Below are positions 1 to 64,000 of a DNA stretch of 64,000 nt, in pieces. Within the stretch, counting starts at the first letter, position 1. Each line of letters begins with the position of its first letter. Origin of the DNA: Flavobacteriales bacterium (GTDB lineage: Bacteria; Bacteroidota; Bacteroidia; Flavobacteriales_F; PHOS-HE28). The notes under the pieces are model-generated. The model was not told the DNA's origin. It worked only from the letters and a program-made list of their open reading frames with translations, and did not search any database. Made by a program: the position numbers and the translations under genes. The stretch spans positions 193,830 through 257,829 of the forward strand of contig JAMLHB010000003.1 in NCBI GenBank assembly GCA_023957375.1, read 5' to 3'.

Positions 1-1
1 C

Positions 2-685
2 TTGGCCAGCGCACACTGGGGTTCGGGCTGCGACCTCGGCCTAGGCATCGCCCAGGTGGTGCAGTGCACCCAGCTGATACAGGCGCCCGCCTACGGCCAC
101 TCCTGCAACGAGACCCGCAGCTTCATCGCGCCCTACAACTACCTCTATGCCAAGCCCGTGACCGGCGCCACCACGTACACCTTCAAGATCACCGGTGACG
201 ACGGCAACTATAACGGCGGCATCGAGTTCGTCCGCAACACCTACATCCTCGCACTGGGCTGGGGTACTGGCGAGGCACCGGCCTTGACGGACCAAACCAC
301 CTACCAGGTGCAGGTGCGCGTAACGGTGAACGGCATCGAAGGCACCTACTGCGGCAACTCGTGCAACGTCACCATCGACAACAACCCCGGTTTGAGGCCG
401 CGCCTGGCACAGACCGAGGGACAGCCTGAAATGAGCCTCTGGCCGAACCCCAACAACGGACAGCACCTCAACGTGGCCATGGGCGGCTTGAACAGCGAGC
501 TCACCACCGCCGACGTGCGCCTGATGGACCTCACCGGTCGCGTGGCCTTGGGCACCCAACTGAACGTGTTGGACGGTGCCATCAACAGCGTGATCGAGCT
601 GAGCAGTACCGCCAACGGCACCTACCTGCTACAGATCATCGCCGGTGGCAACACCTACACCAAGCGCGTGGTGGTGAGCAAGTAA
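2..685 (+). CDS. C-terminal part of a T9SS-secreted protein (5' end outside window)
   Basis: Only the last 227 residues are present; the frame is open to the window edge, so the N-terminus is missing. Residues 1-130 are nearly identical, at DNA level too, to the C-terminal cassette of the two secreted proteins at 2298-10754 and 11085-13607 (base 1 aligns with 10043 and 12926). The last ~85 residues form a Por secretion-tail (T9SS type A sorting) domain starting at SLWPNPNNG and ending KRVVVSK; the family is recognised by the PorU machinery, cleaved and anchored at the cell surface. The sorting tail itself differs from the other two copies while the part before it does not, which points to cassette exchange. 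Surface function unknown. Confidence 0.85.
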   Translation: MASAHWGSGCDLGLGIAQVVQCTQLIQAPAYGHSCNETRSFIAPYNYLYAKPVTGATTYTFKITGDDGNYNGGIEFVRNTYILALGWGTGEAPALTDQTTYQVQVRVTVNGIEGTYCGNSCNVTIDNNPGLRPRLAQTEGQPEMSLWPNPNNGQHLNVAMGGLNSELTTADVRLMDLTGRVALGTQLNVLDGAINSVIELSSTANGTYLLQIIAGGNTYTKRVVVSK

Positions 686-706
686 TTGCCCCGCCCGCTC
701 AAGGCA

Positions 707-736
707 AAAGGGCCGTTCCGAAAGGGGCGGCCCTTT
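707..736. terminator. Hairpin terminator shared by the cassette genes
   Basis: A 9-bp perfect stem (AAAGGGCCG at 707-715 with CGGCCCTTT at 728-736) with a 12-nt loop lies 22 bases after the stop at 685. The same hairpin follows the other two cassette proteins at 10821 and 13665. The A and T edges make it usable from both strands. Confidence 0.7.
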
Positions 737-785
737 GTGCTGGGGCCATCCGGCGAGCAGCCCATGGGGCAATAAGGTTTCACGA

Positions 786-807
786 TGGGTCTACCTCGTG
801 TGATCCT
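786..807. repeat. Degenerate REP-like hairpin
   Basis: TGGGTC at 786-791 and GATCCT at 802-807 flank a 10-base spacer TACCTCGTGT. Arm sequence, spacer length and flanking bases match the AGGGTC-N10-GACCCT hairpins of the 205-bp array (13700-14961) and of the transposase flanks (42892, 43549). I read it as a decayed member of that family. Confidence 0.45.
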
Positions 808-1001
808 GCGCGCACCCAAGGCGCGCTTGCAGCGCGCTCCAACTACAAAGGGCAGGTGGACTTTGACATGGCATAGGGGTGGTCGTTGCAAACCACCGGG
901 AGGTTGCGCCCGCGTTGCAAACGCGGACGAGTGTGGGGTTAATGCCAAATTCGTTGCCCGCATACAAAGTCGGATCACTTCTTGGACGTAACGGCTCTTA
1001 C

Positions 1002-1030
1002 TTGACATGTTCCTCTAATTGTTATTTTCG
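1002..1030 (+). promoter_or_regulatory. Promoter candidate for the LuxR-type gene
   Basis: TTG at 1002-1004, an 18-base gap, then TATTTTCG at 1023-1030. This fits the Bacteroidota pattern TTG-N17-23-TAnnTTTG with one mismatch. The predicted transcript would start near 1037, before both candidate starts of the regulator. Confidence 0.45.
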
Positions 1031-1119
1031 TTGACCATGGCTGCGACGCGAATAGTGTAAAGCAGCATACCTAATATCAAAGACTCAATGTTCCCCGCGC
1101 CAGTGCATGGGTATTCATC

Positions 1120-1995
1120 GTGGCTCAAAGACTTCGGACTGCGGCTGCAAGCCATTGGGACGCCGCGCTCTCATCATTGGTACGGTCCGGAAAACGGAAT
1201 GGTAAACAGGCTGCCATGTTGAAGGACATTGCCAAGAACCCCGACGTTGCCGAACTGGCAACCACACTGCACGCATTGCGCGCTGGAGTCCGCGGCAAAG
1301 TTGGAAGTGGCAAGGCGCAACCGGGCGCATTGATCAAGATACTCGCCGCCTTCCCAGGCCATTACTTGTACATATACAACTACCGGAAAGGGCGCATCAC
1401 CCATCACCAGGGTTTTGGGGAAGTATTGGGCTATGCCGATGATGAAGTGAGCATAGGTACGCTTTATCACGCCTTCCACCCGGAGGATGCCCCTGCCCTG
1501 GCCATGCTCACCGAACAGATGATCGGTGCCATGTCGCGCATCAGCAATGCACACGACCCGCTCGGTTTGGCGTGGATGGTGGACTACCGCGTAAGGCGGA
1601 AGGACGGGCAGTACATCAAAGTGCTACGGCAAAGCATGGTGTTTGAAGTGGGTCCGGCGAACGACGAGGTGATCAGTACCATCAACCTGTGCAAGGCCAT
1701 CAGCGCCGAGCACACCGGCCACACCATTGGTTGGCGCATCCTAGGTCCCACTATGGTGGATCTCGACCATCACAAATTGGCCTCAATGCAGCCTAAGCTG
1801 CAGTACCGGCCAAGCTCCCGTGAACTGGAAGTGGTGCGCGAACTGGTCAGGGGTAAAAACAGCAAGGAGATCGCCGCCGCATTGAACATCTCCGTGTTCA
1901 CCGTGTCCACACACCGCCGTAACCTCCTGTTACGCACCGGCACGCACAACACGCCGGAGTTGGTGTGCCAGGCCATGGAACATGGGTGGGTGTAG
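1120..1995 (+). CDS. LuxR-family regulator with PAS-like sensor domain
   Basis: Likely a transcription factor that senses a signal through a PAS-like fold and binds DNA through a C-terminal GerE/LuxR helix-turn-helix. The C-terminus (about 225-291) shows SSRELEVVRELVRGKNSKEI followed by NISVFTVSTHRRNL, the classic LuxR helix-turn-helix. The middle (about 75-200) has the FGEVLGY, FHPEDAP and RRKDGQYIKV pattern of PAS fold-3 domains. No receiver domain is visible. The GTG at 1120 is the first start in frame; the ATG at 1216 (residue 33) would also leave both domains intact and is a real alternative. It precedes the giant secreted protein, whose upstream dyad resembles one before the delta-60 protein, so it may control both (inference). 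Confidence 0.8.
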   Translation: MAQRLRTAAASHWDAALSSLVRSGKRNGKQAAMLKDIAKNPDVAELATTLHALRAGVRGKVGSGKAQPGALIKILAAFPGHYLYIYNYRKGRITHHQGFGEVLGYADDEVSIGTLYHAFHPEDAPALAMLTEQMIGAMSRISNAHDPLGLAWMVDYRVRRKDGQYIKVLRQSMVFEVGPANDEVISTINLCKAISAEHTGHTIGWRILGPTMVDLDHHKLASMQPKLQYRPSSRELEVVRELVRGKNSKEIAAALNISVFTVSTHRRNLLLRTGTHNTPELVCQAMEHGWV

Positions 1996-2297
1996 CCGGG
2001 TTGATAAGCCCCAGCCAAAGCCTTCCTCGCTTGGCAACGTCGCCCAACGTCCATGCCTCTCACTCGTCAGCATCCGCAAACGCTGGCCAGCGTGGCTGAA
2101 ATGCACCAAGCTAGCGCCCACAGGGCGATGAAGACCCAATAGCCCAGCTACGCAGAACGAGTCTCTTTCTTCAAAATACCTATTTCTCGGTATTGCGGAA
2201 CGCTGTGCGGCTAACGTGCTTCGTGGTTCCATTTTTCAGCTTGAAGAAAGTGGATTGCAACACCTCTCCTTTCTCCCACATCCATAACCCTGCCCAC
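1996..2297. other. Intergenic region upstream of the giant secreted protein
   Basis: No gene seen. It contains a perfect 12-base palindrome CGCTGGCCAGCG at 2081-2092 and the dyad at 2175-2194. A reading frame open from TTG 2193 only extends the downstream gene and lacks a signal peptide at that end. Confidence 0.6.
2175..2194. promoter_or_regulatory. 20-bp dyad, possible operator (copy 1)
   Basis: AATACC and GGTATT form a perfect inverted repeat around an 8-base centre, 103 bases before the ATG at 2298. Sixteen of its 20 positions match a dyad at 11000-11019, upstream of the related delta-60 protein. Location and symmetry suit a dimeric regulator such as the adjacent LuxR protein. That link is inferred. 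Confidence 0.45.
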
Positions 2298-5200
2298 ATG
2301 AAAACAATGGCAACACACTTGTGCCGGCAATTCCCAATGCTCATGCTCGCCTGGCTGGTCCCTTGGGGCGCTTCGGGCCAGATGAACATCACTGCCATAG
2401 GCACGGCCGAAACCCAGGATTTTTCATCCATGGGCACCACTTCTTCGGGTACAGCCAGTTCTACCTTGCCTGCGGGCTTCCGCGTCGTGGCTGGTGCGGC
2501 CACGGCCGATTGGAACAGCGGCGCCACCACGGCAAATAATGCAGCCGGCACCAGCGGCACTGGCGTCTTCGCGGCCAATTCCGCGGGCGGTGCCTACAAC
2601 ATGGCGAGTGGTGCCATGGCAAGTTCCACTGACCGAGCCCTGGGCTTTCTTACCAGCGGCAGCTTCACTTCACCCCGCTCCATCATCTTGAAGCTGCACA
2701 ACAACACGGGGGGCATGATCGGTTCCCTTGACTTGGCATGGGACTATGAAAAGTACCGCAACGGTACGCGCGCCGTGGGCTGGACCTTCTTCCACGGCAA
2801 TACCTCCATGCCGGGCAATTCTGACGGCAACGGGGATTTCAGCTACGGCTCGGATGCCAATAACACCTTCGTCAGCAATCCCCCGGCCAGCACGCCCATG
2901 GCCTTCACCATTAGCGGACTTGCCATTCCCGCCAATGGCGATTACTATTTACGCTGGACGTACACCGGAAACGGTGGAAGCACAAATGCGAAGGCACTGG
3001 CCATTGACAATTTCAGCGTAACGGCACATGTGCCTCCACCTCCGTATAACGATGAATGCAGTAATCCCGGATACGTGGGCACAATCGCCTACGGAAACTG
3101 CACGGGCAACGAAACCACAGGCACCACGGCCGGAGCCACCCCCAGCGGCGGTTCATGCAACGCCTCGGACAACGATGTGTGGTACTACTTCACCTCCACC
3201 ACCGGCAGCGTCACCTTTGTGGACCTGGCCGAAGTGAGTGCTTCAGGCATGGGCATTGAAGTCTTCGAGGATGCCTGTGGCGGCACCAGCGTATACTGCG
3301 GAAGTGGCATCAACCACACCGTGCCCACAACCTCCGGACACTATTACTACATGCGGGTGTCCAGCAGCGTGCCAGGAGGCTTCACGGTATGCGTAAGCGC
3401 CAGCACCCCGAACGATGAATGTGACAACCCCACGAATGTGGGCGTATATGCCTACGGCACATGCGCAGGCAACGAAACCACTGGAACCACGGCGGGGGCC
3501 ACGCCCAGCGGCGGCTCATGCAACGCCTCGGACAACGATGTGTGGTACTACTTCACCTCCACCACCGGCAGCGTCACCTTTGTGGACCTGGCCGAAGTGA
3601 GTGCCTCAGGCATGGGCATTGAAGTCTTCGAGGATGCCTGTGGCGGCACCAGCGTATACTGCGGAAGTGGCATCAACCACACCGTGCCCACAACCTCCGG
3701 ACACTATTACTACATGCGGGTGTCCAGCAGCGTGCCAGGAGGCTTCACGGTATGCGTAAGCGCCAGCACCCCGAACGATGAATGTGACAACCCCACGAAT
3801 GTGGGCGTATATGCCTACGGCACATGCGCAGGCAACGAAACCACTGGAACCACGGCGGGGGCCACGCCCAGCGGCGGCTCATGCAACGCCTCGGACAACG
3901 ATGTGTGGTACTACTTCACCTCCACCACCGGCAGCGTCACCTTTGTGGACCTGGCCGAAGTGAGTGCCTCAGGCATGGGCATTGAAGTCTTCGAGGATGC
4001 CTGTGGCGGCACCAGCGTGTACTGCGCAAGCGGCACCAACCATACCGTTCCCACCATTCCCGGTCATGCCTACTTCATGCGGGTGTCCTCCACCGCACCG
4101 GGCACCTTCACACTGTGCGTAAGTGCAAGTACAACCAACGATGAATGCGATAATGTAATCGGCGTAAGCACCAATGCCTACGGGTATTGCACGGGCAACG
4201 AAACTTCCGGCACCACGGCGGGGGCCACGCCCAGCGGCGGCTCATGCAACGCTTCGAACAATGATGTGTGGTACTACTTCACCTCCACCACCGGCAGCGT
4301 CACCTTTGTGGACCTGGCCGAAGTGAGTGCTTCAGGCATGGGCATTGAAGTCTTCGAGGATGCCTGTGGCGGCACCAGCGTGTACTGCGCAAGCGGCACC
4401 AACCATACCGTTCCCACCATTCCCGGTCATGCCTACTTCATGCGGGTGTCCTCCACCGCACCGGGCACCTTCACACTGTGCGTAAGTGCAAGTACAACCA
4501 ACGATGAATGCGATAATGTAATCGGCGTAAGCACCAATGCCTACGGGTATTGCACGGGCAACGAAACTTCCGGCACCACGGCGGGGGCCACGCCCAGCGG
4601 CGGCTCATGCAACGCTTCGAACAATGATGTGTGGTACTACTTCACCTCCACCACCGGCAGCGTCACCTTTGTGGACCTGGCCGAAGTGAGTGCTTCAGGC
4701 ATGGGCATTGAAGTCTTCGAGGATGCCTGTGGCGGCACCAGCGTGTACTGCGCAAGCGGCACCAACCATACCGTTCCCACCATTCCCGGTCATGCCTACT
4801 TCATGCGGGTGTCCTCCACCGCACCGGGCACCTTCACACTGTGCGTAAGTGCAAGTACAACCAACGATGAATGCGATAATGTAATCGGCGTAAGCACCAA
4901 TGCCTACGGGTATTGCACGGGCAACGAAACTTCCGGCACCACGGCCGGGGCCACGCCCAGCGGCGGCTCATGCAACGCTACGGACAATGATGTGTGGTAC
5001 TACTTCACCTCCACCACCGGCAGTGTCACCTTTGTGGACCTGGCCGAAGTGAGTGCTTCAGGCATGGGCATTGAAGTCTTCGAGGATGCCTGTGGCGGCA
5101 CCAGCGTGTACTGCGGAAGCGGCACCAACCATACCGTTCCCACAATTCCCGGTCATGGCTACTACATGCGGGTCTCCAGCAGCGTGCCAGGCGGCTTCAC

Positions 5201-8200
5201 GGTATGCGTAAGCGCCAGCACCCCGAACGATGAATGTGACAACCCCACGTATGTGGGTACAAACGCCTACGGCACATGCGCAGGCAACGAAACCACTGGC
5301 ACCACGGCGGGGGCCACGCCCAGCGGCGGCTCATGCAACGCTACGGACAATGATGTGTGGTACTATTTCTCCTCCACCACGGGCTCCGTCACCTTTGTAA
5401 ACCTCACCGAGGCAGGCGCAACCGGCATGGGCATCGAAGTCTTTGAGGATGCCTGCGGCGGCACTAGCGTGTACTGCGGAAGCGGCACCAACCACACCGT
5501 GCCAACTACTTCAGGCCATGGGTACTACATGCGGGTTTCCAGTAGCGTGCCAGGCGGCTTCACGGTATGCGTGAGCGCCAGCACCCCGAACGATGAATGC
5601 GACAACCCCACATACGTGTACACAATCGCCTACGGAAACTGCACCGGCAACGAAACCACGGGCACCACGGCCGGGGCCACGCCCAGCGGCGGCTCATGCA
5701 ACGCTTCGGATAACGATGTGTGGTACTACTTCTCCTCTACCACTGGCTCCGTCACCTTTGTAAACCTCACCGAGGCAGGCGCAACCGGCATGGGCATTGA
5801 AGTCTTCGAGGATGCCTGTGGCGGCACCAGCGTTTACTGCGGAAGCGGCACCAACCACACCGTGCCCACTACCACAAATCACGTGTACTACATGCGGGTA
5901 TCCAGCAGCGTGCCAGGCGGCTTCACGGTATGCGTGAGCGCCAGCACCCCGAATGATGAATGCGACAACCCCACGTATGTGGGTACAAACGCCTACGGCA
6001 CTTGCGCAGGCAACGAAACCACGGGCACCACGGCCGGAGCCACGCCCAGCGGCGGCTCATGCAACGCTACGGACAATGATGTGTGGTACTACTTCTATCC
6101 GGGTGGACACACCTCATGCTACATCAACCTCACGGCACTTACCGCGTCAGGCTTGGGAATTGAGGTGTTCCAGGACAGCTGCGGCGGAGCCGGCGTGTAT
6201 TGCGCTGTTGGCACATCACACACGGTGCCTGTCAACCCGAACTTGGTTTACTACATGCGTGTGTACAGCTCCACGCCCGGGGACTTCCAGATCTGCGTGA
6301 GCGTTCCTCCGGACAATGACGATTGCGCCTATCCCACCTCCTTGAACTATTGGACCAGCAACCTTTGCCCGGATGCCACTACGGGCACCACCACCGGTGC
6401 ATTGCCCACCGCAGGCGCCACATGCGGTGCAGGTGCCGCTGATGTGTGGTACCAGTATTACAACACCTATCCCACTACCGTTTTCGACCTGACCTCCTTG
6501 GGAGCGGACGGGCTGGGTATGGAGGTGCTGGATGCTTGCGGAGGAACAAGCTACTACTGTGGAATAGGATTGCACCATATAGTACCGAACGTTCCAACCA
6601 CTTGGATTTACGTTCGTGTTTTCAGTACTACACCCGGTGATTTCGCCTTCTGTTCACGCCCAGGCACCGCAAATGATGCATGCAACTGGGCACAGGGCCT
6701 CACCCTCCAATTGGGTGCGGACTGCCCCTCGCAAGCCGTTCCGGGTACAACCACGGATGCCAGTTTGGATGGTCCTGTGCCATGCCAACCAGCCGCAGTG
6801 GCCGATGTGTGGTACTACGCTTACTCCAGCGATGCCACCGCCATGGATGTGAATTTGACCGCAGTAAGTGCAGGTGGCCTGGGCCTGGAGGTGCTTAGCG
6901 GTTGTGGCGGTACGAGCCTGTACTGCGCCAGCGGCACCAGCCATAACTTCCTGGTGCAACCGTACACTTCCTATTGGTTCAAGGTGTTCAGCACCGTTCG
7001 TGGCGACTTCACCATTTGTACAAGCCAAGCAACAGGCGCCGAAGACTGTTTGGGTGTACCCGGTGGCCCGGCTGTGCCCGGCTCTCCGTGTGATGACCAG
7101 AATGCCAACACCATCAACGACGTGTACCAGGCCAATTGCGTTTGTGCGGGTTATGATTGCCTCGGTGTGCTGGGCGGAACCACAGGACCGGGTTCGCCTT
7201 GCCAGGTATCCACCGCCATTGATGGGACTCCGTTCTACGGTGTGTACGATGCCAACTGCCAGTGCACGTGGACCGATTGCCAGGGCATAACCAATGGAAG
7301 TGCCTACCCCGGCTCAGCTTGTGATGACAACAACCCGCTCACCAACTATTCCTACATGAGCAGTGCCTGCACATGTACGGACTATTACGACTGCGCCGGT
7401 GCAGTAAACGGAACAGCCTTGCCAGGAACACCATGCGGTTGGCCTAACGCACCCTTCGACGGCACCTGGAGCGCCAACTGTACCTGTGATTGGGTGGATT
7501 GTGAAGGCACCACAAACGGATATGCAATGCCTGGCTACCCCTGCGATGACGGCAACCCGCAAACCATAAACGAGGTGTGGCAAGCTGATTGTATCTGCAG
7601 CAATGGAACGGATTGCGTCGGCGTGGTTGGGGGCACAAATCTGCCCGGCTCGCCATGCACGTGGCCCTATGCTCCTGTAGGTGCAAATGGTACGTGGAGC
7701 GCCAACTGTGCCTGTGAATGGGTGGATTGCGAAGGAACGGCAAACGGTTCTGCCCTACCTGGAACTGCTTGCGACGACGGTAATCCGCTTACCCAGAACG
7801 AAGCTTGGCAAGCCAACTGCACTTGTAGTGGTGGAACGGACTGCCTTGGCGTGATAGGAGGAACCAATCTTCCCGGAACCCCATGCAGCTACCCCTACGC
7901 GCCCAATGGGGCAACTGGAACATGGAGCGCCAACTGTGCCTGCGAATGGGTGGACTGCCTTGGAGTTGCAAACGGCAATACTTTACCAGGAACAAGTTGT
8001 GATGATGGGAGCGCAAGTACGGGCAACGACATCTACAACGCCAATTGCGTGTGCGCAGGCGAACTGATTGATTGCGCCGGAGTTCCCGGCGGTACGGCAT
8101 ACACCGACAATTGCGGGACCTGCGTGGGCGGCAACACCGGTCTGAACCCCTGTGTGCAAGATTGCCATGGCGATTGGGGCGGCACCGCCTACACCGACAA

Positions 8201-10754
8201 TTGCGGCACCTGCGTGGGCGGCAATACCGGCCTGAACCCCTGCACAGCGGATTGCCACGGTGACTTCGGCGGTACGGCCTACACCGACAACTGCGGCACC
8301 TGCGTGGGAGGCAACACCGGCCTGAACCCCTGTGTGCAAGACTGCCATGGCGATTGGGGCGGCACCGCCTACACCGACAATTGCGGGACCTGCGTGGGCG
8401 GCAACACCGGTCTGAACCCCTGTGTGCAAGATTGCCATGGCGATTGGGGCGGCACCGCCTACACCGACAACTGCGGCACCTGCGTGGGAGGCAACACCGG
8501 CCTGACCCCCTGTGTGCAAGACTGCCATGGCGATTGGGGCGGCACCGCCTACACCGACAACTGCGGCACCTGCGTGGGCGGAAACACCGGCCTGAACCCC
8601 TGTGTACAAGACTGCCATGGCGATTGGGGCGGCACCGCCTACACCGACAACTGCGGCACCTGCGTGGGCGGCAACACCGGTCTGAACCCCTGCACCGCTG
8701 ACTGCCACGGCGACTTCGGCGGAACAGCCTACACCGACAACTGCGGCACCTGCGTGGGCGGCAACACCGGTCTGAACCCCTGTGTACAGGACTGCCATGG
8801 CGATTGGGGCGGCACCGCCTACACCGACAACTGCGGAACCTGCGTGGGCGGCAACACCGGTCTGAACCCCTGCACCGCTGACTGCCACGGCGACTTCGGC
8901 GGTACGGCATTCACCGACAACTGCGGCACCTGCGTGGGCGGAAGCACCGGCCTGAACCCCTGTGTACAAGACTGCCATGGCGATTGGGGCGGCACCGCCT
9001 ACACCGACAACTGCGGCACCTGCGTGGGCGGCAACACCGGTCTGAACCCCTGCACAGCGGATTGCCACGGCGACTTCGGCGGAACAGCCTACACCGACAA
9101 CTGCGGCACCTGCGTGGGCGGTAACACCGGTCTGAATCCCTGCACGGCGGATTGCCACGGCGACTTCGGCGGTACGGCTTACACCGACAACTGCGGCACC
9201 TGCGTGGGCGGCAACACCGGTCTGAATCCCTGCACGGCGGATTGCCACGGCGACTTCGGCGGTACGGCTTACACCGACAACTGCGGCACCTGCGTGGGCG
9301 GCAACACAGGACTTACAGCTTGTGTGCAAGATTGCGAAGGAACATGGGGCGGCACGCATACGGCGGGCACACCCTGCAACGATGGAAACGCCAGCACCCA
9401 GAACGATGCCTACGATGCCAATTGCATCTGCACCGGCATCCCCGTGGGTCCCTGCACCGGCAACCAAGTGGTGGTCAACATCACCACGGATGCGAGCCCT
9501 GCACAGTTGAGCTGGGAGATCCGTGACGATGCAAACATGCTGGTCGCCTCCGGCGCGCCCTCCGTGGCCAACAGCCTGAACAGCGAAACAGTCTGCCTCG
9601 GTTCTGCGCCCACCAGTGCCTGCTACACGTTCAAGCTGATGGACAGCTTCGGCGACGGCATCACCGGCGGCGGCTGGGAGCTGCGCACCACGGGCGGAAA
9701 GCTCCTGCTGCGCGACGACTTCGCCTTCGGCAGCCAAAGCCCCTCCACCACCCCGCAGTGGGGCGGATACGGTGGCGGACACAGCTTCTGCCTGCCCGCA
9801 GGACCCTCGCGCATCATGGCCAACGAGTGCAACGTGTTCACCAACGGCATGTACGACAAGGTCTACAGCAACAAGGTGACCGGTGCCACCCAGTACCAGT
9901 TCGAATTCAGCGACCCCGACGCAGGCTACGTGCGCCGCATCGCTCGCCCGCACAACTACGTGGTGTTCTACGAGATGGTCTCCAGCCCGCTGGTGCCCGG
10001 CGTAGTGTACTTCACCCGCGTGCGCACCAATGAGCAAGGCCCCTTGGCCAGCGCACACTGGGGTTCGGGCTGCGAGCTCGGCTTGGGCATCGCCCAGGTG
10101 GTGCAGTGCACCCAGCTGATCCAGGCGCCCGCCTACGGCCACTCCTGCAACGAGACCCGCAGCTTCATCGCGCCCTACAACTACCTCTATGCCAAGCCCG
10201 TGACCGGCGCCACCACGTACACCTTCAAGATCACCGGTGACGACGGCAACTACAACAGCGGCATCGAGTTCGTCCGCAACACCTACATCCTCGCACTGGG
10301 CTGGGGCATCGGCGAGGCGCCGGCCTTGACGGACCAGACCACCTACCAGGTGCAGGTGCGGGTAACGGTGAACGGCATCGAAGGAACGTACTGCGGCAAC
10401 GTGTGCAACGTCACCATCGACAACAACCCGAACTTGGGCGAACAGGTGCTGACCACCTCCGGCAATGCCAGCCTGTGGCCCAACCCGGTGCGTGACGGAC
10501 AGGTGAACCTGAGCATCGGCGGTCTATTCACAGGGTCTCCTGCGGATGACCCTGTGGCGACCGCCGACCAGCGCATCAGCGTGGACATCCAGGACATCTA
10601 CGGCAAGCAGGTGTTCGCTCAGGAGTTCAGCAACAGCGGCGAGCACTTCAGCACCATCCTGCAACTGCCCAAGGACATTGCCAGCGGTGTGTACATGGTG
10701 AACATCACCGTGAACGGTGTGAAGAGCGTGCAGCGGTTGAGCATCATCCGGTAG
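2298..10754 (+). CDS. Giant repetitive T9SS-secreted surface protein (2818 aa)
   Basis: The start is the ATG at 2298 because it opens a signal peptide (MKTMATHLCRQ, a hydrophobic core, ending near GASGQ); the frame is open further upstream without one. Order: residues 29-250, a Ser/Gly/Thr-rich beta-type domain; 251 to ~1582, eleven ~121-residue units starting ND-E/D-C, nine of them almost identical (3048-6314); 1583-1924, nine Cys-rich units with DCxG and a closing CxC; 1925-2344, fourteen 30-residue units containing DNCGTCVGGNTG; then one more Cys unit and the cassette shared with the neighbours, ending in a type A sorting tail (LWPNPVRDG to RLSIIR). It should be exported by Sec, then by T9SS to the surface; a role as adhesin or surface layer is inference. 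It ends in the shared terminator at 10821. Confidence 0.9.
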   Translation: MKTMATHLCRQFPMLMLAWLVPWGASGQMNITAIGTAETQDFSSMGTTSSGTASSTLPAGFRVVAGAATADWNSGATTANNAAGTSGTGVFAANSAGGAYNMASGAMASSTDRALGFLTSGSFTSPRSIILKLHNNTGGMIGSLDLAWDYEKYRNGTRAVGWTFFHGNTSMPGNSDGNGDFSYGSDANNTFVSNPPASTPMAFTISGLAIPANGDYYLRWTYTGNGGSTNAKALAIDNFSVTAHVPPPPYNDECSNPGYVGTIAYGNCTGNETTGTTAGATPSGGSCNASDNDVWYYFTSTTGSVTFVDLAEVSASGMGIEVFEDACGGTSVYCGSGINHTVPTTSGHYYYMRVSSSVPGGFTVCVSASTPNDECDNPTNVGVYAYGTCAGNETTGTTAGATPSGGSCNASDNDVWYYFTSTTGSVTFVDLAEVSASGMGIEVFEDACGGTSVYCGSGINHTVPTTSGHYYYMRVSSSVPGGFTVCVSASTPNDECDNPTNVGVYAYGTCAGNETTGTTAGATPSGGSCNASDNDVWYYFTSTTGSVTFVDLAEVSASGMGIEVFEDACGGTSVYCASGTNHTVPTIPGHAYFMRVSSTAPGTFTLCVSASTTNDECDNVIGVSTNAYGYCTGNETSGTTAGATPSGGSCNASNNDVWYYFTSTTGSVTFVDLAEVSASGMGIEVFEDACGGTSVYCASGTNHTVPTIPGHAYFMRVSSTAPGTFTLCVSASTTNDECDNVIGVSTNAYGYCTGNETSGTTAGATPSGGSCNASNNDVWYYFTSTTGSVTFVDLAEVSASGMGIEVFEDACGGTSVYCASGTNHTVPTIPGHAYFMRVSSTAPGTFTLCVSASTTNDECDNVIGVSTNAYGYCTGNETSGTTAGATPSGGSCNATDNDVWYYFTSTTGSVTFVDLAEVSASGMGIEVFEDACGGTSVYCGSGTNHTVPTIPGHGYYMRVSSSVPGGFTVCVSASTPNDECDNPTYVGTNAYGTCAGNETTGTTAGATPSGGSCNATDNDVWYYFSSTTGSVTFVNLTEAGATGMGIEVFEDACGGTSVYCGSGTNHTVPTTSGHGYYMRVSSSVPGGFTVCVSASTPNDECDNPTYVYTIAYGNCTGNETTGTTAGATPSGGSCNASDNDVWYYFSSTTGSVTFVNLTEAGATGMGIEVFEDACGGTSVYCGSGTNHTVPTTTNHVYYMRVSSSVPGGFTVCVSASTPNDECDNPTYVGTNAYGTCAGNETTGTTAGATPSGGSCNATDNDVWYYFYPGGHTSCYINLTALTASGLGIEVFQDSCGGAGVYCAVGTSHTVPVNPNLVYYMRVYSSTPGDFQICVSVPPDNDDCAYPTSLNYWTSNLCPDATTGTTTGALPTAGATCGAGAADVWYQYYNTYPTTVFDLTSLGADGLGMEVLDACGGTSYYCGIGLHHIVPNVPTTWIYVRVFSTTPGDFAFCSRPGTANDACNWAQGLTLQLGADCPSQAVPGTTTDASLDGPVPCQPAAVADVWYYAYSSDATAMDVNLTAVSAGGLGLEVLSGCGGTSLYCASGTSHNFLVQPYTSYWFKVFSTVRGDFTICTSQATGAEDCLGVPGGPAVPGSPCDDQNANTINDVYQANCVCAGYDCLGVLGGTTGPGSPCQVSTAIDGTPFYGVYDANCQCTWTDCQGITNGSAYPGSACDDNNPLTNYSYMSSACTCTDYYDCAGAVNGTALPGTPCGWPNAPFDGTWSANCTCDWVDCEGTTNGYAMPGYPCDDGNPQTINEVWQADCICSNGTDCVGVVGGTNLPGSPCTWPYAPVGANGTWSANCACEWVDCEGTANGSALPGTACDDGNPLTQNEAWQANCTCSGGTDCLGVIGGTNLPGTPCSYPYAPNGATGTWSANCACEWVDCLGVANGNTLPGTSCDDGSASTGNDIYNANCVCAGELIDCAGVPGGTAYTDNCGTCVGGNTGLNPCVQDCHGDWGGTAYTDNCGTCVGGNTGLNPCTADCHGDFGGTAYTDNCGTCVGGNTGLNPCVQDCHGDWGGTAYTDNCGTCVGGNTGLNPCVQDCHGDWGGTAYTDNCGTCVGGNTGLTPCVQDCHGDWGGTAYTDNCGTCVGGNTGLNPCVQDCHGDWGGTAYTDNCGTCVGGNTGLNPCTADCHGDFGGTAYTDNCGTCVGGNTGLNPCVQDCHGDWGGTAYTDNCGTCVGGNTGLNPCTADCHGDFGGTAFTDNCGTCVGGSTGLNPCVQDCHGDWGGTAYTDNCGTCVGGNTGLNPCTADCHGDFGGTAYTDNCGTCVGGNTGLNPCTADCHGDFGGTAYTDNCGTCVGGNTGLNPCTADCHGDFGGTAYTDNCGTCVGGNTGLTACVQDCEGTWGGTHTAGTPCNDGNASTQNDAYDANCICTGIPVGPCTGNQVVVNITTDASPAQLSWEIRDDANMLVASGAPSVANSLNSETVCLGSAPTSACYTFKLMDSFGDGITGGGWELRTTGGKLLLRDDFAFGSQSPSTTPQWGGYGGGHSFCLPAGPSRIMANECNVFTNGMYDKVYSNKVTGATQYQFEFSDPDAGYVRRIARPHNYVVFYEMVSSPLVPGVVYFTRVRTNEQGPLASAHWGSGCELGLGIAQVVQCTQLIQAPAYGHSCNETRSFIAPYNYLYAKPVTGATTYTFKITGDDGNYNSGIEFVRNTYILALGWGIGEAPALTDQTTYQVQVRVTVNGIEGTYCGNVCNVTIDNNPNLGEQVLTTSGNASLWPNPVRDGQVNLSIGGLFTGSPADDPVATADQRISVDIQDIYGKQVFAQEFSNSGEHFSTILQLPKDIASGVYMVNITVNGVKSVQRLSIIR
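3048..7043 (+). repeat. 363-bp tandem coding repeats
   Basis: Units begin at 3048, 3411, 3774, 4137, 4500, 4863, 5226, 5589 and 5952, exactly 363 bases apart, followed by two diverged units from 6315 and about 6670. Each codes for ~121 residues running from NDEC to VCVSAST with a conserved DVWYYF core. The units at 4137 and 4500 are almost base-identical, so recent duplication or conversion is likely. Confidence 0.95.
7044..8069 (+). repeat. Nine diverged Cys-rich coding repeats
   Basis: Units of 36-40 residues start with DC(L/E/Q/A/V)G and end with a CxC pair after AN. Two subtypes partly alternate: one with CDD(G/Q)NxxT, one with CxWPxAP and GTWSANC. A tenth unit lies after the 90-bp array (about 9330-9440) and a similar one in the delta-60 protein (about 12225-12320). 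Confidence 0.85.
8070..9329 (+). repeat. Fourteen 90-bp tandem coding repeats
   Basis: Units begin every 90 bases from 8070 to 9240, each coding for 30 residues with four cysteines: DCxGD, GGTAYTDNCGTC, VGGNTGL and a final PC. Two variants, ending PCVQ or PCTA, are mixed along the array. No unit is frameshifted. Copy number is expected to vary between strains. Confidence 0.95.
10043..10440 (+). repeat. C-terminal cassette, near-identical in three genes
   Basis: This stretch, coding from LASAHWGSGC to VTIDNNP, is nearly base-identical to 1-398 and to about 12926-13323. The similarity to the delta-60 gene reaches further upstream, to about 9780/12660. The conserved block stops where each sorting tail begins. 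Confidence 0.85.
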
Positions 10755-10782
10755 GCTTCGGGCGCTTCAGCCTACTGACCTC

Positions 10783-10804
10783 AGGGTCCGCTTCGCGAGA
10801 CCTC
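10783..10804. repeat. Degenerate REP-like hairpin
   Basis: AGGGTC at 10783-10788, a 10-base spacer CGCTTCGCGA, and a damaged right arm GACCTC at 10799-10804. Spacer and left arm closely match the intact hairpin at 13622-13651 after the next gene. Confidence 0.5.
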
Positions 10805-10820
10805 AGGAAGCGCAAAAACG

Positions 10821-10848
10821 AAGGGCCGTTCCGAAAGGGGCGGCCCTT
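10821..10848. terminator. Hairpin terminator, copy 2
   Basis: AAGGGCCG pairs with CGGCCCTT around TTCCGAAAGGGG, the same hairpin as at 707-736, here 66 bases after the stop of the giant gene. Confidence 0.7.
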
Positions 10849-10999
10849 TGTGCTGTACAAGGCCGTAGGCTGAAACACTCGAATCCTACGCCTATGAAAC
10901 CCAAAGCCGGAGGGCCGTTCCGAAAGGATTGGCCATACGATGTGGCCGCGAAGGTGCACGATTGAACACAGCCTGATGATTTCCGGTGCTTCAATGAAA

Positions 11000-11019
11000 A
11001 TTACCCATTTGTGGGTATT
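11000..11019. promoter_or_regulatory. 20-bp dyad, possible operator (copy 2)
   Basis: TACCC and GGGTA form the core of a dyad 65 bases before the ATG at 11085. Sixteen of 20 positions equal the dyad at 2175-2194 before the giant gene. The shared position upstream of two related genes suggests a common regulator. Confidence 0.45.
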
Positions 11020-11084
11020 GTGCACCTGTGTTGAATTGCGCCGCTTTGTAGCGGTCATGTAGTTCACCGGCAAAACCCCATCAC

Positions 11085-13607
11085 ATGAAAAACAAAATCC
11101 CTTTTTTGCTTTTCGCAGCTGCCATTCCGGGCATGCTCGCAGCCCAGACTGGTTCCGTAGATCCCGGATTTAATACCGGGGCGGGTGCAAACAATACGGT
11201 GCGTGCTTTTTTGGTACAACCGGATGGAAATGTTGTAATGTCAGGTGCGCATTCCTTGTACAATGGGTCGTCGGCGAACACCATTGTGCGCCTTGATGTG
11301 TACGGCGCCGTTGATCCAGGATTTTCCGCCGGGACAGGAGCGAACAATTACATCAGCGCCATGGCACTGCAGCCCGATGGGAAGATCTTGATCGGTGGGG
11401 CATTCACAAGCTATGACGGCATTGGCCGCAACTACATCGCACGCATCAATGCAAATGGCACATTGGATGCCAGCTTCAATCCGGGCAGCGGGGCCAATCA
11501 ACGCGTGGAAGCCATAGTGGTGCAACCTGACGGGAAGATCCTGATCGGTGGTGTTTTCCAAAACTTCAACGGAAGCGGCCGCAACCGCATCGCCAGGCTA
11601 AACGCGAACGGCACGGTGGATACCGGCTTTGTGCCGGGCACCGGGGCCAACCAGAATGTAGAGGCGTTGGCCTTGCAAAGCGACGGCAAGGTTTTGGTAG
11701 GCGGAAGTTTCACCAGCTTCAATGGCACGGCCCTGAACCGCATTGCGCGCCTGAACAGCGACGGGTCATTGGACATGACATTCACTCCGGGCACGGGCGC
11801 AAGTGCAACCATCTGGGACATGGCGCTGCAACCTGACGGAAAGTTGGTGGTGGGCGGTGAGTTCACCACCTTCAACGGAACGGCACGGGGGCGCATCGCC
11901 AGACTGAACACGAACGGCTCGTTGGACTTGACCTTTGCCACAGGCAGTGGTTTGTCAGCGGTGTGCCGGAGGTTGGAAATGCACGGCGGCGGCAAGGTGC
12001 TGGTCGCCGGGAATTTCACCTCGGCCAACGGCGTAGGCCGCAACCGCATTGCCCGTCTGAACGCCGATGGGAGCACGGACCTGACATTCAATCCCGGAAT
12101 GGGATTGAACAATGGTGAAGCTTGGGCATTGGCTGCGCGGCCAGACGGAAGAGTGCTTCTTGGCGGCTCGTTCACCCTCTTCAACAGCACCGCCAAGAAC
12201 AGGGTGGTACAGCTCTTGGGTGACGATTGCCCGCTCTTGGGCGTGAACATCGGAGATGCCTGCGACGACGGCGACCCCAACACGGTGGGTGATGTGTACA
12301 ACCCTCAATGTACTTGCCTTGGCACTTGCAACGGCAATCAAGTGGTGCTGCAGATCACCACGGACGGCTACGCGGACCAGATCGGCTGGCAGTTCACCGA
12401 TGACGCCAACAACCAGGTGGCAGCGGGAAGCCTCACCAACGCGGACAACAATTCCTTCATGTCCCGCACGATATGCCTTGATGCCGTGGACATCGGCGAT
12501 GCCTGTTATGGATTCCGGATCTTCGACAGCTTCGGTGACGGCATCACCGGAGGTGGATGGGAACTGCGCAACACCGGCGGAAAGCTGTTGCTGCGCGACA
12601 ACTTTGCCACTGGTAGCCAGAGCCCGGCCAACCCGACAGCCAGTGCCAGCTACGGCAGCAGCCACAGCTTCTGCCTGCCCGCAGGACCCTCGCGCATCAT
12701 GGCCAACGAGTGCAACGTGTTCACCAACGGCATGTACGACAAGGTGTACAGCAACAAGGTGACCGGTGCCACCCAGTACCAGTTCGAGTTCAGCGACCCC
12801 GACGCCGGCTATGTGCGCCGCATCACCCGCCCGAACAACTACGTGGTGTTCTACGAGATGGTCTCCAGCCCCTTAGTGCCCGGCGTAGTGTACTTCACCC
12901 GCGTGCGCACCAACGAGGACGGCCCCTTGGCCAGCGCACACTGGGGTTCGGGCTGCGAGCTCGGCCTGGGCATCGCCCAGGTGGTGCAGTGCACCCAGCT
13001 GATCCAGGCGCCCGCCTACGGCCACTCCTGCGGCGAGACCCGCAGCTTCACCGCGCCCTACAACTACCTCTATGCCAGGCCCGTGACCGGCGCCACCACC
13101 TACACCTTCAAGATCACCGGTGACGACGGCAACTACAACAGCGGCATCGAGTTCGTGCGCAACACCTACATCCTCGCACTGGGCTGGGGTACTGGCGAGG
13201 CACCGGCCTTGACGGACCAGACCACCTACCAGGTGCAGGTGCGTGTAACGGTGAACGGCATCGAAGGAACGTATTGCGGCAACGCCTGCGACGTCACCAT
13301 CGACAACAACCCGAACTTGGGCGAACAGGTACTGCCCACCTCCGGCAATGCCAGCCTGTGGCCCAACCCGGTGCGCGACGGACTGGTGAACATGGACATC
13401 CAGGGCCTCCAACGTGCCGACCAGCACATCGCCGTGGACATCCGGGACATCTACGGCAAGCAGGTGTTCGCCCAGGAGTTCAGCAACAGCGGCGAGCACT
13501 TCAGCACCATCCTGCAACTGCCCAAGGACATCGCCACTGGCGTGTACATGGTGAACATCACCGTGAACGGCCAACGCAGCGTACAGCGCCTGAGCATCAT
13601 CCGGTAG
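11085..13607 (+). CDS. Delta-60 repeat protein with T9SS sorting tail
   Basis: An 840-residue secreted protein. Residues 1-20 are a signal peptide (MKNKIPFLLFAAAIPGMLAA). Residues ~24-380 hold about seven delta-60 (DUF5122-type) units of ~53 residues with the pattern (V/L)DxxFxxG, QPDGK(I/V)L(I/V)GG, FNG and RIARLN, which family knowledge places in a beta-propeller-like fold. A Cys-rich unit follows (about 382-413), then the cassette shared with 2298-10754 and a type A sorting tail ending RLSIIR. So the N-terminal domain differs from that of its neighbour while the C-terminal third is common: a domain-swap paralogue. A dyad lies upstream and the shared terminator downstream. Ligand or role unknown. 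Confidence 0.9.
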   Translation: MKNKIPFLLFAAAIPGMLAAQTGSVDPGFNTGAGANNTVRAFLVQPDGNVVMSGAHSLYNGSSANTIVRLDVYGAVDPGFSAGTGANNYISAMALQPDGKILIGGAFTSYDGIGRNYIARINANGTLDASFNPGSGANQRVEAIVVQPDGKILIGGVFQNFNGSGRNRIARLNANGTVDTGFVPGTGANQNVEALALQSDGKVLVGGSFTSFNGTALNRIARLNSDGSLDMTFTPGTGASATIWDMALQPDGKLVVGGEFTTFNGTARGRIARLNTNGSLDLTFATGSGLSAVCRRLEMHGGGKVLVAGNFTSANGVGRNRIARLNADGSTDLTFNPGMGLNNGEAWALAARPDGRVLLGGSFTLFNSTAKNRVVQLLGDDCPLLGVNIGDACDDGDPNTVGDVYNPQCTCLGTCNGNQVVLQITTDGYADQIGWQFTDDANNQVAAGSLTNADNNSFMSRTICLDAVDIGDACYGFRIFDSFGDGITGGGWELRNTGGKLLLRDNFATGSQSPANPTASASYGSSHSFCLPAGPSRIMANECNVFTNGMYDKVYSNKVTGATQYQFEFSDPDAGYVRRITRPNNYVVFYEMVSSPLVPGVVYFTRVRTNEDGPLASAHWGSGCELGLGIAQVVQCTQLIQAPAYGHSCGETRSFTAPYNYLYARPVTGATTYTFKITGDDGNYNSGIEFVRNTYILALGWGTGEAPALTDQTTYQVQVRVTVNGIEGTYCGNACDVTIDNNPNLGEQVLPTSGNASLWPNPVRDGLVNMDIQGLQRADQHIAVDIRDIYGKQVFAQEFSNSGEHFSTILQLPKDIATGVYMVNITVNGQRSVQRLSIIR

Positions 13608-13621
13608 GCTTCGCCTACTGA

Positions 13622-13651
13622 CCTCAGGGTCTGCTTCGCGAGACCCTGAGG
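13622..13651. repeat. REP-like hairpin
   Basis: CCTCAGGGTCT (13622-13632) pairs perfectly with AGACCCTGAGG (13641-13651). Its core AGGGTC-N10-GACCCT matches the hairpins in the adjacent array and those beside the transposase at 42940-43506. Confidence 0.65.
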
Positions 13652-13664
13652 GAGCGCAAAAACG

Positions 13665-13693
13665 AAGGGCCGTTCCGAAAGGGGCGGCCCTTT
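13665..13693. terminator. Hairpin terminator, copy 3
   Basis: Same AAGGGCCG / CGGCCCTT stem as at 707 and 10821, 57 bases after the delta-60 stop. It borders the 205-bp array; a half copy (GAAGGGCCGTT) lies near the array's far end at about 14951-14961. Confidence 0.7.
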
Positions 13694-13699
13694 GTGCTT

Positions 13700-14961
13700 G
13701 GTGGTTCGCGCAGGGTCCACTTCGTGTGACCTTACGCGAACCCAAACGAATGCCCTTTTCGCGAGGGCCTGTGCACCTAACAGGCCCGAAGCGATCTCCT
13801 CCTGCTCCTGCGGACAGAAGCGAGGAAGTACGCGGGAACTTCGCCGGGGAGATCGCTTCACGGCCAAATGCGCCGCGCGCGAAATGGATGGTGGGGAGAT
13901 CGCGGGTGGTTCGCGCAGGGTCCACTTCGTGTGACCCTACGCGAACCCAATAAGGATGCCCTTTCGCGAGGGCCTGTGCACCTAACAGGCCCGAAGCAAT
14001 CTCCTCTTGCTCCTGCGGACAGAAGCGAGGAAGTACGCGGGACCTTTGCCGGGGAGATCGCTTCGCGGCCAAATGCGCCGCTCGCGAAATGGATGGTGGG
14101 GAGATTGCGGGTGGTTCGCACAGGAGTCCACTTCGTGTGACCTTACGCGAACCCAATAAGGATGCCCTTTCGCGAGGGTCTGTGCACCCAACAGGCCAGA
14201 AGCGATCTCCTCTTGCTCCTGCGGGCAAAAGCGAGGAAGTACGCGGGAGCTTCGCCGGGGAAATCGCTTCGCGGCCAAATGCGCCGCTCGCGAAATGGAT
14301 GGTGGGGAGATCGCAGGTGGTTCGCGCAGGGTCCATTTCGTGTGACCTTACGCGAACCCAAACGAATGCCCTTTTCGCGAGGGTCTGTGCCCCCAACAGG
14401 CCCGAAGCGATCTCCTCTTGCTCCTGCGGGCAGAAGCGAGGAAGTACGCGGGAGCTTCGCCGGGGAGATCGCTTCGCGGCCAAATGCGCCGCTCGCGAAA
14501 TGGATGGTGGGGAGATCGCAGGTGGTTCGCGCAGGGTCCATTTCGTGTGACCTTACGCGAACCCAAACGAATGCCCTTTTCGCGAGGGCCTGTGCACCCA
14601 ACAGGGCTGAAGCGATCTCCTCCTGCTCCTGCGGGCAGAAGCGAGGAAGTACGCGGGAGCTTTGCCGGGGAGATCGCTTCGCGGCCAAATGCGCCGCTCG
14701 CGAAATGGATGGTGGGGAGATCGCGGGTGGTTCACGCAGGGTCCACTTCGTGTGACCCTACGCGAACCCAAAATGGGATGGCGGGGTTGGCCTCGCGAAA
14801 GGGGATGTCCATTTCGCGAGGGTCTGTGCCCCCAACAGGCCCGAAGCGATCTCCTCTTGCTCCTGCGGGCAGAAGCGAGGAAGTACGCGTTCGCCGGGGA
14901 GATCGCTTCGCGGCCAAATGCGCCGCTCGCGAATTGGGGCGGCCAATGGCGAAGGGCCGTT
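13700..14961. repeat. Non-coding array of six 205-bp units, each with three hairpins
   Basis: The start motif GGTGGTTCGCG recurs at 13700, 13905, 14110, 14316, 14521 and 14726, a period of 205-206. The sixth unit carries a different stretch after 14770. In unit 1 I see three inverted repeats. The first is TTCGCG...CGCGAA enclosing AGGGTC-N10-GACCTT (13705-13740). The second is GGGCCTGT/ACAGGCCC (13765-13787). The third is GAAGCGATCTCC at 13788-13799 with GGAGATCGCTTC at 13848-13859. Long open frames cross the array on both strands but are low-complexity and frame-independent, so I treat it as non-coding. It lies between a strongly terminated gene and a convergent lipoprotein gene. Confidence 0.9.
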
Positions 14962-15253
14962 GTAATACCAAATAGACATTCAATCTCAGCTGATCTGCTT
15001 GCTCTTTTTCCGCATCGCTTCTCCGTGCCATGGGTTCCTTAGACCGCTCCGTCGCCAAAGCGGCTATGGCGCGTCGGAGACCCGCTACGCAACGCCCGTC
15101 ACGGATCCCCCTACGAAAAATAGCTGCGCATCTTTGGCCGGAATTGAATGCCCAATTGGCATAAAAATTCAGGGAGCTTCCACCCGGGATAAATTGAAGG
15201 GGCCGTCCTTCTTGGACAGCCCCTTTCAAGTTTCAGATCAATGGAAAACGGTC
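14962..15253. other. Intergenic region after the array
   Basis: Nothing recognisable except the hairpin at 15194-15229 that serves the minus-strand lipoprotein gene. Confidence 0.5.
15194..15229 (-). terminator. Terminator of the lipoprotein gene
   Basis: On the minus strand TTGAAAGGGGC pairs with GCCCCTTCAA with one bulged base, 25 bases after the stop at 15254. Confidence 0.6.
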
Positions 15254-15904
15254 CTACTGCTTCGCCTCGGCATCGCGTCCCGCCATGTACTTGTTCCACC
15301 ACGCACGTACCTCGTTCACTTCCTTCAGTTGTGCATCGCGCATTTGCGTCCAAGTAGCGTCGGTTGCTCCGCCCATGGCGGCCAACGTGCGGTCCACGCG
15401 TTCCAATCCCTGCGCCAGTTCAGCGGCCCGTTGCTTGTTGGCCGCCGCCACCTCCTTGGCGGCGGTGCCATCCTTCAAGCGGGCGCGTACTTCCTCCAAT
15501 TCCGTCTTCAACGTGGCCCTGATGCCGTTCATGCGGGCCATGGCATCGGTGCGCTCCTGTTCACCCACCAGCACTACCCCGGGCAACAGGGAACCGCTGC
15601 GGTCGTAACTGCCGTTGGGGTCCAGCTTACCCATGGCATCATAGCGTTCACCGGCAACGGCCTCCGCCGCTGCGGGCTGCGCCGATGGCTCCTGCCTGGC
15701 AGTATTGCCCTGCGCGGCTTTCCCGCCTGCTTCCCATTTCTCCAGCAGTGCGGCCCGCTCACTCACGATGCGCTGCCCGGCATCCGCCATGGTGCCCACG
15801 GAACTGCCGGAGCTGGATTTCCCGTCACATCCCGCAGCTACCGCCGCAAGGGCGAACATGGGGATCAAATACCTGCTGCCCCAAGGGCTTGTTCTGGTCT
15901 TCAT
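15254..15904 (-). CDS. Predicted lipoprotein with coiled-coil C-terminus
   Basis: Function not recognised. The start taken is the ATG at 15904 (MKTRTSPWGSRY); another ATG lies four codons upstream. A hydrophobic stretch ends in a lipobox-like AAVAAGC, so the mature protein should be lipid-anchored at Cys 25. About 216 residues; the mature part is Ala-, Glu- and Lys-rich, with charged heptad-like segments from ~115 to the end (TLKTELEEVRARLKDG, ANKQRAAELAQGLERV) that predict helices or a coiled coil. It follows gldE by 90 bases on the same strand, so it could be the last gene of the coaX-gldE operon or stand alone. Confidence 0.7.
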   Translation of the reverse strand: MKTRTSPWGSRYLIPMFALAAVAAGCDGKSSSGSSVGTMADAGQRIVSERAALLEKWEAGGKAAQGNTARQEPSAQPAAAEAVAGERYDAMGKLDPNGSYDRSGSLLPGVVLVGEQERTDAMARMNGIRATLKTELEEVRARLKDGTAAKEVAAANKQRAAELAQGLERVDRTLAAMGGATDATWTQMRDAQLKEVNEVRAWWNKYMAGRDAEAKQ

Positions 15905-15994
15905 GGATCTGGGCATTCAATAGTTGCCGGTAAAAGTAGGCCATGGCCCCCAACGTCGCTGCGTGCCCTTGCTGCCGGGTAGCGCCCCGCCGCG

Positions 15995-17296
15995 CTATGC
16001 ACCCGATGGGGGTACCGCACCCTTCGCAAAGCCTTGTGCGGGCTCGTTCACATGCAGGTTCACGAGGTCGATGCGCCCATGGGTCACTTGGGTGACCGTG
16101 AACCTGAACGGCCCGTCGTTGAGGATCTCACCCGCTTCAGGTACCGTGCCGGTGCGGTGCATGATGTAGCCTGCCAAGGTGTCGTACTCCCCGCTTTCCT
16201 CCAAGTTCAGTCCGTACTCCTCCACCAAGTGTTCCACCTCCACCCTTCCGCTGAAGAGAAACTCGCACGGCGAGATGCGTTCCTCCACGGTATCCTCATC
16301 GTCGTGTTCATCCTCGATGTCGCCCACGATCGTTTCCACCACGTCTTCGATGGTGAGCATGCCCGCAGTGCCCCCGAACTCGTCCACCACCACCGCGATG
16401 TGCGTGCGCTGCTTGGTGAACAACCGCAGCACCTCGTCGGCAGCCATGGTGCCGGGAATGAAGCTCACCGGGCGAAGTATGGAGCGGATGCTGCGGGGCC
16501 GTTTGAACATCTCGTAGCTGTGCACGTAGCCGATCACATTGTCGATGCCGTCCTTGTATACCAGCAGCTTGGTAAGCCCGGTGGTGTGGAACCGCTTGGC
16601 GAGCTCCGCCATGGATTCCTCCACGTCCAGGGCCTCGATCTCCGCGCGGGGCACCATGAGGTCGCGGGCCTTGGTGCTGCTTAGCTCCAAGGTGTTGCGG
16701 AAGTATTCCACCTCCGCCTCCACCTCGTTCTTTTCGGGGTCGGTTTCACTCACTTCGCGCAGGAAGGAATCCAGGTCGATCCGGCCAAAGCCGGCCTTGC
16801 CCATGTTGGGCTTCACCCCGAACAGCCTGAGCACGGCCTCGCTGATGCCGGTGAGCAGCACCGTGGGCAGCCAGAGCAGCAGATGGATGGTGGCCAACGG
16901 CACGGACAGCACACTGAGCGCCCCGTTGGGGTCGAGCCGGAAGATGGCCTTGGGCAGGAACTCCCCCAACACCAGGATCACCCCGGTGCTCACCAGGGTT
17001 TGCATCACCAGCACAAATCCTTCGCCCGGATACAGGCTGCGCAATGGCGGCTCCAGGAGCTGGGCCATCAGGATGCCGTAGATCACCAAGGCAATGGTGT
17101 TGCCCACCAACAGCGCGCTGATCACCCGGGCCGGTTTTTTCATCATGAAGGCCACCAGCCTGGCCCACAAGGCTCCCTGTTTGCGCTGCAGTTCAATGTA
17201 CAATTTGTTGCTGCTCAGCAGGGCGATCTCCAGCCCCGAGCACAGCGCTGAAACCGCCACGGCCACCAACAGCAGGATCCAATTACCGGGGTCCAT
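15995..17296 (-). CDS. gldE: GldE-like CNNM/CorC membrane protein
   Basis: 433 residues with the CorC/HlyC architecture: an N-terminal CNNM (DUF21) membrane domain with about four hydrophobic segments (near 6-26, 57-77, 90-112, 124-146), a CBS pair (about 205-330, with MVPRAEIEALD and VVDEFGGTAGMLTIEDVVE) and a C-terminal transporter-associated domain (about 345-425). The family includes Mg/Co efflux proteins; the Bacteroidota member GldE is tied to gliding and T9SS through GldD. The symbol rests on the context: lptC, an outer-membrane protein and coaX precede it, as is common in this phylum. gldD is not adjacent, so a general ion-transport member remains possible. Confidence 0.75.
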   Translation of the reverse strand: MDPGNWILLLVAVAVSALCSGLEIALLSSNKLYIELQRKQGALWARLVAFMMKKPARVISALLVGNTIALVIYGILMAQLLEPPLRSLYPGEGFVLVMQTLVSTGVILVLGEFLPKAIFRLDPNGALSVLSVPLATIHLLLWLPTVLLTGISEAVLRLFGVKPNMGKAGFGRIDLDSFLREVSETDPEKNEVEAEVEYFRNTLELSSTKARDLMVPRAEIEALDVEESMAELAKRFHTTGLTKLLVYKDGIDNVIGYVHSYEMFKRPRSIRSILRPVSFIPGTMAADEVLRLFTKQRTHIAVVVDEFGGTAGMLTIEDVVETIVGDIEDEHDDEDTVEERISPCEFLFSGRVEVEHLVEEYGLNLEESGEYDTLAGYIMHRTGTVPEAGEILNDGPFRFTVTQVTHGRIDLVNLHVNEPAQGFAKGAVPPSGA

Positions 17297-17343
17297 GTTC
17301 GTGTGCGGTTCTTCGGGTTCCCCCCATCCTTGGCGCGGGTCCC

Positions 17344-17568
17344 TTATTCATTGTGCCCACCATCACCGCGTTGCTGTTCGGCCCAGCGGGCCAGCTTGCG
17401 GCGCATGAACCGGCGGTACCACCACATGCCTGCGCACACGGCCGGGAAGAGCACCCACGCTTTCCCTTCCTTCCAACCGTGCACAGCCAGCACGTAGGCC
17501 GCCCAAACCGCGCTCAACACGGCCAAGGACAGCCAAAACACCTCCATTATCCGGGCTATTCGCTCCAT
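17344..17568 (-). CDS. Small two-helix membrane protein
   Basis: 74 residues, starting MERIARIMEVFW. The ATG overlaps the lptC stop (ATGA at 17565-17568 read on the minus strand), which argues for translational coupling and fixes the start. Two hydrophobic segments (about 9-28 and 36-51) are followed by a basic tail (RRFMRRKLARW). No family recognised. It sits between lptC and gldE, 47 bases before gldE, so an envelope role is likely but unproven. Confidence 0.65.
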   Translation of the reverse strand: MERIARIMEVFWLSLAVLSAVWAAYVLAVHGWKEGKAWVLFPAVCAGMWWYRRFMRRKLARWAEQQRGDGGHNE

Positions 17569-18140
17569 CACTTGTTCGCGTTGCCAGGTGCCAAGGTATC
17601 GTTTCGGTCCAGGAAGAGCGATCCGGTGACCTTCCTGACCACATAGCTGCTGAAGTCTTCCGCGGCATCCAGGCCCTGCCCGTAGATGATGTCGTGCGCC
17701 CGGGTGATCTTCACCGGAAGGTCGGTGTACACTTTGCCGCTGTCCTGCATCCAAATGAGCTTTTCAGTTTCCAGTTGCTCGCCGAGGGCATTGGTGAACA
17801 TCACCTGGTCCATCACCGACATCAGGCGGGCCTCGGGCAAGATCTCACCGCGACCCGCGTTCAGGTGGCTTCCCGCCTTGCCGTCAGGACCGAAAAACGT
17901 GAGCTCCACCCCGTCTCCCACCACGGTGCGCGGCCGCGGTGCGCCGTATTCCATGATGGTGCCCGCCCGGATGCGGTTGCGCACCACGCCACTGTCCGAA
18001 TACACGTATTCCGCCCCGGTGGTGATCCGGTCCGGCACTTCGCCGCCCAGGTCCATGGCTGCCACGCGGTCCAGGTCGTTCTTGCACGAAGCGGCCATGC
18101 AGGCCGCCGCACATGCGGCCAAAACCCAGTTCCCGTTCAT
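17568..18140 (-). CDS. lptC: LPS export protein LptC
   Basis: 190 residues. LptC takes LPS from the LptBFG transporter and passes it to LptA in the periplasm. The N-terminus has a lipobox-like CMAASC, so here it may be lipid-anchored. The body carries the beta-jellyroll pattern of the family, with a conserved segment EVPDRITTGAEYVYSDSG and later LWMQD/VKITRAHD-type strands. It starts four bases inside the previous gene (ATGA at 18137-18140) and its stop overlaps the next start, so it sits in a tight operon with the outer-membrane protein and gldE. Bacteroidota LptC proteins diverge strongly, but the gene order supports the call. Confidence 0.75.
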   Translation of the reverse strand: MNGNWVLAACAAACMAASCKNDLDRVAAMDLGGEVPDRITTGAEYVYSDSGVVRNRIRAGTIMEYGAPRPRTVVGDGVELTFFGPDGKAGSHLNAGRGEILPEARLMSVMDQVMFTNALGEQLETEKLIWMQDSGKVYTDLPVKITRAHDIIYGQGLDAAEDFSSYVVRKVTGSLFLDRNDTLAPGNANK

Positions 18141-19489
18141 TGGATCTTCGAGGGGGTGAACCAGCGTTCACCCCGCCAAGGCGTGAAGGCCAGCCCGATC
18201 CACACCACAGCCCTCTGCTCTTGGAGCAGCCCGTGGTCAAGCGTGCCCCGCTGGCCCATTTCCACCCCAAGATGCAACCAGCTGTTGGTTTGCACGGCAT
18301 TCAGGGGGAGGGATATGCCCGCCGTGATGGCCGATTCGTTCAAGGCATTCCCGCGAACCTGTTGGGGGGCTTGCCCAAGGCGGAAACCCATGCGGTACAC
18401 GGACCGGTGGAAGATGCCGCCTTCGCCCCCCGGCCTGAAGCGCGCGGCCGCCGCCCAGCTCACCGTGTTGCGCATGGATGACGACCATTCGTAGCCCGGC
18501 ACCTCCACGGCGGTGGCATTCCAGTCCTGCTGGGTACGTTCCAGCGCAAAGGCCCAATTGGCGTTCTGCACGCCAATGCCGGCCTTCAGGCGCACCGGCA
18601 TGCGCACATGCCCTTTGGCCTTGTCTTCATGCTCGACCGTATCCCGCGTGACCTCGATGCCCGAGCGGACGGTATATGAGGTGACCAGGTTGGAGTACTG
18701 TGCCTTGAGGTTGGCCGGGATCCCCATGGAGATGCCCGCCGACCAGCGCCAGTTGCGGTCGTCGCGGGTGGTCTTTTTGGTGAGGTCACCCTGCCAGATC
18801 GCGCTAACCGTGGCCGTGGGCGCCGCCAGGAACAGGTTGGAGAACGCCCGGATGTTGGAGTAGCCATCATCCAGCGGGTACAGGGCTTCGCGGGTGGCAC
18901 CAATGCTGCCGAACACAAAGTTGAAATCAGCCCCCAGGTTGATCCGGGTGCCCGCATTGCCTACGGAATCGGCACGCTGCTGGTACAGGGTGCGCCCGAG
19001 ACCCACGAACGCACGGTCCAACCCGCCGCTGCCGGTGTACTTGTACTGCACGGGAATACCTTGCTCCAGATCGCTGCGGACGGCCTCATAACCCACCTTG
19101 CTGAAGGGGGCCAATCCCAGCGCCAGCCCCCATTTGCCCTGGCCGAACGGCACGCCCAAGCTGAAGCCCATGAAGCGCAGGTCGCGCGCCGTGCTGTTGG
19201 CATTGGCGGCCGTGCTCCGCAAGGAGGTGAACGATACCGCGGATTCGAAAACCGGTCTGGCCAATAACGGGTAGCTCGCCGGATTTCCGGGGATCACACT
19301 GAACGGTTCCGTAATGGCCGTGCCGGTACCGGCGGACAGGGCCTGCACGGCTTGGCCGGTGGTGATCAGGTCGCCCAAGCCGTAAGCGCTGTAGGGCGAC
19401 CCGCCATCACCCTGCGCCATGGCGCCTCCGGCGGCAAGTTCAACGAGGAGCAGCAGGCCCAAGGGCCGGATCATATTGGGAAAGTGCAT
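18137..19489 (-). CDS. Outer-membrane beta-barrel protein
   Basis: 450 residues with a signal peptide (MIRPLGLLLLVELAAGGAMAQ; start at 19489 or at the ATG at 19474). It opens with SPYSAYGLGDL, typical of a group of Bacteroidota barrels related to FadL/PorV-like proteins, and contains alternating strands with aromatic ends throughout. It overlaps the 3' end of coaX by 50 bases and lptC by four. In related genomes a barrel of this kind lies between coaX and lptC; whether it transports lipids or another substrate is not visible from sequence. Confidence 0.7.
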   Translation of the reverse strand: MHFPNMIRPLGLLLLVELAAGGAMAQGDGGSPYSAYGLGDLITTGQAVQALSAGTGTAITEPFSVIPGNPASYPLLARPVFESAVSFTSLRSTAANANSTARDLRFMGFSLGVPFGQGKWGLALGLAPFSKVGYEAVRSDLEQGIPVQYKYTGSGGLDRAFVGLGRTLYQQRADSVGNAGTRINLGADFNFVFGSIGATREALYPLDDGYSNIRAFSNLFLAAPTATVSAIWQGDLTKKTTRDDRNWRWSAGISMGIPANLKAQYSNLVTSYTVRSGIEVTRDTVEHEDKAKGHVRMPVRLKAGIGVQNANWAFALERTQQDWNATAVEVPGYEWSSSMRNTVSWAAAARFRPGGEGGIFHRSVYRMGFRLGQAPQQVRGNALNESAITAGISLPLNAVQTNSWLHLGVEMGQRGTLDHGLLQEQRAVVWIGLAFTPWRGERWFTPSKIQ

Positions 19490-20201
19490 GTAGCCCGATC
19501 AGGGTAAGCGTAGGGTGCACAAAGATGCCGCTTTTCAGCGCCCATGCCGCGCGCAGGGCGTCACCTCCGGTAACCACCACCGCCAATCCGGGATGCTGCC
19601 TTGCCAATTCGGCGACAAAGCCCTTCACTTCCATGGCGGCCCCGTGGATAATGCCCGAGGCGAGGCTGGCGTGGGTGCTGGCACCCAGAACCGGTGGTTG
19701 ATCCGAAGGCTCCACCAGCGGCAGGCGCGCGCTGAAGGCGTGCATGGCCCGGGCGCGCATGTGCAAGCCCGGCGAGATGATGCCGCCATGGTGCAGGGCC
19801 AATTGGTCCACCAGGTCGTAGGTGATGCAACTGCCGAGGTCGATGGCCAGCACGGGCCGTCGCGGGTACAGGGCGGCCGCCCCCACCACGTTGGCCAACC
19901 GGTCTACCCCGAAGGTGGATGGCGTGGTGTACAGGCTGCGCACGGGCGATGGGGAGGCCCCGGTAAGCTCCCGCACCGGGGCCAGCCGTTGAAGCGCTTC
20001 CAAGAGCCGCTGGTCCCGGCTGCCCACCGAACCGATGACCGTCCGGACCAGGTTGCGGCCTTCGACAAACCGCGCCATGGCTGCTTGACCACCTGCGGCG
20101 GCCTGGGCATGGGCCACCATGCGACCCTGTGCGAACAGGGCCATTTTCATGCGGGAATTGCCCACATCCAGCACCAAGTCCATTTGTTCCGCCTCCATCA
20201 T
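19440..20201 (-). CDS. coaX: Type III pantothenate kinase
   Basis: Phosphorylates pantothenate in the first step of coenzyme A synthesis. The N-terminal phosphate motif DVGNSRMK, the GVDRLAN motif and DLGSCITYD of the ASKHA-fold family are all present, as is the glycine-rich GGIISPGLHMR. About 253 residues, a normal family length. The first ATG at 20201 is used; ATGs at 20198 and 20183 (MDLVLDVGN) are equally possible, and the last fits homologue N-termini best. First gene of the minus-strand operon that continues with the barrel protein and lptC; CATCTTTG at 20252-20259 (minus strand) may be its promoter element. Confidence 0.9.
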   Translation of the reverse strand: MMEAEQMDLVLDVGNSRMKMALFAQGRMVAHAQAAAGGQAAMARFVEGRNLVRTVIGSVGSRDQRLLEALQRLAPVRELTGASPSPVRSLYTTPSTFGVDRLANVVGAAALYPRRPVLAIDLGSCITYDLVDQLALHHGGIISPGLHMRARAMHAFSARLPLVEPSDQPPVLGASTHASLASGIIHGAAMEVKGFVAELARQHPGLAVVVTGGDALRAAWALKSGIFVHPTLTLIGLHALSQYDPALGPAAPR

Positions 20202-20214
20202 TGAACGAACCGCC

Positions 20215-20222
20215 TATATTTG
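20215..20222 (+). promoter_or_regulatory. -7 element for tRNA-Phe
   Basis: TATATTTG fits the Bacteroidota -7 consensus TAnnTTTG exactly, about 50 bases before the tRNA. No good TTG lies at the expected distance. Confidence 0.4.
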
Positions 20223-20251
20223 CCGCCCGCTTTGCTGCCCCTTTGGGCCTG

Positions 20252-20259
20252 CAAAGATG
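20252..20259 (-). promoter_or_regulatory. -7 element candidate for the coaX operon
   Basis: On the minus strand this reads CATCTTTG, one mismatch from TAnnTTTG, about 50 bases before the coaX start. Confidence 0.3.
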
Positions 20260-20272
20260 GTGATCGGACCTT

Positions 20273-20345
20273 GGTGCCTTAGCTCAGCTGGTAGAGCAAT
20301 GGATTGAAAATCCATGTGTCCCCAGTTCGATTCTGGGAGGCACCA
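20273..20345 (+). tRNA. tRNA-Phe (GAA)
   Basis: A complete cloverleaf: acceptor GGTGCCT (20273-20279) with AGGCACC (20338-20344), D arm GCTC/GAGC, anticodon stem ATGGA/TCCAT around TTGAAAA with anticodon GAA at 20306-20308, and T arm CCCAG-TTCGATT-CTGGG. The discriminator base is A; CCA is not encoded. 73 nt. Confidence 0.97.
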
Positions 20346-20350
20346 CGCAA

Positions 20351-20381
20351 GCAAAGCCTCCGGACCTTCCGGGGGCTTTGC
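20351..20381. terminator. Terminator-like hairpin after tRNA-Phe
   Basis: GCAAAGCCTCCGG (20351-20363) pairs with CCGGGGGCTTTGC (20369-20381), one mismatch, loop ACCTT. No T tract follows, but it can also serve the HD gene ending at 20413 on the other strand. Confidence 0.5.
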
Positions 20382-20412
20382 CCGTTCAAGAGGCAGGCGG
20401 TGTGGCCGCAGA

Positions 20413-21000
20413 TCAACCTTCCTGCCCGAGCTGCTGGCGGATGGTCTCCAAGTGCTGCTGTTTCCTGGCTTCGCGCAGCAAGCGGCTGGTAGCCGTATAG
20501 TAGCGGTGCTTGGCAATGAAGGCTTCCTGCCTTTGGTTCCACTCCCTGCGGGAAGCTAGGGCGCCTTCCGCCCTCAACTCCTCGTACAGCCGGTCGCCGA
20601 TGGTGAAAAAATCATCCCTGCCTAAGTAATCCAGGTCGGCATCGCACAGCACCTTGCTCAACACGTCGTCCGCCACCTGGGGCACCACGGTGCACATGAT
20701 CGTGTGGCAGATGCGTTCCACCGCCTGGGCATCATACCCGAACCGGGGCAGGTGTTCGCGCGCCAACAGGCAACTGCCCTGCTCGTGCTTGTGCGGCATC
20801 ACCATGAAACCGGCATCGTGGAAGAGCGCCGCCGTCTTCAGCAGGACCAGCTCATCGCCGCTGATGCCCTCCTGCTCCGCCAGACGCACCGCCGAATCAT
20901 GCACGTCCAAGGTATGCTCCAAGGAGTGGTAGGTACGGAAATCCGGCAAGCCGGCATGCAGTTCCGTAAGTATGAAACGTTGGGCTCCCTGGTGGTCCAT
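20413..21000 (-). CDS. HD-domain phosphohydrolase
   Basis: A predicted metal-dependent HD-superfamily hydrolase. The ATG at 21000 (MDHQGAQRF) is taken because residues upstream of it look non-coding; 195 residues. HD signature: the first His in YHSLEHTLDV, ALFHDAGF for the His-Asp pair, a later His in CHTIM and the final Asp in DADLDYLG. The substrate cannot be read; similar stand-alone HD proteins are annotated as predicted nucleotide or cyclic-nucleotide hydrolases. Divergent from the histidine kinase at 21113, so the 112-base gap serves both. Confidence 0.75.
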   Translation of the reverse strand: MDHQGAQRFILTELHAGLPDFRTYHSLEHTLDVHDSAVRLAEQEGISGDELVLLKTAALFHDAGFMVMPHKHEQGSCLLAREHLPRFGYDAQAVERICHTIMCTVVPQVADDVLSKVLCDADLDYLGRDDFFTIGDRLYEELRAEGALASRREWNQRQEAFIAKHRYYTATSRLLREARKQQHLETIRQQLGQEG

Positions 21001-21100
21001 CGGATCGACCGCGCCAAGATAGTGGAACGATCCGGGGCAGGCGTTGCCTGCTTTAAGCCTTTGCTGGGAATGCTGACCGGGCACCCCGCACCGGACTGTC

Positions 21101-21108
21101 TATTTTTG
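21101..21108 (+). promoter_or_regulatory. -7 element for the histidine kinase-gpmI pair
   Basis: TATTTTTG matches TAnnTTTG and lies only 4 bases before the ATG at 21113, implying a nearly leaderless transcript or a start further downstream. Confidence 0.35.
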
Positions 21109-21112
21109 GGGC

Positions 21113-22072
21113 ATGACGCGCCAAGCCCCGCGCACCCCGGTGGTGCTCTTCGGCTTCCTGGCCCTGTACATCCTGCTGCAATCGGCCTGGTGGATGTGGT
21201 TGTTGCTGAGCAAGGACCGCGACATTTTCGCTTTGCAGCAGCAATTGGCCACCCAGGGCATCACGCCCCTGATGCCCGTGCGCCTGCCCCGGCACACATT
21301 GATGATGGTGCTGGGCGAAGGGCTCGTATTCCTGGTATTGCTGCTGTTGGCTCTTTGGACCACGTTCCGCACCATGCGGCACGAGCTCTCGTTGGCACGG
21401 CAGCAGCGTGATTTCCTGATGGCGGCCAGCCACGAACTGCGCACCCCCATTGCCGCGCTGAAGTTGCATTTGCAGACCATGGAACGGCCCGGCCTGAAGG
21501 CCGACCTCAAGGAAACCGTATCGGGCCACATGCGATCGGACGTTGAACGGCTCCATACCCTGACCGAGCAGATCCTGCTGGCCAGCCGATTGGAGGAACA
21601 TGCCGTAGCTCTTCATATTCAACCCGTGGACCTGGCCGCCGCCACCCGGGCTATTCTGGAGGAGGCCCGCAGTTCCTACGCCCGCCACCACGTGTTGGAA
21701 GCCGACGTGCCCGCATCCCTTCCCGTGCGCACGGACCCCGCCTCCTACCGGTCGGTGCTGGTGAACCTGTTGGAGAACGCTTGTAAATACTCCGTGCCGG
21801 GCTCCACCGTATCCGTTGAACTCAGCCTGGCCAACAGCATCGCTCGCCTGCGCGTGGAGGACAACGGCCCCGGTATTGCCGAGGAGGACAGGGCCCGGAT
21901 GTTCAGCAAATTCTACCGGGGAGGCAACGAGGCCACGCGCAGCACCAAGGGCACCGGCCTGGGCCTGTTCATCGTGCGCAGACTGCTGGAAGACCTCGGC
22001 GGCAGGGTAGTGTACCGCCCCGGCACACCCCGGGGTTCTACCTTCACCGCCACATTCCCCGACTGTCCATGA
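21113..22072 (+). CDS. Two-component sensor histidine kinase
   Basis: 319 residues. Two membrane segments (about 10-32 and 63-85) enclose a short ~30-residue periplasmic loop, so the signal may come from the membrane itself. The HisKA box ASHELRTP places the phospho-accepting His at 107; the HATPase domain follows, with the N box LENACKY, G1 box DNGPGI, F box FSKFYRG and G2 box GTGLGLFIVRR. No HAMP domain is evident. Its stop overlaps the gpmI start (ATGA at 22069-22072). No response regulator is adjacent; the OmpR-type regulator at 53398 has no kinase beside it and is a possible partner (inference). Confidence 0.9.
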   Translation: MTRQAPRTPVVLFGFLALYILLQSAWWMWLLLSKDRDIFALQQQLATQGITPLMPVRLPRHTLMMVLGEGLVFLVLLLLALWTTFRTMRHELSLARQQRDFLMAASHELRTPIAALKLHLQTMERPGLKADLKETVSGHMRSDVERLHTLTEQILLASRLEEHAVALHIQPVDLAAATRAILEEARSSYARHHVLEADVPASLPVRTDPASYRSVLVNLLENACKYSVPGSTVSVELSLANSIARLRVEDNGPGIAEEDRARMFSKFYRGGNEATRSTKGTGLGLFIVRRLLEDLGGRVVYRPGTPRGSTFTATFPDCP

Positions 22073-23604
22073 GCAAGAAAAAAGCGGCGTTGATCATCCT
22101 TGACGGCTGGGGCATCGGTGCCGGAGACCGAAGCGATGCCATCGCCCAGGCACGCACGCCCTTCATTGACCACCTGCGGGCCACCGTTCCCCATGCACGC
22201 CTGCGCACGGACGGTGAGAACGTGGGCCTGCCCGAAGGCCAAATGGGCAACAGCGAAGTGGGCCACCTGAACATCGGCGCCGGGCGCATTGTGTACCAGG
22301 ACCTGGTGCGCATCGGCCGGGCCATTGCCAACGGCTCGTTCGGCAACAACCCGGTGCTCCGGGAGGCCCTGCAAACGGCCAAGCAGCCCGGCAGGCGCTT
22401 GCACCTGTTGGGCCTCTTGGGCAACGGCGGGGTGCATGCCAGCAGCGAGCACTTGGTGGCCCTGTGCCAGGAAGCGGACAAAGCCGGCGTAAAGGAGGTG
22501 TTCATCCATGCCTTTACCGATGGGCGGGACACCGACCCCAGGAGCGGAGCGGAATTCATGCGCGACCTCGAACGGCAGATCGCGGGAACGACTGCGCGCG
22601 TGGCCACCGTTTGCGGACGCTACTATGCCATGGACCGCGACAAGCGGTGGGAGCGCATCAAGCGGGCATACGATGCCCTGGTGCACGGTACGGGTGCAAC
22701 GGCCCGGAGCGCCGAAGAGGCCATCCAGGCCAGCTACGCCAAGGGCATCACCGACGAATTCATCGATCCCTGCGTGATCTGCGGTACCGACGGCCGGCCC
22801 ATTACGCACATCCGGCCAGACGACGTGGTGATCTGCTACAACTTCCGCACGGACCGTTGCCGCGAGATCACCGAGGTGCTTACCCAACGGTCCTTCCCCG
22901 AGCACGGCATGGTGCCGCTGCGCCTGCATTATGCCACCATGACACCCTACGACCACAGCTTCAAGAACGTGCAGGTGCTTTTCAGCAAGGAGGACCTGGC
23001 GCAGACCCTGGGGGAAGTGGTGGCCCGGGCAGGGCTGGGGCAAGTGCGCATCGCCGAAACGGAGAAGTACCCGCACGTCACGTTCTTTTTCAGCGGCGGG
23101 CGCGAAGAGGTGTTCCCGGGGGAGCGGCGCCGCCTGGTGCCGTCACCCAAGGTGGCCACCTACGACCTGCAGCCCGAAATGAGCGCAGTTGAAGTGGCCG
23201 GTGCGGCGGTGGAGGAGCTTGCCCGGAACGACCTGCACCTGATGGTGCTCAACTTCGCCAACCCGGACATGGTGGGCCACACTGGTGTTTTCCCCGCCAT
23301 TGTGAAGGCCGTTGAAACCACCGACGCCTGTGCCAAGCGCGTGGTGGAGGCCGGACTGCAGCACGGATGGTCCTTCGTCATCATTGCCGACCACGGCAAC
23401 GCGGACAAAGCCGTGAACCCCGACGGCTCGCCCAACACGGCCCATACCTTGAACCCCGTTCCCGTCTTCGTGCTTACCGACCATGCGGTCGCGCTATCGA
23501 ACGGCATCCTGGCTGACGTGGCCCCCACGCTTCTGGAGCTGCTCGAGTTGCCAAAATCGGTGGAAATGACCGGACGGTCGTTGATCGCGGCACCGGCCAC
23601 CTAG
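22069..23604 (+). CDS. gpmI: Cofactor-independent phosphoglycerate mutase
   Basis: Interconverts 3- and 2-phosphoglycerate in glycolysis and gluconeogenesis, using two Mn ions and a phosphoserine. 511 residues, the normal length. N-terminal LIILDGWGIG provides a metal Asp; MGNSEVGHLNIGAGR contains the nucleophile Ser62; HAFTDGRDTDP and the basic YNFRTDR motif bind substrate; the C-terminal NFANPDMVGHTG and IADHGNADK give the remaining metal ligands. Coupled to the histidine kinase by a four-base overlap and convergent, with a four-base overlap, with the secreted protein at 23601-25232. Confidence 0.97.
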   Translation: MSKKKAALIILDGWGIGAGDRSDAIAQARTPFIDHLRATVPHARLRTDGENVGLPEGQMGNSEVGHLNIGAGRIVYQDLVRIGRAIANGSFGNNPVLREALQTAKQPGRRLHLLGLLGNGGVHASSEHLVALCQEADKAGVKEVFIHAFTDGRDTDPRSGAEFMRDLERQIAGTTARVATVCGRYYAMDRDKRWERIKRAYDALVHGTGATARSAEEAIQASYAKGITDEFIDPCVICGTDGRPITHIRPDDVVICYNFRTDRCREITEVLTQRSFPEHGMVPLRLHYATMTPYDHSFKNVQVLFSKEDLAQTLGEVVARAGLGQVRIAETEKYPHVTFFFSGGREEVFPGERRRLVPSPKVATYDLQPEMSAVEVAGAAVEELARNDLHLMVLNFANPDMVGHTGVFPAIVKAVETTDACAKRVVEAGLQHGWSFVIIADHGNADKAVNPDGSPNTAHTLNPVPVFVLTDHAVALSNGILADVAPTLLELLELPKSVEMTGRSLIAAPAT

Positions 23605-25232
23605 TTGCTTCCCAACACCTGCACGTAGCCGGTGTACTGCTTTTCGAGCACCCGGATCACGTAGTAGTACACCCCGTCGTGGCGTCCCCGGAAGGAGAAG
23701 TTGTTCTGGTAGTTGCGCGTATTAAGCACTTCCTTGCCCCAGCGGTCCCAGATCTGTACCTGGTTGTCCCGCCCCACAATGCCTTCCACCACGAACATGT
23801 CGTTGAAGCCATCGGTGGAATGGCCCGGCGTGGTCACATTGGGAATGTGCACTTGGCATCCGGCGTCCACCTCAATGGTAACCGTCACGCTCTTGGGGCA
23901 GGCATCGCGTGCCGTGATCGTATACGTGCCGTTCTGCATGCCCGGCACATATGCAACGGGTGAATGCAACGTATCGCCCCACGCCAGCGTGGTTTGTCCG
24001 AAGCCACCCGACATGGTGGCATAGAGTGGTATGGAATCCTGGTCGCACTGGAGGAGGAAGAAGCTCTGCGTCTGGATCTCCATGGGAACATACTGGATAA
24101 TGGCGAGCATAGCCGAGTTGACCACCGTATCCCCACAGGCGTTCACCATGAAGATGTTCATGATGGCGGTCTCAATGCCTTCCTGCACGCCGTCCTCGAA
24201 CGCTTGGAAGGGGATCACCACCGAATCCTGGCCGGCCGGGATCACGGCGGGGCCGGGCGCGATGGAGTAATCCGTCCCATTGGTGGCCGTGCCGGTCATG
24301 TAGTAATCCACCGAATAGGTACTGTCCACCCCGGCAGGCCTGAAGATGGCGAAATAGCCGCCCAGACATCCCTCCGCTGTAGTGGCATCGCCGTAGGCCG
24401 TGGCGGCAGTTACCGGCGGCAGCACATTGGACATGAAGCTGCCCGCCTGCAGGAACACCGTGGAATTGTAGATCTGGTCGCCGGCATCGCCAATGGCCAA
24501 TTTGATGTGGTAGGTTTCGCCGCACATCACCGCCGCCTCCGCGCGCAGTACCACGGTAAAGCCGTTCAGCGTAATCTGCGTGCCATTGGCATTGGAAACG
24601 TAGTACTGTGCATTGACAGGCTGGCAGAATGCATCCTCGTTGCCGTGGATGTTGGCAATGCTCACCGGCAGTGTGGTGCCGGGCACCAAGGCGATGTTCG
24701 CGGCGTTGTTGGTGTAGGGGCCGTTGATGCCCGGACCGCTGAGAAAGAAGCCGAACACGTCGTTGAACGTCGGGCTGCAGTTGAAGCTAGGGTATTCCTC
24801 CGATCCGAATACAAAGCTGAATTTCAGGGAATCACCATTGGGTACAAAGTCAAACTCCAGCACCGACTTGTCATAGATCGTATTCCCAGGCGTGGTGATC
24901 GCCACCAGGTCCGGGTCGGAACCCGTGCCCAACGCATCACTTTCAATGCCCGGGGCAGGGCCCACCACGGAAGTCGCCAACCCGGAGGAAAGGATCACCC
25001 CCGCATCCAGGCCCAAATTGGTGGTGTTGCCCCCGGTAAAGGCACCCGTGCCAGGCTGGGGGGTGGTGGCCACCACCCCGTTGAAGGTCACGTTGGATAC
25101 GGTAACCCCACCGCCCAAGAGCACGTTTTGCACCAATTGCGTGGGCGTCATGTTCGTGGTCACGTTCAACTGGGCCATGGCAGGCATTGCCGCAACAACT
25201 GCCAGTTGGAAGGCCATGCTTCGGATCATCAT
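23601..25232 (-). CDS. Choice-of-anchor L protein with gliding-type T9SS C-terminus
   Basis: About 543 residues from the ATG at 25232 (signal peptide MMIRSMAFQLAVVAAMPAMA); the frame is open further upstream but overlaps the neighbour. Residues ~20-225 are a choice-of-anchor L domain (LVQNVLLGGGVTVSNVTFNG, GSEEYPSFNC, FGFFLSGPGINGPY). A Calx-beta-like stretch follows (SVDYYMTGTATNGTDYSI). The last ~85 residues (TDGFNDMFVVEGI, IWDRWGKEV) form the gliding-motility-associated C-terminal (CHU_C/type B) domain. So it is a T9SS cargo retained at or released from the surface. It lies 19 bases after a paralogue (25252-27897) in one operon. Confidence 0.85.
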   Translation of the reverse strand: MMIRSMAFQLAVVAAMPAMAQLNVTTNMTPTQLVQNVLLGGGVTVSNVTFNGVVATTPQPGTGAFTGGNTTNLGLDAGVILSSGLATSVVGPAPGIESDALGTGSDPDLVAITTPGNTIYDKSVLEFDFVPNGDSLKFSFVFGSEEYPSFNCSPTFNDVFGFFLSGPGINGPYTNNAANIALVPGTTLPVSIANIHGNEDAFCQPVNAQYYVSNANGTQITLNGFTVVLRAEAAVMCGETYHIKLAIGDAGDQIYNSTVFLQAGSFMSNVLPPVTAATAYGDATTAEGCLGGYFAIFRPAGVDSTYSVDYYMTGTATNGTDYSIAPGPAVIPAGQDSVVIPFQAFEDGVQEGIETAIMNIFMVNACGDTVVNSAMLAIIQYVPMEIQTQSFFLLQCDQDSIPLYATMSGGFGQTTLAWGDTLHSPVAYVPGMQNGTYTITARDACPKSVTVTIEVDAGCQVHIPNVTTPGHSTDGFNDMFVVEGIVGRDNQVQIWDRWGKEVLNTRNYQNNFSFRGRHDGVYYYVIRVLEKQYTGYVQVLGSN

Positions 25233-25251
25233 TCCTTGGTGGTGTTTGGTG

Positions 25252-27897
25252 TCAGCGGTTCCTGTTTCCGCGCAACAAAGTAACGTATCCAAATTTCTCG
25301 TGGGCCTCAAAATAATGGCCCTTTGCCCGGTATTTGTAGACGTACACGCTTGTGGCTGCATCATTTCCACCCATCACCTTGCCGTCCCACTGCTTGTGGA
25401 TGTCATCCGTTTCGAACACCACATGGCCCCAACGGTCAAAAATTATCATGTGGAATTCATCAACGGAGGAGAACACGGGGCCGAAGGTGTCGTTCACGCC
25501 ATCCCCGTCCGGAGTGAACGCGTTGGGGAAGAACAGGGTGGCGGGCGGGATGACCAGCAGGCTGTCCATGGCCTTGCAGCCCTCGGCGCTGACCGTGTGC
25601 AGGGTGATCCAATGGTCCTCCAGATCGTAGTAGCTGTGCGTCACCGAATCCGCCTTGATGCGCGTACCGTCACCCAGGTCCCAGATGACCACCGGCACTT
25701 CGTCGGGATACGTGGCGGTGTGGAAAAGCCAATCGTCCTGCCCTCTGGGCGCGATGAGGATCTTTGACCAGGGATGCTGCACGGTGACGTTGGTGGTGGC
25801 GCTGATGAATTCGCCGCATTGGTCCAGCACATCCACAATGAAGGTGGCGTCCTGATCGCCGCTGTAGGTCATTTTGGGGTCGCTCCAGGCCCAGCCTTGC
25901 CAATCGATGGTGTGCACGCCTGAACCTCCGGATATACGTGCCCACAACAGGATGGAATCGCCCGCACAAATGGTACTATCGGGGGTAAGGTTGATCACAA
26001 AAGGCTGGTAGCGGGGGTATCGCACGGTGAACAGGCTGTCCGCCGCATAGCCGCACTGGTCCTGGACGTGCAGGACATAGGTCGCATCGGTGGGCACGGC
26101 TACCTGCAAGGTGTCCGCCGTGCTTAGCACGGTGCCCATGCCATCGGCCCAGGAGTACGTGTACACTCCGTTGCCTCCGGTAACGCCAAAGGGAACGAGC
26201 ACGACCGTGTCGCCGGTGCAGAACACCGTGCTGTCCCAGGAGGCAATGGCAATGCCGTCCAAGGGTTGCGTGCTCACCAGCACGGAATCCGAAGCGCTCT
26301 TGCCGCATCCGTCCGTGGCCGTTGCCACGTACCAGAGCGGGTCGCCGGCCGGCACGTTCAACACCTGGCCGGTGCCTACGGCGGCACCTCCCTGGGTCCA
26401 TAAGTATGTGTAATTGCCATCCCCGCCAACCGTGTTCAGCACCTCAATGTCGTCATTGCCCAAGCAGGGTATGGCCAGGTCGGGGCTGGCTGTCAGCGCC
26501 ATGGGAGGATACAGCGGGATATGCACGGTAATGCTGTCCAGCACCGAAGGCACCCCGCAGGTGTCGCTCACCGTGACGTAAAATGTCGTGGTCGTGTCCA
26601 CGTCCGCAACAATGGTGGGCGTGGTTTCGCCCGTGCTCCACAGGTACTGGTATTCCCCTGTTCCGCCGGTGACCGCAGGGCCAATGTCGTAGGTTTCGTT
26701 GCACACGCCGTTGACGTCAGTGGTGGAGACGCCCAGCAACGGGTATTGGTCGATGTAGAACACGTAATCATTCACCACCTGCATCCCGCTGCACACCACG
26801 TTCTGCGTGATGTTGATGGTGATGGTCTCCAACCCGTCGGCATCGTAGGGCACGGTGAGCGGGAAGGTGATCATGGTGTCGCCCGGCTGGTAGATGATCT
26901 GCGTGGGGAAGGCCGGGAAATAATCCACCCCCGGGGTGGCCGTGCCCCCGATCACCAGGTGCACGGTATCCACGTTGCTGGTATCGCCCATGCGCATGAA
27001 GTTGAAGGGGATCAGGCCGCATCCTTCGAAGAGGGTACTGTCGTTTGCCGCAAGCCCCAGGTCACCCGCCAACAAGGTGGGCACCACCTGCCCGGTACTT
27101 GCGAAACTGCCCGCTTGAAGGAACACGGCCGAATTGTAACTGCCGTCGCCGGCATCCCCGATGGCGAGCTTGATGTGGTAGGTGAGCCCGCAGGTCACCT
27201 CCGCCTCGGCCCGCAGTACCACAGTAAAGCCGTTCAGGGCGATGGTGCTGCCGTTCTCGTTGTTCACATAGTACTGCTGATTGGCCGGCCCGCAGCTGCC
27301 CCCGGGCCCGTGGATATTGGCAATGCTTACCGGCAACGTGGTTCCCGGCACCAAGGCGATGTTGATCGCATTGTTGGTATAAGGCCCATTGATCCCCGGG
27401 CCACTGAGAAAGAAGCCGAAAACGTCGTTGTAGTTGGCCGAGCAATTGAACGAGGGATATTCCTCGGAGCCGAACACGTAGTTGAACTTCAGCGAATCAC
27501 CCGTGGGGATGAAATCGAATTCCAGCACCGCCTTGTCCTGGATGCTGTTGCCGGGGGTGGTGATGGCCACCAGGTCCGGGTCCGAACCCGTGTTCAGCTG
27601 GTCGCTGCCGAAATTGGAGGCCGGGCCTACCACCGAAGGCGCAAATCCCGAGGAGAGGATGATGCCTGCGTCAAGGCCCAAGTTGGTGGTGTTGCCGTTG
27701 GTGAACGACCCGGTGCCCTGCTGCGGCGTGCCCACCGCCACACCGTTGAAGGTGACGTTGGACACCGATACACCACCGCCCAAGAGCACGTTCTCAACCA
27801 ACTGCACCGGCGTCATGCTGGTGCTGACGTTCAATTGAGCTCGGGCCGAACCTGCGGAAAGAAGCAACAGCAAGCTGAGGGATGGACGCCAATTCAT
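25252..27897 (-). CDS. Larger anchor-L protein with gliding-type T9SS C-terminus
   Basis: About 881 residues from the ATG at 27897, which opens a signal peptide (MNWRPSLSLLLLLSAGSARA). Residues ~22-225 are an anchor-L domain closely similar to that of the downstream gene (shared VLLGGGVSVSNVTFNG, GSEEYPSFNC, SGPGINGPYTNN), so the two are tandem paralogues. The middle holds several Ig/SprB-like units with YxYLW(S/T) motifs. The C-terminus (FFPNAFTPDGDGVNDTFGPV, IFDRWGHVV) is the CHU_C/type B sorting domain. Divergent from the M20 peptidase; CAAGGTA at 27914-27920 (TACCTTG on the minus strand) may be its -7 element. Binding role unknown. Confidence 0.87.
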   Translation of the reverse strand: MNWRPSLSLLLLLSAGSARAQLNVSTSMTPVQLVENVLLGGGVSVSNVTFNGVAVGTPQQGTGSFTNGNTTNLGLDAGIILSSGFAPSVVGPASNFGSDQLNTGSDPDLVAITTPGNSIQDKAVLEFDFIPTGDSLKFNYVFGSEEYPSFNCSANYNDVFGFFLSGPGINGPYTNNAINIALVPGTTLPVSIANIHGPGGSCGPANQQYYVNNENGSTIALNGFTVVLRAEAEVTCGLTYHIKLAIGDAGDGSYNSAVFLQAGSFASTGQVVPTLLAGDLGLAANDSTLFEGCGLIPFNFMRMGDTSNVDTVHLVIGGTATPGVDYFPAFPTQIIYQPGDTMITFPLTVPYDADGLETITINITQNVVCSGMQVVNDYVFYIDQYPLLGVSTTDVNGVCNETYDIGPAVTGGTGEYQYLWSTGETTPTIVADVDTTTTFYVTVSDTCGVPSVLDSITVHIPLYPPMALTASPDLAIPCLGNDDIEVLNTVGGDGNYTYLWTQGGAAVGTGQVLNVPAGDPLWYVATATDGCGKSASDSVLVSTQPLDGIAIASWDSTVFCTGDTVVLVPFGVTGGNGVYTYSWADGMGTVLSTADTLQVAVPTDATYVLHVQDQCGYAADSLFTVRYPRYQPFVINLTPDSTICAGDSILLWARISGGSGVHTIDWQGWAWSDPKMTYSGDQDATFIVDVLDQCGEFISATTNVTVQHPWSKILIAPRGQDDWLFHTATYPDEVPVVIWDLGDGTRIKADSVTHSYYDLEDHWITLHTVSAEGCKAMDSLLVIPPATLFFPNAFTPDGDGVNDTFGPVFSSVDEFHMIIFDRWGHVVFETDDIHKQWDGKVMGGNDAATSVYVYKYRAKGHYFEAHEKFGYVTLLRGNRNR

Positions 27898-28003
27898 GGG
27901 GTACGGAAGGGCAAGGTAACGGATATGCCGGGATGACCGATAAGGGCCCCCACAGGTTGCCCGGGCCCGCAAACTTGTGCCGCAGCGCGCCTGGAGGCGG
28001 CCC

Positions 28004-28011
28004 TATCTTTG
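28004..28011 (+). promoter_or_regulatory. -7 element for the M20 peptidase
   Basis: TATCTTTG matches TAnnTTTG exactly, 7 bases before the ATG at 28019 and 25 before the ATG at 28037. This favours a very short leader or the second start. Confidence 0.4.
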
Positions 28012-28018
28012 GCCGATC

Positions 28019-29407
28019 ATGCAGATTCCAGCGCCCATGGCAACCGTGGACGGGCACATCGAGGCCCAAAAAGACCGCTTCTTGAACGAATTGCTCGACT
28101 TGTTGCGCATTCCCAGCGTAAGCGCCGACCCCAAATACAAGACGGACGTGGCCCGCTGTGCCGAGGCCGTGAAGCAGCGCATGGAGGAGGCCGGCCTGGA
28201 AAAAGTGGAGGTGTGCACCACCCAGGGCCACCCCATTGTGTACGGCGAAAAGATCATCGACCCGGCGAAACCCACGGTCCTCGTGTACGGCCACTACGAC
28301 GTGCAACCGCCCGACCCGTTGGAACTGTGGGACAGTCCTCCCTTCGAGCCGGTGGTAAAGAACGGCTTGATCTATGCCCGGGGCAGCGCCGATGACAAAG
28401 GGCAATTCTACATGCACGTGAAAGCGGTGGAGGCCATGCTCAACACGGGCGGCTTGCCGTGCAACGTGAAAATGATGATCGAAGGAGAGGAGGAAGTGGG
28501 CTCCACCAACCTCGGCCTTTTCGTTAAGGCCAACAAGCAGCGCCTGGCCGCAGACGTGGTACTGATCAGCGACACCTCGATGATCGCCAACGACACGCCC
28601 AGCATCAACACGGGCTTGCGTGGCCTCAGCTACCTTGAAGTGGAGGTGACCGGCCCCAACCGCGACCTGCACAGCGGGGTGTACGGCGGCGCCGTAGCCA
28701 ACCCCATCAATGTGCTGTGCGACCTCATTTCCAGCCTGCACGACCAAGACCGGCGCATCGCCATTCCCGGGTTCTATGATGCCGTGCGGGAACTCTCTGC
28801 CGGGGAACGCGCGGAACTGGCCAAAGCCCCCTTTGACGAAGAGGCGTACATGAATGACCTTGGCGTAAAAGCCCTGCTGGGCGAAAAAGGCTACACCACC
28901 ACGGAACACGCCAGCATCCGGCCCACGCTGGACGTCAACGGCATTTGGGGCGGCTACATCGGCGAAGGCGCCAAGACCGTGCTTCCGTCCAAGGCCAGCG
29001 CCAAGATCAGCATGCGTTTGGTGCCCGACCAAAAGAGCGATGCCATCACCCGGCTGTTCGTGGACCACTTCCAGAAAATCGCGCCACCGTACGTCACCGT
29101 GAAGGTGACGCCCCACCACGGCGGCGAAGCGGCGGTAACGCCCACGGACAGCCCCGCGTACCGGGCGGCCAGCCTGGCCATGGAGGAAACCTTCGGAAAG
29201 AAGCCCATTCCCACGCGCGGCGGCGGCAGCATCCCCATTGTGGCGCTCTTCGAACAGGAACTGGGCCTGAAGACCATTCTCTTCGGCTTCGGGCTGGACA
29301 GCGACAACATCCACAGCCCCAACGAGCACTACGGCGTGTTCAACTACATGCAGGGAATCCGCGCCATTCCGCGCTTCTTCGCGCATTTTGCCAAGCTGGC
29401 ACGCTAA
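28019..29407 (+). CDS. M20 family dipeptidase / metallopeptidase
   Basis: A cytosolic zinc aminoacyl-dipeptidase of the M20/ArgE/DapE group; 462 residues. Metal and catalytic motifs are visible: VLVYGHYDVQPP (His ligand), ARGSADDKGQ (bridging Asp), MIEGEEEVGS (catalytic Glu then ligand Glu), and the late His in NIHSPNEHYGVF. The lid domain lies between (about 200-320). Substrate is not determined by sequence; the length and GHYDVQP pattern fit the dipeptidase branch rather than DapE. The start at 28037 (MATVDGH) is an alternative given the promoter position. Confidence 0.9.
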   Translation: MQIPAPMATVDGHIEAQKDRFLNELLDLLRIPSVSADPKYKTDVARCAEAVKQRMEEAGLEKVEVCTTQGHPIVYGEKIIDPAKPTVLVYGHYDVQPPDPLELWDSPPFEPVVKNGLIYARGSADDKGQFYMHVKAVEAMLNTGGLPCNVKMMIEGEEEVGSTNLGLFVKANKQRLAADVVLISDTSMIANDTPSINTGLRGLSYLEVEVTGPNRDLHSGVYGGAVANPINVLCDLISSLHDQDRRIAIPGFYDAVRELSAGERAELAKAPFDEEAYMNDLGVKALLGEKGYTTTEHASIRPTLDVNGIWGGYIGEGAKTVLPSKASAKISMRLVPDQKSDAITRLFVDHFQKIAPPYVTVKVTPHHGGEAAVTPTDSPAYRAASLAMEETFGKKPIPTRGGGSIPIVALFEQELGLKTILFGFGLDSDNIHSPNEHYGVFNYMQGIRAIPRFFAHFAKLAR

Positions 29408-29469
29408 TGGCCCTATGCACGGACACCACCGCATAAGCAGCAATTCTGGTTTAACGCCCCCTTAACACC

Positions 29470-29928
29470 ATGCCGAAACGGACATTCCTGCCGATCCTGT
29501 TGCTGGCCCTGCTCTGCACCGGATGCATGAACTACAGCGAGGTGGAACTGGTGGGCGTGCGCAATGCCCGCCTCACCCGCTTGGATGCCCAAGGCCTTTC
29601 GGCCACCATCACCGTGGAGGTGAACAACCCGAACAACTACCGGATCACTTTGGCCGACCCCGACGTGGACCTGTACCTGAACGATGAGGTAGTGGGCAAG
29701 GCCGTGTTGGACAGTGCGGTGGTGCTAGCGCCCAAGAGTGTTGCCCTGTATGACGTTCCGCTACGGGCCACCTTCACCCAAGGGAAGGGCAACCCGCTTC
29801 CGCTTTTGCTGGGAAGCGCCTTGGGCGGCGGTTTGAAGCTGGGTGCCAAAGGCACCGTGGTGGGCAAGGCCCGCGGGCTGCGCAAGCGCTTCCCCTTTGA
29901 GGCCGAGCAGCCGATCGATCTGCGCTGA
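29470..29928 (+). CDS. LEA type 2 family lipoprotein
   Basis: 152 residues. Residues 1-19 form a lipoprotein signal (MPKRTFLPILLLALLCTGC) with Cys 19 as the acylated residue. The rest matches the LEA_2/WHy-type fold: VELVGVRNARLTRL, then ITVEVNNPNNYRITL, the hallmark NPN motif, and later strands with Gly-rich LGSALGGGLKLGAKG. Such small lipoproteins are common in Bacteroidota; role unknown. It follows the peptidase by 62 bases and is probably co-transcribed; a hairpin at 29937-29961 ends the unit. Confidence 0.8.
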   Translation: MPKRTFLPILLLALLCTGCMNYSEVELVGVRNARLTRLDAQGLSATITVEVNNPNNYRITLADPDVDLYLNDEVVGKAVLDSAVVLAPKSVALYDVPLRATFTQGKGNPLPLLLGSALGGGLKLGAKGTVVGKARGLRKRFPFEAEQPIDLR

Positions 29929-30441
29929 GCAGAACCGCTGCCCCACTCGTACCGGGGCAGCAGTGATCAGGTCTGCGGCATCATGGCGCGAAGAGATCAC
30001 CAGATAGCCCAGCGCACCCTGGGCCAAACCGAGCACCACGCCCCCTTGCCCGATCATTTCCCGGTCCATGGGCGCGCCATGCCGTCCAACGCACGGATCG
30101 GCCGGCCAAGGTTGGTGCGGGGGCAATTCGCCATGGTGCAGCCAGTAAGCGTGTAGGTCGAAATCATGGCCCAGTTGCACCAGCATCCGTTGCTCGGGAC
30201 CGTGGAAGAAGAAATTCACCACCAGGCCGGTCCCCAGCAACCAGGGCCCCACAGCCAACAGGTTGAACCAGAACCACTCGATGCGGTCCATGGTCATGGC
30301 TTTCGCATACAGTCGCACAGGCACCAAGTTGCCGGCAAAGCCGAAAAGAGCGAACCATCGGGCCAGCTCCGGAAAAGAGATCAGCGTGAGCTGCCCGATG
30401 GTAAGGAAGATCAACAGGATGCCGAAAACACCGGAAAGCAT
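29761..30441 (-). CDS. Possible small membrane protein, 3' end uncertain
   Basis: Low confidence. From ATG 30441 (or GTG 30444) the frame codes for three strong hydrophobic segments (SGVFGILLIFLTIGQLTLI, then around ALFGFAGNL, then NLLAVGPWLLGTGLVVNFFF) and a His-rich loop (HAYWLHHGELPPHQPWP). This looks real. After about 30080 the translation becomes unconvincing and runs antisense through the LEA gene, and a terminator-like hairpin (29937-29961) lies inside it. The true end is probably near 30060, reached through a frameshift, or the gene is decaying. The region 29929-30562 holds no other gene that I can see. Confidence 0.35.
   Translation of the reverse strand: MLSGVFGILLIFLTIGQLTLISFPELARWFALFGFAGNLVPVRLYAKAMTMDRIEWFWFNLLAVGPWLLGTGLVVNFFFHGPEQRMLVQLGHDFDLHAYWLHHGELPPHQPWPADPCVGRHGAPMDREMIGQGGVVLGLAQGALGYLVISSRHDAADLITAAPVRVGQRFCSAQIDRLLGLKGEALAQPAGLAHHGAFGTQLQTAAQGASQQKRKRVALPLGEGGP
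29937..29961. terminator. Terminator-like hairpin after the LEA lipoprotein
   Basis: GCTGCCCC (29937-29944) pairs perfectly with GGGGCAGC (29954-29961), 9-nt loop, just after the stop at 29928. No T tract follows. Confidence 0.5.
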
Positions 30442-30539
30442 CACATATACGGGCCACTGCGGGCCGTCATCCCCCCGATCAACGTCGCGCTGTTGATGAG
30501 CACGCGCGCCCGGCGGCCTTAGGCGCCATGCCGTGTTCC

Positions 30540-30547
30540 TACCTTTA
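30540..30547 (+). promoter_or_regulatory. -7 element for the DUF255 protein
   Basis: TACCTTTA differs by one base from TAnnTTTG and lies 15 bases before the ATG at 30563, supporting that start over the ATG at 30656. Confidence 0.35.
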
Positions 30548-30562
30548 TCCTCCGGTCCATCC

Positions 30563-32674
30563 ATGCACTTCCCTTCGCGGGCATGGCTTGCCCGGTCATG
30601 CTTGTTGTACTTCCTCCCCGGCTGCGGTACCGGGCAACCACCCGTGAAAGATAGCATGCACGCCCACACCAACCGGCTGGCCCGCGAGACCAGCCCCTAC
30701 CTGCTGCAGCATGCCCACAACCCCGTGGACTGGTACCCGTGGGGTGACGAGGCTTTCGCCAAAGCTGAACAAGAGAACAAACTGGTGCTGGTGAGCATCG
30801 GGTACAGCACCTGCCACTGGTGCCACGTGATGGAACACGAATGCTTCGAGGACGAGGAGGTGGCCCGGCTGATGAACGAGCGCTTCGTGTGCATCAAGGT
30901 GGACCGCGAGGAGCGGCCCGACGTGGACCAGGTGTACATGAGCGCCGTGCAACTGATGACCGGGCGCGGCGGGTGGCCGCTGAACTGCTTCACCCTGCCC
31001 GACCGCCGGCCCGTGTACGGCGGCACCTATTTCCCCAAGGAACAGTGGATGCAGGTGCTGGAACAGCTCAGCGGCAAGTGGGCCAAGGACCCAAAAGACG
31101 TGGCGCGGCACGCCGCGCAGCTGCACGAGGGTTTGCAACAGGTGGACCTGGTAACGCTTAACACCGCACCCCCCGCTTTTGCGCAAAGGGATGTGGACCA
31201 ACTGGCCGATGCCTTCGACAAAGAGTTCGATACCGCGTGGGGAGGGGCGGCACGTGCCCCCAAATTCCCCCTGCCCAACAATTACGAGTTTTTGCTGCGT
31301 TATGCCGTCTCCACGGGCAATAAAGCCTTTGCACGCCAAGTGCGGCTCACTTTGGGGAAAATGGCCCAAGGAGGCATCTTCGACCAGATCGGCGGCGGAT
31401 TTGCACGCTACAGCACCGACATCAGTTGGAAGGTACCGCACTTCGAGAAGATGCTGTACGACAATGCCCAGCTGATCTCCCTGTACAGCCATGCCTACCA
31501 AGCGTTCAAGGACGAGGCCTACCGCGACGTGGTACGGCGCACCATCGGCTGGGCCGTGCGCGAGATGCGTTCGCCCGAGGGCTTGTGGCACAGCGCGCTG
31601 GATGCCGACAGCGAAGGCCACGAAGGATTGTTCTACCTATGGACCGCCCAGCAACTGGGTGAGGTGCTGGACGAAGAGGACTTGGCTTTTGCCAAGGATT
31701 TGTATAACGTGGACGGCGAGGGATACTGGGAAGAAGGACGCAGCATCCTGCTGCGCACCATGGACGACGCCGAATACGCCCGCAAGCATGGCCTTGTCCC
31801 GGGTGAACTGGCCGCAAGGCGCGAACGGGTGGATACCCGCCTGCTGGCCGCGCGGGAGCAGAGGATACGGCCAAGCTTAGATGACAAGGTGATCACCTCG
31901 TGGAACGCCATGATGGTGACCGCGCTGTGCGATGCCTACGAAGCCTTTGGCGACAGCGCCCACCTTGAACAAGCGCGCAGCACCATGCAGCTGCTGCTCT
32001 CCGCATGCCGCCGCCCGGACGGCGGCCTGTGGCACGTCCGCACCAAAGGGCATGCTGCGGTGAACGGCTACTTGGAGGACTACAGCTTCACCCTCGAAGC
32101 GCTCATCGCCCTGTACCAGGCCACGTTCGAGGAACACTGGCTGATGGAGGCGCAGCAACTGGCCCGCTATGCGATCGGCCATTTCTTCGACCAGGCCAGC
32201 GGCATGTTCCTCTTCACCAGCAAGGAAGACCCGCCCCTGATCGCCCGCCGCATGGAGGTCAATGACAATGTGATCCCCGCATCCAATTCCAGCATGGCAA
32301 AGGCACTCTTCACCCTCGGGCATGTGTTCGACGACAAGCAGTTCCTAGCTATCAGCCGCCAGCAATTGAACAATGTGAAGCCCGCCATGCAGGACTACCC
32401 CACCGGATACTCCAATTGGGCACTGCTGTTGATGAACCATGCCTGGCCATGGTACGAGGTGGCCATTACCGGGCCGGAAGCCCTGGATGCCAAGGAGGAA
32501 TTCAACCGGCATTTCATCCCGGGCCGCGTGTTCATGGGCGCCCGGGACCAGAGCGCACTGCCCCTGCTGGCGGACAAATTCACCGGCGGGCCCACCACCA
32601 TCTTCGTCTGTGAAAACAAGGTGTGCCAACTGCCGGTGCACAGCGTGGCAGCAGCACTGATCCAGATCCAATGA
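30563..32674 (+). CDS. DUF255 thioredoxin-domain protein (YyaL/SSP411 family)
   Basis: 703 residues. After an N-terminal extension, a thioredoxin-like DUF255 domain begins at [20 protein letters not shown], with CxxC in [14 protein letters not shown] (Cys 84 and 87) and the family motif [11 protein letters not shown]. The rest is an alpha/alpha toroid like N-acylglucosamine epimerases ([24 protein letters not shown]). Biochemical role is not established for the family. The start at 30563 adds [20 protein letters not shown] before a Cys, resembling a lipoprotein signal; the ATG at 30656 would give a cytosolic protein. Its stop overlaps the next start (ATGA at 32671). Confidence 0.85.
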
Positions 32675-33564
32675 GGAAGGCCGTCCTGCTCGCCCTGTTC
32701 CTGCCGCACCTTGCCTCGGCGCAAATGCTCTCCGTGGAACCCGGCGCCGAAGATCCCGCGGTGCTCCGGTTCAACCCCGCTTTCATTGCCCGCAACGGGG
32801 TCACCAGCGTGGCAGGCCAAGCCTGGGTCAAGCGCGAAGGCCGGCCCATGCAGCCCCTGGACCGCTTTTACCTGTACCGCTTCGCGCCCGACGGCCGCCT
32901 CGGCTATGCGAACAACTCGTTCGGCAAGCCCGGCTCGGGGGTGGACACAGCCTCGGTGATGTACACATACGACTCCAACGGAAAGCTGCTGCAGGAGCTG
33001 CACAACGACATTAACGGATATTACGCCCTGCGCAACGGGCACGATGCCGAGGGCCGCGTGGTGCACATGGAGCACGTTCGCTTGGAAAACCTCGGCACGG
33101 ACCGCTACCACTTCGTGGAAGGGGCCTCCACCATCGTCAGCGACGAACGCTTGCAATACGCCGCGTTGAACGACACCATGTGGACCGTGACGCGGCTGAA
33201 CGACCAAGGGCGGCCCTACCAGGAGGAAACATTCACCCGCAACCGCCTCGGCTACCTATTGGCGATCGACAGGCTGAACCTGATCACCCGCAAACGCGGA
33301 AGAACCTCCTTCACCTATGATGGTCGCGGCAGGCTCGCCCGGCGCGATGAACAACCCGACCTCAACGCCCAGCACTGGTCCACTTGGCAATGGACCTATG
33401 ACAAGGCCGGCAATCCCCTCTCCTGCGACCTGTCCAGGGACGGCAGCCTCAGGCGGCACAGCGAATACCTGTACGCCGAGGGGACCATGTTCCTGAAGGC
33501 CATTGTGGCCAAGAACGAGGAAACCGGCACGATAGACATCATCCGCTACACCACCACCCGCTGA
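32671..33564 (+). CDS. Secreted protein of unknown function
   Basis: 297 residues, starting [18 protein letters not shown], a clear signal peptide; the start is fixed by a four-base overlap with the upstream stop. The mature part contains YD-type segments ([36 protein letters not shown]) like isolated RHS/YD repeats, but no toxin domain. It could be an envelope protein working with the DUF255 protein, since the two are translationally coupled. No sorting tail is visible. Convergent with kbl, 52 bases away. Confidence 0.7.
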
Positions 33565-33616
33565 CAGCGGCGGGAAGGCCCTCACAGGCCTCTTCCGGCT
33601 CGGCCTCGGCCAGCTT

Positions 33617-34807
33617 TCAAACCACGCCCAATTCCTTGCCCACGCGGCCGAAGGCAGCCAATGCTTTTTCGATCTGCGCCTCGGAGTGCGCAGCGCTCAG
33701 CTGCACGCGGATGCGCGCCTCGCCCTTGGGCACCACGGGAAAGAAGAAGCCGATCACATAAATACCCTCCGCCAGCAGCTTGTCCGCCATCACCTGGCTG
33801 AGCTTGGCGTCGCCTAGCATCACCGGCACAATGGCGGCACCAGCGCCGCGCGTCTTGAAGCCCAGTGCCTCAATGCCGGAACGGAAGCGCTTCACGTTGC
33901 GCTCCAGCTTGTCGTGCAGTTCCGTGGAGCTGCTCAGCAGGTCGATCACTTTGATGGAGGCCCCCACGATGGCCGGCGCCAACGAGTTGCTGAAGAGATA
34001 CGGGCGCGACCGCTGCCGGAGCATCTCCACGATCTCCTTCCGGCCGGTGGTATACCCGCCCATGGCCCCGCCCAGCGCCTTGCCCAACGTTCCGGTGATG
34101 ATGTCCACGCGGCCGGTCACGCCGCAATGCTCCACGCTCCCGCGGCCGGTTTTGCCGATGAAACCCGCCGCATGGCACTCGTCCACCATCACCATGGCCT
34201 CGTACTTGTCGGCCAGGTCGCAGATGCCCTTCAGGTCGGCGATGATGCCGTCCATGCTGAACACCCCGTCGGTAACAATGATGATGTTGGCCGCCCCGTC
34301 CTTGCGGGCTGTTTTCAGCTGAAGCTCCAGGTCCGCCATGTCGTTGTTGGCATAGCGGTAGCGCATGGCCTTGCACAGCCGCACGCCATCGATGATGCTG
34401 GCATGGTTGAGCGCATCGCTGATGATGGCATCTTCCTGCCCCAGCAACGGTTCGAACACGCCGCCGTTGGCATCGAAGCAGGCGGCGTAGAGTATGGTGT
34501 CCTCGGTACCGTGGAAGCGCGCGAGCTTCTCCTCCAGCTCCTTGTGGATGTCCTGCGTGCCACAGATGAAGCGCACGCTGCTCATGCCGTAGCCGTGTGA
34601 ATCCAGCGCATCGTGCGCGGCCTTCACCACCCGCGGGTCGGAACTTAGCCCGAGGTAGTTGTTGGCGCAAAAGTTGAGCACTTGGCGGCCGTTCACGGTG
34701 ATCTCCGCCGCTTGTTCGCTGGTGATGATCCGTTCCCGTTTGTATAGCCCGGCCTCCTCGATGGCGGCCAGTTCCTTGGTCAGTTGGTCTTTGAATTTCC
34801 CGTACAT
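33617..34807 (-). CDS. kbl: Glycine C-acetyltransferase (KBL)
   Basis: A PLP enzyme that forms 2-amino-3-ketobutyrate from glycine and acetyl-CoA, or cleaves it during threonine breakdown. The start at 34807 (MYGKFKDQL) gives 396 residues, the family's normal size; the frame is open 31 codons further but without homologous character. Motifs: [45 protein letters not shown] for the PLP-binding Asp/His, and the Schiff-base Lys in [15 protein letters not shown]. Threonine dehydrogenase is not in the window. The related sphingolipid enzyme SPT is less likely because [12 protein letters not shown] is typical of Kbl. Confidence 0.9.
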
Positions 34808-34942
34808 GGCAAATTGGATCTCGGTTATTTTCCCGGCGAAGGTAGGTGCTTCGCCCGCGCCTTTCCCCACGCCTACGGCAACTATGCGGGGCTCTTGCAC
34901 GTTGGAATGCCCCGCTTAACATTGTCGGCCCAATTCCACCGC

Positions 34943-35863
34943 ATGAGAAATTTCGTTTCACGGTTTCCCGTGCTCACGTTCACGGCGCTCACCCTCACGT
35001 TCCAAACCCTGATCGTGGCCTTTATGTCACTGCGGTTGCGGGGCGGCCTGCATTTGGATGACGACCCGGTGGCGCACATGGTATTCCGCCTGCGCGTGTT
35101 CGGCCCGCTGGGCTTCGCCATGCTGGTGACCTTTTACATAGAGGGCAAGGCCGGGCTTGGAACCCTGTTCGGGTCCTACCTCCACTGGAAGGCGCCCATG
35201 CGGTTCTATGCGTTGGCCTTCAGCTGGAAATTCATGTATTTCTACACGGGCGCCGCAGTGATCCTGCTGATGGGCTGGGCGCCGTGGCCGGGTTGGGTAG
35301 CGGACAATTTTTTCAATGGCACGCACCAGGGAGCGATCAACCTGATGCACAACATGGCCTTCATCGTGGGCATTGCCTTCGTGGAGGAAACGGCCTGGAT
35401 GAAGTTCTCGGTCACGCGGCTCCAACGCAACTACTCCGCCCTGGCCTCCTGTTCCATGGTCGGCATTGCCTGGGGCACCTGGTACCTGCCCATGTTGATG
35501 CTGGGCGAGGGCGTGCCCGACGGGTTTCCGATCCCCGTGTTCATGGCCAGCATGTTCTCGCTGACGATCCTGCTCGGCTGGATCTTCAACATGACCCAGA
35601 GCGGGCCCATCCTGTTGATCGCCCAGATCGTCAGCAACTGCGCGTTCTTCATCCTGCCGGTGTTTCCGCCCTTCAGCGGCTTGGACCCGATCTACGTCAA
35701 CGGATTCGTGGCCGTGAACTGCACGCTCTCGGCCCTGTTGGTGTTGGTCTACGGTTGGCGAGAACTCGGCACCGGCAAACGCGCCGTGTGGGGTGAACGG
35801 GCTGCCCCGGCATCCACTGGCGTGCTTCAGCCCTTGCCCACCACCCTGGGCACCTTGAAGTAG
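34943..35863 (+). CDS. CPBP-like membrane protein with degenerate active site
   Basis: 306 residues, at least seven hydrophobic segments. The layout follows the CPBP (CAAX protease/bacteriocin-processing) family: IAFVEETAWMKF where active members have EExxxR, AWGTWYLP where they have a His before LP, and GPILLIAQIVSN where a further His is expected. The Glu pair is kept, but Arg and both His are replaced (Met, Tyr, Gln), so proteolysis is doubtful. The start at 34943 (MRNFVSRF) is the first that gives a credible N-terminus. Its 3' end overlaps gatC tail to tail by 37 bases. Confidence 0.65.
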   Translation: MRNFVSRFPVLTFTALTLTFQTLIVAFMSLRLRGGLHLDDDPVAHMVFRLRVFGPLGFAMLVTFYIEGKAGLGTLFGSYLHWKAPMRFYALAFSWKFMYFYTGAAVILLMGWAPWPGWVADNFFNGTHQGAINLMHNMAFIVGIAFVEETAWMKFSVTRLQRNYSALASCSMVGIAWGTWYLPMLMLGEGVPDGFPIPVFMASMFSLTILLGWIFNMTQSGPILLIAQIVSNCAFFILPVFPPFSGLDPIYVNGFVAVNCTLSALLVLVYGWRELGTGKRAVWGERAAPASTGVLQPLPTTLGTLK

Positions 35864-36123
35864 TCGCTGTCCTTTACGGGTGCATTGGCCAAGGCTTGCT
35901 CCTTGGTGATCTCCGCGTGCGGTTCATCCGCACGGAGCACATCCTGTTCCTCCGTCAGGAAGATCAGGGGCTCCACCCCGGCGGTGTCCACTTGCCCGAG
36001 CACCTCCACGAAATTGATCACCCGCTGCATGTCCACCAGCGTGGAGGCCCGCACGGCGGGATCGGTCATGTCCAACCGCGCCAGTTCGGCAATGCGGTCC
36101 AATGTCTTCTCGTCGATCTTCAT
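35827..36123 (-). CDS. gatC: Asp/Glu-tRNA amidotransferase subunit C
   Basis: 98 residues, normal length. GatC holds GatA and GatB together in the enzyme that amidates mischarged Glu-tRNA(Gln) or Asp-tRNA(Asn). Visible signature: LDRIAELARLDM near the start, then VEVLGQVDTAGVEPL and LRADEP, and a C-terminal DSDYFKVPRVVG. It is coupled to plsC by an ATGA overlap at 36120-36123. gatA and gatB are not in the window. Confidence 0.95.
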   Translation of the reverse strand: MKIDEKTLDRIAELARLDMTDPAVRASTLVDMQRVINFVEVLGQVDTAGVEPLIFLTEEQDVLRADEPHAEITKEQALANAPVKDSDYFKVPRVVGKG

Positions 36124-36941
36124 CGCTGCGGGAACGCTTCGCGCAAAGGTCGCTCAATGGCGTCAAAAGTCCTTTGGCCCAGTTTTTCCGCATCTTCCAT
36201 GGTGAGCCCCGTGGTGGCAATGAACGGGTGCACCACCGCCCTGGCCATGCCCGGCCGGCCCCGGCTCCAGGGCTCTTCCGGATCGCCGAACAAACGCCAG
36301 TTGTCTAAGAACGTAATGGGCACGATGGGCACCTGCTTCTTGATGGCCAGGCGGAACGCGCCCTCCTTGAACGGGATCATCCGCGGTGCGTCGGCAGGGA
36401 TGGTGCCCTCGGGGAAGATGCCCACCGATACGCCGCGGTCGATGGCATTGCCGGCTTTCAGCAGGGCGCGGGCACCGTCCACGCCGTTCCCGCGGTTCAC
36501 GGCGATGTGCATGTCGCGGAAAAAAATCTTGAACAACGGCCAGCGCAACAGTTCATGCTTGCCCATGAACAGGAAATAGTCCGGCAGCAGGCAAAAGGCG
36601 TGGATGATGTCCAAATAGCTCGTGTGGTTGATGCACGCGATGAAGGGTGCCGGCGGCAATGCACTTTCCCATTTCACGCGCAGGGGAACCATTCCGGCCA
36701 TGCTCAGGAACCAGCCCCAGGCCCGCATCAGCCGGAATGCCGCCGGGTAGCCCCGCGGCGTGCGCAGCAGTACGCGGAACGGCACGTAGAGCACCACCAT
36801 GGACGCCGTAAAAACCAGCACGAACCAAAGCTTGAACATCAACCGCGGCACCACGAACGCCCACTTGCGCAAGGGGCTGCGCATGCGCTCCCCGGCGGCC
36901 ACCCTCGCACCGGGCGCGGTATGTGGAACTTCCTTCACCAC
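36120..36941 (-). CDS. plsC: 1-acyl-glycerol-3-phosphate acyltransferase
   Basis: 273 residues. Makes phosphatidic acid by adding the second acyl chain. The acyltransferase motifs are clear: CINHTSYLDII (HX4D), FRDMHIAVNRGNG, FPEGTIPADAP and VPIVPITF. One or two hydrophobic segments near 30-60 anchor it in the inner membrane. The start is a GTG at 36941; an ATG at 36884 (MRSPLRKW) is possible. It precedes gatC with a four-base overlap and is divergent from trpS. Confidence 0.9.
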   Translation of the reverse strand: MVKEVPHTAPGARVAAGERMRSPLRKWAFVVPRLMFKLWFVLVFTASMVVLYVPFRVLLRTPRGYPAAFRLMRAWGWFLSMAGMVPLRVKWESALPPAPFIACINHTSYLDIIHAFCLLPDYFLFMGKHELLRWPLFKIFFRDMHIAVNRGNGVDGARALLKAGNAIDRGVSVGIFPEGTIPADAPRMIPFKEGAFRLAIKKQVPIVPITFLDNWRLFGDPEEPWSRGRPGMARAVVHPFIATTGLTMEDAEKLGQRTFDAIERPLREAFPQR

Positions 36942-37030
36942 AGCAACGGGAAAATGAGGCGCGAAACTACCTTCTATCTTCGTCCCGCACCGCCAAGGTA
37001 CTTGGTACCGACGCAGCGAACACCACCTGC

Positions 37031-38011
37031 ATGCGCATTCTTACCGGCATACAAAGCACCGGCACGCCCCATCTGGGCAACCTCCTCGGGGCCATCCTCC
37101 CGGCCATTGCCATGGGCCATGCCCCGGGCAACGACGCCTTCCTGTTCATTGCCGACCTGCACTCCTTCACCACCGTGCGCGACCCCGGCCTGCTGCGGGA
37201 GAACACATACGCCGTGGCCGCAGCTTGGCTGGCTTGCGGCCTTGATGTGGACAAGGTGACCTTCTACCGCCAGAGCGACGTGCCCGAAGTGGCCGAGCTG
37301 GCTTGGTACCTGGGCTGTCTCACCCCCTACCCCATGCTGGCCAACGCCCACTCCTTCAAGGACAAGAGCGACAACGTGAGCCAGGTGAACGCCGGCCTGT
37401 TCTACTACCCCGTGCTGATGGCGGCGGACATCCTGCTGTATGACACCAACGTAGTGCCGGTGGGCAAGGACCAGAAACAGCACTTGGAGATCACGCGCGA
37501 CATCGCCAGCGCCTTCAACCGTGCTTATGGCGAAGACACTTTCGTGATGCCGGAAGCCCGCATCGATGCGGGACTAATGACCATCCCTGGCACCGACGGC
37601 CGGAAGATGAGCAAGAGCTACAACAACACCATCAATATCTTCCTGCCGGAGAAGGAATTGAAGAAGCAGGTGATGGGGATCGTAACGGACAGCAAGAGCC
37701 TGGATGAACCCAAGGACCCGACTACCGACAACGTGTTCCAGCTCTTCAACCTTTTGGCCCCGGCCGATGCCGCGCAAGCCATGGAGGCCAACTACCGCGC
37801 GGGCGGATACGGTTACGGCCATGCCAAGAAGGAGCTGCTCGGCCTATTGACGGAACGCTTTGCCCAAGAGCGGTCGACCTTCCAAGCGTTGATGGACGAC
37901 CGCGCCGAACTGGACAGGCAATTGGCCAAGGGCGCAGGCAAGGCCAGGGAAACGGCACGCGCCACGCTGTCCCGCGTGCGGGAACGGGCAGGCTATGGCC
38001 GCCCTGCCTGA
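37031..38011 (+). CDS. trpS: Tryptophanyl-tRNA synthetase
   Basis: A class I aminoacyl-tRNA synthetase charging tRNA-Trp. The ATG at 37031 (MRILTGIQSTG) gives 326 residues, the normal bacterial size. The HIGH box appears as PHLGNLLG and KMSKS as GRKMSKSYNN. Between them lie LMAADILLYD and VPVGKDQKQHLEITRD, both typical. The frame is open 36 codons upstream but that part lacks homology character. Confidence 0.97.
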   Translation: MRILTGIQSTGTPHLGNLLGAILPAIAMGHAPGNDAFLFIADLHSFTTVRDPGLLRENTYAVAAAWLACGLDVDKVTFYRQSDVPEVAELAWYLGCLTPYPMLANAHSFKDKSDNVSQVNAGLFYYPVLMAADILLYDTNVVPVGKDQKQHLEITRDIASAFNRAYGEDTFVMPEARIDAGLMTIPGTDGRKMSKSYNNTINIFLPEKELKKQVMGIVTDSKSLDEPKDPTTDNVFQLFNLLAPADAAQAMEANYRAGGYGYGHAKKELLGLLTERFAQERSTFQALMDDRAELDRQLAKGAGKARETARATLSRVRERAGYGRPA

Positions 38012-38135
38012 ACCTGTTGGAACATTGTTGATAATCCAAGGTCGGCAGCGGCGGCGGCCTATGGCCATCGCCTACCTTGCCCAACACTTAACCCTTGGGG
38101 GCCGGTTGTACCCCAACTAAAAACCAAATCTGAAA

Positions 38136-38291
38136 ATGGCAGCAGCAGTTGAAGCCTATTGCGTAAAGTGCAAGGCCAAGCGGAACATGAAGGATGCCGC
38201 ACAAGTGACCATGGCGAACGGCCGGAAGGCCATGAAGGGCAAATGCCCCGAGTGCGGCACGGGCATGTTCAAGATCCTGGGCAAAGCTTGA
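38136..38291 (+). CDS. DUF5679-type zinc-ribbon protein (51 aa)
   Basis: A very small protein, MAAAVEAYCVKCKAKRNM to FKILGKA. Two CxxC knuckles (YCVKCK and KCPECG) frame a basic middle with TMANGRKAMKG, the pattern of the DUF5679 zinc ribbons known from archaea and several bacterial phyla. Function unknown; nucleic-acid binding is a guess from charge. The upstream TACCTTGC at 38073-38080 resembles other -7-like sites in the window. A perfect 10-bp hairpin follows directly, so it is probably its own transcription unit. Confidence 0.8.
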   Translation: MAAAVEAYCVKCKAKRNMKDAAQVTMANGRKAMKGKCPECGTGMFKILGKA

Positions 38292-38295
38292 GCCT

Positions 38296-38331
38296 GCGGC
38301 CCCGCAGCCCAGCACCGGGAAGCGGGGCCGC
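38296..38331. terminator. Terminator-like hairpin after the zinc-ribbon gene
   Basis: GCGGCCCCGC (38296-38305) pairs perfectly with GCGGGGCCGC (38322-38331), 5 bases after the stop. It lacks a T tract. Confidence 0.5.
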
Positions 38332-38376
38332 GGCCGCCCGCCCGTATTCCGGCAAGGCCAAGCCACTGTTCAGGTG

Positions 38377-39165
38377 ATGGACCGCATCGTATTCCGGCCG
38401 GGGAAGACAACCCGCACCCTGTTCGCCGTGCTGGGGGCATTGGTCCTGCTGCACCTCCTGGTCGTCTTTTGCCACTTGGTACTACACGTCCGGGTTACGG
38501 CACTCACCCAACTGGTGGACCTGGACCTGGAGTCCAACCTGCCCACGTTCTTCAATTCGGCCCTGTTCTTCATCGCTGCCTTTTTGTTCGGCCTGCATGG
38601 CCGGATGGCCTCGGGCAGCTTGAAGCGGGGCTGGTTCACCATGGCGGCCGTGTTCATCTTTCTCGGGGTGGATGAAAGTTCCCAAGTGCACGAGAAATTC
38701 ATGTCCTTCACCAACAACCTGCTGCACCGGGCAGGTACCGGGGACGGGGCGGGGGGATGGCTGTTCCAAGCGTGGGTGATCCCCTATGTGGCAGCCTTGC
38801 TGGTGTTGGCCGCAGTGCTTGCCCGCTGGTTCCTCAAATTGGATGCGCCGCTTCGTCGGGGCCTGGTGATCAGCGGGGCGGTGTACGTCGCCGGCGCGGT
38901 GTTCATGGAAATGGCCGGAGGAAAATTGGCCTTGGCCTTGCCCGCCCGGGAGGCTTCGCTGTTTCCTTGGCTGCCCTGCGAACTATATGGCGACCCGTCG
39001 GGTTGCTGGTTGTTCATGGAACCCGGTTACATCGCTTTGTACACCCTGGAGGAAACCTTGGAAATGACGGGCTTGATCTTGTGCGTGAGGGCGCTGCTGA
39101 TGGCCTTTGAAGCCAGGAACGAGCGGGTTTTCGTGGCCGTGGAGAGCGGGGAACGCGCACGTTGA
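38377..39165 (+). CDS. Multi-pass membrane protein of unknown function
   Basis: 262 residues with about six or seven hydrophobic segments (near 15-37, 55-75, 86-100, 130-150, 160-180, 215-245). A notable acidic motif, FLGVDESSQVHEKF, sits after the third segment, and MEPGYIALYTLEETLEM near the end. I do not recognise the family. The ATG at 38377 follows a GTG by one codon. Convergent with menE, 11 bases apart. Confidence 0.7.
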   Translation: MDRIVFRPGKTTRTLFAVLGALVLLHLLVVFCHLVLHVRVTALTQLVDLDLESNLPTFFNSALFFIAAFLFGLHGRMASGSLKRGWFTMAAVFIFLGVDESSQVHEKFMSFTNNLLHRAGTGDGAGGWLFQAWVIPYVAALLVLAAVLARWFLKLDAPLRRGLVISGAVYVAGAVFMEMAGGKLALALPAREASLFPWLPCELYGDPSGCWLFMEPGYIALYTLEETLEMTGLILCVRALLMAFEARNERVFVAVESGERAR

Positions 39166-39176
39166 ACCGGCCAAGG

Positions 39177-40289
39177 TCAGGTTGCCGGGTGGCGGATCAC
39201 TTTTCCGGAGCCCGTGCGACGGAAGGCACGCAGGGCAGCTACGCGGCGGGGCATTTCATGGATGGACAGCACGTTGAACAGCGATCGGAGCAATTCGTCC
39301 AGTACCGCTTCGGCGCCTTCCTCCGTTTCCAACACCAAGGCTACCGCTTGGCCCAGCCGGTCGTCCGGTACTGCCGTGAAATAGTGCGGAAAGGGAATGA
39401 TCCCGGCTGTTTTGGCCTCCAATTGCTCGGGATAGATCTTCTTGCCGCCACTCAGGATCACATTGTCGATGCGGCCCAGCCAGTGGAAGCTTGAGTTTCC
39501 GTGCAGTTCAACCAGGTCGTTGGTAACGTGTCGTTTGGTGGACAGGTGGGGCGTGTCCACCACCAGGCAACCCCGGCCGTCAGTGCTGAAGGTTACACGG
39601 CCTATGGCCTGGTACCACGCACTGCGTTCGGGGCCATTGAGCCTGCGCAGGGCCACATGGGTTACCGTTTCCGTGCTGCCATAGCTTTGATATACTTCCG
39701 TGCGGAGCCCTTGCAGGTCTTCTTCCAGGGCTGCGCTTATCGGGCCGCCGCCCAGTAGGATGGTTTGGAACTGCTGCTCCACGCGGGCCCGATCCTCCTG
39801 GACAGCACGGTGCAACTGTAACGGGACCATGGCGGTGAAGCGGAACCGGTCGGGCACCTTTAGGTTGTCCAATACGCCTCCGCGCGGATCGATCACGTGC
39901 AGGTCCAGGCCGAGAGCCATGGCGCGCACCACCATCATCTTGCCGGCGATGTAGGCACAAGGCAGGCAGAGCAGCACACGGTCATTCTGCTGCAACCCGA
40001 AGGTGTCTGCGGTAAGGCGTGCGCTGCGCACCAGGTCGCTGCGCGGAATGCGCATGCGCTTGGGCGGGCCGGTGGTACCGCTCGTGGCGGCCTGCATGGA
40101 AGTGCCGCCGCGCATCATCAGCTCGTTGATCAGCAGGAACAGGTCCCTGCTCCACTCAGCCCCCTTTACTCGTTCCGATAGGCGCTCAAAATGCTTGTAG
40201 GCCTCGAACGGGCCCATGCGCTGACCGTCCAGCACCAGTTCCTTGAACGCCCCGTCGATGGTGCGTGCATACTTCCGTTGGGCGCTCAT
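39177..40289 (-). CDS. menE: o-Succinylbenzoate-CoA ligase
   Basis: 370 residues; activates o-succinylbenzoate with ATP and CoA in menaquinone synthesis. Adenylate-forming motifs are all present: ATSGTTGPPKRM, YQSYGSTETVTH, then GRIDNVILSGGKKIYPEQLE and the C-terminal catalytic Lys in RTGSGKVIR. Shorter than typical MenE (~450-490), as in many Bacteroidota where the N-terminal part is reduced. The start at 40289 is fixed by the ATGA overlap with menC. The open frame further upstream is antisense-like filler. Confidence 0.9.
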   Translation of the reverse strand: MSAQRKYARTIDGAFKELVLDGQRMGPFEAYKHFERLSERVKGAEWSRDLFLLINELMMRGGTSMQAATSGTTGPPKRMRIPRSDLVRSARLTADTFGLQQNDRVLLCLPCAYIAGKMMVVRAMALGLDLHVIDPRGGVLDNLKVPDRFRFTAMVPLQLHRAVQEDRARVEQQFQTILLGGGPISAALEEDLQGLRTEVYQSYGSTETVTHVALRRLNGPERSAWYQAIGRVTFSTDGRGCLVVDTPHLSTKRHVTNDLVELHGNSSFHWLGRIDNVILSGGKKIYPEQLEAKTAGIIPFPHYFTAVPDDRLGQAVALVLETEEGAEAVLDELLRSLFNVLSIHEMPRRVAALRAFRRTGSGKVIRHPAT

Positions 40290-41341
40290 GGTTCTAAGCG
40301 TTGCAGGTCCCAGGCTGTTTCCGGACGGTAGCGCAAGCGGCCTTGCTCCACCGCCAGCGGGCTTGGGATATTGTCCGCATACACCTGCCCTGTGCCCAGC
40401 CCCTGCGGCATGGAGACGCCCAGTGTGGCGGTCCATTGCGCAATGGCGTTGAGGCCGATGCTGCTTTCCAAGGCGGAGGTGATCCACCAGCCGATGCCCC
40501 GGGCCCGTGCCTGGTCGATCCATTCCTGCGCGGCAGCCCAACCGCCCACCAAACTGGGCTTGATCACAATGTACTGCGGCCGCACATGGTCCAGCAGGTC
40601 CTGCTTGGCTTGGGCGATGTTGTGGCCGATGAGGTCCTCGTCCAGCGCGATCGGCACCGGGGAGTTTGCGCACACCTCGGTCATGGATTCATAGAGTCCC
40701 GGAGCCAACGGCTGTTCGATGCTCTCCACGCCCAGTTTGGCCAATCGCTCCAGCACGGGCATTACGTTGGCATGGGTGAAGGCGCCGTTGGCATCCACGC
40801 GCAAGGCCAGTTCCTGCGCGCTGAATGAGCGGCGCACCTCAGCGAGCAGCTCCATTTCATCCTCGGTCCGCAGGGCTCCGATCTTCATCTTCACGCAGCG
40901 GTTTCCAGCTTCGATCTGCACCTTGATCCGTTCGCGCATGGCGTCCTTGTCACCCATCCACACCAGGCCATTGATGGGGATGCCTGCGCGGCCCAAGGTG
41001 AACTCCGACGGGAAGAGCACCTTGCTACCGCTGGCGGCGAGGTCCTTCAGGCATTGCTCCACGGCGAAGCGCACGCTGGGGACTTGTACCAGATCGTCGT
41101 GCAAGCGCTGTTGCCAGTTGGAAGTGTCCGCGCAGAGTTCCAGCAGCTTGGTGCGCACATCGGCCGGAAACTCCTTGCTGTGGCCGGGGAAGAGCGCGGC
41201 CTCGCCGATGCCGCGCATCTCGGGGCGCTGATCATCCCACACGATGAGATACCACACGGTGCGCGCCTCGATCACCCCTTTGCTCGTACCCAAGGGGAAG
41301 CGCGGCGTGAGCGTGATCTCTTTCCAATCGGCGCAAAGCAT
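40286..41341 (-). CDS. menC: o-Succinylbenzoate synthase
   Basis: 351 residues, an enolase-superfamily enzyme that dehydrates SHCHC to o-succinylbenzoate. The catalytic Lys lies in KMKIGAL, metal ligands in RVDANGAF, ESIEQPL and ALDEDLIG, and the second Lys in IVIKPSLVGG. It starts one base after the menA stop and overlaps menE by four bases, so menA-menC-menE are translated as one unit. Confidence 0.93.
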   Translation of the reverse strand: MLCADWKEITLTPRFPLGTSKGVIEARTVWYLIVWDDQRPEMRGIGEAALFPGHSKEFPADVRTKLLELCADTSNWQQRLHDDLVQVPSVRFAVEQCLKDLAASGSKVLFPSEFTLGRAGIPINGLVWMGDKDAMRERIKVQIEAGNRCVKMKIGALRTEDEMELLAEVRRSFSAQELALRVDANGAFTHANVMPVLERLAKLGVESIEQPLAPGLYESMTEVCANSPVPIALDEDLIGHNIAQAKQDLLDHVRPQYIVIKPSLVGGWAAAQEWIDQARARGIGWWITSALESSIGLNAIAQWTATLGVSMPQGLGTGQVYADNIPSPLAVEQGRLRYRPETAWDLQRLEP

Positions 41342-42235
41342 CTATCCGGGGATCAACCCCAAAGAAAAGAGCAATGCCGTTACTAAGGTGGAAAGGGCCA
41401 GCACTTTCATCTGCGGGTCCAGCTCGCGCGGCACCGTGTTGCGCTGCACCCTGCGCAGGTGGCGGTCCAGCAGCACAAAGCCCAGTACGAAGGCCAGCTG
41501 CCACCAGCCGCGGAAGTGCATCATGGTAAACACCAGCAAACAGCCGAAGCCGCCGTAGATCAGGGCAGCGTGGTAGCGCTTGGCATGGGCCGTACCCATG
41601 CGCACCGCCATGGTGCGTTTGCCATTGGCCGCATCGCCCACCGCATCGCGCATGTTGTTCAGGTTGAGCATGGCGGCGGACAACAGGCCGATGCCCAACG
41701 CGGGCAGCACGGTGGCCGTCCGGAGTTCGCCGGTATGCAGAAAACAGGTGCCCATCACCCCGGCAAGGCCGAAGAAGAGCACCACGCTGATGTCGCCCAA
41801 ACCCGCATAGCCATAAGGATTGCTGCCGAAGGTGTACTTCACGGCGGCGCCGATGGCCAGCAGGCCGAGCAGGAAGAAGCCCAACGTGGTTGCCGTGAAC
41901 CCCAGCGCCACGATAATCAACGTGATGCCCGAGGCCAAGGCCAGCCCGCCACAGACCCATAAGGCGCGCTTCATTGCGGCCGGTGCTATGGCGCCGCTCT
42001 GCACGGCGCGTTGCGGACCCACGCGGCTTTCATCATCGGTGCCGTGCTCATGATCGCCCAGGTCATTGGCCAGGTTGCTTAGCACTTGCAGCAGGATGGC
42101 GGTGAGCAGTGCCAGCCCGAACACGGACCAGCGGAAGCCGTGGAAGAACCCGGCCAGCGCACTGCCCGTGATGATGCTGCTGATGGCCAAGGGCAGCGTG
42201 CGGGGGCGGAAGGCGTGGAGCCAGGGGCGGAGCAT
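41342..42235 (-). CDS. menA: 1,4-Dihydroxy-2-naphthoate prenyltransferase
   Basis: 297 residues, a UbiA-family membrane enzyme that attaches the polyprenyl chain to DHNA. The first Asp-rich motif appears as NLANDLGDHEHGTDD; the second region near NLNNMRDAVGDAANGKRT supplies the other Asp cluster. Eight or nine hydrophobic segments alternate with these loops. Its start codon overlaps the stop of the DUF5615 gene by one base (TAATG), so the toxin-like pair and the men genes share a transcript. Confidence 0.93.
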   Translation of the reverse strand: MLRPWLHAFRPRTLPLAISSIITGSALAGFFHGFRWSVFGLALLTAILLQVLSNLANDLGDHEHGTDDESRVGPQRAVQSGAIAPAAMKRALWVCGGLALASGITLIIVALGFTATTLGFFLLGLLAIGAAVKYTFGSNPYGYAGLGDISVVLFFGLAGVMGTCFLHTGELRTATVLPALGIGLLSAAMLNLNNMRDAVGDAANGKRTMAVRMGTAHAKRYHAALIYGGFGCLLVFTMMHFRGWWQLAFVLGFVLLDRHLRRVQRNTVPRELDPQMKVLALSTLVTALLFSLGLIPG

Positions 42236-42564
42236 TACGCGATCAGCTCCATGCGGTCAGGATACACGTTGACCAACTTGCTCGTTGGTAGCGCCGCCTC
42301 TATTGCGGGCCATCGGCTGTAGAGCCACTGGATAAACGCGGACCGCCGCAAATTGCCAATGCGGAGGTGTACCACACGCGGTGGCGGCCCTGCGAGTTGG
42401 ATGCGTTGCGTAAAGTCGGCGTCCTTGCTGATGATCACCAGGTCATGGGCCGTTGCATACTGCCACAGATAGGAATCGCTGGGCTGGGCACCCAATTGCC
42501 GCGAATGCATGATCGGCAATGCCGTAGGCATGGGAAGGTTTTCATCAATGAGCAGGCCTTTCAT
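42235..42564 (-). CDS. DUF5615 PIN-like protein, putative toxin
   Basis: 109 residues. The N-terminus MKGLLIDENLP carries the acidic residues of PIN-like folds, followed by ATAHDLVIISKDADF with further Asp residues; both are the hallmark of DUF5615 (Mut7-C/PIN-like) proteins, which are paired with DUF433 proteins. Predicted ribonuclease activity is inference. It overlaps the DUF433 gene upstream (ATGA at 42561-42564) and menA downstream by one base. Confidence 0.8.
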   Translation of the reverse strand: MKGLLIDENLPMPTALPIMHSRQLGAQPSDSYLWQYATAHDLVIISKDADFTQRIQLAGPPPRVVHLRIGNLRRSAFIQWLYSRWPAIEAALPTSKLVNVYPDRMELIA

Positions 42565-42788
42565 GCCAAGGGCAACGCCGAGTAGCTGTTGCCCATCATG
42601 CGAGCGGCCACTTCCACACAGGCAAGTACTTGTTCGCGGGTGATCGACGGATATGCCGCGAGCACTTCGTCCACATCATCCCCGGCAGCCAACAGTTCCA
42701 ATACGGATCGGACGGTAATGCGCGTACCTTTTACTACGGGCATTCCGTTTGCCACGTCCGGCTTGATCTCGATCAATTCGTGCAGCAT
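42561..42788 (-). CDS. DUF433 protein, putative antitoxin
   Basis: 75 residues. DUF433 signature: IEIKPDVANGMPVVKGTRITV near the start, then SVLELLAAGDDVDEVLAAYP and ITREQV, a small winged-helix-like fold. The family is the usual partner of DUF5615 and is assumed to bind DNA and the toxin. First gene of a unit that continues into DUF5615, menA, menC and menE. Confidence 0.82.
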   Translation of the reverse strand: MLHELIEIKPDVANGMPVVKGTRITVRSVLELLAAGDDVDEVLAAYPSITREQVLACVEVAARMMGNSYSALPLA

Positions 42789-42891
42789 GGCCGAAAGTTA
42801 CGACCGGCGACCGGATGTGGGAAAACGTCGCAAGGTCCCATCCAACCGCTGCGGGCCGCTACGCACACCGGCGATTCCAGCCCTTCCCCTC

Positions 42892-42921
42892 CCGCAGGGT
42901 CTCCGCTTCCGGACCCTGCGG
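42892..42921. repeat. REP hairpin downstream of the transposase
   Basis: CCGCAGGGTC (42892-42901) pairs perfectly with GACCCTGCGG (42912-42921) around a 10-base spacer TCCGCTTCCG, 18 bases after the transposase stop. A T-rich stretch near 42930 follows. It is in the opposite orientation to the REP at 43549. Confidence 0.8.
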
Positions 42922-42939
42922 TCCCCGTGTTTTTGTACC

Positions 42940-43506
42940 TCATGCCCGTAACGCTATTTGATAGTTCTCCACCGGTGCGTTCGAGGCATCGCCCCGTTCG
43001 TAGAACGCAGCGCTGGAATGCGGATAGTCCAAGTAGTTCTCCGCAAGCATCCACTTCCCCTTCACCGGGTTGGCGTGGATGTAGTCCAGCTTCTGTTGGA
43101 TCATCGCCTCATCGTAACACTCGCGGATATCCGATGAAGGCATGAACACCCGGCAAACCTGCCCACGGGCCGCATCGCTGGGCCGCACGGCATCTTTCAG
43201 CGTAACCAGCAGGCCATGCTCTTCGAGGTCGACCAATCGGCTCCGGATCTCGTACGCCAGGAACCGCTTGGCATTGGCCAGCAGCGCATTGATGGACAGC
43301 CCTTCCGGGGTGTGGATGAGCAAGTGTACATGGTTGGGCATGATCACATAACCGAAGATGCGGCACCCCTTGGTTTTAGCGATGTGCATCCAGCGGCAAC
43401 CATGGTCGTAAGCATCCGCCCGCTCAATGAGCGGCAGCCAATTCCAGCACGTGAACGTGCAATAGAACGTGGCGCCATCAGTGCGTTGGAGGGTGCGCAC
43501 GGGCAT
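42940..43506 (-). CDS. REP-associated tyrosine transposase (RAYT, Y1 family)
   Basis: 188 residues. An HUH-type Y1 transposase: the metal-binding HUH motif is YVIMPNHVHLLIHTP, and the nucleophile Tyr lies in IQQKLDYIHANPVKGKW, the typical end motif of RAYTs. RAYTs are domesticated IS200-like enzymes that nick or cleave REP hairpins and are thought to spread them. REP hairpins flank this gene on both sides in opposite orientation. The upstream one abuts a lipoprotein gene cut after 59 codons, so insertion probably broke that gene. All catalytic motifs are intact, so it may be active. Confidence 0.9.
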   Translation of the reverse strand: MPVRTLQRTDGATFYCTFTCWNWLPLIERADAYDHGCRWMHIAKTKGCRIFGYVIMPNHVHLLIHTPEGLSINALLANAKRFLAYEIRSRLVDLEEHGLLVTLKDAVRPSDAARGQVCRVFMPSSDIRECYDEAMIQQKLDYIHANPVKGKWMLAENYLDYPHSSAAFYERGDASNAPVENYQIALRA

Positions 43507-43548
43507 GCTTGGTGAAAGTATGGAAAGTTCATCATCACACTGTGGTTG

Positions 43549-43576
43549 CGTAGGGTCCCGAGGCGGAGACCCTGCG
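43549..43576. repeat. REP hairpin upstream of the transposase
   Basis: CGTAGGGTC (43549-43557) pairs with GACCCTGCG (43568-43576), one T-G pair, around the 10-base spacer CCGAGGCGGA. The homology between lipoprotein paralogues ends 9 bases further on, at 43585. Confidence 0.75.
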
Positions 43577-43584
43577 AGAGTTGG

Positions 43585-43763
43585 AACGAAATTTCCATCT
43601 CATACCTCCAATTCCCAAAAGTATCATACACATCGTATGTGCCAACGAATTTCTGTCGTCCATCCACCGGGACTGAAGGGCTTGGTGCCATAACATCCCG
43701 CTTACAGCCGTAGCTGCAAACCAATGTGGCAGCCAGTGCCAAAGCGATGTTCAACTTGCTCAT
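43585..43763 (-). pseudogene. Truncated lipoprotein paralogue A
   Basis: The first 59-60 codons of the five-member lipoprotein family (MSKLNIALALAATLVCSYGC as signal, then DGRQKFVGTYDVYDTFGNW). Apart from the signal region the bases equal copy E (45680-45858) almost exactly. Homology stops at 43585, directly beside the REP hairpin and transposase. The open frame runs on through the REP to 43344 but codes for no family sequence there. So the gene has lost about 100 residues. Confidence 0.75.
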
Positions 43764-43796
43764 TGGTTGATCAGGTTGCAGTTGTGTGCGCCATGA

Positions 43797-44288
43797 CTAC
43801 TCCTCCTCCCGCTTCACCGCATACTCCCGGTAGCTCTGCCTAAAGTAGGGCACTCCATCCGCCACATAGAAGGCAATGTTGTCCTTCAGGTAGGACATCC
43901 GAATAGTGTCAGCCACCAACGTATTGTTGAACAAAGTGTCGTATTCGCGGAAAAGGGCCCATCTATGGCCGGAATGGTCCACGATTCCGAACCATCCAAA
44001 TAGATTTAAATAGTTTGATGCATCTTCCTTATCATGCTGAATATAGAAGTCAAATTCCCCTCCCCACCCATTGATAAATAAAGAATCGTAAGTGCCATTC
44101 TCATTATGCTTTATTATAGCCATTTCATATAGCCAATTTCCGATAGTATCATAAACGTCGTACATGCCAACGAATTTCTGTCGTCCATCCACCGGGACTG
44201 AAGGGCCTGGTGCCATAACATCCCGCTTACAGCCGTAGCTGCAAACCAATGTGGCAACCAGCAGAAGAGCTACGTTCTGCTTGTTCAT
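43797..44288 (-). CDS. Lipoprotein paralogue B
   Basis: 163 residues, intact. Signal MNKQNVALLLVATLVCSYGC with lipid attachment at Cys 20. Family layout: conserved DGRQKFVGMYDVYDTIGNW, a variable middle with GWGGEFDFYIQ, then WALFREYDTLF, and a strongly conserved end (YLKDNIAFYVADGVPYFRQ, then SYREYAVKREEE). The size suits a lipocalin-like or small beta-barrel lipoprotein, but I do not recognise a known family. The middle third is AT-rich compared with both ends. Function unknown; probably outer-membrane and surface-exposed. Confidence 0.7.
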   Translation of the reverse strand: MNKQNVALLLVATLVCSYGCKRDVMAPGPSVPVDGRQKFVGMYDVYDTIGNWLYEMAIIKHNENGTYDSLFINGWGGEFDFYIQHDKEDASNYLNLFGWFGIVDHSGHRWALFREYDTLFNNTLVADTIRMSYLKDNIAFYVADGVPYFRQSYREYAVKREEE

Positions 44289-44320
44289 TGCTTAATCAGT
44301 TTGCGGTTATGTACCATGCC

Positions 44321-44809
44321 TCACTCCCGCTTTACCGCATACTCCCGGTAGCTCTGCCTAAAGTATGGCACTCCATCCGCCACATAGAAGGCAATATTGT
44401 CTTTTAGGTAGGACATACGAAGCGTGTCGTGGACCAAGCTGTTATATTGAAACACATAATCATACTCTGAGAAAAGGGCCCAACGATGGCCTTCATAATC
44501 TGTAATTCCAAAATCTCCTATAAAATTCAAGTAATTTGAAATGTTTCCTATGTTTCGCTGTACGTATACATCAAAGGCCCCCCCCCATCCTTCAATGAGG
44601 AGTGAATCGAAGGGACTGAAATCATGAGCTACTGAAATTTCCATCTCATAGCGCCAATTTCCAAGCGTGTCATAAACATCGTACACTCCTACGAACTTCT
44701 GCCGACCGTCTACTGCGACTACATCATCGGGTTCCACAACATCCCTCTTACAACCAAAGCAGCAAGCCAAGATGGCAACTAAAGGGAGTGCCATGTTCAA
44801 CTTGCTCAT
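44321..44809 (-). CDS. Lipoprotein paralogue C, with G9 tract
   Basis: 162 residues, intact. Signal MSKLNMALPLVAILACCFGC, lipid attachment at Cys 20. It shares the family core and the conserved C-terminus SYREYAVKRE. The codons for W-G-G-A in EGWGGAFDVYVQ contain nine consecutive G bases on the coding strand (44578-44586), at the same place where copy D is frameshifted. A one-base slip would end the protein early. The signal peptide differs from B, D and E but resembles truncated copy A. Confidence 0.7.
   Translation of the reverse strand: MSKLNMALPLVAILACCFGCKRDVVEPDDVVAVDGRQKFVGVYDVYDTLGNWRYEMEISVAHDFSPFDSLLIEGWGGAFDVYVQRNIGNISNYLNFIGDFGITDYEGHRWALFSEYDYVFQYNSLVHDTLRMSYLKDNIAFYVADGVPYFRQSYREYAVKRE
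44578..44586 (-). repeat. Nine-G homopolymer inside lipoprotein C
   Basis: Nine C on the plus strand, coding as TGG GGG GGG Gcc on the minus strand. Long G tracts of this kind slip during replication and switch genes on and off in many surface-protein loci. Confidence 0.6.
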
Positions 44810-44840
44810 TGCTTGATCAGTTTGCGGTTGTGTACCATGC

Positions 44841-45331
44841 CTATTCCTCCTCCCGCTTCACCCCATACTCCCGGTAGCTCTGACTGAAATGCGGCACTCC
44901 CTCGGCTACATAAAAAGCAATATTGTCCTTTATATAGGACATTCTGAGGGTATCATTAAGAAATCTATTATACATGAACAATGAATCATATTCAGAAAAT
45001 AAAGCCCAATGTTTTCCATGATAATCTTGTATTCCAAATACTCCTGTAAAGTTTAAAAAATTGGATTGATCATTTTTATGATGTTGAACATAAAAATCAA
45101 TATCACTCCCCACCCTTCGATGAATATAGAATCTATTGGTTCACCTTCGTGCAAAGAAATTTGCATTTCGTATTTCCAATTCCCAAGAGTGTCATATACA
45201 TCATAAGTGCCGACGAATTTTTGGCGCCCATCCATGGAAATTGATGGGCCTGGTTCCACGACATCCCTCCTACAGCCATAGCTGCAAACCAATTTGGCAG
45301 CCAGCAGAAGAGCTACGTACTGCTTGTTCAT
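44841..45331 (-). pseudogene. Lipoprotein paralogue D, frameshifted
   Basis: The N-terminal part (45331 to ~45110: MNKQYVALLLAAKLVCSYGC to IDSIFIEGWG) and the C-terminal part (~45110 to 44841: GSDIDFYVQHHKN to REYGVKREEE) lie in different frames. They join cleanly if one G is restored in the run TGGGGAG (C4 at 45108-45111 on the plus strand), giving GWG-SDIDFYVQ, aligned to GWG-GEFDFYIQ of copy B. So it is a one-base deletion in a G run, by mutation, phase variation or sequencing error. Everything else is intact. AT-rich in the middle. Confidence 0.7.
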
Positions 45332-45363
45332 TGCCTGATCAGTTTGGCGGTTGCATACCATGC

Positions 45364-45858
45364 TTATTCTTCCTCCCGCTTCACCGCATACTCCCGGTAG
45401 CTCTGCCTAAAGTAGGGCACTCCATCCGCCACATAAAAAGCAATGTTGTCCTTCAGGTAGGACATCCGGAGGGTGTCATTCATTAGATACCCATTCATAA
45501 ACAATGAATCATATTCCTCAAATAAGGCCCATCTATTGCCTTCATGGTCTTGAATTCCAAATTGACCATTTAGATTCAAATAATTTGAGGTATTCCCATC
45601 ATCATGTTGAATGAATAGATTAAATTCATCTCCCCAATTTTCTACATACACTGAATCTATATTCGCTATCCCTGGATGCAACGAAATTTCCATCTCATAC
45701 CTCCAATTCCCAAAAGTATCATACACATCGTATGTGCCAACGAATTTCTGTCGTCCATCCACCGGGACTGAAGGGCTTGGTGCCATAACATCCCGCTTAC
45801 AGCCGTAGCTGCAAACCATTGAAGCAACCAGCAGAAGAGCTACGTACTGCTTGTTCAT
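45364..45858 (-). CDS. Lipoprotein paralogue E
   Basis: 164 residues, intact, the first unit after the anchor-L gene. Signal MNKQYVALLLVASMVCSYGC with Cys 20 as anchor; core GRQKFVGTYDVYDTFGNWR; the centre reads ENWGDEFNLFIQHDDGNTS, then WALFEEYDSLF and the common C-terminus. Its ATG overlaps the anchor-L stop (ATGA at 45855-45858), so it is translationally coupled and probably represents the ancestral arrangement from which the other units were copied. Function unknown. Confidence 0.75.
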   Translation of the reverse strand: MNKQYVALLLVASMVCSYGCKRDVMAPSPSVPVDGRQKFVGTYDVYDTFGNWRYEMEISLHPGIANIDSVYVENWGDEFNLFIQHDDGNTSNYLNLNGQFGIQDHEGNRWALFEEYDSLFMNGYLMNDTLRMSYLKDNIAFYVADGVPYFRQSYREYAVKREEE

Positions 45859-48263
45859 TGCTTAATCAGTTTGCGGTTGTGTATCATGCCTTGGCTGTCC
45901 AAGGCCACAAGGCAATAGCTGGCGGGGGCTAGGCCAACCAGTTGCAGGATGGTGGTGGGCGCGCCTTGCAAACTCCGCTCCAGTACACGGCGCCCTGTGG
46001 CATCCAGCAGCCACACCTTGGCAAGACCGGGGGCGTATTCCAGCCACACCTGGTCAGTGGCCGGGTTGGGCCGCAGGTATAGTTCCGCCGGTTCCATTAA
46101 ATCGGACTCTATGAATGATACGTCTGTTGACATCGCGCTATCAAGGATGCCAGGCGTTATGCCGCCTTCCTGAAGGTCGTCGCTCGCTTCGGCCAAGAAC
46201 GGTGTTGGTGGCTCAGGGACCATTCCGGGGGACCCAAAGACGGAGATGTCACCCGTATACGTGATCTGGCCATTGCATCCGGTCAGGGTGAGGATATAGT
46301 AATAGACATAATTGCTCACCGGGCAGCCATGGCAGAAGAGGTCGCCTGTGTTGGCGGTTCCGTCCCAATAGATGCTCGACACTACGTTATAGCCCGGAGC
46401 CCTTGACCTGAACGGACAACAGCCTTCGGCCCAATCCTCGTGCAACCGCCACACGGTGGCATCCCATTGGTTGAAGATCCTCAGATCGAAAGCCATGGCC
46501 CCATACGCACAATATGGATGGTCCACATCCAACACCTGCCAGGTGTCGTTCACCCCGTCCCCATTCGGCGTGATCACATTGGCCAGTACATTGTGCGTGC
46601 CTTCTCCATACGTGTCAACAGTAAAACCACCCCAGCCATCGCAGCAGACATTGCAATCCTCGATGCAGGTGTTGGGATCGGCCACGGCCAAAAAACCCGG
46701 CCCGCCGAAGAATCCGGTTTGTAGGTTGATGGAAGGTGCCCTGAATTCCACGTCCGCATCACCGGTGCTCACGTCACCGTCCTGCTGGCCGGGATCAACG
46801 CTGTACCCGGCCGTGATGCTTTCGCCCGCCACCGTGAGGGCGGGCAGGGGCAGGCCCCCCGGCGACCGGTTTTCGTAGTACACCCGCACGGGGCAGAAGT
46901 CGCAGACCACCTTGATGGTGATGGTGCAAGTTTGGTCCAGTTCTTCACACGTGTTATTGTCAGTAAGGAGAACACTCAGTGTATGGAATCCAATATCAGC
47001 CATGCTTGGTGTCCAGCAAAAAGTTCCGGTAGCTTGTGGGGCATTGTTGCTTGTAAAACTGCCACCTAGGGTACTTCCAATAGGTGCAAGTAGAACCCGT
47101 TCATTCGCCGCATCGCTCGTAGGAATGGTAAAACAGGTTTGCTCACCCGCCTGCATGGTGACGGTATACACACCGGTGCCGTTCACGCCGAGGCATTGGG
47201 GCGGGTAATTGATGGGGTCATGCACGGTAAGCATGGCTGCGGGTGAGGCCGTGGAAAGGGAACAACCGGGCAGGTATTCGGCGGTAACGGAGTAGGTGTT
47301 CTGGCCCAGACTGGCGGTAGTGGTCACCGTTTGCAGGCCCACGCCGGTTTGGTCGGTGCTCCAGGTGTAGTTCCACGAAGGGTCTCCTTGCACGTGCAGG
47401 GTGATCTCCTCGCCGGCGCACACGGGCGAGGGGGCGATGGTGAGGGGGCCGGGCTGTGCATACGGTGAAGTGAGCGTGCCTTGCTTAAGAAAAATAGCGG
47501 ATTGTTTTACATGATCGGATGTATTGCAGATAGCGATCTTTGCATGATAAGTTGCATTGCATTGGACGTCAATTGTAGCATCCATTACTACTGTTCGTCC
47601 GTCAAAGACAAATGCCCAAGTAGACTCGTCATCGCCATTTTGCCCTAAGCCGGGGTTGGGAGTTGGTATGAAATAATTGGCGTTTGTGAATGAGTTGACG
47701 GTATTTATGGAAACAGCAGCACCGCCAATTGTAGCAATATTGATTGAATTATTTGAGAACGGACCGTTAATCCCCGGGCCTGATATGAAAAATCCGAAAG
47801 CATCGTTAAAATTTGAGCCAACCCATTCCGGATACTCGTTGGAAGCGAAAACATACGAAAATGTGGCTGTATTTCCAGTTGAGATAAAATCGAATTCCAA
47901 GATGGCCGCATCCTTTGGATATGAAGTTCCGTTAATTTGATCTAAATCAGAATCGCTGGCATCAGAATCCAATTGATATTGTTGGAGGCATTCGGCCAAT
48001 GCTCCGCAATTCATGTTATGCACATATGCCGCATCGCATGTAGTTAATACAACACCGGTGGAGATACCGGTCTTATTCATGCCATTCCAGAAGTTTGCCA
48101 ATTGGACGGATTGCCCACTGAAAGTTGCATTGAACACTTGTACATTGGGACCGGCCAGTTCTGAAGATGCAGTAACAGCACTAATATAGTTTACGCTAGG
48201 CACCTGCGCCAATAATGTTGCTGTAAATATTACAGACGCTCCTGACAAGATGTGACGAACCAT
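45855..48263 (-). CDS. Choice-of-anchor L protein with both gliding-type and type A T9SS C-termini
   Basis: 802 residues. Signal peptide MVRHILSGASVIFTATLLA; anchor-L domain about 20-270 (NATFSGQSVQLANFWNGMNK, FASNEYPEWVGSNFNDAFGF, SGPGINGPFSNN), related to but clearly diverged from those at 23601 and 25252; an Ig/PKD-like middle; a CHU_C-like domain (NVITPNGDGVNDTWQVLD) around 575-690; then a linker and a complete type A sorting tail (LYLRPNPATDQ to HNRKLIKQ). Having both C-terminal types is unusual. The 5' third is AT-rich, the 3' part GC-rich. It follows the SprB-like gene by a few bases and overlaps lipoprotein E by four. Confidence 0.85.
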   Translation of the reverse strand: MVRHILSGASVIFTATLLAQVPSVNYISAVTASSELAGPNVQVFNATFSGQSVQLANFWNGMNKTGISTGVVLTTCDAAYVHNMNCGALAECLQQYQLDSDASDSDLDQINGTSYPKDAAILEFDFISTGNTATFSYVFASNEYPEWVGSNFNDAFGFFISGPGINGPFSNNSINIATIGGAAVSINTVNSFTNANYFIPTPNPGLGQNGDDESTWAFVFDGRTVVMDATIDVQCNATYHAKIAICNTSDHVKQSAIFLKQGTLTSPYAQPGPLTIAPSPVCAGEEITLHVQGDPSWNYTWSTDQTGVGLQTVTTTASLGQNTYSVTAEYLPGCSLSTASPAAMLTVHDPINYPPQCLGVNGTGVYTVTMQAGEQTCFTIPTSDAANERVLLAPIGSTLGGSFTSNNAPQATGTFCWTPSMADIGFHTLSVLLTDNNTCEELDQTCTITIKVVCDFCPVRVYYENRSPGGLPLPALTVAGESITAGYSVDPGQQDGDVSTGDADVEFRAPSINLQTGFFGGPGFLAVADPNTCIEDCNVCCDGWGGFTVDTYGEGTHNVLANVITPNGDGVNDTWQVLDVDHPYCAYGAMAFDLRIFNQWDATVWRLHEDWAEGCCPFRSRAPGYNVVSSIYWDGTANTGDLFCHGCPVSNYVYYYILTLTGCNGQITYTGDISVFGSPGMVPEPPTPFLAEASDDLQEGGITPGILDSAMSTDVSFIESDLMEPAELYLRPNPATDQVWLEYAPGLAKVWLLDATGRRVLERSLQGAPTTILQLVGLAPASYCLVALDSQGMIHNRKLIKQ

Positions 48264-48269
48264 GATGAA

Positions 48270-50037
48270 TCAGTGCTTAAGAAGGCGACGCTGCAGATCC
48301 AAATTCTCTTGTTGGAGTCCTTGGATTTGCTTCTCCATCGCGATCAGATGAAGGGTAATCACCTCGATCTTCTCCATCAGCATGGCATCCGTCTTCACGA
48401 CATCCAACCCGCTCTCCACCATTTGAGCAGCGGAAGGCACGCCTGGCAGATGGCCGTGTTCCTTGATGAAGGTATCCACTTCCTTTAGCGGCATTAGGCG
48501 ATAATTGGGCAGGAACACATGGTCGCTCCATTCGGACGTGTTCCGCAATGCCACCTTCACCTTCTCCGTAAGAATTCCCTTTGCCCACGAACAGGCTGTA
48601 ATCATCATTCGGCATGTCCTCGGTGCCAATGCCCACTTTGTCATAGGCAAAGGTCATGATGGGGTGCGGGTTGTTCCAATCACCGAGGATGTGTCCCTTG
48701 CCGTTCTGATCAATGGATAGTCCCCAAGCTGCTTGATTATTCCGTGCCCAAAGGACGGGTCCTGTGGAGGCGGAAGATGAAGTGACGATATCACCATCAG
48801 TTCCATCCCGGACCAACAAGCCCCCGCCGACGTTCAAAAGTCCTTCACTTGCCGTTGTTCCCACCATCAGTGCTCCACCCACATTCAGTAAGCCCGCATC
48901 AGCCGTGGTGCCGATCTTCACCTTGCCATCCCCTTGTATCCGTACTGTTTCAGTTCCGGCAGTGCCCCGCGTGGTGATCAGGCCGTTCTTGGTGATCCGC
49001 ATGCGCTCCACTCCGTTGGTGTGGAAGGGCAGGTCTTCAAAATTCAATGTGCCGAGCAACGGACGGGGATCTTCGTCACAGAGGTAGGTGAAATCATTTC
49101 CGTGTACCCGCCAGTAGGGCACGCCATCCCCTTCGCCGCCCGTGCACGGGCCGGTAGAAGAGATGCCCATGACCTCCCCCAAGGCCGTGGACATTCCACC
49201 GCCTTTAACAACCCCGAATTCGTCCCGATAAAGCACTCCGGTCACGGTGTCATTGCCCCAGATCTTGATCTTCCCGTCGGCGGTTAGCCGCAGGCCTTCT
49301 TGCCCGTTGGCCTTCAGCACCAGGTCCTTGTTGTCGGCCGTGCCCAAGTAGTTGGTGCCGGGCACGGTGCCGGCATTGCCGCCCATGCCCCAGTTGCTGG
49401 GTGCGGGTCCTCGTAAATAGATGGTGGTGTTGGCACCCTCGCAACCGTTGGCGTCGGCCACGGTGATCTTGTAGTCGCGCGGGCCCAAGTTGTAGCGGTT
49501 GGCCCCGGTGGGGCCATCGCTCCAGCCAACCGTGAAGGGGGCCGCACCGCCCATCACCACCACGGCGGCGTTGCCGTTGTTGCAGTCATAACAGCTGATG
49601 TTGTACCCGTTGGAGTACTCGTACACGTCGACGTCCAGCTTCATGGGCAGGGGCTGCTCCAGGGTGATCTCCGCGGTGCCTTGCTCGCCGTGTGCATCAT
49701 ATACGTCCACACGGTAATACCCGGCGGCAAGGCCGGCGAGCGATGCGCCCGACTGGCCATTGCTCCATTTGTATTCATAAGGTGGCGCTCCGCCTGTGGC
49801 ATCCGCCAGCAGCGTGCCGTCCTTCATGCCGAAGCAGCTTACCCCGAAGCCATGGTAGTCACTGCGGGTGAGTGAGACATGGACCGGCGGGGCCGCAGCC
49901 CCCCATGCCGGAATGGTCAAGGTTAGGAAGAGCAGCCCCCCCCCCAGAAAAGTATTTGAATGAACGCATATCGAACGGGTTTGGACGGGTGAAGCTATAC
50001 AATACAGATGTCGTTCTGCAAAATGTGTTGATAACAT
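48270..50037 (-). CDS. SprB-repeat/tail-fibre-like surface protein with two frame anomalies
   Basis: The frame from 50037 covers a hydrophobic signal (LLFLTLTIPAWGAAA), two SprB-like repeats (about 55-200: GFGVSCFGMKDGTLLADATG, NISCYDCNNGNAAVVVMG), then segments as in tail-fibre proteins (NKDLVLKANGQEGLRLTADG). Near 48573-48576 one extra base (GGGAATTC) moves the frame; the other frame continues with YRLMPLKEVDTFIKEHGHLP and VPSAAQMVESGLDV and a coiled coil to the stop at 48270, the usual end of this Bacteroidota family. In the uncorrected frame the gene ends in random sequence. The best signal peptide (ATG 49969, MRSFKYFSGGG) is out of frame because of a G10 tract at 49936-49945. A surface role is likely. 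Confidence 0.7.
49936..49945 (-). repeat. Ten-G homopolymer in the signal-peptide region
   Basis: Ten C on the plus strand. With nine (or twelve) G, the ATG at 49969 would read MRSFKYFSGGGLLFLTLTIP, an ideal signal peptide in frame with the rest. With the ten present it is out of frame, and only the ATG at 50037 reaches the protein. Confidence 0.7.
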
Positions 50038-50146
50038 TTATGGAAATTCCATGGGGGCCAGCTACTGCATGCCGAAATGCGGCGGGTGGATGGTACCACC
50101 TTTGTGCACTGGCGCCCTGCGGGGGCAGGCCGTTCGTTCCGGACTT

Positions 50147-51826
50147 CTATCCGATCGCCCGCAGGTGAGTGAAGTACCCGCGCAGCACCTCCGGTGAAAG
50201 CGCCGCATCCGTGGTGATGTGCAGCACTGCAGGCTGCTCGTGGGGGGCGTACAGCTGTTTCAGCGCGGACTCCAACGAGGCGGCATCGTTGGCTTGGTAG
50301 CACGCCAGCCCATAGCTCTTCACCAACGCCGGGATGTCGCGGCCGTGCGGCGATTCGAACCAGGGCAGCAACGCCGGGTCCTTGTCCGGCCCGGGGATGA
50401 AGCGGAAGATGTTGCCCCCGCCGTTGTCGATCACGATCACCTTCAGCTGCGGCGAAAGGTGCTTGTTCCAGAATGCGTTACTGTCGTAGCAGAAGGCCAC
50501 ATCGCCGGTGATGAGGGTGGTGGTCCTTTGCGAGGCGAAGGCGGCGCCCACGGCGGTACTGGTGCAGCCATCGATGCCGCTGGTGCCCCGGTTGCCGAAG
50601 AAGCGCAGTCCGCGCGTGCGGTCGAAGAGCTGGGCGTATCGCGCGGCGGTGCTGTTGGCGAGGTGTACGTCGCTGCCTTTCGGGATATGGCCCAACAGTG
50701 CTTCGAACACAGTGAGGTCGCAGAAGGATGTTTCCTTCAGCAGGGCCTGGTGCCGTTCGCGCATGCGCTGGGCCACCATGCGCCACGCTTCGCCGTAGAG
50801 GCTTTCGTTGGGCTTCACCTGGTTTTCCAACTGGGCGAAGCAGATGTGGGGCGCCACCGCGATGTGGTGCGTGAGGCTTTGGAACGTGTCCATGGCGCCA
50901 CCGGCATCCACGTGCCAGTGCTGCGCAGGCCGCCATTGGCGCAGCAGTCCTTTGATGCGCTTGCTGACGATGGCGCCGCCGAAGGTGATGAGCACATCGG
51001 GCTTCAGGTCGGCCTCATTGCCTGCGTGGATGCCCTCGAGGGTACGGTCGATGCAGGTGATGAAGGCGGGATCGTCCAGGTTGGAGGTGGCCTCGGTGAG
51101 CACGGTGAACTGCGGCAGTGCGGCGAGCTTGCGGAGCTGTGCGCGCATGCCTTCGCTCCACAGGCCTTGGCCCGCAAGCACCATCACCTTCAAGGAAGAA
51201 GACAGCTGGTGCGCCCGCCAGCCGCGGTCGGGCAACAGGAAGGCTTCCACGGGTACGGGCGCCACGATGCGCGGATCACCGTTCACTTCGGTGGTGCCGT
51301 ACAGCGGTTCCTCGAAGGGCACGTTCACCTGCACGGGCCCGGCCACCGGGACCAGCGTGGCGTTGATGGCCTCGTTGACCAGGCGGTTGCAGTGCCAATT
51401 GGAAAATTCGTCGGCGGCGCGCGGCAGTTGTACGCTGGCGCGCAGGTGGGGTCGCAGCACATCGCGCTGGCGGATGGTCTGCCCTTCGCCCTGGTCGGTC
51501 CATTCCTGCGGGCGGTCGGCGCTGATCACCAGCAGGGGGATGCGCTGGTAGAATGCTTCGGCGATGGCCGGTGCGTAGTTGAGCAGGGCGCTGCCGCTGG
51601 TGCAGATGAGGGCCACGGGGGCGTGCAGCTGCTGCGCGATGCCGAGGGCGAAGAAGGCGGCGCTGCGCTCATCGATCACCTGCAAGCACCGGATCTCCGG
51701 CCTCGCCGTGAAGGCGATCACCAGCGGCGCATTTCGCGAGCCGGGGCTGATCACCGCATGGTGCACGCCCTTGGCGGCGCAGAGCGCGGCCAGCTCGGCG
51801 GCGGCAAAATGGTCCGAGGTGCGCAT
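50147..51826 (-). CDS. menD: SEPHCHC synthase
   Basis: 559 residues, a thiamine-diphosphate enzyme joining isochorismate and 2-oxoglutarate in menaquinone synthesis. Motifs: AVISPGSRNAPLVIAF near the start, IDERSAAFFALGIAQ with the catalytic Glu region, FGNRGTSGIDGCTSTAVGAA and TGDVAFCYDSNAFW for cofactor and Mg. It starts a few bases after the menF stop, so hotdog thioesterase, menF and menD form one operon. It is the last gene before the SprB-like protein. Confidence 0.95.
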   Translation of the reverse strand: MRTSDHFAAAELAALCAAKGVHHAVISPGSRNAPLVIAFTARPEIRCLQVIDERSAAFFALGIAQQLHAPVALICTSGSALLNYAPAIAEAFYQRIPLLVISADRPQEWTDQGEGQTIRQRDVLRPHLRASVQLPRAADEFSNWHCNRLVNEAINATLVPVAGPVQVNVPFEEPLYGTTEVNGDPRIVAPVPVEAFLLPDRGWRAHQLSSSLKVMVLAGQGLWSEGMRAQLRKLAALPQFTVLTEATSNLDDPAFITCIDRTLEGIHAGNEADLKPDVLITFGGAIVSKRIKGLLRQWRPAQHWHVDAGGAMDTFQSLTHHIAVAPHICFAQLENQVKPNESLYGEAWRMVAQRMRERHQALLKETSFCDLTVFEALLGHIPKGSDVHLANSTAARYAQLFDRTRGLRFFGNRGTSGIDGCTSTAVGAAFASQRTTTLITGDVAFCYDSNAFWNKHLSPQLKVIVIDNGGGNIFRFIPGPDKDPALLPWFESPHGRDIPALVKSYGLACYQANDAASLESALKQLYAPHEQPAVLHITTDAALSPEVLRGYFTHLRAIG

Positions 51827-51829
51827 GTG

Positions 51830-52939
51830 CTATGGGGCCACTGCGGGCGCTTGCAGCAGGTGCAGCCAGGTTTGGGCCTTGCGTTCGGTCTCCGCCCATT
51901 CCATTTCCGCATCGCTGCCGGCGGTGATGCCCGCACCGGTAAATAGCTGCGCCCGGCCATCGCCCGCGCGCAGGCAACGCAGGTTCACGAAAAGCTCGGT
52001 GGGGCCGTCGGCGTTCCACGGACCCCAGAAGCCGGTGTAGAGCGCGCGTTGGTGCCGTTCGTGCTTTTGGATGAACGTACGGGCCGCATCGGTCGGTGCG
52101 CCGCACACGGCCGGCGTGGGGTGCAGGGCCAGCACCAGTTCGCCGAGCAGGCAATCGCCGAGGTCGGCCTCGAGCACCGTGTGCAGGTGGGCCACGGGCC
52201 CGGCTTTCATCACTTCCGGCCCGCGCACGGTGATGTTGCGCAAGTCCATGCGGGCGAAGGTGGCGTGCACGTGGGTCATCACCTGTTCCTGCTCATCCAG
52301 TTCCTTCGGGCCCCAGCCGGAAAGGCGCTCCGGAACGGCATCAGCAGGGCGTGTGGCGGCTATGGCGTCCACGCGCACATGGTCCAGCTCCTCCTGCACC
52401 AAACGTTCCGGCGAGGCGCCGAGCCAAAGTCCGTGTTCCGGGGTGAAGACCATGGCCACGAAAGCTTGTTCATGGACCGCCGCAGCTTGGATGAACAGCA
52501 TAGGCAAGCGTTCGGTCTGCAAGGGTGCTTCCAACACGCGCGACAGCACCACCTTGTTGAGCTCCTTGGCCTGGCAGGCGCGCTTGGCGGCTTCCACGGC
52601 AGCGATGAAATCCGCCTTGGGCGTGGCCATGGGGCCTGCTATTGCCGCGTCGTGCGTACCCGCGCACTCACCCAACCGGGTGATGTCCGGGTCTATCTCG
52701 GCAAAGGTGAGTTCAATGTCAGCACGAATAAAAGGCACCGCACCGCCGGGGATGTCGAACGGGGCCACCAGGAAAACCTGGTTCAGGCCCAAGAGCATGG
52801 TGCCGTCCACGGTTTCGAGGCCAGGGTTTCGCTGTGCCCACAGTTGCACCGGTTTGCCGGGAATGCGGAATGCCGCGAAGGTGAGCTTCTTTTCAAGGCA
52901 CTTGGCCAACGCGTTGTGCAAGACACTTTCGCTGCTCAT
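51830..52939 (-). CDS. menF: Isochorismate synthase
   Basis: 369 residues from the ATG at 52939, which overlaps the thioesterase stop (ATGA). Converts chorismate to isochorismate, the entry to menaquinone. Chorismate-binding motifs: GASPERLVQEE, AATRPAD, LHPTPAVCGAPTD, YTGFWGPWNADG and the Mg-binding FTGAGITAGSDAEMEWAETE. It could be called entC on sequence alone, but the men context decides. Confidence 0.93.
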   Translation of the reverse strand: MSSESVLHNALAKCLEKKLTFAAFRIPGKPVQLWAQRNPGLETVDGTMLLGLNQVFLVAPFDIPGGAVPFIRADIELTFAEIDPDITRLGECAGTHDAAIAGPMATPKADFIAAVEAAKRACQAKELNKVVLSRVLEAPLQTERLPMLFIQAAAVHEQAFVAMVFTPEHGLWLGASPERLVQEELDHVRVDAIAATRPADAVPERLSGWGPKELDEQEQVMTHVHATFARMDLRNITVRGPEVMKAGPVAHLHTVLEADLGDCLLGELVLALHPTPAVCGAPTDAARTFIQKHERHQRALYTGFWGPWNADGPTELFVNLRCLRAGDGRAQLFTGAGITAGSDAEMEWAETERKAQTWLHLLQAPAVAP

Positions 52940-53352
52940 GGCTTGTTGATCACGAGGTTGGTGAGCCTGCACACGGCAACAAGCGCTCCTTCCTCATTGT
53001 GTACGCGGATGTCCCATACGTGCATGGTGCGGCCCTTGTGCAACACCGTTCCGGTGGCGGTCACGGTGCCGGAGCGGGCACCCTTAAGGTGGTTGGCGTT
53101 GATCTCCACGCCCACCACGGCATGCTTGTCGCGGTCGATGAGCAGGGCCGAGCCCACGCTGCCAAGCGTTTCAGCCAGGGCGGCGGTGGCGCCGCCGTGC
53201 AACAGGCCCATGGCCTGCTTGGTGCGGTGGTCCACTGGCATGGTGGCGGCGAAGGTGCCCGGTGCACTGGGGACGAAGGTGATCCCGAGGCCTTCCACCA
53301 TGGTGTTCTTGCGCCAGGCATTGGCCTGGGCCAGCTCTTCTTCGTTGAACAT
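52936..53352 (-). CDS. menI: Hotdog-fold thioesterase, probable DHNA-CoA hydrolase
   Basis: 138 residues from the ATG at 53352. A PaaI/MenI-type hotdog protein: KQAMGLLHGGATAALAETLG supplies the catalytic HGG and the acidic residue, followed by GVEINANHLKGARSG and GRTMHVWDI. MenI hydrolyses DHNA-CoA to DHNA. Its place directly before menF and menD, with a four-base overlap, supports that role, but the family also contains phenylacetyl-CoA thioesterases, so the symbol is tentative. Confidence 0.8.
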   Translation of the reverse strand: MFNEEELAQANAWRKNTMVEGLGITFVPSAPGTFAATMPVDHRTKQAMGLLHGGATAALAETLGSVGSALLIDRDKHAVVGVEINANHLKGARSGTVTATGTVLHKGRTMHVWDIRVHNEEGALVAVCRLTNLVINKP

Positions 53353-53362
53353 GGCGCGAAAG

Positions 53363-53370
53363 TAGCTTTG
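53363..53370 (+). promoter_or_regulatory. -7 element for the response regulator
   Basis: TAGCTTTG matches TAnnTTTG exactly, 27 bases before the ATG at 53398. Confidence 0.45.
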
Positions 53371-53397
53371 GCGCATGGCAGATGTTGAAAGGAACAG

Positions 53398-54108
53398 ATG
53401 ATGGGCATGGAGGAAAACCGAAGGAAGCGGCTGCTTTTGGTGGAGGACGAGGAATCGCTGCGCTCCACGCTGCGTTTGAACTTTGAGCTGGAGGGCTACG
53501 ACGTGACCACGGCGGTGCGTGGGAGTGAAGCGCTGGAGCGCCTGCGCGGGGCACGGTTTGACGGTGTTGTGCTGGACGTGATGTTGCCCGATGTGGACGG
53601 CTTCACCATTTGTGAAACCATCCGCTTGGAGGGCGACCGTACACCGGTGCTGTTCCTCACCGCGCGCACCAATCCGGCCGATCGGGTGAGGGGGCTGCGG
53701 GCCGGAGACGATTTTTTGGCCAAGCCATTCGACCTGCAAGAACTGCTGCTGCGCGTGGAAAAGTTGATGGGCAGGTCGGAGGCCGGCTCCAACGCCACTG
53801 CACCGGCCCAGTGCCAATTCGGCACGAACACGGTAGATTTCGAAACCTACGAGATCGTCGGGCAACACGGCTTGAAAAAGCGGTTGACCCAGCGCGAAAT
53901 GCTGTTGCTGCGTTTGCTGACGGAACGCGCCGGGGAGGTGGTGTCCCGGGAGGAGATCTTGCAGAAAGTGTGGGGGTATGACGTGTTCCCCACCACCCGG
54001 ACCATCGATAATTTCATCGTGGCCTTCCGGAAGTATTTTGAAGTTAACCCTCACAAGCCCAAGCACTTCATATCAGTCCGGGGGGTGGGTTATACGTTCA
54101 ACGCCTGA
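53398..54108 (+). CDS. OmpR-family response regulator
   Basis: 236 residues. Receiver domain: acidic pocket LLLVEDEES, phospho-accepting Asp in VVLDVMLPD, Thr in FLTART, Lys in AKPFD. The C-terminal winged helix (about 135-236) has KRLTQREMLLLRLL, SREEILQKVWG and TRTIDNFIVAFRKYFE, so it binds DNA directly. ATGs at 53398, 53401 and 53407 are all possible. No kinase lies nearby; the one at 21113 is a candidate partner. Divergent from the menaquinone operon. Confidence 0.93.
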   Translation: MMGMEENRRKRLLLVEDEESLRSTLRLNFELEGYDVTTAVRGSEALERLRGARFDGVVLDVMLPDVDGFTICETIRLEGDRTPVLFLTARTNPADRVRGLRAGDDFLAKPFDLQELLLRVEKLMGRSEAGSNATAPAQCQFGTNTVDFETYEIVGQHGLKKRLTQREMLLLRLLTERAGEVVSREEILQKVWGYDVFPTTRTIDNFIVAFRKYFEVNPHKPKHFISVRGVGYTFNA

Positions 54109-54109
54109 T

Positions 54110-54250
54110 TTTTTTCGCGCCGGGAGGCAACCCTTGGTCTCCTTCCGCGTCTTGGTATCAGATCAGAGGTTCTTCCTACGATCTGGTTCCTAATCCTTGC
54201 AGGTTTACCGCACAGGGGTCCACGTTGGATCCCTGTTCGGTTTTTAGGGC
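54110..54250 (+). ncRNA. Possible small RNA or structured 3' region
   Basis: No coding sequence. After the response-regulator stop come seven T, then a region with a clear stem (CAGATC 54159-54164 with GATCTG 54180-54185, plus inner AGG/CCT around TTCTT) and a terminator at 54213-54245. It resembles a short structured transcript more than plain spacer, but matches no RNA family that I recognise; it could simply be the 3' UTR of the regulator. Confidence 0.3.
54213..54245 (+). terminator. Rho-independent terminator
   Basis: CAGGGGTCC (54213-54221) pairs with GGATCCCTG (54227-54235), with one G-T opposition in the middle, then TTCGG and five T. Confidence 0.6.
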
Positions 54251-54346
54251 CAGCCGCCGACTTGGTCGGGTGTTGCTTAACGGGTGTGCTGCGCTGCAAG
54301 CACGGACGGGTGAAGCTGCGGCCGTACCGGCACGGCACGCGGACGT

Positions 54347-57097
54347 TCAGAGCTTCAGACAGAATGGACAATACTTGCTCTCCGGATCGTGGGTGAACGG
54401 CTCTTCCGGGTCCATCATGCGTTGAACGACCTGGGAGAACAACTCCTCAATTGTGGGCAGTTGGGTCCGGGTGATCAGATCCTGCCCGCCCACGCTCAGC
54501 AGCTCGGGTTCGCTGCTGGCCGCCCGTTGTAGGGGCAACAGGCCGGCCTGTATGGTCTCCACCTCCGGGTGCGCCCCGAGGTACAGTACGGCATACATCA
54601 GCAATTGCACGGCGTAGCGCTTGTCGGCGGAAAATTCTTCGAGGGCCAGCTTCCCGACCTTCAGACCGTTCTCCTTCACCTTTCCCGACTTGAGGTCGAG
54701 CACACGCACCGTGCCATTGCAGCGGTCCACGCGGTCCAAGCGTCCTTTCAGGTTCACCGGTGAACCGATCCGTGCAGCAGCTTCCGGCAAGCCTTGCACC
54801 AGGCTTTCCTCCTGGGCTTCCACTGTGATCACGGCCCCGTCCCGCAGGCTTTCCGCCTCACCGCGCAAAAAACGCTGTGCCGCCCTAACCGCCATGTGCA
54901 GCTGCAGCAGGGGCTGGCCCTGTGCCAGTTGCCCGCCGTCCATCTGCTTGGCCAACTCCCCCTTCACCAACTCTTCCATGGCCGATGCACCGGTCTCCAG
55001 TTCCTCCGGTTTCAGCGGCTTTCCAACCAACGGGGCGTAAACGGCCTCCACGGCGTTGTGCAGTGCCTCGCCCAGCACGTTCGGGGCAATGCGGCCGTCC
55101 ACCGCCCCACTTTCATGCAGACCCAGCACGTGTTTGAAATAGAAATCCAACGGGCACCTGAGCCAATCCCCCACGGCGGAAGGTGACAATCCCTTATCCA
55201 GCCGCTTGCGCAAGGCCTCCAGCACCGCCTCATCCTTGTGCACCACCACTCCCGCCGTTGCCATGCGCGGCATGGGCAGCCGCAGGTCCTTCAGCTGGAT
55301 GGGCATGGTATCCTTCAGTTCGTGTTCCAGCTGCAGGATGAAGCGGCTGGGGCCTGTGGGCTCGCCTCCTTCGGGCCACACCAGCAGGGCCTTGTCGCAG
55401 CGCTGTACCAGGCGCATGAAGTTGTACGCCTGCACCGCATCCCCGTCCTCGCGCAGCGGCATGCCGTGGGCCCGGCGCAGCTCGAATGGGATGAAGGTGT
55501 GCCCCGCTGCGGTGGACGGCAGTGTTCCCTCCTCGGCCCCGAGCACGATCACCTGCCGGTGGTCCAATGCGCGCGCCTCCAGCATGCCCATCACCTGGAC
55601 CCCCGCCAAGGGCTCGCCGTAGAAGCCGACCCGTGCCGCTTGGAGCAGGCGGCGGAACAGGGCTGCGTACGCCTTGATGTCCAATTCATGTTGGTACCTC
55701 TCCAGCAGCAGGTGGATCCGGCGCAGCACAAGGGATGCCTGAAAGAGCTGCTCGGTGGCAAAAGCATCGTGGGCCATGGCCTGCCGCGCCCACGCCAGCG
55801 CGGCCATGGTGACCGCCGGCATTTGGGCGCGCACATCCGTTACGGCGGTGAACACGGCCGCTGCGCCGGGCGGCAGGCCGGAAGCCTCCGCTGCTTTCAG
55901 CAGGAATTCCGCACCGCACCACATGCGATTGGTCCCGCGCACGGTTTGCAGCACCGTGTCCACGGCCGCCGCCGTGGAGGGGCCGCGCAACAGCGGGTGG
56001 CCCAGGAAGCGCTCCAGGTCCGCATGCAGAAAGCCCGTGCCCTGTTTGTGCCCGGCATGCAGGCGGTGCAGGGCATCCACCAGGGCGCCCACCGCCAGGG
56101 CGGCCACCGGCAGGCCCATGGTGATGTTCAACGGGCCCATGTCCGGCGGCAGTGCCTCCAGCAGGGGTTGCAGCAGCGTTTCATCGGCCAGTACCACGGC
56201 GGTGTGCGGGCGCTCATGGGCATCCATCCGCTGCAACGCCTGCGCCGCTGCCCACGCCTGGGCCACGGCATTGGGCGCCCGCAGCCCGTCCAATTGGCGC
56301 CCCCCCTCCCGGAAGCGGCGCGCCAGAGGCACCACGCCGTTGCCGAAGCGGCCCATGGCCTTGCGCAGGTAGTGGCCCGCCTCTTGCGCGGGGTCGTCCA
56401 CATAGTAGTGGTCGGCATCCCAGGCAAATTGCGCCATGCCTTCTTGATGGAAGTGCTGCAACACCGCTTCCTGCGCGGGGGTTAGGGCGTTCAGGCCCGC
56501 GAACCACACCTTGTGCCAAGCAGTGGCATTGGCGGCTATGCGGCCCACGGCCGTGCGCTCGATCAAGCCGGTGGTGCCGGCGCCCATTTCGGCCAACCTC
56601 CCGTTCAGGGCCAGGTGGAGCTTGCCCACCATGGCCCAGAAGCGCACCATGCGCTGCTGGCCCTTGCTGAGCGGCTCGGTATTGAAGGTCCATTCGAGCT
56701 CCTCCCAGTGGCGCAGGTCCCGGTAGTAACTGTCCAGCGGCACCAAGTGGGCATCGGCCTCGCTGATGTCCGCGAGCGTGGTGGAAGCCCATTGCAGGTA
56801 GTCGCCCAGCGCTTGAGGGTGTCCGCCCGCCACCTTCCGGTAGGCTTCGTAGCCCTCCAGAAGCAGCTCCTCGGTGGCCAACGGGCGCAGGCCCGAAAGC
56901 TCTTCCATGAAGCTGGACAAGGTGAACACCTGCGGGCTCCACAAGGGCTTCCCCGCCTCCTCCGCGATCCACTTGCGCAGGTATAGCCCGGCACGTTGGC
57001 TGGGCAGCACCACGGCCACGTCGCGAAGATCCACGCCGTGCCCGGACAGCAAGGCCAGCGCCACTTGGCGAAGGAAGGGAAGCTTTTCCGTGCTCAT
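54347..57097 (-). CDS. AddB/RecB-like PD-(D/E)XK nuclease protein
   Basis: About 916 residues from the ATG at 57097 (MSTEKLPFLRQV). The N-terminal part resembles an inactivated helicase as in AddB (VAVVLPSQRAGLYLRKWI, SSFMEELSGL). The C-terminal nuclease starts near LSPSAVGDWLRCPLDFYFKH, continues GRLDRVDRCNG and VRVLDLKSGKV (the D and E/D-x-K motif) and ends SKYCPFCLKL, with Cys residues placed as in iron-sulfur AddB nucleases. The family repairs double-strand breaks with a UvrD-like partner (AddA), which is not in the window. Confidence 0.8.
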   Translation of the reverse strand: MSTEKLPFLRQVALALLSGHGVDLRDVAVVLPSQRAGLYLRKWIAEEAGKPLWSPQVFTLSSFMEELSGLRPLATEELLLEGYEAYRKVAGGHPQALGDYLQWASTTLADISEADAHLVPLDSYYRDLRHWEELEWTFNTEPLSKGQQRMVRFWAMVGKLHLALNGRLAEMGAGTTGLIERTAVGRIAANATAWHKVWFAGLNALTPAQEAVLQHFHQEGMAQFAWDADHYYVDDPAQEAGHYLRKAMGRFGNGVVPLARRFREGGRQLDGLRAPNAVAQAWAAAQALQRMDAHERPHTAVVLADETLLQPLLEALPPDMGPLNITMGLPVAALAVGALVDALHRLHAGHKQGTGFLHADLERFLGHPLLRGPSTAAAVDTVLQTVRGTNRMWCGAEFLLKAAEASGLPPGAAAVFTAVTDVRAQMPAVTMAALAWARQAMAHDAFATEQLFQASLVLRRIHLLLERYQHELDIKAYAALFRRLLQAARVGFYGEPLAGVQVMGMLEARALDHRQVIVLGAEEGTLPSTAAGHTFIPFELRRAHGMPLREDGDAVQAYNFMRLVQRCDKALLVWPEGGEPTGPSRFILQLEHELKDTMPIQLKDLRLPMPRMATAGVVVHKDEAVLEALRKRLDKGLSPSAVGDWLRCPLDFYFKHVLGLHESGAVDGRIAPNVLGEALHNAVEAVYAPLVGKPLKPEELETGASAMEELVKGELAKQMDGGQLAQGQPLLQLHMAVRAAQRFLRGEAESLRDGAVITVEAQEESLVQGLPEAAARIGSPVNLKGRLDRVDRCNGTVRVLDLKSGKVKENGLKVGKLALEEFSADKRYAVQLLMYAVLYLGAHPEVETIQAGLLPLQRAASSEPELLSVGGQDLITRTQLPTIEELFSQVVQRMMDPEEPFTHDPESKYCPFCLKL

Positions 57098-57135
57098 GTT
57101 CGGGGCTTGGCGAACTTTGCGCAAAGTAGCAGTGG

Positions 57136-57378
57136 ATGGAGCATCCCCGTTTTCCGCTTTACCGGCGATCATCGAATGGGCTGAACTGGTACCGGATCGG
57201 ATCTGAAAGCGAACTGACGGAGGTGCAGCAGGTGGGCAGCCGCCGGGTGGTGCACCACCTTACGGCCCATGCCTATCCCGAGCGCCTGCGCATCCGGAGC
57301 CTGATCGACATGGAGGACGGCCACGTGGAGGAATGCTCCCCGGAGGAAGTGGAGGAGCTGCTGGCCAAGGTCCGTTGA
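57136..57378 (+). CDS. Small hypothetical protein
   Basis: 80 residues, MEHPRFPLYRR to EELLAKVR. Regular codon use, no membrane segment or signal; a basic N-terminal half and an acidic end (DMEDGHVEECSPEEVEELL). The short conserved-looking body (YRIGSESELTEVQQVGSR) suggests a real small cytosolic protein, but no family is recognised. It is divergent from the nuclease gene, 38 bases apart, and lies 96 bases before the PKD protein. Confidence 0.55.
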   Translation: MEHPRFPLYRRSSNGLNWYRIGSESELTEVQQVGSRRVVHHLTAHAYPERLRIRSLIDMEDGHVEECSPEEVEELLAKVR

Positions 57379-57474
57379 CCGCCAGGGCTTTGAACCGTGC
57401 CTTTTCGCGCCATGGCCTGCCTCAAGGCACAGGCAGGACAACCAAAGCCCTAACTTGGCAGTCACTTTCGGTGA

Positions 57475-59604
57475 ATGCGTTCCGCTTGGCTGTCCATATT
57501 GTTCCTGTGCTGCACCATGCCCTGTTGGGCCACCCACATCCTGGGCGGCGAGATGTACTACACGTACTTGGGCAACGACAATTACCAAGTGACCCTGCGC
57601 CTCTATCGCGATTGCGGGCCGGACAATACCAACAACGCCAGCTTGGACCTTACGGCGGCCATCGGCATTTTCAATAGCGCCGGGGTGTTGATCAACACCG
57701 TTTCCTTCATCCTGCCCAGCGAAACCACCATGCCCGTGGTGGTGGACAACCCCTGCCTCACAGCCCCCCCCAGCATCTGCACGCGCCAAGGGATCTACAC
57801 CGGCACGATCCACCTGCCATCCGGCACCGGAGGCTACACGCTGGCCTACCAGCGCTGCTGCCGCTCACCCGCCTTGGTAAACCTGCTGAACAACCCCAGT
57901 CAACAAGGGATGACCTGCACGGTGCAGATCCCCGATATCAGCATCTCAGGGCCCAACAGCACACCGGTGTTCGATGATGACCCGCCCATGGTCCTATGCC
58001 TGAACCAGACTATGGCGCTGGAGCAATTGGCCACGGACCCCGACGGCGACTCGCTGGCCTATGCGCTTTGCGCTCCGTTGCAAGGAGGTGACAACCTGTT
58101 CAACATCATGCCCAACCCCCCGGCGGCCCCACCGTACATGCCCGTGGTTTGGGCGCCGGGCTTCTCCGAGCTGAACCAACTGAGCAGCAGCCCGCCCATG
58201 GCCTTCGGCAGCAGCAACGGCCTGCTAACCCTGCACCCCACCAGCATCGGCAATTTCGCGGTAAGCATTTGCGTGAAGGAGTATCGCAATGGCGTCTTGA
58301 TCAGCACCGTGATCCGCGATTTCCGCTTCTTGGTGGTGGCCTGCGCCCAAGCCATCACCTCCGCCTTTGCCGAGCAGGACGATTTCTGCAACGGCCTGCA
58401 TGCACAGCTGCAAAACCAAAGTACGGGGGCGGATTTCTATCATTGGGACTTCGGCGTGCCCGGCATGGCCGCGGACACCTCCAATGAGGTGAACCCGGCC
58501 TTCACGTTTCCAGCCGACGGCAGCTATTCGATCAGCTTGGTCGCCAATCCCGGTTGGCCTTGCGCAGACACATCAACCCATGTGTGGACCGTGAACGAAC
58601 CCCTGCAGGTGAGCTTTGCCGCACCCCCCGTCCTGTGCACGGACCAACTGCCCACCACCCTCACCGCCACAGGCAACTTCGGTCCGGCAGCCAACCTGCA
58701 TTGGGATGTCGGCGCCGGGGTGGCGCCCGATGTGCAAAGTCCCAGCATCACCGTGGGATGGTCCACCTTGGGCAGCCATGCCGTTACCATTGCCGCCGAG
58801 GAGAACGGATGTATTGCGGCGTTCACCGACACCGTGCTCATTTTCCCCTTGCCCAGCGCCTTGTTCACCATGGATACCAGCGGTTGCAGGCCGTTCAGCC
58901 CGGCCTTCAACAACCTGTCCGCCGCGTGGACACCGATGCAGTTCCTCTGGCAGTTTGGTGACGGAGGAACCGCTTCGGACAGCATTCCGCAGCATGCCTA
59001 CACCGACCCCGGCGTGTACGACGTTTCACTCACGGTCTCCACGGATGCGGGCTGCATCGCCTCCGATACGCTCACCCTGCCAGGCGCAGTGACGGCATGG
59101 CCCTTGCCCACGGCCATGGCCACGGCCGTGCCACCGGTCACCTCCGTGCTCGTTCCCGACGTGGCCATCGAGAGCCGGTCCACCGATGCGGAACACGTGG
59201 ATTTCCTGGTGGAAGGCACCCATTACGACACCTCTTCCTTTGTATACACCTTCAGCGACGCGGGCTGGTATACCGTGCTCCTTACCGTCACCAGTGGCCT
59301 GGGGTGCACGGACACCACCAGTGTGCGCGTCTTCATCGGCGATCACCTGTTCTTTGCGCCCACCGCGTTCAGCCCCGATGGCGACGACCTCAACGAGGTA
59401 TGGAAGCCCAGCGTGAAAGGCGCCCGTGAATACCGCCTGGACATCTTCGACCGATGGGGACGCACGGTGTTCAGCACCACCGATCCCGCACAAGGCTGGA
59501 ACGGCAAGGACGCCGTCCCGGGAGTATATGCCTACAAGGCTTGGCTCACCGAATACGGGCCGTTGGAAAAGGAATACAACGGCAGTTTCGTGTTGATCAA
59601 GTAA
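57475..59604 (+). CDS. PKD-domain protein with gliding-type T9SS C-terminus
   Basis: 709 residues. Signal peptide MRSAWLSILFLCCTMPCWAT, then THILGGEMYYTYLGND, a start seen in many Bacteroidota surface proteins. The middle contains PKD-like units (about 300-580; FYHWDFGVPGM, FLWQFGDGGTASD with YTDPGVYDVSLTV). The last ~85 residues (FFAPTAFSPDGDDLNEVWKP, IFDRWGRTVF) are the CHU_C/type B sorting domain. TAACTTGG at 57451-57458 may be its -7 element. Convergent with the multicopper oxidase, 8 bases apart. Likely adhesive or structural (inference). Confidence 0.87.
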   Translation: MRSAWLSILFLCCTMPCWATHILGGEMYYTYLGNDNYQVTLRLYRDCGPDNTNNASLDLTAAIGIFNSAGVLINTVSFILPSETTMPVVVDNPCLTAPPSICTRQGIYTGTIHLPSGTGGYTLAYQRCCRSPALVNLLNNPSQQGMTCTVQIPDISISGPNSTPVFDDDPPMVLCLNQTMALEQLATDPDGDSLAYALCAPLQGGDNLFNIMPNPPAAPPYMPVVWAPGFSELNQLSSSPPMAFGSSNGLLTLHPTSIGNFAVSICVKEYRNGVLISTVIRDFRFLVVACAQAITSAFAEQDDFCNGLHAQLQNQSTGADFYHWDFGVPGMAADTSNEVNPAFTFPADGSYSISLVANPGWPCADTSTHVWTVNEPLQVSFAAPPVLCTDQLPTTLTATGNFGPAANLHWDVGAGVAPDVQSPSITVGWSTLGSHAVTIAAEENGCIAAFTDTVLIFPLPSALFTMDTSGCRPFSPAFNNLSAAWTPMQFLWQFGDGGTASDSIPQHAYTDPGVYDVSLTVSTDAGCIASDTLTLPGAVTAWPLPTAMATAVPPVTSVLVPDVAIESRSTDAEHVDFLVEGTHYDTSSFVYTFSDAGWYTVLLTVTSGLGCTDTTSVRVFIGDHLFFAPTAFSPDGDDLNEVWKPSVKGAREYRLDIFDRWGRTVFSTTDPAQGWNGKDAVPGVYAYKAWLTEYGPLEKEYNGSFVLIK

Positions 59605-59612
59605 AACCGCCC

Positions 59613-61280
59613 CTACTCCTTCACCATCCGGGCCACGGCATTCCGCCCCAGCCCCTCGAAGCGCACCAAGTAGTGGCCGGCAGGTAGCCCGCTGATGTCC
59701 AGGGAAGCCTCGGGCACCATCGGCCCGGCCATGGACAATGCCTCGCGGCCCAGCAGGTCCATCACACGGATGTGCGCCACGGGGAAGGGTGCTTCGTAAC
59801 GCACCGTGGACATGGCCGGAACGGGATACAACGCCACTTCCTGGTGGGCGGGCACGGTACCAAGGGCCGTCGTGGGGTCCACAATGATGAACTGCCACAT
59901 CATGTGGTTGATGTGGCCCAGGTTGTGGCAGTGGTACATCAGGGGCCAACCATCGGTGGTGTACTCGGCGAAGCGCATGATCACGCGCACACTGTCGCCC
60001 ACCCCCACGTGCACCACGGATTTAGGCCCTTGTTCCCATCCTGCCGGCGGTGCGCCATTGCGGTCCATGATGTAGAAGGAGCCGCCATGCATGGTCATCG
60101 GATGGGCCATGTTGCTGTGGTTCACGTACGTCCAGATCTCGGTGTCGCCCAGGAAGACGGTATCATTGATGGCGTGCATGTCCCAGCCTTGGCCGTTGAT
60201 CATGAAGGTGCCCATGCCGCCCACCATGCCCATGCCGGAGATGGTCTTCACCCGGGTGCGCGCAGCCGATGCCTCGGGGTAGGGCTGCACATTGGCCAAG
60301 GTGGCCGGGATGGCGGTGACCGGGTCGGCCGTGGGCGCTACCACGCGCAGGCGCAGGATGGGGAAATCGATGCCGTTGAGGCTGCTTTGTTCCCACAACA
60401 GGTTGTTGGCCCCCGGAATGGTGTTGGCGAGTTCACTGCCGTAGCTCATCAGCAGCAGGCTGTCGCCTTCCATGCCGCTGAGGTCCAGCAACAGTTCCAC
60501 GCGTTCGCCACTGGACAACATCAAGCGGTCCATCACCTCCGGGGCCGCCAACAATCCGCCCTCGCTGGCGATCACGTGGAAGGGCGTGTCATCCTCGAAG
60601 CCGAACACATAGTAGCGCGCCGTGCTTGCATTCAACAGCCGCAAACGCACCACTTGAGCTGGCACCTCGAGGTAAGGACGGGGCGTTCCGTTCACCAAGA
60701 TGGAATCCCCATAAGGGCCGAACACCAGTTGACCATTCGGGTTGAACCGCTTGTCCTGCACGGCCACGGGGAAGTCGTCCACGCCATAGATACGCGGCAG
60801 GGGCAGCTGTGCTTCCTCATCGTCCTGCACGATCATCAGGCCCGCTGCCCCCTTGCCCACCTGCTGGCCGATCAGGTCCATGGTGTGCGGGTGGTACACG
60901 TACACGCTGGCCTTGTCGATCACCTTGAACTTCACGTCCCACGTGCCGCCTGGCTGGATCTCGCGCGGGGGGCTGCCATCAAATTCCGGTGGCACTTCCA
61001 TGCCGTTCCAGTGCATGGTGGTGATCTCGTTCAACTGGTTGTGGACCCGGAAGTGTGCCGTATCGCCTTTGTGCAGCAGCAAGGTGGGCCCGAGGTAAGG
61101 TGCATTGATGCCGTAAGTGTTGGTGACCACCCCGGGATAAAACTCATGCGTGGCGGGCGCCACGGTGAGGTCGAAGGTGTCCATTTCCAGCAATGGCGGA
61201 ATGGCCAACGGATTTTGGGCCGCCAAGGGCAGGGCCAACAGGCCGGTGCAAACTGCAAGGGTCGTAAATGCTTTGGTCAT
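59613..61280 (-). CDS. Multicopper oxidase with T9SS type A tail
   Basis: 555 residues. Signal peptide MTKAFTTLAVCTGLLALPLA. Copper motifs in order: MHWNGMEVPP (about 91), VYVYHPHTM (about 129), AHPMTMHGGSF (about 398) and MYHCHNLGHINHMMW (about 450), which together supply the type 1, 2 and 3 sites with Met as axial ligand. The C-terminus (VALYPVPAMSTVRYEAPF to VARMVKE) is a type A sorting tail, so the oxidase works at the cell surface. The substrate could be metal ions, phenols or bilirubin-like compounds; sequence does not decide. Confidence 0.88.
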   Translation of the reverse strand: MTKAFTTLAVCTGLLALPLAAQNPLAIPPLLEMDTFDLTVAPATHEFYPGVVTNTYGINAPYLGPTLLLHKGDTAHFRVHNQLNEITTMHWNGMEVPPEFDGSPPREIQPGGTWDVKFKVIDKASVYVYHPHTMDLIGQQVGKGAAGLMIVQDDEEAQLPLPRIYGVDDFPVAVQDKRFNPNGQLVFGPYGDSILVNGTPRPYLEVPAQVVRLRLLNASTARYYVFGFEDDTPFHVIASEGGLLAAPEVMDRLMLSSGERVELLLDLSGMEGDSLLLMSYGSELANTIPGANNLLWEQSSLNGIDFPILRLRVVAPTADPVTAIPATLANVQPYPEASAARTRVKTISGMGMVGGMGTFMINGQGWDMHAINDTVFLGDTEIWTYVNHSNMAHPMTMHGGSFYIMDRNGAPPAGWEQGPKSVVHVGVGDSVRVIMRFAEYTTDGWPLMYHCHNLGHINHMMWQFIIVDPTTALGTVPAHQEVALYPVPAMSTVRYEAPFPVAHIRVMDLLGREALSMAGPMVPEASLDISGLPAGHYLVRFEGLGRNAVARMVKE

Positions 61281-61484
61281 GTTTGGATGGTTACATCGTG
61301 CAACCTATGCCGGTGCAGGTTGCTGGTCTATGATTTTCATCATACCGCATCCCGTTGGGGAAGGGGTGTTCAACCGCGCTATCCGAAGTCCACAAAACAC
61401 CTGGCCGAAGCCATTGGACAAAACGCAACCTCAATGTTTTCCCAACTAAGCCTCCGGTTACCTTCGCATGGACCAATTAGACCC

Positions 61485-61838
61485 ATGACTAACCACGTCA
61501 CCGGCATCGGCGGATTCTTCTTCCGCGCCAACGATCCCAAGGCGCTCGCCAAGTGGTACTACGAACACCTCGGCATCAATGACGAGGCGCACGGCTTCAC
61601 CTGGCAGCAGGAGGCCGGGCCCACTGTATTCTCCCCCTTCAAGCGCGACAGCGATTACTTCGACCCCAAGCAACCCTTCATGCTGAACCTGCGTGTGCAG
61701 GACTTGGACGGCCTGCTGAAAAAGCTGGAGGCCGCCGGGGTGCGCATCGATCCCAAACGCCAGGACGAGGGCTACGGCCGCTTCGCGTGGGTGTATGACC
61801 CGGAGGGGAACAAGGTGGAGTTGTGGGAGCCGAAGTAG
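61485..61838 (+). CDS. VOC (glyoxalase-like) protein
   Basis: 117 residues, MTNHVTGIGGFFFRANDPKA to KVELWEPK. A single vicinal-oxygen-chelate domain with FFFRANDPKALAKWYYEHLG at the start and RFAWVYDPEGNKVELWE at the end, the latter with the metal-binding Glu. Two betaalpha-beta modules, probably a dimer. Specific substrate unknown. TACCTTCG at 61459-61466 is a weak -7 candidate. Confidence 0.8.
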   Translation: MTNHVTGIGGFFFRANDPKALAKWYYEHLGINDEAHGFTWQQEAGPTVFSPFKRDSDYFDPKQPFMLNLRVQDLDGLLKKLEAAGVRIDPKRQDEGYGRFAWVYDPEGNKVELWEPK

Positions 61839-61930
61839 GGGATCGGGGCCATCCACTTCCCACTGCCCTTGTCATTGTGTGACTACTGAGAAGGCTGGAA
61901 AGAAACGGTCGGTTCGTATCGCGCGGTGAG

Positions 61931-61969
61931 GAAGTGAGGATGTGAGGAAGCCGTTCCCATCCTCACTTC
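61931..61969. promoter_or_regulatory. Inverted repeat upstream of the RelE-type module
   Basis: GAAGTGAGGAT (61931-61941) and ATCCTCACTTC (61959-61969) are perfect inverted copies, 17 bases apart, about 77 bases before the antitoxin start. Toxin-antitoxin operons are usually repressed by their own products at such sites; a transcription terminator for the VOC gene is the alternative. Confidence 0.4.
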
Positions 61970-62045
61970 TTCACCTCTTCACCAGCACGGAGAGTCTTTG
62001 GCGGAATGCGGATCTTCCTCACCGGCTCAGTAACTTAGCCCTGCG

Positions 62046-62336
62046 ATGAGACTGCTGTATGTGAGCATCACCGATCCGAGCAAGGAAAAACTTGTCACGG
62101 ACATCTTGCACGAGATAGAGGGTGTGGAAGTACGACGCGGTCCCATCAAAGTGGAACGACCGGCAGGGCGGACCACCAAAACGCCCGCAGCCAAACACGC
62201 CAAGGCCATTAAGCCGATGACGCCAAACGAGAAGAAGTTCGTGAAGGGGCTTACCCGCGCGTTCAAAGAGATGGATGAGCATATCGCTGGCAAGCGGAAG
62301 CTCAAGACGCTGAAAGAGGTGCTCGATGAGCTTTGA
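62046..62336 (+). CDS. Putative antitoxin
   Basis: 96 residues, MRLLYVSITDPSKEKLV to KLKTLKEVLDEL. Very basic (Lys/Arg-rich middle, KTPAAKHAKAIKP). No named antitoxin family recognised. The call rests on its overlap by 11 bases with the RelE-like gene and on the C-terminal helix AGKRKLKTLKEVLDEL, typical of small antitoxins that wrap around their toxin. Confidence 0.6.
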   Translation: MRLLYVSITDPSKEKLVTDILHEIEGVEVRRGPIKVERPAGRTTKTPAAKHAKAIKPMTPNEKKFVKGLTRAFKEMDEHIAGKRKLKTLKEVLDEL

Positions 62337-62655
62337 GGTCGTGCCGATCCCCGAGTTCGTGAAGGAACTCAAAGGACTCGCGAAGAAGTACCGCTCACTG
62401 AAAATGGAGATCGACGCACTTGGCGATGAACTTGCCAAGCATCCGCACATGGGAACTCCCATCGGTAGCGATTGCTACAAGATCCGCATAGCCATCAAGT
62501 CCAAAGCCAAGGGAAAGTCGGGCGATGCGCGTGTGATCACATGCGTGGTGGCCGTGCGTGAGGAGGTGTACCTGCTGAGCATCTACGACAAGAGTGAACA
62601 GGCTACGCTGACGGATAGGCGCTTGAAGGAGCTCTTGAAAATGGTGCCGCGCTGA
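62326..62655 (+). CDS. RelE/ParE-type toxin
   Basis: 109 residues, MSFEVVPIPEFVKELKGLAK to LLKMVPR. The RelE/ParE fold pattern: an N-terminal helix with FVKELKGLAKKYRSLKMEI, strands YKIRIAIKSKAKGKS and ARVITCVVAV, and the end VYLLSIYDKSEQATLTDRRL. Expected to cut mRNA on the ribosome or target gyrase; sequence does not decide. Forms a two-gene operon with the upstream gene. Confidence 0.75.
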   Translation: MSFEVVPIPEFVKELKGLAKKYRSLKMEIDALGDELAKHPHMGTPIGSDCYKIRIAIKSKAKGKSGDARVITCVVAVREEVYLLSIYDKSEQATLTDRRLKELLKMVPR

Positions 62656-62693
62656 CCGGCCACTGTGGAACCACACGAGCACTGGCCTCCATC

Positions 62694-63074
62694 ATGCGCC
62701 CTCTCCGCTTCTCCATCAACGTCACCTTGGACGGCTGTTACGACCACACCGTGGTGATCGCGGAGGAGGGCCTGCACCGCAATGCGGAAGCGTACATCGC
62801 TGGGACCGATGCCATGCTGCTGGGCCACGTGGCCGACCTCGAGCAAAGTGGAACGAGCCGTAGAGCGTACTGTGCCGAGCACGGCCTGAACGAGCAGACG
62901 CTGGCCTACTGGATCAAGCGCAAGCGGCTGGACGGAGCTGCGGATAAGGACGGTTTCACGGCCGTGGAAGTGACCACGGCGGAGAACTTGGAGCTGCTCT
63001 ACCCAAACGGCGTACGGCTGCTGCGGCACACGTTGGCCAGCGCTTTGCCATCGCTCCCTTTCGGCTGGGAGTAG
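62694..63074 (+). pseudogene. Chimeric fragment: reductase N-terminus joined to an IS66-type orfA
   Basis: 126 residues in one frame but two origins. Residues 1-~43 (MRPLRFSINVTLDGCYDH) look like the start of a RibD/DHFR-like reductase, cut after DAMLLG. From ~44, HVADLEQSGTSRRAYCAEHG and LAYWIKRKRL followed by VEVTTAENLELLYPNGVRLL match the accessory TnpA (orfA) protein of IS66-family elements, which lacks its own C-terminal end. No other IS66 gene is present. Best read as scar tissue from IS insertion and deletion; whether the fusion is translated is open. Confidence 0.6.
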
Positions 63075-63130
63075 CGTCCGCTTTTGGTGTGCGGGAACTT
63101 GCCACCGATGAAGTTCTTGTAGGTCTTCAT
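63072..63130 (-). pseudogene. Fragment resembling the start of an aldehyde dehydrogenase
   Basis: On the minus strand the ATG at 63130 opens MKTYKNFIGGKFPHTKSGR, the typical N-terminus of aldehyde dehydrogenases, which then runs into the antisense of the IS66-like fragment. Only about 20 codons remain. Short, so tentative. Confidence 0.35.
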
Positions 63131-63263
63131 CACGGGCAGGCGTGCTGTCTTACTGGTGGAACCATTGCCGTTCAGGGTCGTCTGCGCGATATTGGGCCTG
63201 GTCAGGGTCTTTGCCACGGGGCTGCTGGAGCAGCTAAAGCTAAGGCCCGGCCAGGTGTTGTTC

Positions 63264-64000
63264 TCAGCGTTGCACCATGAAGCGCAGCATGGTCCGCACC
63301 TCGAGCTGTTCAACCAACAACACATACAAGCCCTTTGGAAGCATGGACACATCCACGGTCCGCAGCAGGGGCCCGGTGGTAAGCACCGCTCCCAGCTCGT
63401 TCACAATGGTGTAGCTGCCCGACCCTTGCACATCCAGATGCAATTGGTCCTGTGCCGGGTTGGGGAAGAGCAAGTGTGTATTGAAGTGGTGCTCGATCGA
63501 TCCTGTTGTTATGTCCGGCAGAAAACGCCAGGTCTCGTCCAACACGGGCCATTGTCCGTTACCGCCCACGATGAAGGCGGCATTGCCCGTGCTGAAACTC
63601 GCTCCGTTCTTGCAGGCGTTCAACGGGAAGGCGCTCACGGGCAGCCAGCTATCGGCACCTACATCGTATCGGTGGAAGTCGTTCCAGTTCTGCGTGAAAT
63701 CCTGGCCGCCACCCACGTACGCATGCCCATCCACCACGAAGGCGTAACCATTACGCCGGTTGGTACTGCCGAGGTCGGCGCGTGGCTGCCAGGTGTCGGT
63801 GAGCGGATCAAAAGCGTGGAAGTCTCGGTATCGCACACCGCTGCTTTCGCCTGTGCCGATGTAGCCCTTGCCATCCACAGCGAAGCCGATGGCCCATCGT
63901 CGTGCGTTGCCGGGGAAATGCGTTTTCTGCATCCAAGTGTCCGTAACGGGATCGTAGGCGTGGAAGTCGTTGTAGTAGATGGCATTGCCCGCACCTGTGC
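63264..64000 (-). CDS. Kelch-repeat protein with T9SS type A tail (5' end outside window)
   Basis: The frame is open to the window edge. Kelch-type units recur: NDFHAYDPVTDTW (upstream of 63932), FHAFDPLTDTWQPRADLG, VDGHAYVGGGQDF, FHRYDVGADSWLPVSAFP, AFIVGGNGQWP, consistent with a beta-propeller. The C-terminus (LLFPNPAQDQLHLDVQG to MLRFMVQR) is a type A sorting tail. Secreted by T9SS; binding partner unknown. Confidence 0.85.
   Translation of the reverse strand, partial: TGAGNAIYYNDFHAYDPVTDTWMQKTHFPGNARRWAIGFAVDGKGYIGTGESSGVRYRDFHAFDPLTDTWQPRADLGSTNRRNGYAFVVDGHAYVGGGQDFTQNWNDFHRYDVGADSWLPVSAFPLNACKNGASFSTGNAAFIVGGNGQWPVLDETWRFLPDITTGSIEHHFNTHLLFPNPAQDQLHLDVQGSGSYTIVNELGAVLTTGPLLRTVDVSMLPKGLYVLLVEQLEVRTMLRFMVQR

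Follow-up and report, generated by a model that had tools for sequence, protein, structure and literature searches.

A REPtron joins a single-strand-DNA HuH transposase (RAYT, or TnpA_REP) to its cognate repetitive extragenic palindrome (REP). In the Escherichia coli REPtron (TnpA_REP, PDB 4er8; RAYT group 2), REPs occur beside the gene and in alternating clusters, and each is an imperfect hairpin with important unpaired bases (a two-base mismatch), a free loop and an asymmetric 5' GTAG foot. Residues W94-Q95 of this enzyme are described, in the main text of the 2018 report, as part of the GTAG-recognition region (PMC6006769). For E. coli TnpA_REP both the bulge and the foot are important, and the choice of cleavage dinucleotide can be set by the guide tetranucleotide; in the Marinomonas REPtron the guide GTAC leads to cutting at GA/GT (PMC8266576). 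The REPINs and GTAG REPs of Pseudomonas and Stenotrophomonas (RAYT group 3) are perfect short GTAG palindromes that are dispersed, often in inverted pairs, and linked to a RAYT. CGTC-tagged REPs, whose host phyla include the Bacteroidetes, form dimers, have 8-9-bp stems starting with AT, 4-5-nt loops and mostly CCA tails, and lack a transposase; REPs within replication and repair genes are known from the same work (PMC3733652). A 2025 survey of REPs (PMC12306157) does not mention RAYTs. TnpA_REP subclass 2.6 (Bertels RAYT group 5), reported in 2018, comprises Bacteroidetes RAYTs with flanking "atypical" structures that lack GT[AG]G and have copies elsewhere in the genome; according to its main text, the guide-recognition region is not conserved, the proteins (179 aa) carry NH[LIV]H, WQ and YIH[QN]NP motifs, and the hairpins, given without a consensus, are called weaker (PMC6006769). 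The sequence-only reading had considered that a Bacteroidota family sitting behind secreted-protein genes and expanded into a tandem array would be new; by the main text of that report, RAYT/REP pairs in Bacteroidetes as such were already on record (PMC6006769).

The window (the whole 64,000-nt stretch of Flavobacteriales DNA that was analysed) contains a Y1_Tnp open reading frame bracketed by two hairpins in inverted orientation, as had been claimed from the sequence:

42892-42921, + strand: REP hairpin downstream of the gene, in the opposite orientation to the upstream copy, foot outward
42940-43506, - strand: RAYT gene (TnpA_REP-like Y1/HuH transposase), 188 aa; Pfam, NCBIfam and AlphaFold2 model
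43548-43577, - strand: upstream REP hairpin on the gene's strand, foot outward; TCGCAGGGTC-T-CCG-CCT-CGG-GACCCTACGC
43578-43763, - strand: truncated lipoprotein gene; homology to two intact tandem paralogues ends within about 15 nt of the REP

The open reading frame is a RAYT. Pfam Y1_Tnp matched it (E=3.6e-7), and the MPNHVH (HuH) and QKLDYIHANP (catalytic Tyr) motifs are both intact. NCBIfam REP_Tyr_transpos scored the window protein (P0001) at 62.9 bits, under its cut-off of 80, and matched all 36 aligned members of its clade, here called clade A, among which H59, H61 and Y142 are invariant. Foldseek with the AlphaFold2 model (pLDDT 93.9) gave 4er8 as the best PDB match (E=3.5e-8), above ISDra2 and IS608, and a RAYT profile searched against the PDB also placed 4er8 first (E=1.4e-6). 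By predicted fold and by sequence, the window RAYT is nearer to TnpA_REP than to TnpA_IS200. Clade-A RAYTs have RVFxxSxD at the position of W94-Q95 in E. coli TnpA_REP; the clade lacks this Trp-Gln pair, which is linked to the reading of GTAG, and its repeats are without GTAG.

The gene neighborhood has features of its own. The truncated lipoprotein gene is the third member of a small-lipoprotein tandem family (VGxYDVYDT...) that adjoins the RAYT, with the other two at 43797-44288 and 44321-44809 (-). Directly behind the RAYT unit are two small overlapping genes (42235-42788, -), one of which is a DUF5615 gene (Pfam); its partner, judged by eye, resembles DUF433, and the pair is likely a toxin-antitoxin system.

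Both flanking hairpins contain AGGGTC-N10-GACCCT exactly (42896-42917 and 43552-43573). The other copies that had been proposed to share this motif fared differently: the motif is exact at 13626 (in the hairpin at 13622) and within the 205-bp units of a tandem array, present with two mismatches at 10783, and so degenerate at 786 that the covariance model did not accept it. An extra copy, beyond those noted before, was found inside a coding gene at 10528-10557. With up to two mismatches allowed, the window holds 14 sites vs. 2.9 expected, a number that none of 100 shuffles reached, and the whole genome holds 36 exact sites vs. none for a reversed control pattern. The sequence-only reading had asked whether the motif is any commoner than base composition predicts; it is, and a chance origin of the sites is excluded.

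The spacing of exactly 10 bases between the arms, also noted from the sequence, holds because the spacer has an inner structure: a 1-nt bulge, 3 bp, a 3-nt loop and the 3 bp that close it. On the correct strand, the hairpin consists of a 5' YYC foot, a lower stem of about 10 bp ending in GTC, one bulged base, a 3-bp upper stem and a GNA triloop (e.g., AGGGTC-A-CAC-GAA-GTG-GACCCT, AGGGTC-T-CGC-GCA-GCG-GACCCT and AGGGTC-T-CCG-CCT-CGG-GACCCT). The CTTCG that had been seen in several spacers is a CGAAG loop read in reverse. When sites were picked by their arms alone, the full upper stem was found in 33 of 52 distinct spacers vs. 4% expected. The outer arms change together (AAGGTC/GACCTT, CATC/GATG, CCTC/GAGG), and 52 diverse hairpins gave 173 double-changed cells vs. 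45 when shuffled, with 95.3% pairing vs. at most 47.5% when slid. With DNA parameters, ViennaRNA gave this fold for either strand of the copies in the window. An Rfam scan of the window returned a tRNA only.

The REP hairpin has strand polarity with a 5' foot, YYC in general and mostly GYYC in the genome that contains the window. Positions -7 to -4 in that genome read G[TC][TC]C with 4.5 bits summed, vs. about 1 bit on the mirrored 3' side. Outside the genus, pyrimidines occupied positions -5 and -4 in 41 of 46 hairpins vs. 11 of 46 at the mirrored 3' position (p=2e-10), and YYC was conserved on the 5' side only. C-GNA-G triloops have exceptional stability in DNA, as would suit a substrate of single-stranded DNA. 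The GTAG/GYRG foot of the GTAG REP superfamily was not found. A classic GTAG tag had been considered because of GTAGGGTC at 43550 and in the array (- strand); this is an infrequent variant of GCAG across the stem base (5 of 42 copies, alignment column 4) that occurs on either strand relative to the bulge, and the tag was rejected.

The genome (3.83 Mb in 4 contigs, 99.8% complete) contained at least 123 distinct hairpins in 52 clusters by the covariance model, whose counts are lower bounds because 150 candidates were scored per genome. Orientations alternate within several clusters (two examples are +-+-+-+-+-+ at C1:1889298 and +--+-+-+-+--- at C3:453364); the step from one hairpin to the next is mostly 40-56 bp, and the arrangement resembles that of BIMEs. 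Mapping the copies to intergenic sites, a check proposed with the original motif, placed 92 of the 123 outside predicted ORFs; the stretches concerned are 77% coding, and coding status and gene contexts come from a simple, home-made, codon-based gene finder. The window RAYT is flanked by hairpins of a kind that is also dispersed in the genome.

Clade A was monophyletic in a FastTree phylogeny (support 0.79, rising to 0.94 after four basal members were removed) and separate from the other Bacteroidota RAYTs, which form clade B (GWVDVFTR type, WQ mostly kept). Clade-A RAYTs were detected in 14 of 45 genomes of the host genus and also in Cytophagales, Chitinophagaceae, other Bacteroidota and single Parcubacteria and Deltaproteobacteria MAG contigs. 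Their upstream hairpin is typically + and their downstream hairpin typically -, feet outward, and the nearest downstream hairpin often lies 5-35 nt past the stop codon. A scan for structure only (7 bp, a 1-nt 5' bulge, 3 bp and a 3-nt loop, with no model) gave 64 matches, spread over 18 of the 20 clade-A loci from outside the genus, vs. 0.2 in shuffles; the GTC...GAC core and GNA loops (26 of 44) emerged unprompted, and most other geometries gave few matches. The same bulged geometry had no match in 23 clade-B loci. Model R2 (E<=0.001) found the hairpin in 37 of 40 clade-A loci, some of which had supplied its training sequences, vs. 0 of 40 control loci, nearly all of them other Y1 genes, with sister-clade and IS200 loci among them. 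With R2, a clear flanking hairpin was absent at L093, L136 and the fragment L086, and the matches at L017 were weak with R1 and R2 (E 0.07 and 0.04) and were left out of the counts.

The association extends to whole genomes. Outside the genus, all 15 genomes with a clade-A RAYT held dispersed copies (5-100, lower bounds) vs. 1 of 12 without (Fisher 9e-7), so that co-occurrence in relatives, on which the sequence-only reading had made its case depend, was borne out. Among the 45 genus genomes, median model counts were 31.5 with a clade-A RAYT vs. 8 without (p=2.7e-4, uncorrected for phylogeny; this and the other p-values given here treat related sequences as independent), and p was 0.12 when the test was limited to the four RAYT genomes outside the training set. 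Several genus genomes without a clade-A RAYT hold 34-80 copies, and orphan REPs therefore exist; a search of REP-rich genomes of this kind for a hidden clade-A RAYT found only sister-clade or remoter RAYTs with no such hairpin beside them. In G047, from another family of the same class, the hairpin model gave ten matches and no close clade-A RAYT was seen; the only RAYT found there, L207 (E=2e-12), has no such hairpin alongside. A comparison of REP divergence with the RAYT tree, also proposed earlier, showed that the arms follow the tree: REP arm distance tracks RAYT distance (Mantel r = 0.25, p = 0.0014), and the arm types AAGGTC (support 0.90) and CATCGTC (0.98) map to RAYT subclades. Clade-B loci (L036-L054, L139, L021, L022, L024) have hairpins of a different form, an unbulged 10-bp stem with a 3-nt loop, at 7 of 23 loci (20 matches, none in shuffles), which are probably the REP class of the sister clade.

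Compared with the described systems, the clade-A pair shares with E. coli its fold, HuH and Tyr residues, REPs beside the gene, alternating clusters, an imperfect hairpin and an asymmetric 5' foot. It differs in having a YYC foot and no WQ, and a single 5' bulged base with a conserved GNA triloop in place of the two-base mismatch and free loop. The Pseudomonas and Stenotrophomonas repeats are similarly dispersed, often paired and RAYT-linked, but lack the bulged stem and have another foot. The CGTC superfamily was considered because the foot here is sometimes CGTC, TGTC or CCTC, and dimers are a further shared feature; it was ruled out by stem, loop and transposase association, and stem length and start, loop, tail and transposase all differ from the published REPs (PMC3733652). 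Subclass 2.6 is alike in its non-GTAG "atypical" hairpins with genome copies in Bacteroidetes, but the window RAYT (RVFxxSxD, YIHANP, 188 aa) does not show its full motif set, and clade A as a whole (RVFxxSxD for WQ, YIHxNP, mostly 185-200 aa) differs from the published description, which fits the sister clade (GWVDVFTR) better (PMC6006769); clade A may nevertheless belong to the subclass. The hairpins described here are strong, with a fixed bulge, a GNA loop and a YYC foot. As far as the main texts compared go, the explicit consensus, the clade specificity and the polymorphic in-frame insertions are new for this lineage. Whether these REPs constitute a distinct superfamily beside GTAG and CGTC, with a YYC foot, a GTC-[bulge]-stem-GNA core and a RAYT clade of their own without Trp-Gln, is in our judgment evenly balanced. 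If they do, guide and cleavage code would have co-evolved, and by the Marinomonas guide rule (PMC8266576) a foot ending in YC would predict cutting at a G-R dinucleotide and not at CT.

We read the window RAYT and its hairpins as a REPtron, with a probability of about 0.8. The REP would be read as a folded single strand, the RAYT would bind the bulged hairpin and foot, as the E. coli enzyme does, and its tyrosine would cut beside the hairpin, by analogy with the E. coli and Marinomonas enzymes. It may then copy or move the REP into other single-stranded sites, singly or as inverted pairs, which would give alternating clusters; cleavage and mobilization are drawn here from the E. coli model. 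Clade A probably reads the YYC foot and the bulge or loop in place of GTAG.

Evidence of mobility came from sites that are filled in some genes and empty in others. One lies in the window:

10528-10557, - strand: in-frame REP within the sorting-domain part of the 2853-aa T9SS protein; a net gain of 30 nt over the 840-aa paralogue, which lacks it

Elsewhere, in-frame REPs, mostly antisense, were found inside genes that we take, from reading their sequences, to encode LpxH (three copies), Mfd, an MG2-type protein, a heptosyltransferase and an ArnT-like protein. The LpxH REP peptide was absent from 22 of 29 orthologues read and present at the same junction in seven REP-bearing species; of the 12 Mfd orthologues that could be read, 10 lack the peptide and those of G000 and G002 have it. 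The lpxH gene, normally an essential lipid A gene, has an insertion hot spot between the VDMEL and RYINLGDW motifs (L103, L142-L148), where the seven species carry differing in-frame REP-derived peptides, three in a row in one case. Judged from these empty and filled lpxH and mfd sites within the genus, REPs appear to insert at new sites.

The RAYT unit itself is placed differently among species, next to the lipoprotein genes here, what we take to be folC in G031, and presumably murF and an integrase fragment in G012. These loci are non-syntenic between species at 76-87% identity, G010 has two near-identical copies 3.2 kb apart, and the lipoprotein paralogue in the window is truncated at the REP, all of which would suit an IS200-like insertion sequence that still moves itself with its flanking hairpins and leaves the dispersed hairpins as MITE-like remnants. 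We consider this unlikely, though deserving of serious attention, because a genome mostly has only one or two clade-A copies, which are divergent, the pattern of a domesticated RAYT, the hairpins far outnumber the RAYTs, and the genome studied has no identical multi-copy element.

Hairpins might instead spread without the transposase, through segmental duplication and gene conversion at the ends of T9SS genes. The 205-bp array bears on this point:

10779-10808, - strand: REP copy behind the 2853-aa T9SS gene
13622-13651, - strand: REP copy immediately after the 840-aa T9SS gene
13700-14773, no strand assigned: 205-bp tandem array of 5.2 units, each a REP palindrome of about 44 bp and a second repeat module of about 150 bp
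13708-13737, - strand: array REP 1 (foot GTTC), covariance model
13913-13942, - strand: array REP 2, covariance model
14118-14148, - strand: array REP 3 (degenerate), covariance model
14324-14353, - strand: array REP 4, covariance model
14529-14558, - strand: array REP 5, covariance model
14734-14763, - strand: array REP 6, covariance model

The REP of the array unit has the foot GTTC and reads GGTTCGCGYAGGGTC-A-CAC-GAA-GTG-GACCCTGCGCGAACC. The module of about 150 bp, which holds nested inverted repeats (GCGATCTCC...GGAGATCGC), forms tandem arrays of its own largely without REP at L124:961-2007 (G000 C1 ~1791360-1792406) and L132:1865-3185, and REP and module recur together behind other T9SS genes. 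The array REPs run head to tail whereas dispersed clusters alternate, and the array is therefore best seen as a tandem-duplicated composite with the REP as passenger, which would have grown by ordinary tandem duplication of the unit and not by REP transposition alone. The claim that the REP family built the array stands in that every unit contains a REP, and falls in that the independent module makes the REP not the sole builder. The 2853-aa gene also has near-identical 363-bp and 90-bp internal tandem repeats (3073-6095 and 8088-9335).

The REPs had also been said to sit behind secreted-protein genes, which was partly upheld. Of 37 genes with a hairpin facing their 3' end, 10 had a Por_Secre_tail match vs. 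3 of 50 controls (CHU_C match; p = 0.013), but several of these T9SS genes share an identical terminator-like hairpin of 33-35 nt and duplicated C-terminal DNA, so that the enrichment may reflect segment duplication. The terminator-like hairpin (GGGCCGTTCCGAAAGGGGCGGCCCTTTGTG) occurs in the window at 708-742, 10821-10855 and 13665-13698, and identical or near-identical copies follow at least seven gene ends in the genome, mostly of type IX sorting-domain genes. The duplicated array units and T9SS 3' ends and the T9SS enrichment thus favor duplication, and recombination or the duplication of segments could be a further route for REPs, as it clearly is for the array. As a general account duplication is improbable, given that conserved genes, lpxH and mfd among them, carry short in-frame insertions, that alternating clusters stand at unrelated sites, and that related RAYTs of other families are surrounded by hairpins of this class with different primary sequences.

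That the hairpins are RNA elements of host genes, terminators or mRNA-stabilizing 3' hairpins, with an incidental link to the RAYT, would agree with the intergenic majority, many of them behind genes, and REPs elsewhere act on mRNA. This reading is largely refuted and retains very little probability: both orientations alternate in clusters, in-frame copies inside coding sequence are mostly antisense, the link is strictly to one RAYT clade across phyla and not to its sister clade, and the conserved terminator-like hairpin of the T9SS genes is a different element. An operator or nucleoid-protein binding site, which a dispersed palindrome might suggest, is scarcely credible since the asymmetric bulge, covarying arms and GNA loop suit a folded single strand and the arms vary between genomes while the structure is kept.

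Under the REPtron reading, the non-GTAG RAYTs of Bacteroidota gain a substrate that is concrete, has a defined polarity and can be searched for, and co-evolution of RAYT and REP thereby becomes testable, by setting foot and bulge against the altered recognition loop. The REPs land in frame in conserved genes such as those for LpxH and Mfd as peptides of about 10 residues that are polymorphic between species. The pairing of enzyme and hairpin recurs across the phylum with a structural signature of its own, unlike the GTAG-tagged repeats of the Proteobacteria.

Follow-up and report, generated by a model that had tools for sequence, protein, structure and literature searches.

A gene for a probable cargo of the type IX secretion system (T9SS), followed by a row of five lipoprotein units, was analysed in the window, i.e. 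the whole 64,000-nucleotide stretch of DNA. Every unit after the first is preceded by a copy of the end of the cargo gene, and the units are mosaics whose segments are related across species. The best explanation, and probably the correct one, is that lipoprotein cassettes behind the cargo gene form a recombining array.

The cargo gene and its lipoprotein units

All parts of the locus lie on the minus strand, in the order stalk gene, cargo gene, and lipoprotein units E, D, C, B and A:

48277..50037, minus strand: SprB-repeat/coiled-coil stalk gene, upstream of the cargo gene
45855..48263, minus strand: T9SS cargo gene, with a choice-of-anchor L domain (NF038133), a CHU_C region (PF13585) and a C-terminal type A-like sorting tail
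45855..45890, minus strand: last cargo codons, source of the copied piece, including the ATGA overlap with lipoprotein E
45364..45858, minus strand: lipoprotein E, intact, 164 aa
45332..45363, minus strand: tail copy before D, with one extra base, its frame running into D
44841..45331, minus strand: lipoprotein D, frameshifted at a G-run (pseudogene or assembly error)
44810..44840, minus strand: tail copy before C, with mini-ORF 44838-44806 (MVHNRKLIKQ-stop) and ATGA
44321..44809, minus strand: lipoprotein C, intact, 162 aa
44289..44320, minus strand: tail copy before B, with mini-ORF 44317-44285 (MVHNRKLIKQ-stop) and ATGA
43797..44288, minus strand: lipoprotein B, intact, 163 aa
43764..43796, minus strand: tail copy before A, decayed, its mini-ORF stopping early
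43581..43763, minus strand: lipoprotein A, 5' part only, ~60 codons
42889..43580, minus strand: REP-associated transposase gene (42940-43506; NF047646) between 32-nt inverted repeats, cutting unit A

The cargo protein matches NF038133 (E 7e-52) and CHU_C (E 2.9e-9, over the Pfam cut-off). For the sorting domain TIGR04183 it reaches 17.1 of 23 bits, below the cut-off, and its ortholog in the relative G019 scores 27.4, above it. The host has a T9SS machine, with SprA over its cut-off at 2563.6 bits. Searches of Pfam and NCBIfam returned choice-of-anchor L, CHU_C and the sorting tail for the cargo and no toxin domain, and for this reason the locus is not filed as an immunity array; the cargo could carry a toxin domain of an unrecognised type.

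The units are putative lipoprotein genes: their products have a hydrophobic start and a cysteine (C20 of E) that is invariant in 10/10 aligned full-length homologs. Apart from a single Pfam match at chance level, they could be assigned to no family in Pfam or NCBIfam, and they have no convincing relative in the PDB (best E 1.2). An AlphaFold model of E built with 7 sequences had a mean pLDDT of 48, too poor for a fold search. Only E, C and B are intact in the window. Unit A is interrupted by the RAYT-like transposase gene, whose match to NF047646 (E 3e-17) stays under the cut-off of that family (62.9 of 80 bits) and whose surrounding repeats are 88% complementary; the rest of lipoprotein A was looked for in the window beyond this element, and none was found.

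The order stalk gene to cargo gene is also found in G025 and G019. In the window, the reading frame of the stalk gene shifts near a GGG run at ~48575, and its C-terminal part (LPNYRLMPLKEVDTFIKEHGHLPGVPSA) goes on in another frame (48270-48650). This frameshift and that of D, both at G-runs, may be assembly errors.

Copies of the cargo tail in front of the units

The cargo gene ends in ...GMIHNRKLIKQ-TGA, and its final ATGA is the start of lipoprotein E. A preliminary description of this DNA had reported a copy of this tail before all five lipoprotein starts, with a duplication breakpoint within another gene's T9SS sorting tail. We found that the 31-33 nt before D, C, B and A can be aligned along their whole length with GGCATGATACACAACCGCAAACTGATTAAGCAATGA, which supports such a breakpoint, and that the piece before E is the gene's own tail and not a copy. 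All four copies begin at one point (GGCATG or a variant), at or just past the preceding stop codon. Alignment of the spacers with the 3' end of the anchor-L gene, a check proposed in the same description, gave a match for each of them: 34/36 columns are identical for both C and B (ATGA included, score 32 in each case), 30/37 for D (one inserted base, score 22) and 29/38 for A (2-nt insertion, score 19), compared with a maximum of 9 in 5000 shuffles of each.

The 25-mer CAACCGCAAACTGATYAAGCAATGA, searched with up to 3 mismatches, is present only at this locus in the 3.8-Mb genome (control 0). Among 45 genomes of the genus, it occurs at 8 places in 3 genomes, always before homologous lipoproteins. 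That the copy might be a general trait of sorting tails was ruled out: the genome has the motif at this locus only, and its next-best sorting tail is 44% identical.

Loci with one to many units in relatives

Clear homologs were found in 5 of the 45 congeneric genomes, the window's own counted. A series of loci with increasing numbers of units, which had been suggested as worth looking for, does exist: 1 unit in G019, 2 in G025, at least 3 in G042 (CALMYC010000079.1) and 5 in the window, the relatives being draft assemblies, with G042 and G025 assembled from metagenomes and the G042 contig only 5.3 kb long. Tandem repeats with identical 5' ends are prone to misassembly, and this applies to the G042 array. 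The ATGA overlap between cargo and lipoprotein is present in the window, G042, G025, G019 and for the first unit of G039.

In G019, an anchor-L gene and a single lipoprotein overlap by ATGA without any spacer (overlap sequence AAGCAATGA), an arrangement that we take as the ancestral form. This single unit, together with the left edge common to the copies of three species, upholds the part of the earlier proposed history in which the copy runs from gene to spacer. Two other species share the tail-lipoprotein junction, which must therefore be old. In G025, the second of two lipoproteins lies behind a decayed tail copy. In G042, the third unit has a perfect tail copy, and the second starts directly in an ATGA overlap with the first, the kind of junction expected from a deletion between two AAGC repeats.

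In more distant Bacteroidia, the number of lipoproteins per locus ranges from one to four. In G345 (4 lipoproteins), G423 (2), G178 (1) and G112 (1), they are immediately preceded by a T9SS cargo, either anchor-L/CHU_C or of another kind, together with a coiled-coil stalk gene; G190 (1 lipoprotein) has another gene between cargo and lipoprotein, and G052 is an exception, with no cargo nearby. The lipoproteins are thus mostly found behind T9SS or anchor-L cargo across the class, and this gene order ties a lipoprotein family without a name to T9SS cargos across Bacteroidia. It also suggests that the lipoprotein may be an outer-membrane partner of the secreted cargo. The four tandem lipoproteins of G345, which belongs to another family (L055:4278-6091), form an independent array, in which 5' ends pair 1/3 and 2/4. 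The spacers of this array differ and no clear tail copy was seen in them, so tail copies are not needed for amplification.

Cargo replacement and horizontal movement

The upstream cargo of G042 shares its last 77 residues with the window cargo (92%), and its other 256 residues are unrelated; the replacement falls exactly at the sorting-tail boundary. An anchor-L gene is thus not required as the upstream partner: in G042, the same sorting tail and array follow the unrelated cargo part. A single lipoprotein with the same spacer and no anchor-L gene, which would have spoken against the history drawn there, was not found as such among the relatives, and G042 comes close to it.

For the sorting tail combined with the lipoprotein's middle and 3' parts (E versus G042_2), the synonymous difference between the window and G042 amounts to 0.23, against 0.49 in menA, menC and menD (Fisher p 4e-8). 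Since the module differs less than half as much as the men genes, it moved between these lineages after they had diverged, with a change of the cargo body. The whole cargo-lipoprotein locus of the window and a DUF433/DUF5615 gene pair lie between menA and menD (41342-51826), and the locus is an insertion into the conserved men gene cluster. The same chromosomal place in relatives was ruled out: menD and menA are direct neighbours or lie close together, with no array, in G042 (where they are ~42 nt apart), G025, G019 and G002. GC3 is 17-47 in the window's lipoprotein middles and 38-42 in the first 200 cargo codons, and 77-86 in the men genes of this GC-rich genome, which suggests that the AT-rich middles and the cargo start were imported.

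These exchanges might also be the outcome of sequential displacement, in the style of the Vibrio cholerae T6SS, whereby modules made of a cargo end and a lipoprotein insert upstream, the older lipoprotein is shifted backwards and the 3' end of the displaced cargo becomes the spacer. The different cargo of G042 and the low GC3 of the lipoprotein middles are in line with this, and the paralogues are not clustered by genome, the criterion of PMC5361080. G039 (L019:7427-9661) has a 229-residue cargo piece (CHU_C region and sorting tail, without the N-terminal domain) between its two lipoproteins, and the start of a further truncated cargo after the second. However, the remnants have the same length and the same left edge in three species, and independent insertions would need later homologous exchange to reach this state. 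We find displacement rather unlikely as the origin of the array.

The spacers as possible leaders

It is plausible that the ATGA overlap couples the translation of cargo and lipoprotein. Of the window's four spacers, those of B and C keep the mini-ORF MVHNRKLIKQ-stop with its ATGA; in spacer D the inserted base fuses the mini-ORF in frame to the lipoprotein, and in spacer A the mini-ORF ends early. The earlier proposal that duplication preserved translation re-initiation is therefore borne out, as far as the arrangement goes, in two of the four spacers (B and C), and not in D and A.

The spacer could then be kept as a translation-coupling leader, i.e. a mini-ORF ending in ATGA, and selection for coupling, rather than recombination, would explain its conservation. 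Two observations point that way. Spacer C is identical to that of G042_3 over 32 nt, where ~6 differences would be expected from the divergence of the module (P 0.0008), and the mini-ORFs of B and C differ at synonymous positions only. But gene conversion could yield both the identity and the B/C pattern, D, A and G025_2 have lost the mini-ORF, and unit 2 of G042 has its ATGA overlap with unit 1 although it has no spacer. That the spacers persist as leaders appears unlikely.

Units are mosaics

In the middle third of the units, E pairs with G042_2 (93%), D with G025_1 (80%) and G042_1 with G025_2 (88%); paralogues within one genome are ~60-68% alike. AU tests were made on few samples and with the unit groupings known beforehand. 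For the middle region, they rejected that the window's own units form a clade (p ~1e-42), and for the 5' part they rejected a pairing of E and G042_2 (p 9e-7). The 5' parts of the three G042 units are identical over 149 nt, and synonymous differences between G042_1 and G042_2 affect 1/38 sites in the 5' part versus 30/39 in the middle, where synonymous distances between paralogues are saturated (Fisher p 3e-12). The PHI recombination test gave p 0.0005, the lowest value reachable with 2000 permutations. Since middles pair across species and 5' ends are homogenised within a genome, the units are mosaics whose ends have been exchanged and whose middles have persisted for long. The first place behind the cargo is occupied by a different unit lineage in each of three species. 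Lineages that cross species would be expected, too, if the array had been diverse from the time of the common ancestor.

Plain serial tandem duplication in this lineage, from anchor-L and E to D, C, B and A with later divergence, was the order put forward in the preliminary description and is very improbable: the single-unit relative G019, the edge common to all copies and the spacers of D and A being the most decayed would fit it, but it is refuted by the segment trees, in which the window's units form no clade in the middle region, and by unit lineages that cross species, the D ortholog being first in G025 and the E ortholog second in G042, and the 5' part of A is nearest to E.

A proposed history of the array

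In the recombining array that we favour, the ancestral state would be one lipoprotein gene overlapping the cargo stop codon by ATGA. A single event would have fused the lipoprotein stop codon to the last ~32 nt of the cargo, creating a unit made of cargo tail and lipoprotein; it would predate the split of the three species, or an exchange of the array among them. The unit would then have been multiplied and shuffled by homologous recombination, with a left arm of ~200 nt in total, formed by the tail copy and the conserved first ~170 nt of the lipoprotein, and a right arm formed by its conserved last ~100 nt, such that the middle ~210 nt could stay diverse. Because every unit starts with the cargo tail piece, any lipoprotein could reach the first place with the sorting tail and the ATGA undamaged.

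With its 32 nt, the tail by itself offers little length for homologous recombination, and no case of a crossover within it was seen. We infer that the tail copy takes part in crossovers. If it is the exchange joint, this accounts for the installation of new lipoproteins behind a secreted protein with the sorting signal and the overlapping start intact. A wider proposal, which we put forward as tentative and open to doubt, is that the sorting tail and the downstream lipoprotein make up a mobile exchange module, cargo bodies and cassettes both being swapped with the tail copy as the common recombination joint. Such a module, if real, would be a T9SS counterpart of polymorphic loci for secreted proteins and their partners (or immunity proteins).

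Comparison with known systems

Rows of immunity or lipoprotein genes driven by recombination are already known from T6SS, T7SS and lpl loci (PMC5361080, PMC9484751). In a limited literature search, no such case came up for the type IX system, and nothing was found on anchor-L with T9SS, or on tandem lipoproteins with gene conversion and array.

In the esaG and tipC strings of T7SS, conserved blocks mediate exchange between paralogues (PMC9484751). The present array resembles them by its tandem, non-identical paralogues behind a secreted-protein gene, its conserved 5' and 3' blocks and the exchange between units. As in arrays of the esaG/tipC/lpl kind, copy number varies (1 to 5), and exchange is visible here from the dS contrast, PHI and AU tests. 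Unlike esaG and tipC, the lipoproteins follow a T9SS cargo without a recognised toxin domain, and the same short piece of cargo tail stands before every unit. The related tspA locus has, within its tsaI array, a fragment from the 3' part of the toxin gene (PMC9484751).

The displacement arrays of the V. cholerae T6SS (PMC5361080) also lie behind a secreted-protein gene, with 3' remnants of an upstream gene lying between their members, horizontal movement and no clustering by genome, but their remnants come from different effectors, whereas here one and the same piece recurs. Tandem lipoprotein paralogues whose copy number changes through conserved-block recombination are found in the lpl loci of Staphylococcus aureus (discussed in PMC9484751; see also PMC4470592). 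In lpl the conserved block is central, whereas in the present array conservation is at the ends and variation in the middle.

Orphan Rhs modules (PMC3967940; PMC9484751) likewise combine a downstream unit with a partial copy of the upstream gene, through which recombination can change what follows the main gene. There, the copied part precedes the variable toxin end, whereas here it is the last 32 nt and the cargo protein is unaltered. Lastly, the cargo stop and the lipoprotein start overlap in the same way as the translationally coupled ATGA gene pairs described in PMC6728339, according to which Bacteroidetes make hardly any use of Shine-Dalgarno motifs for re-initiation.
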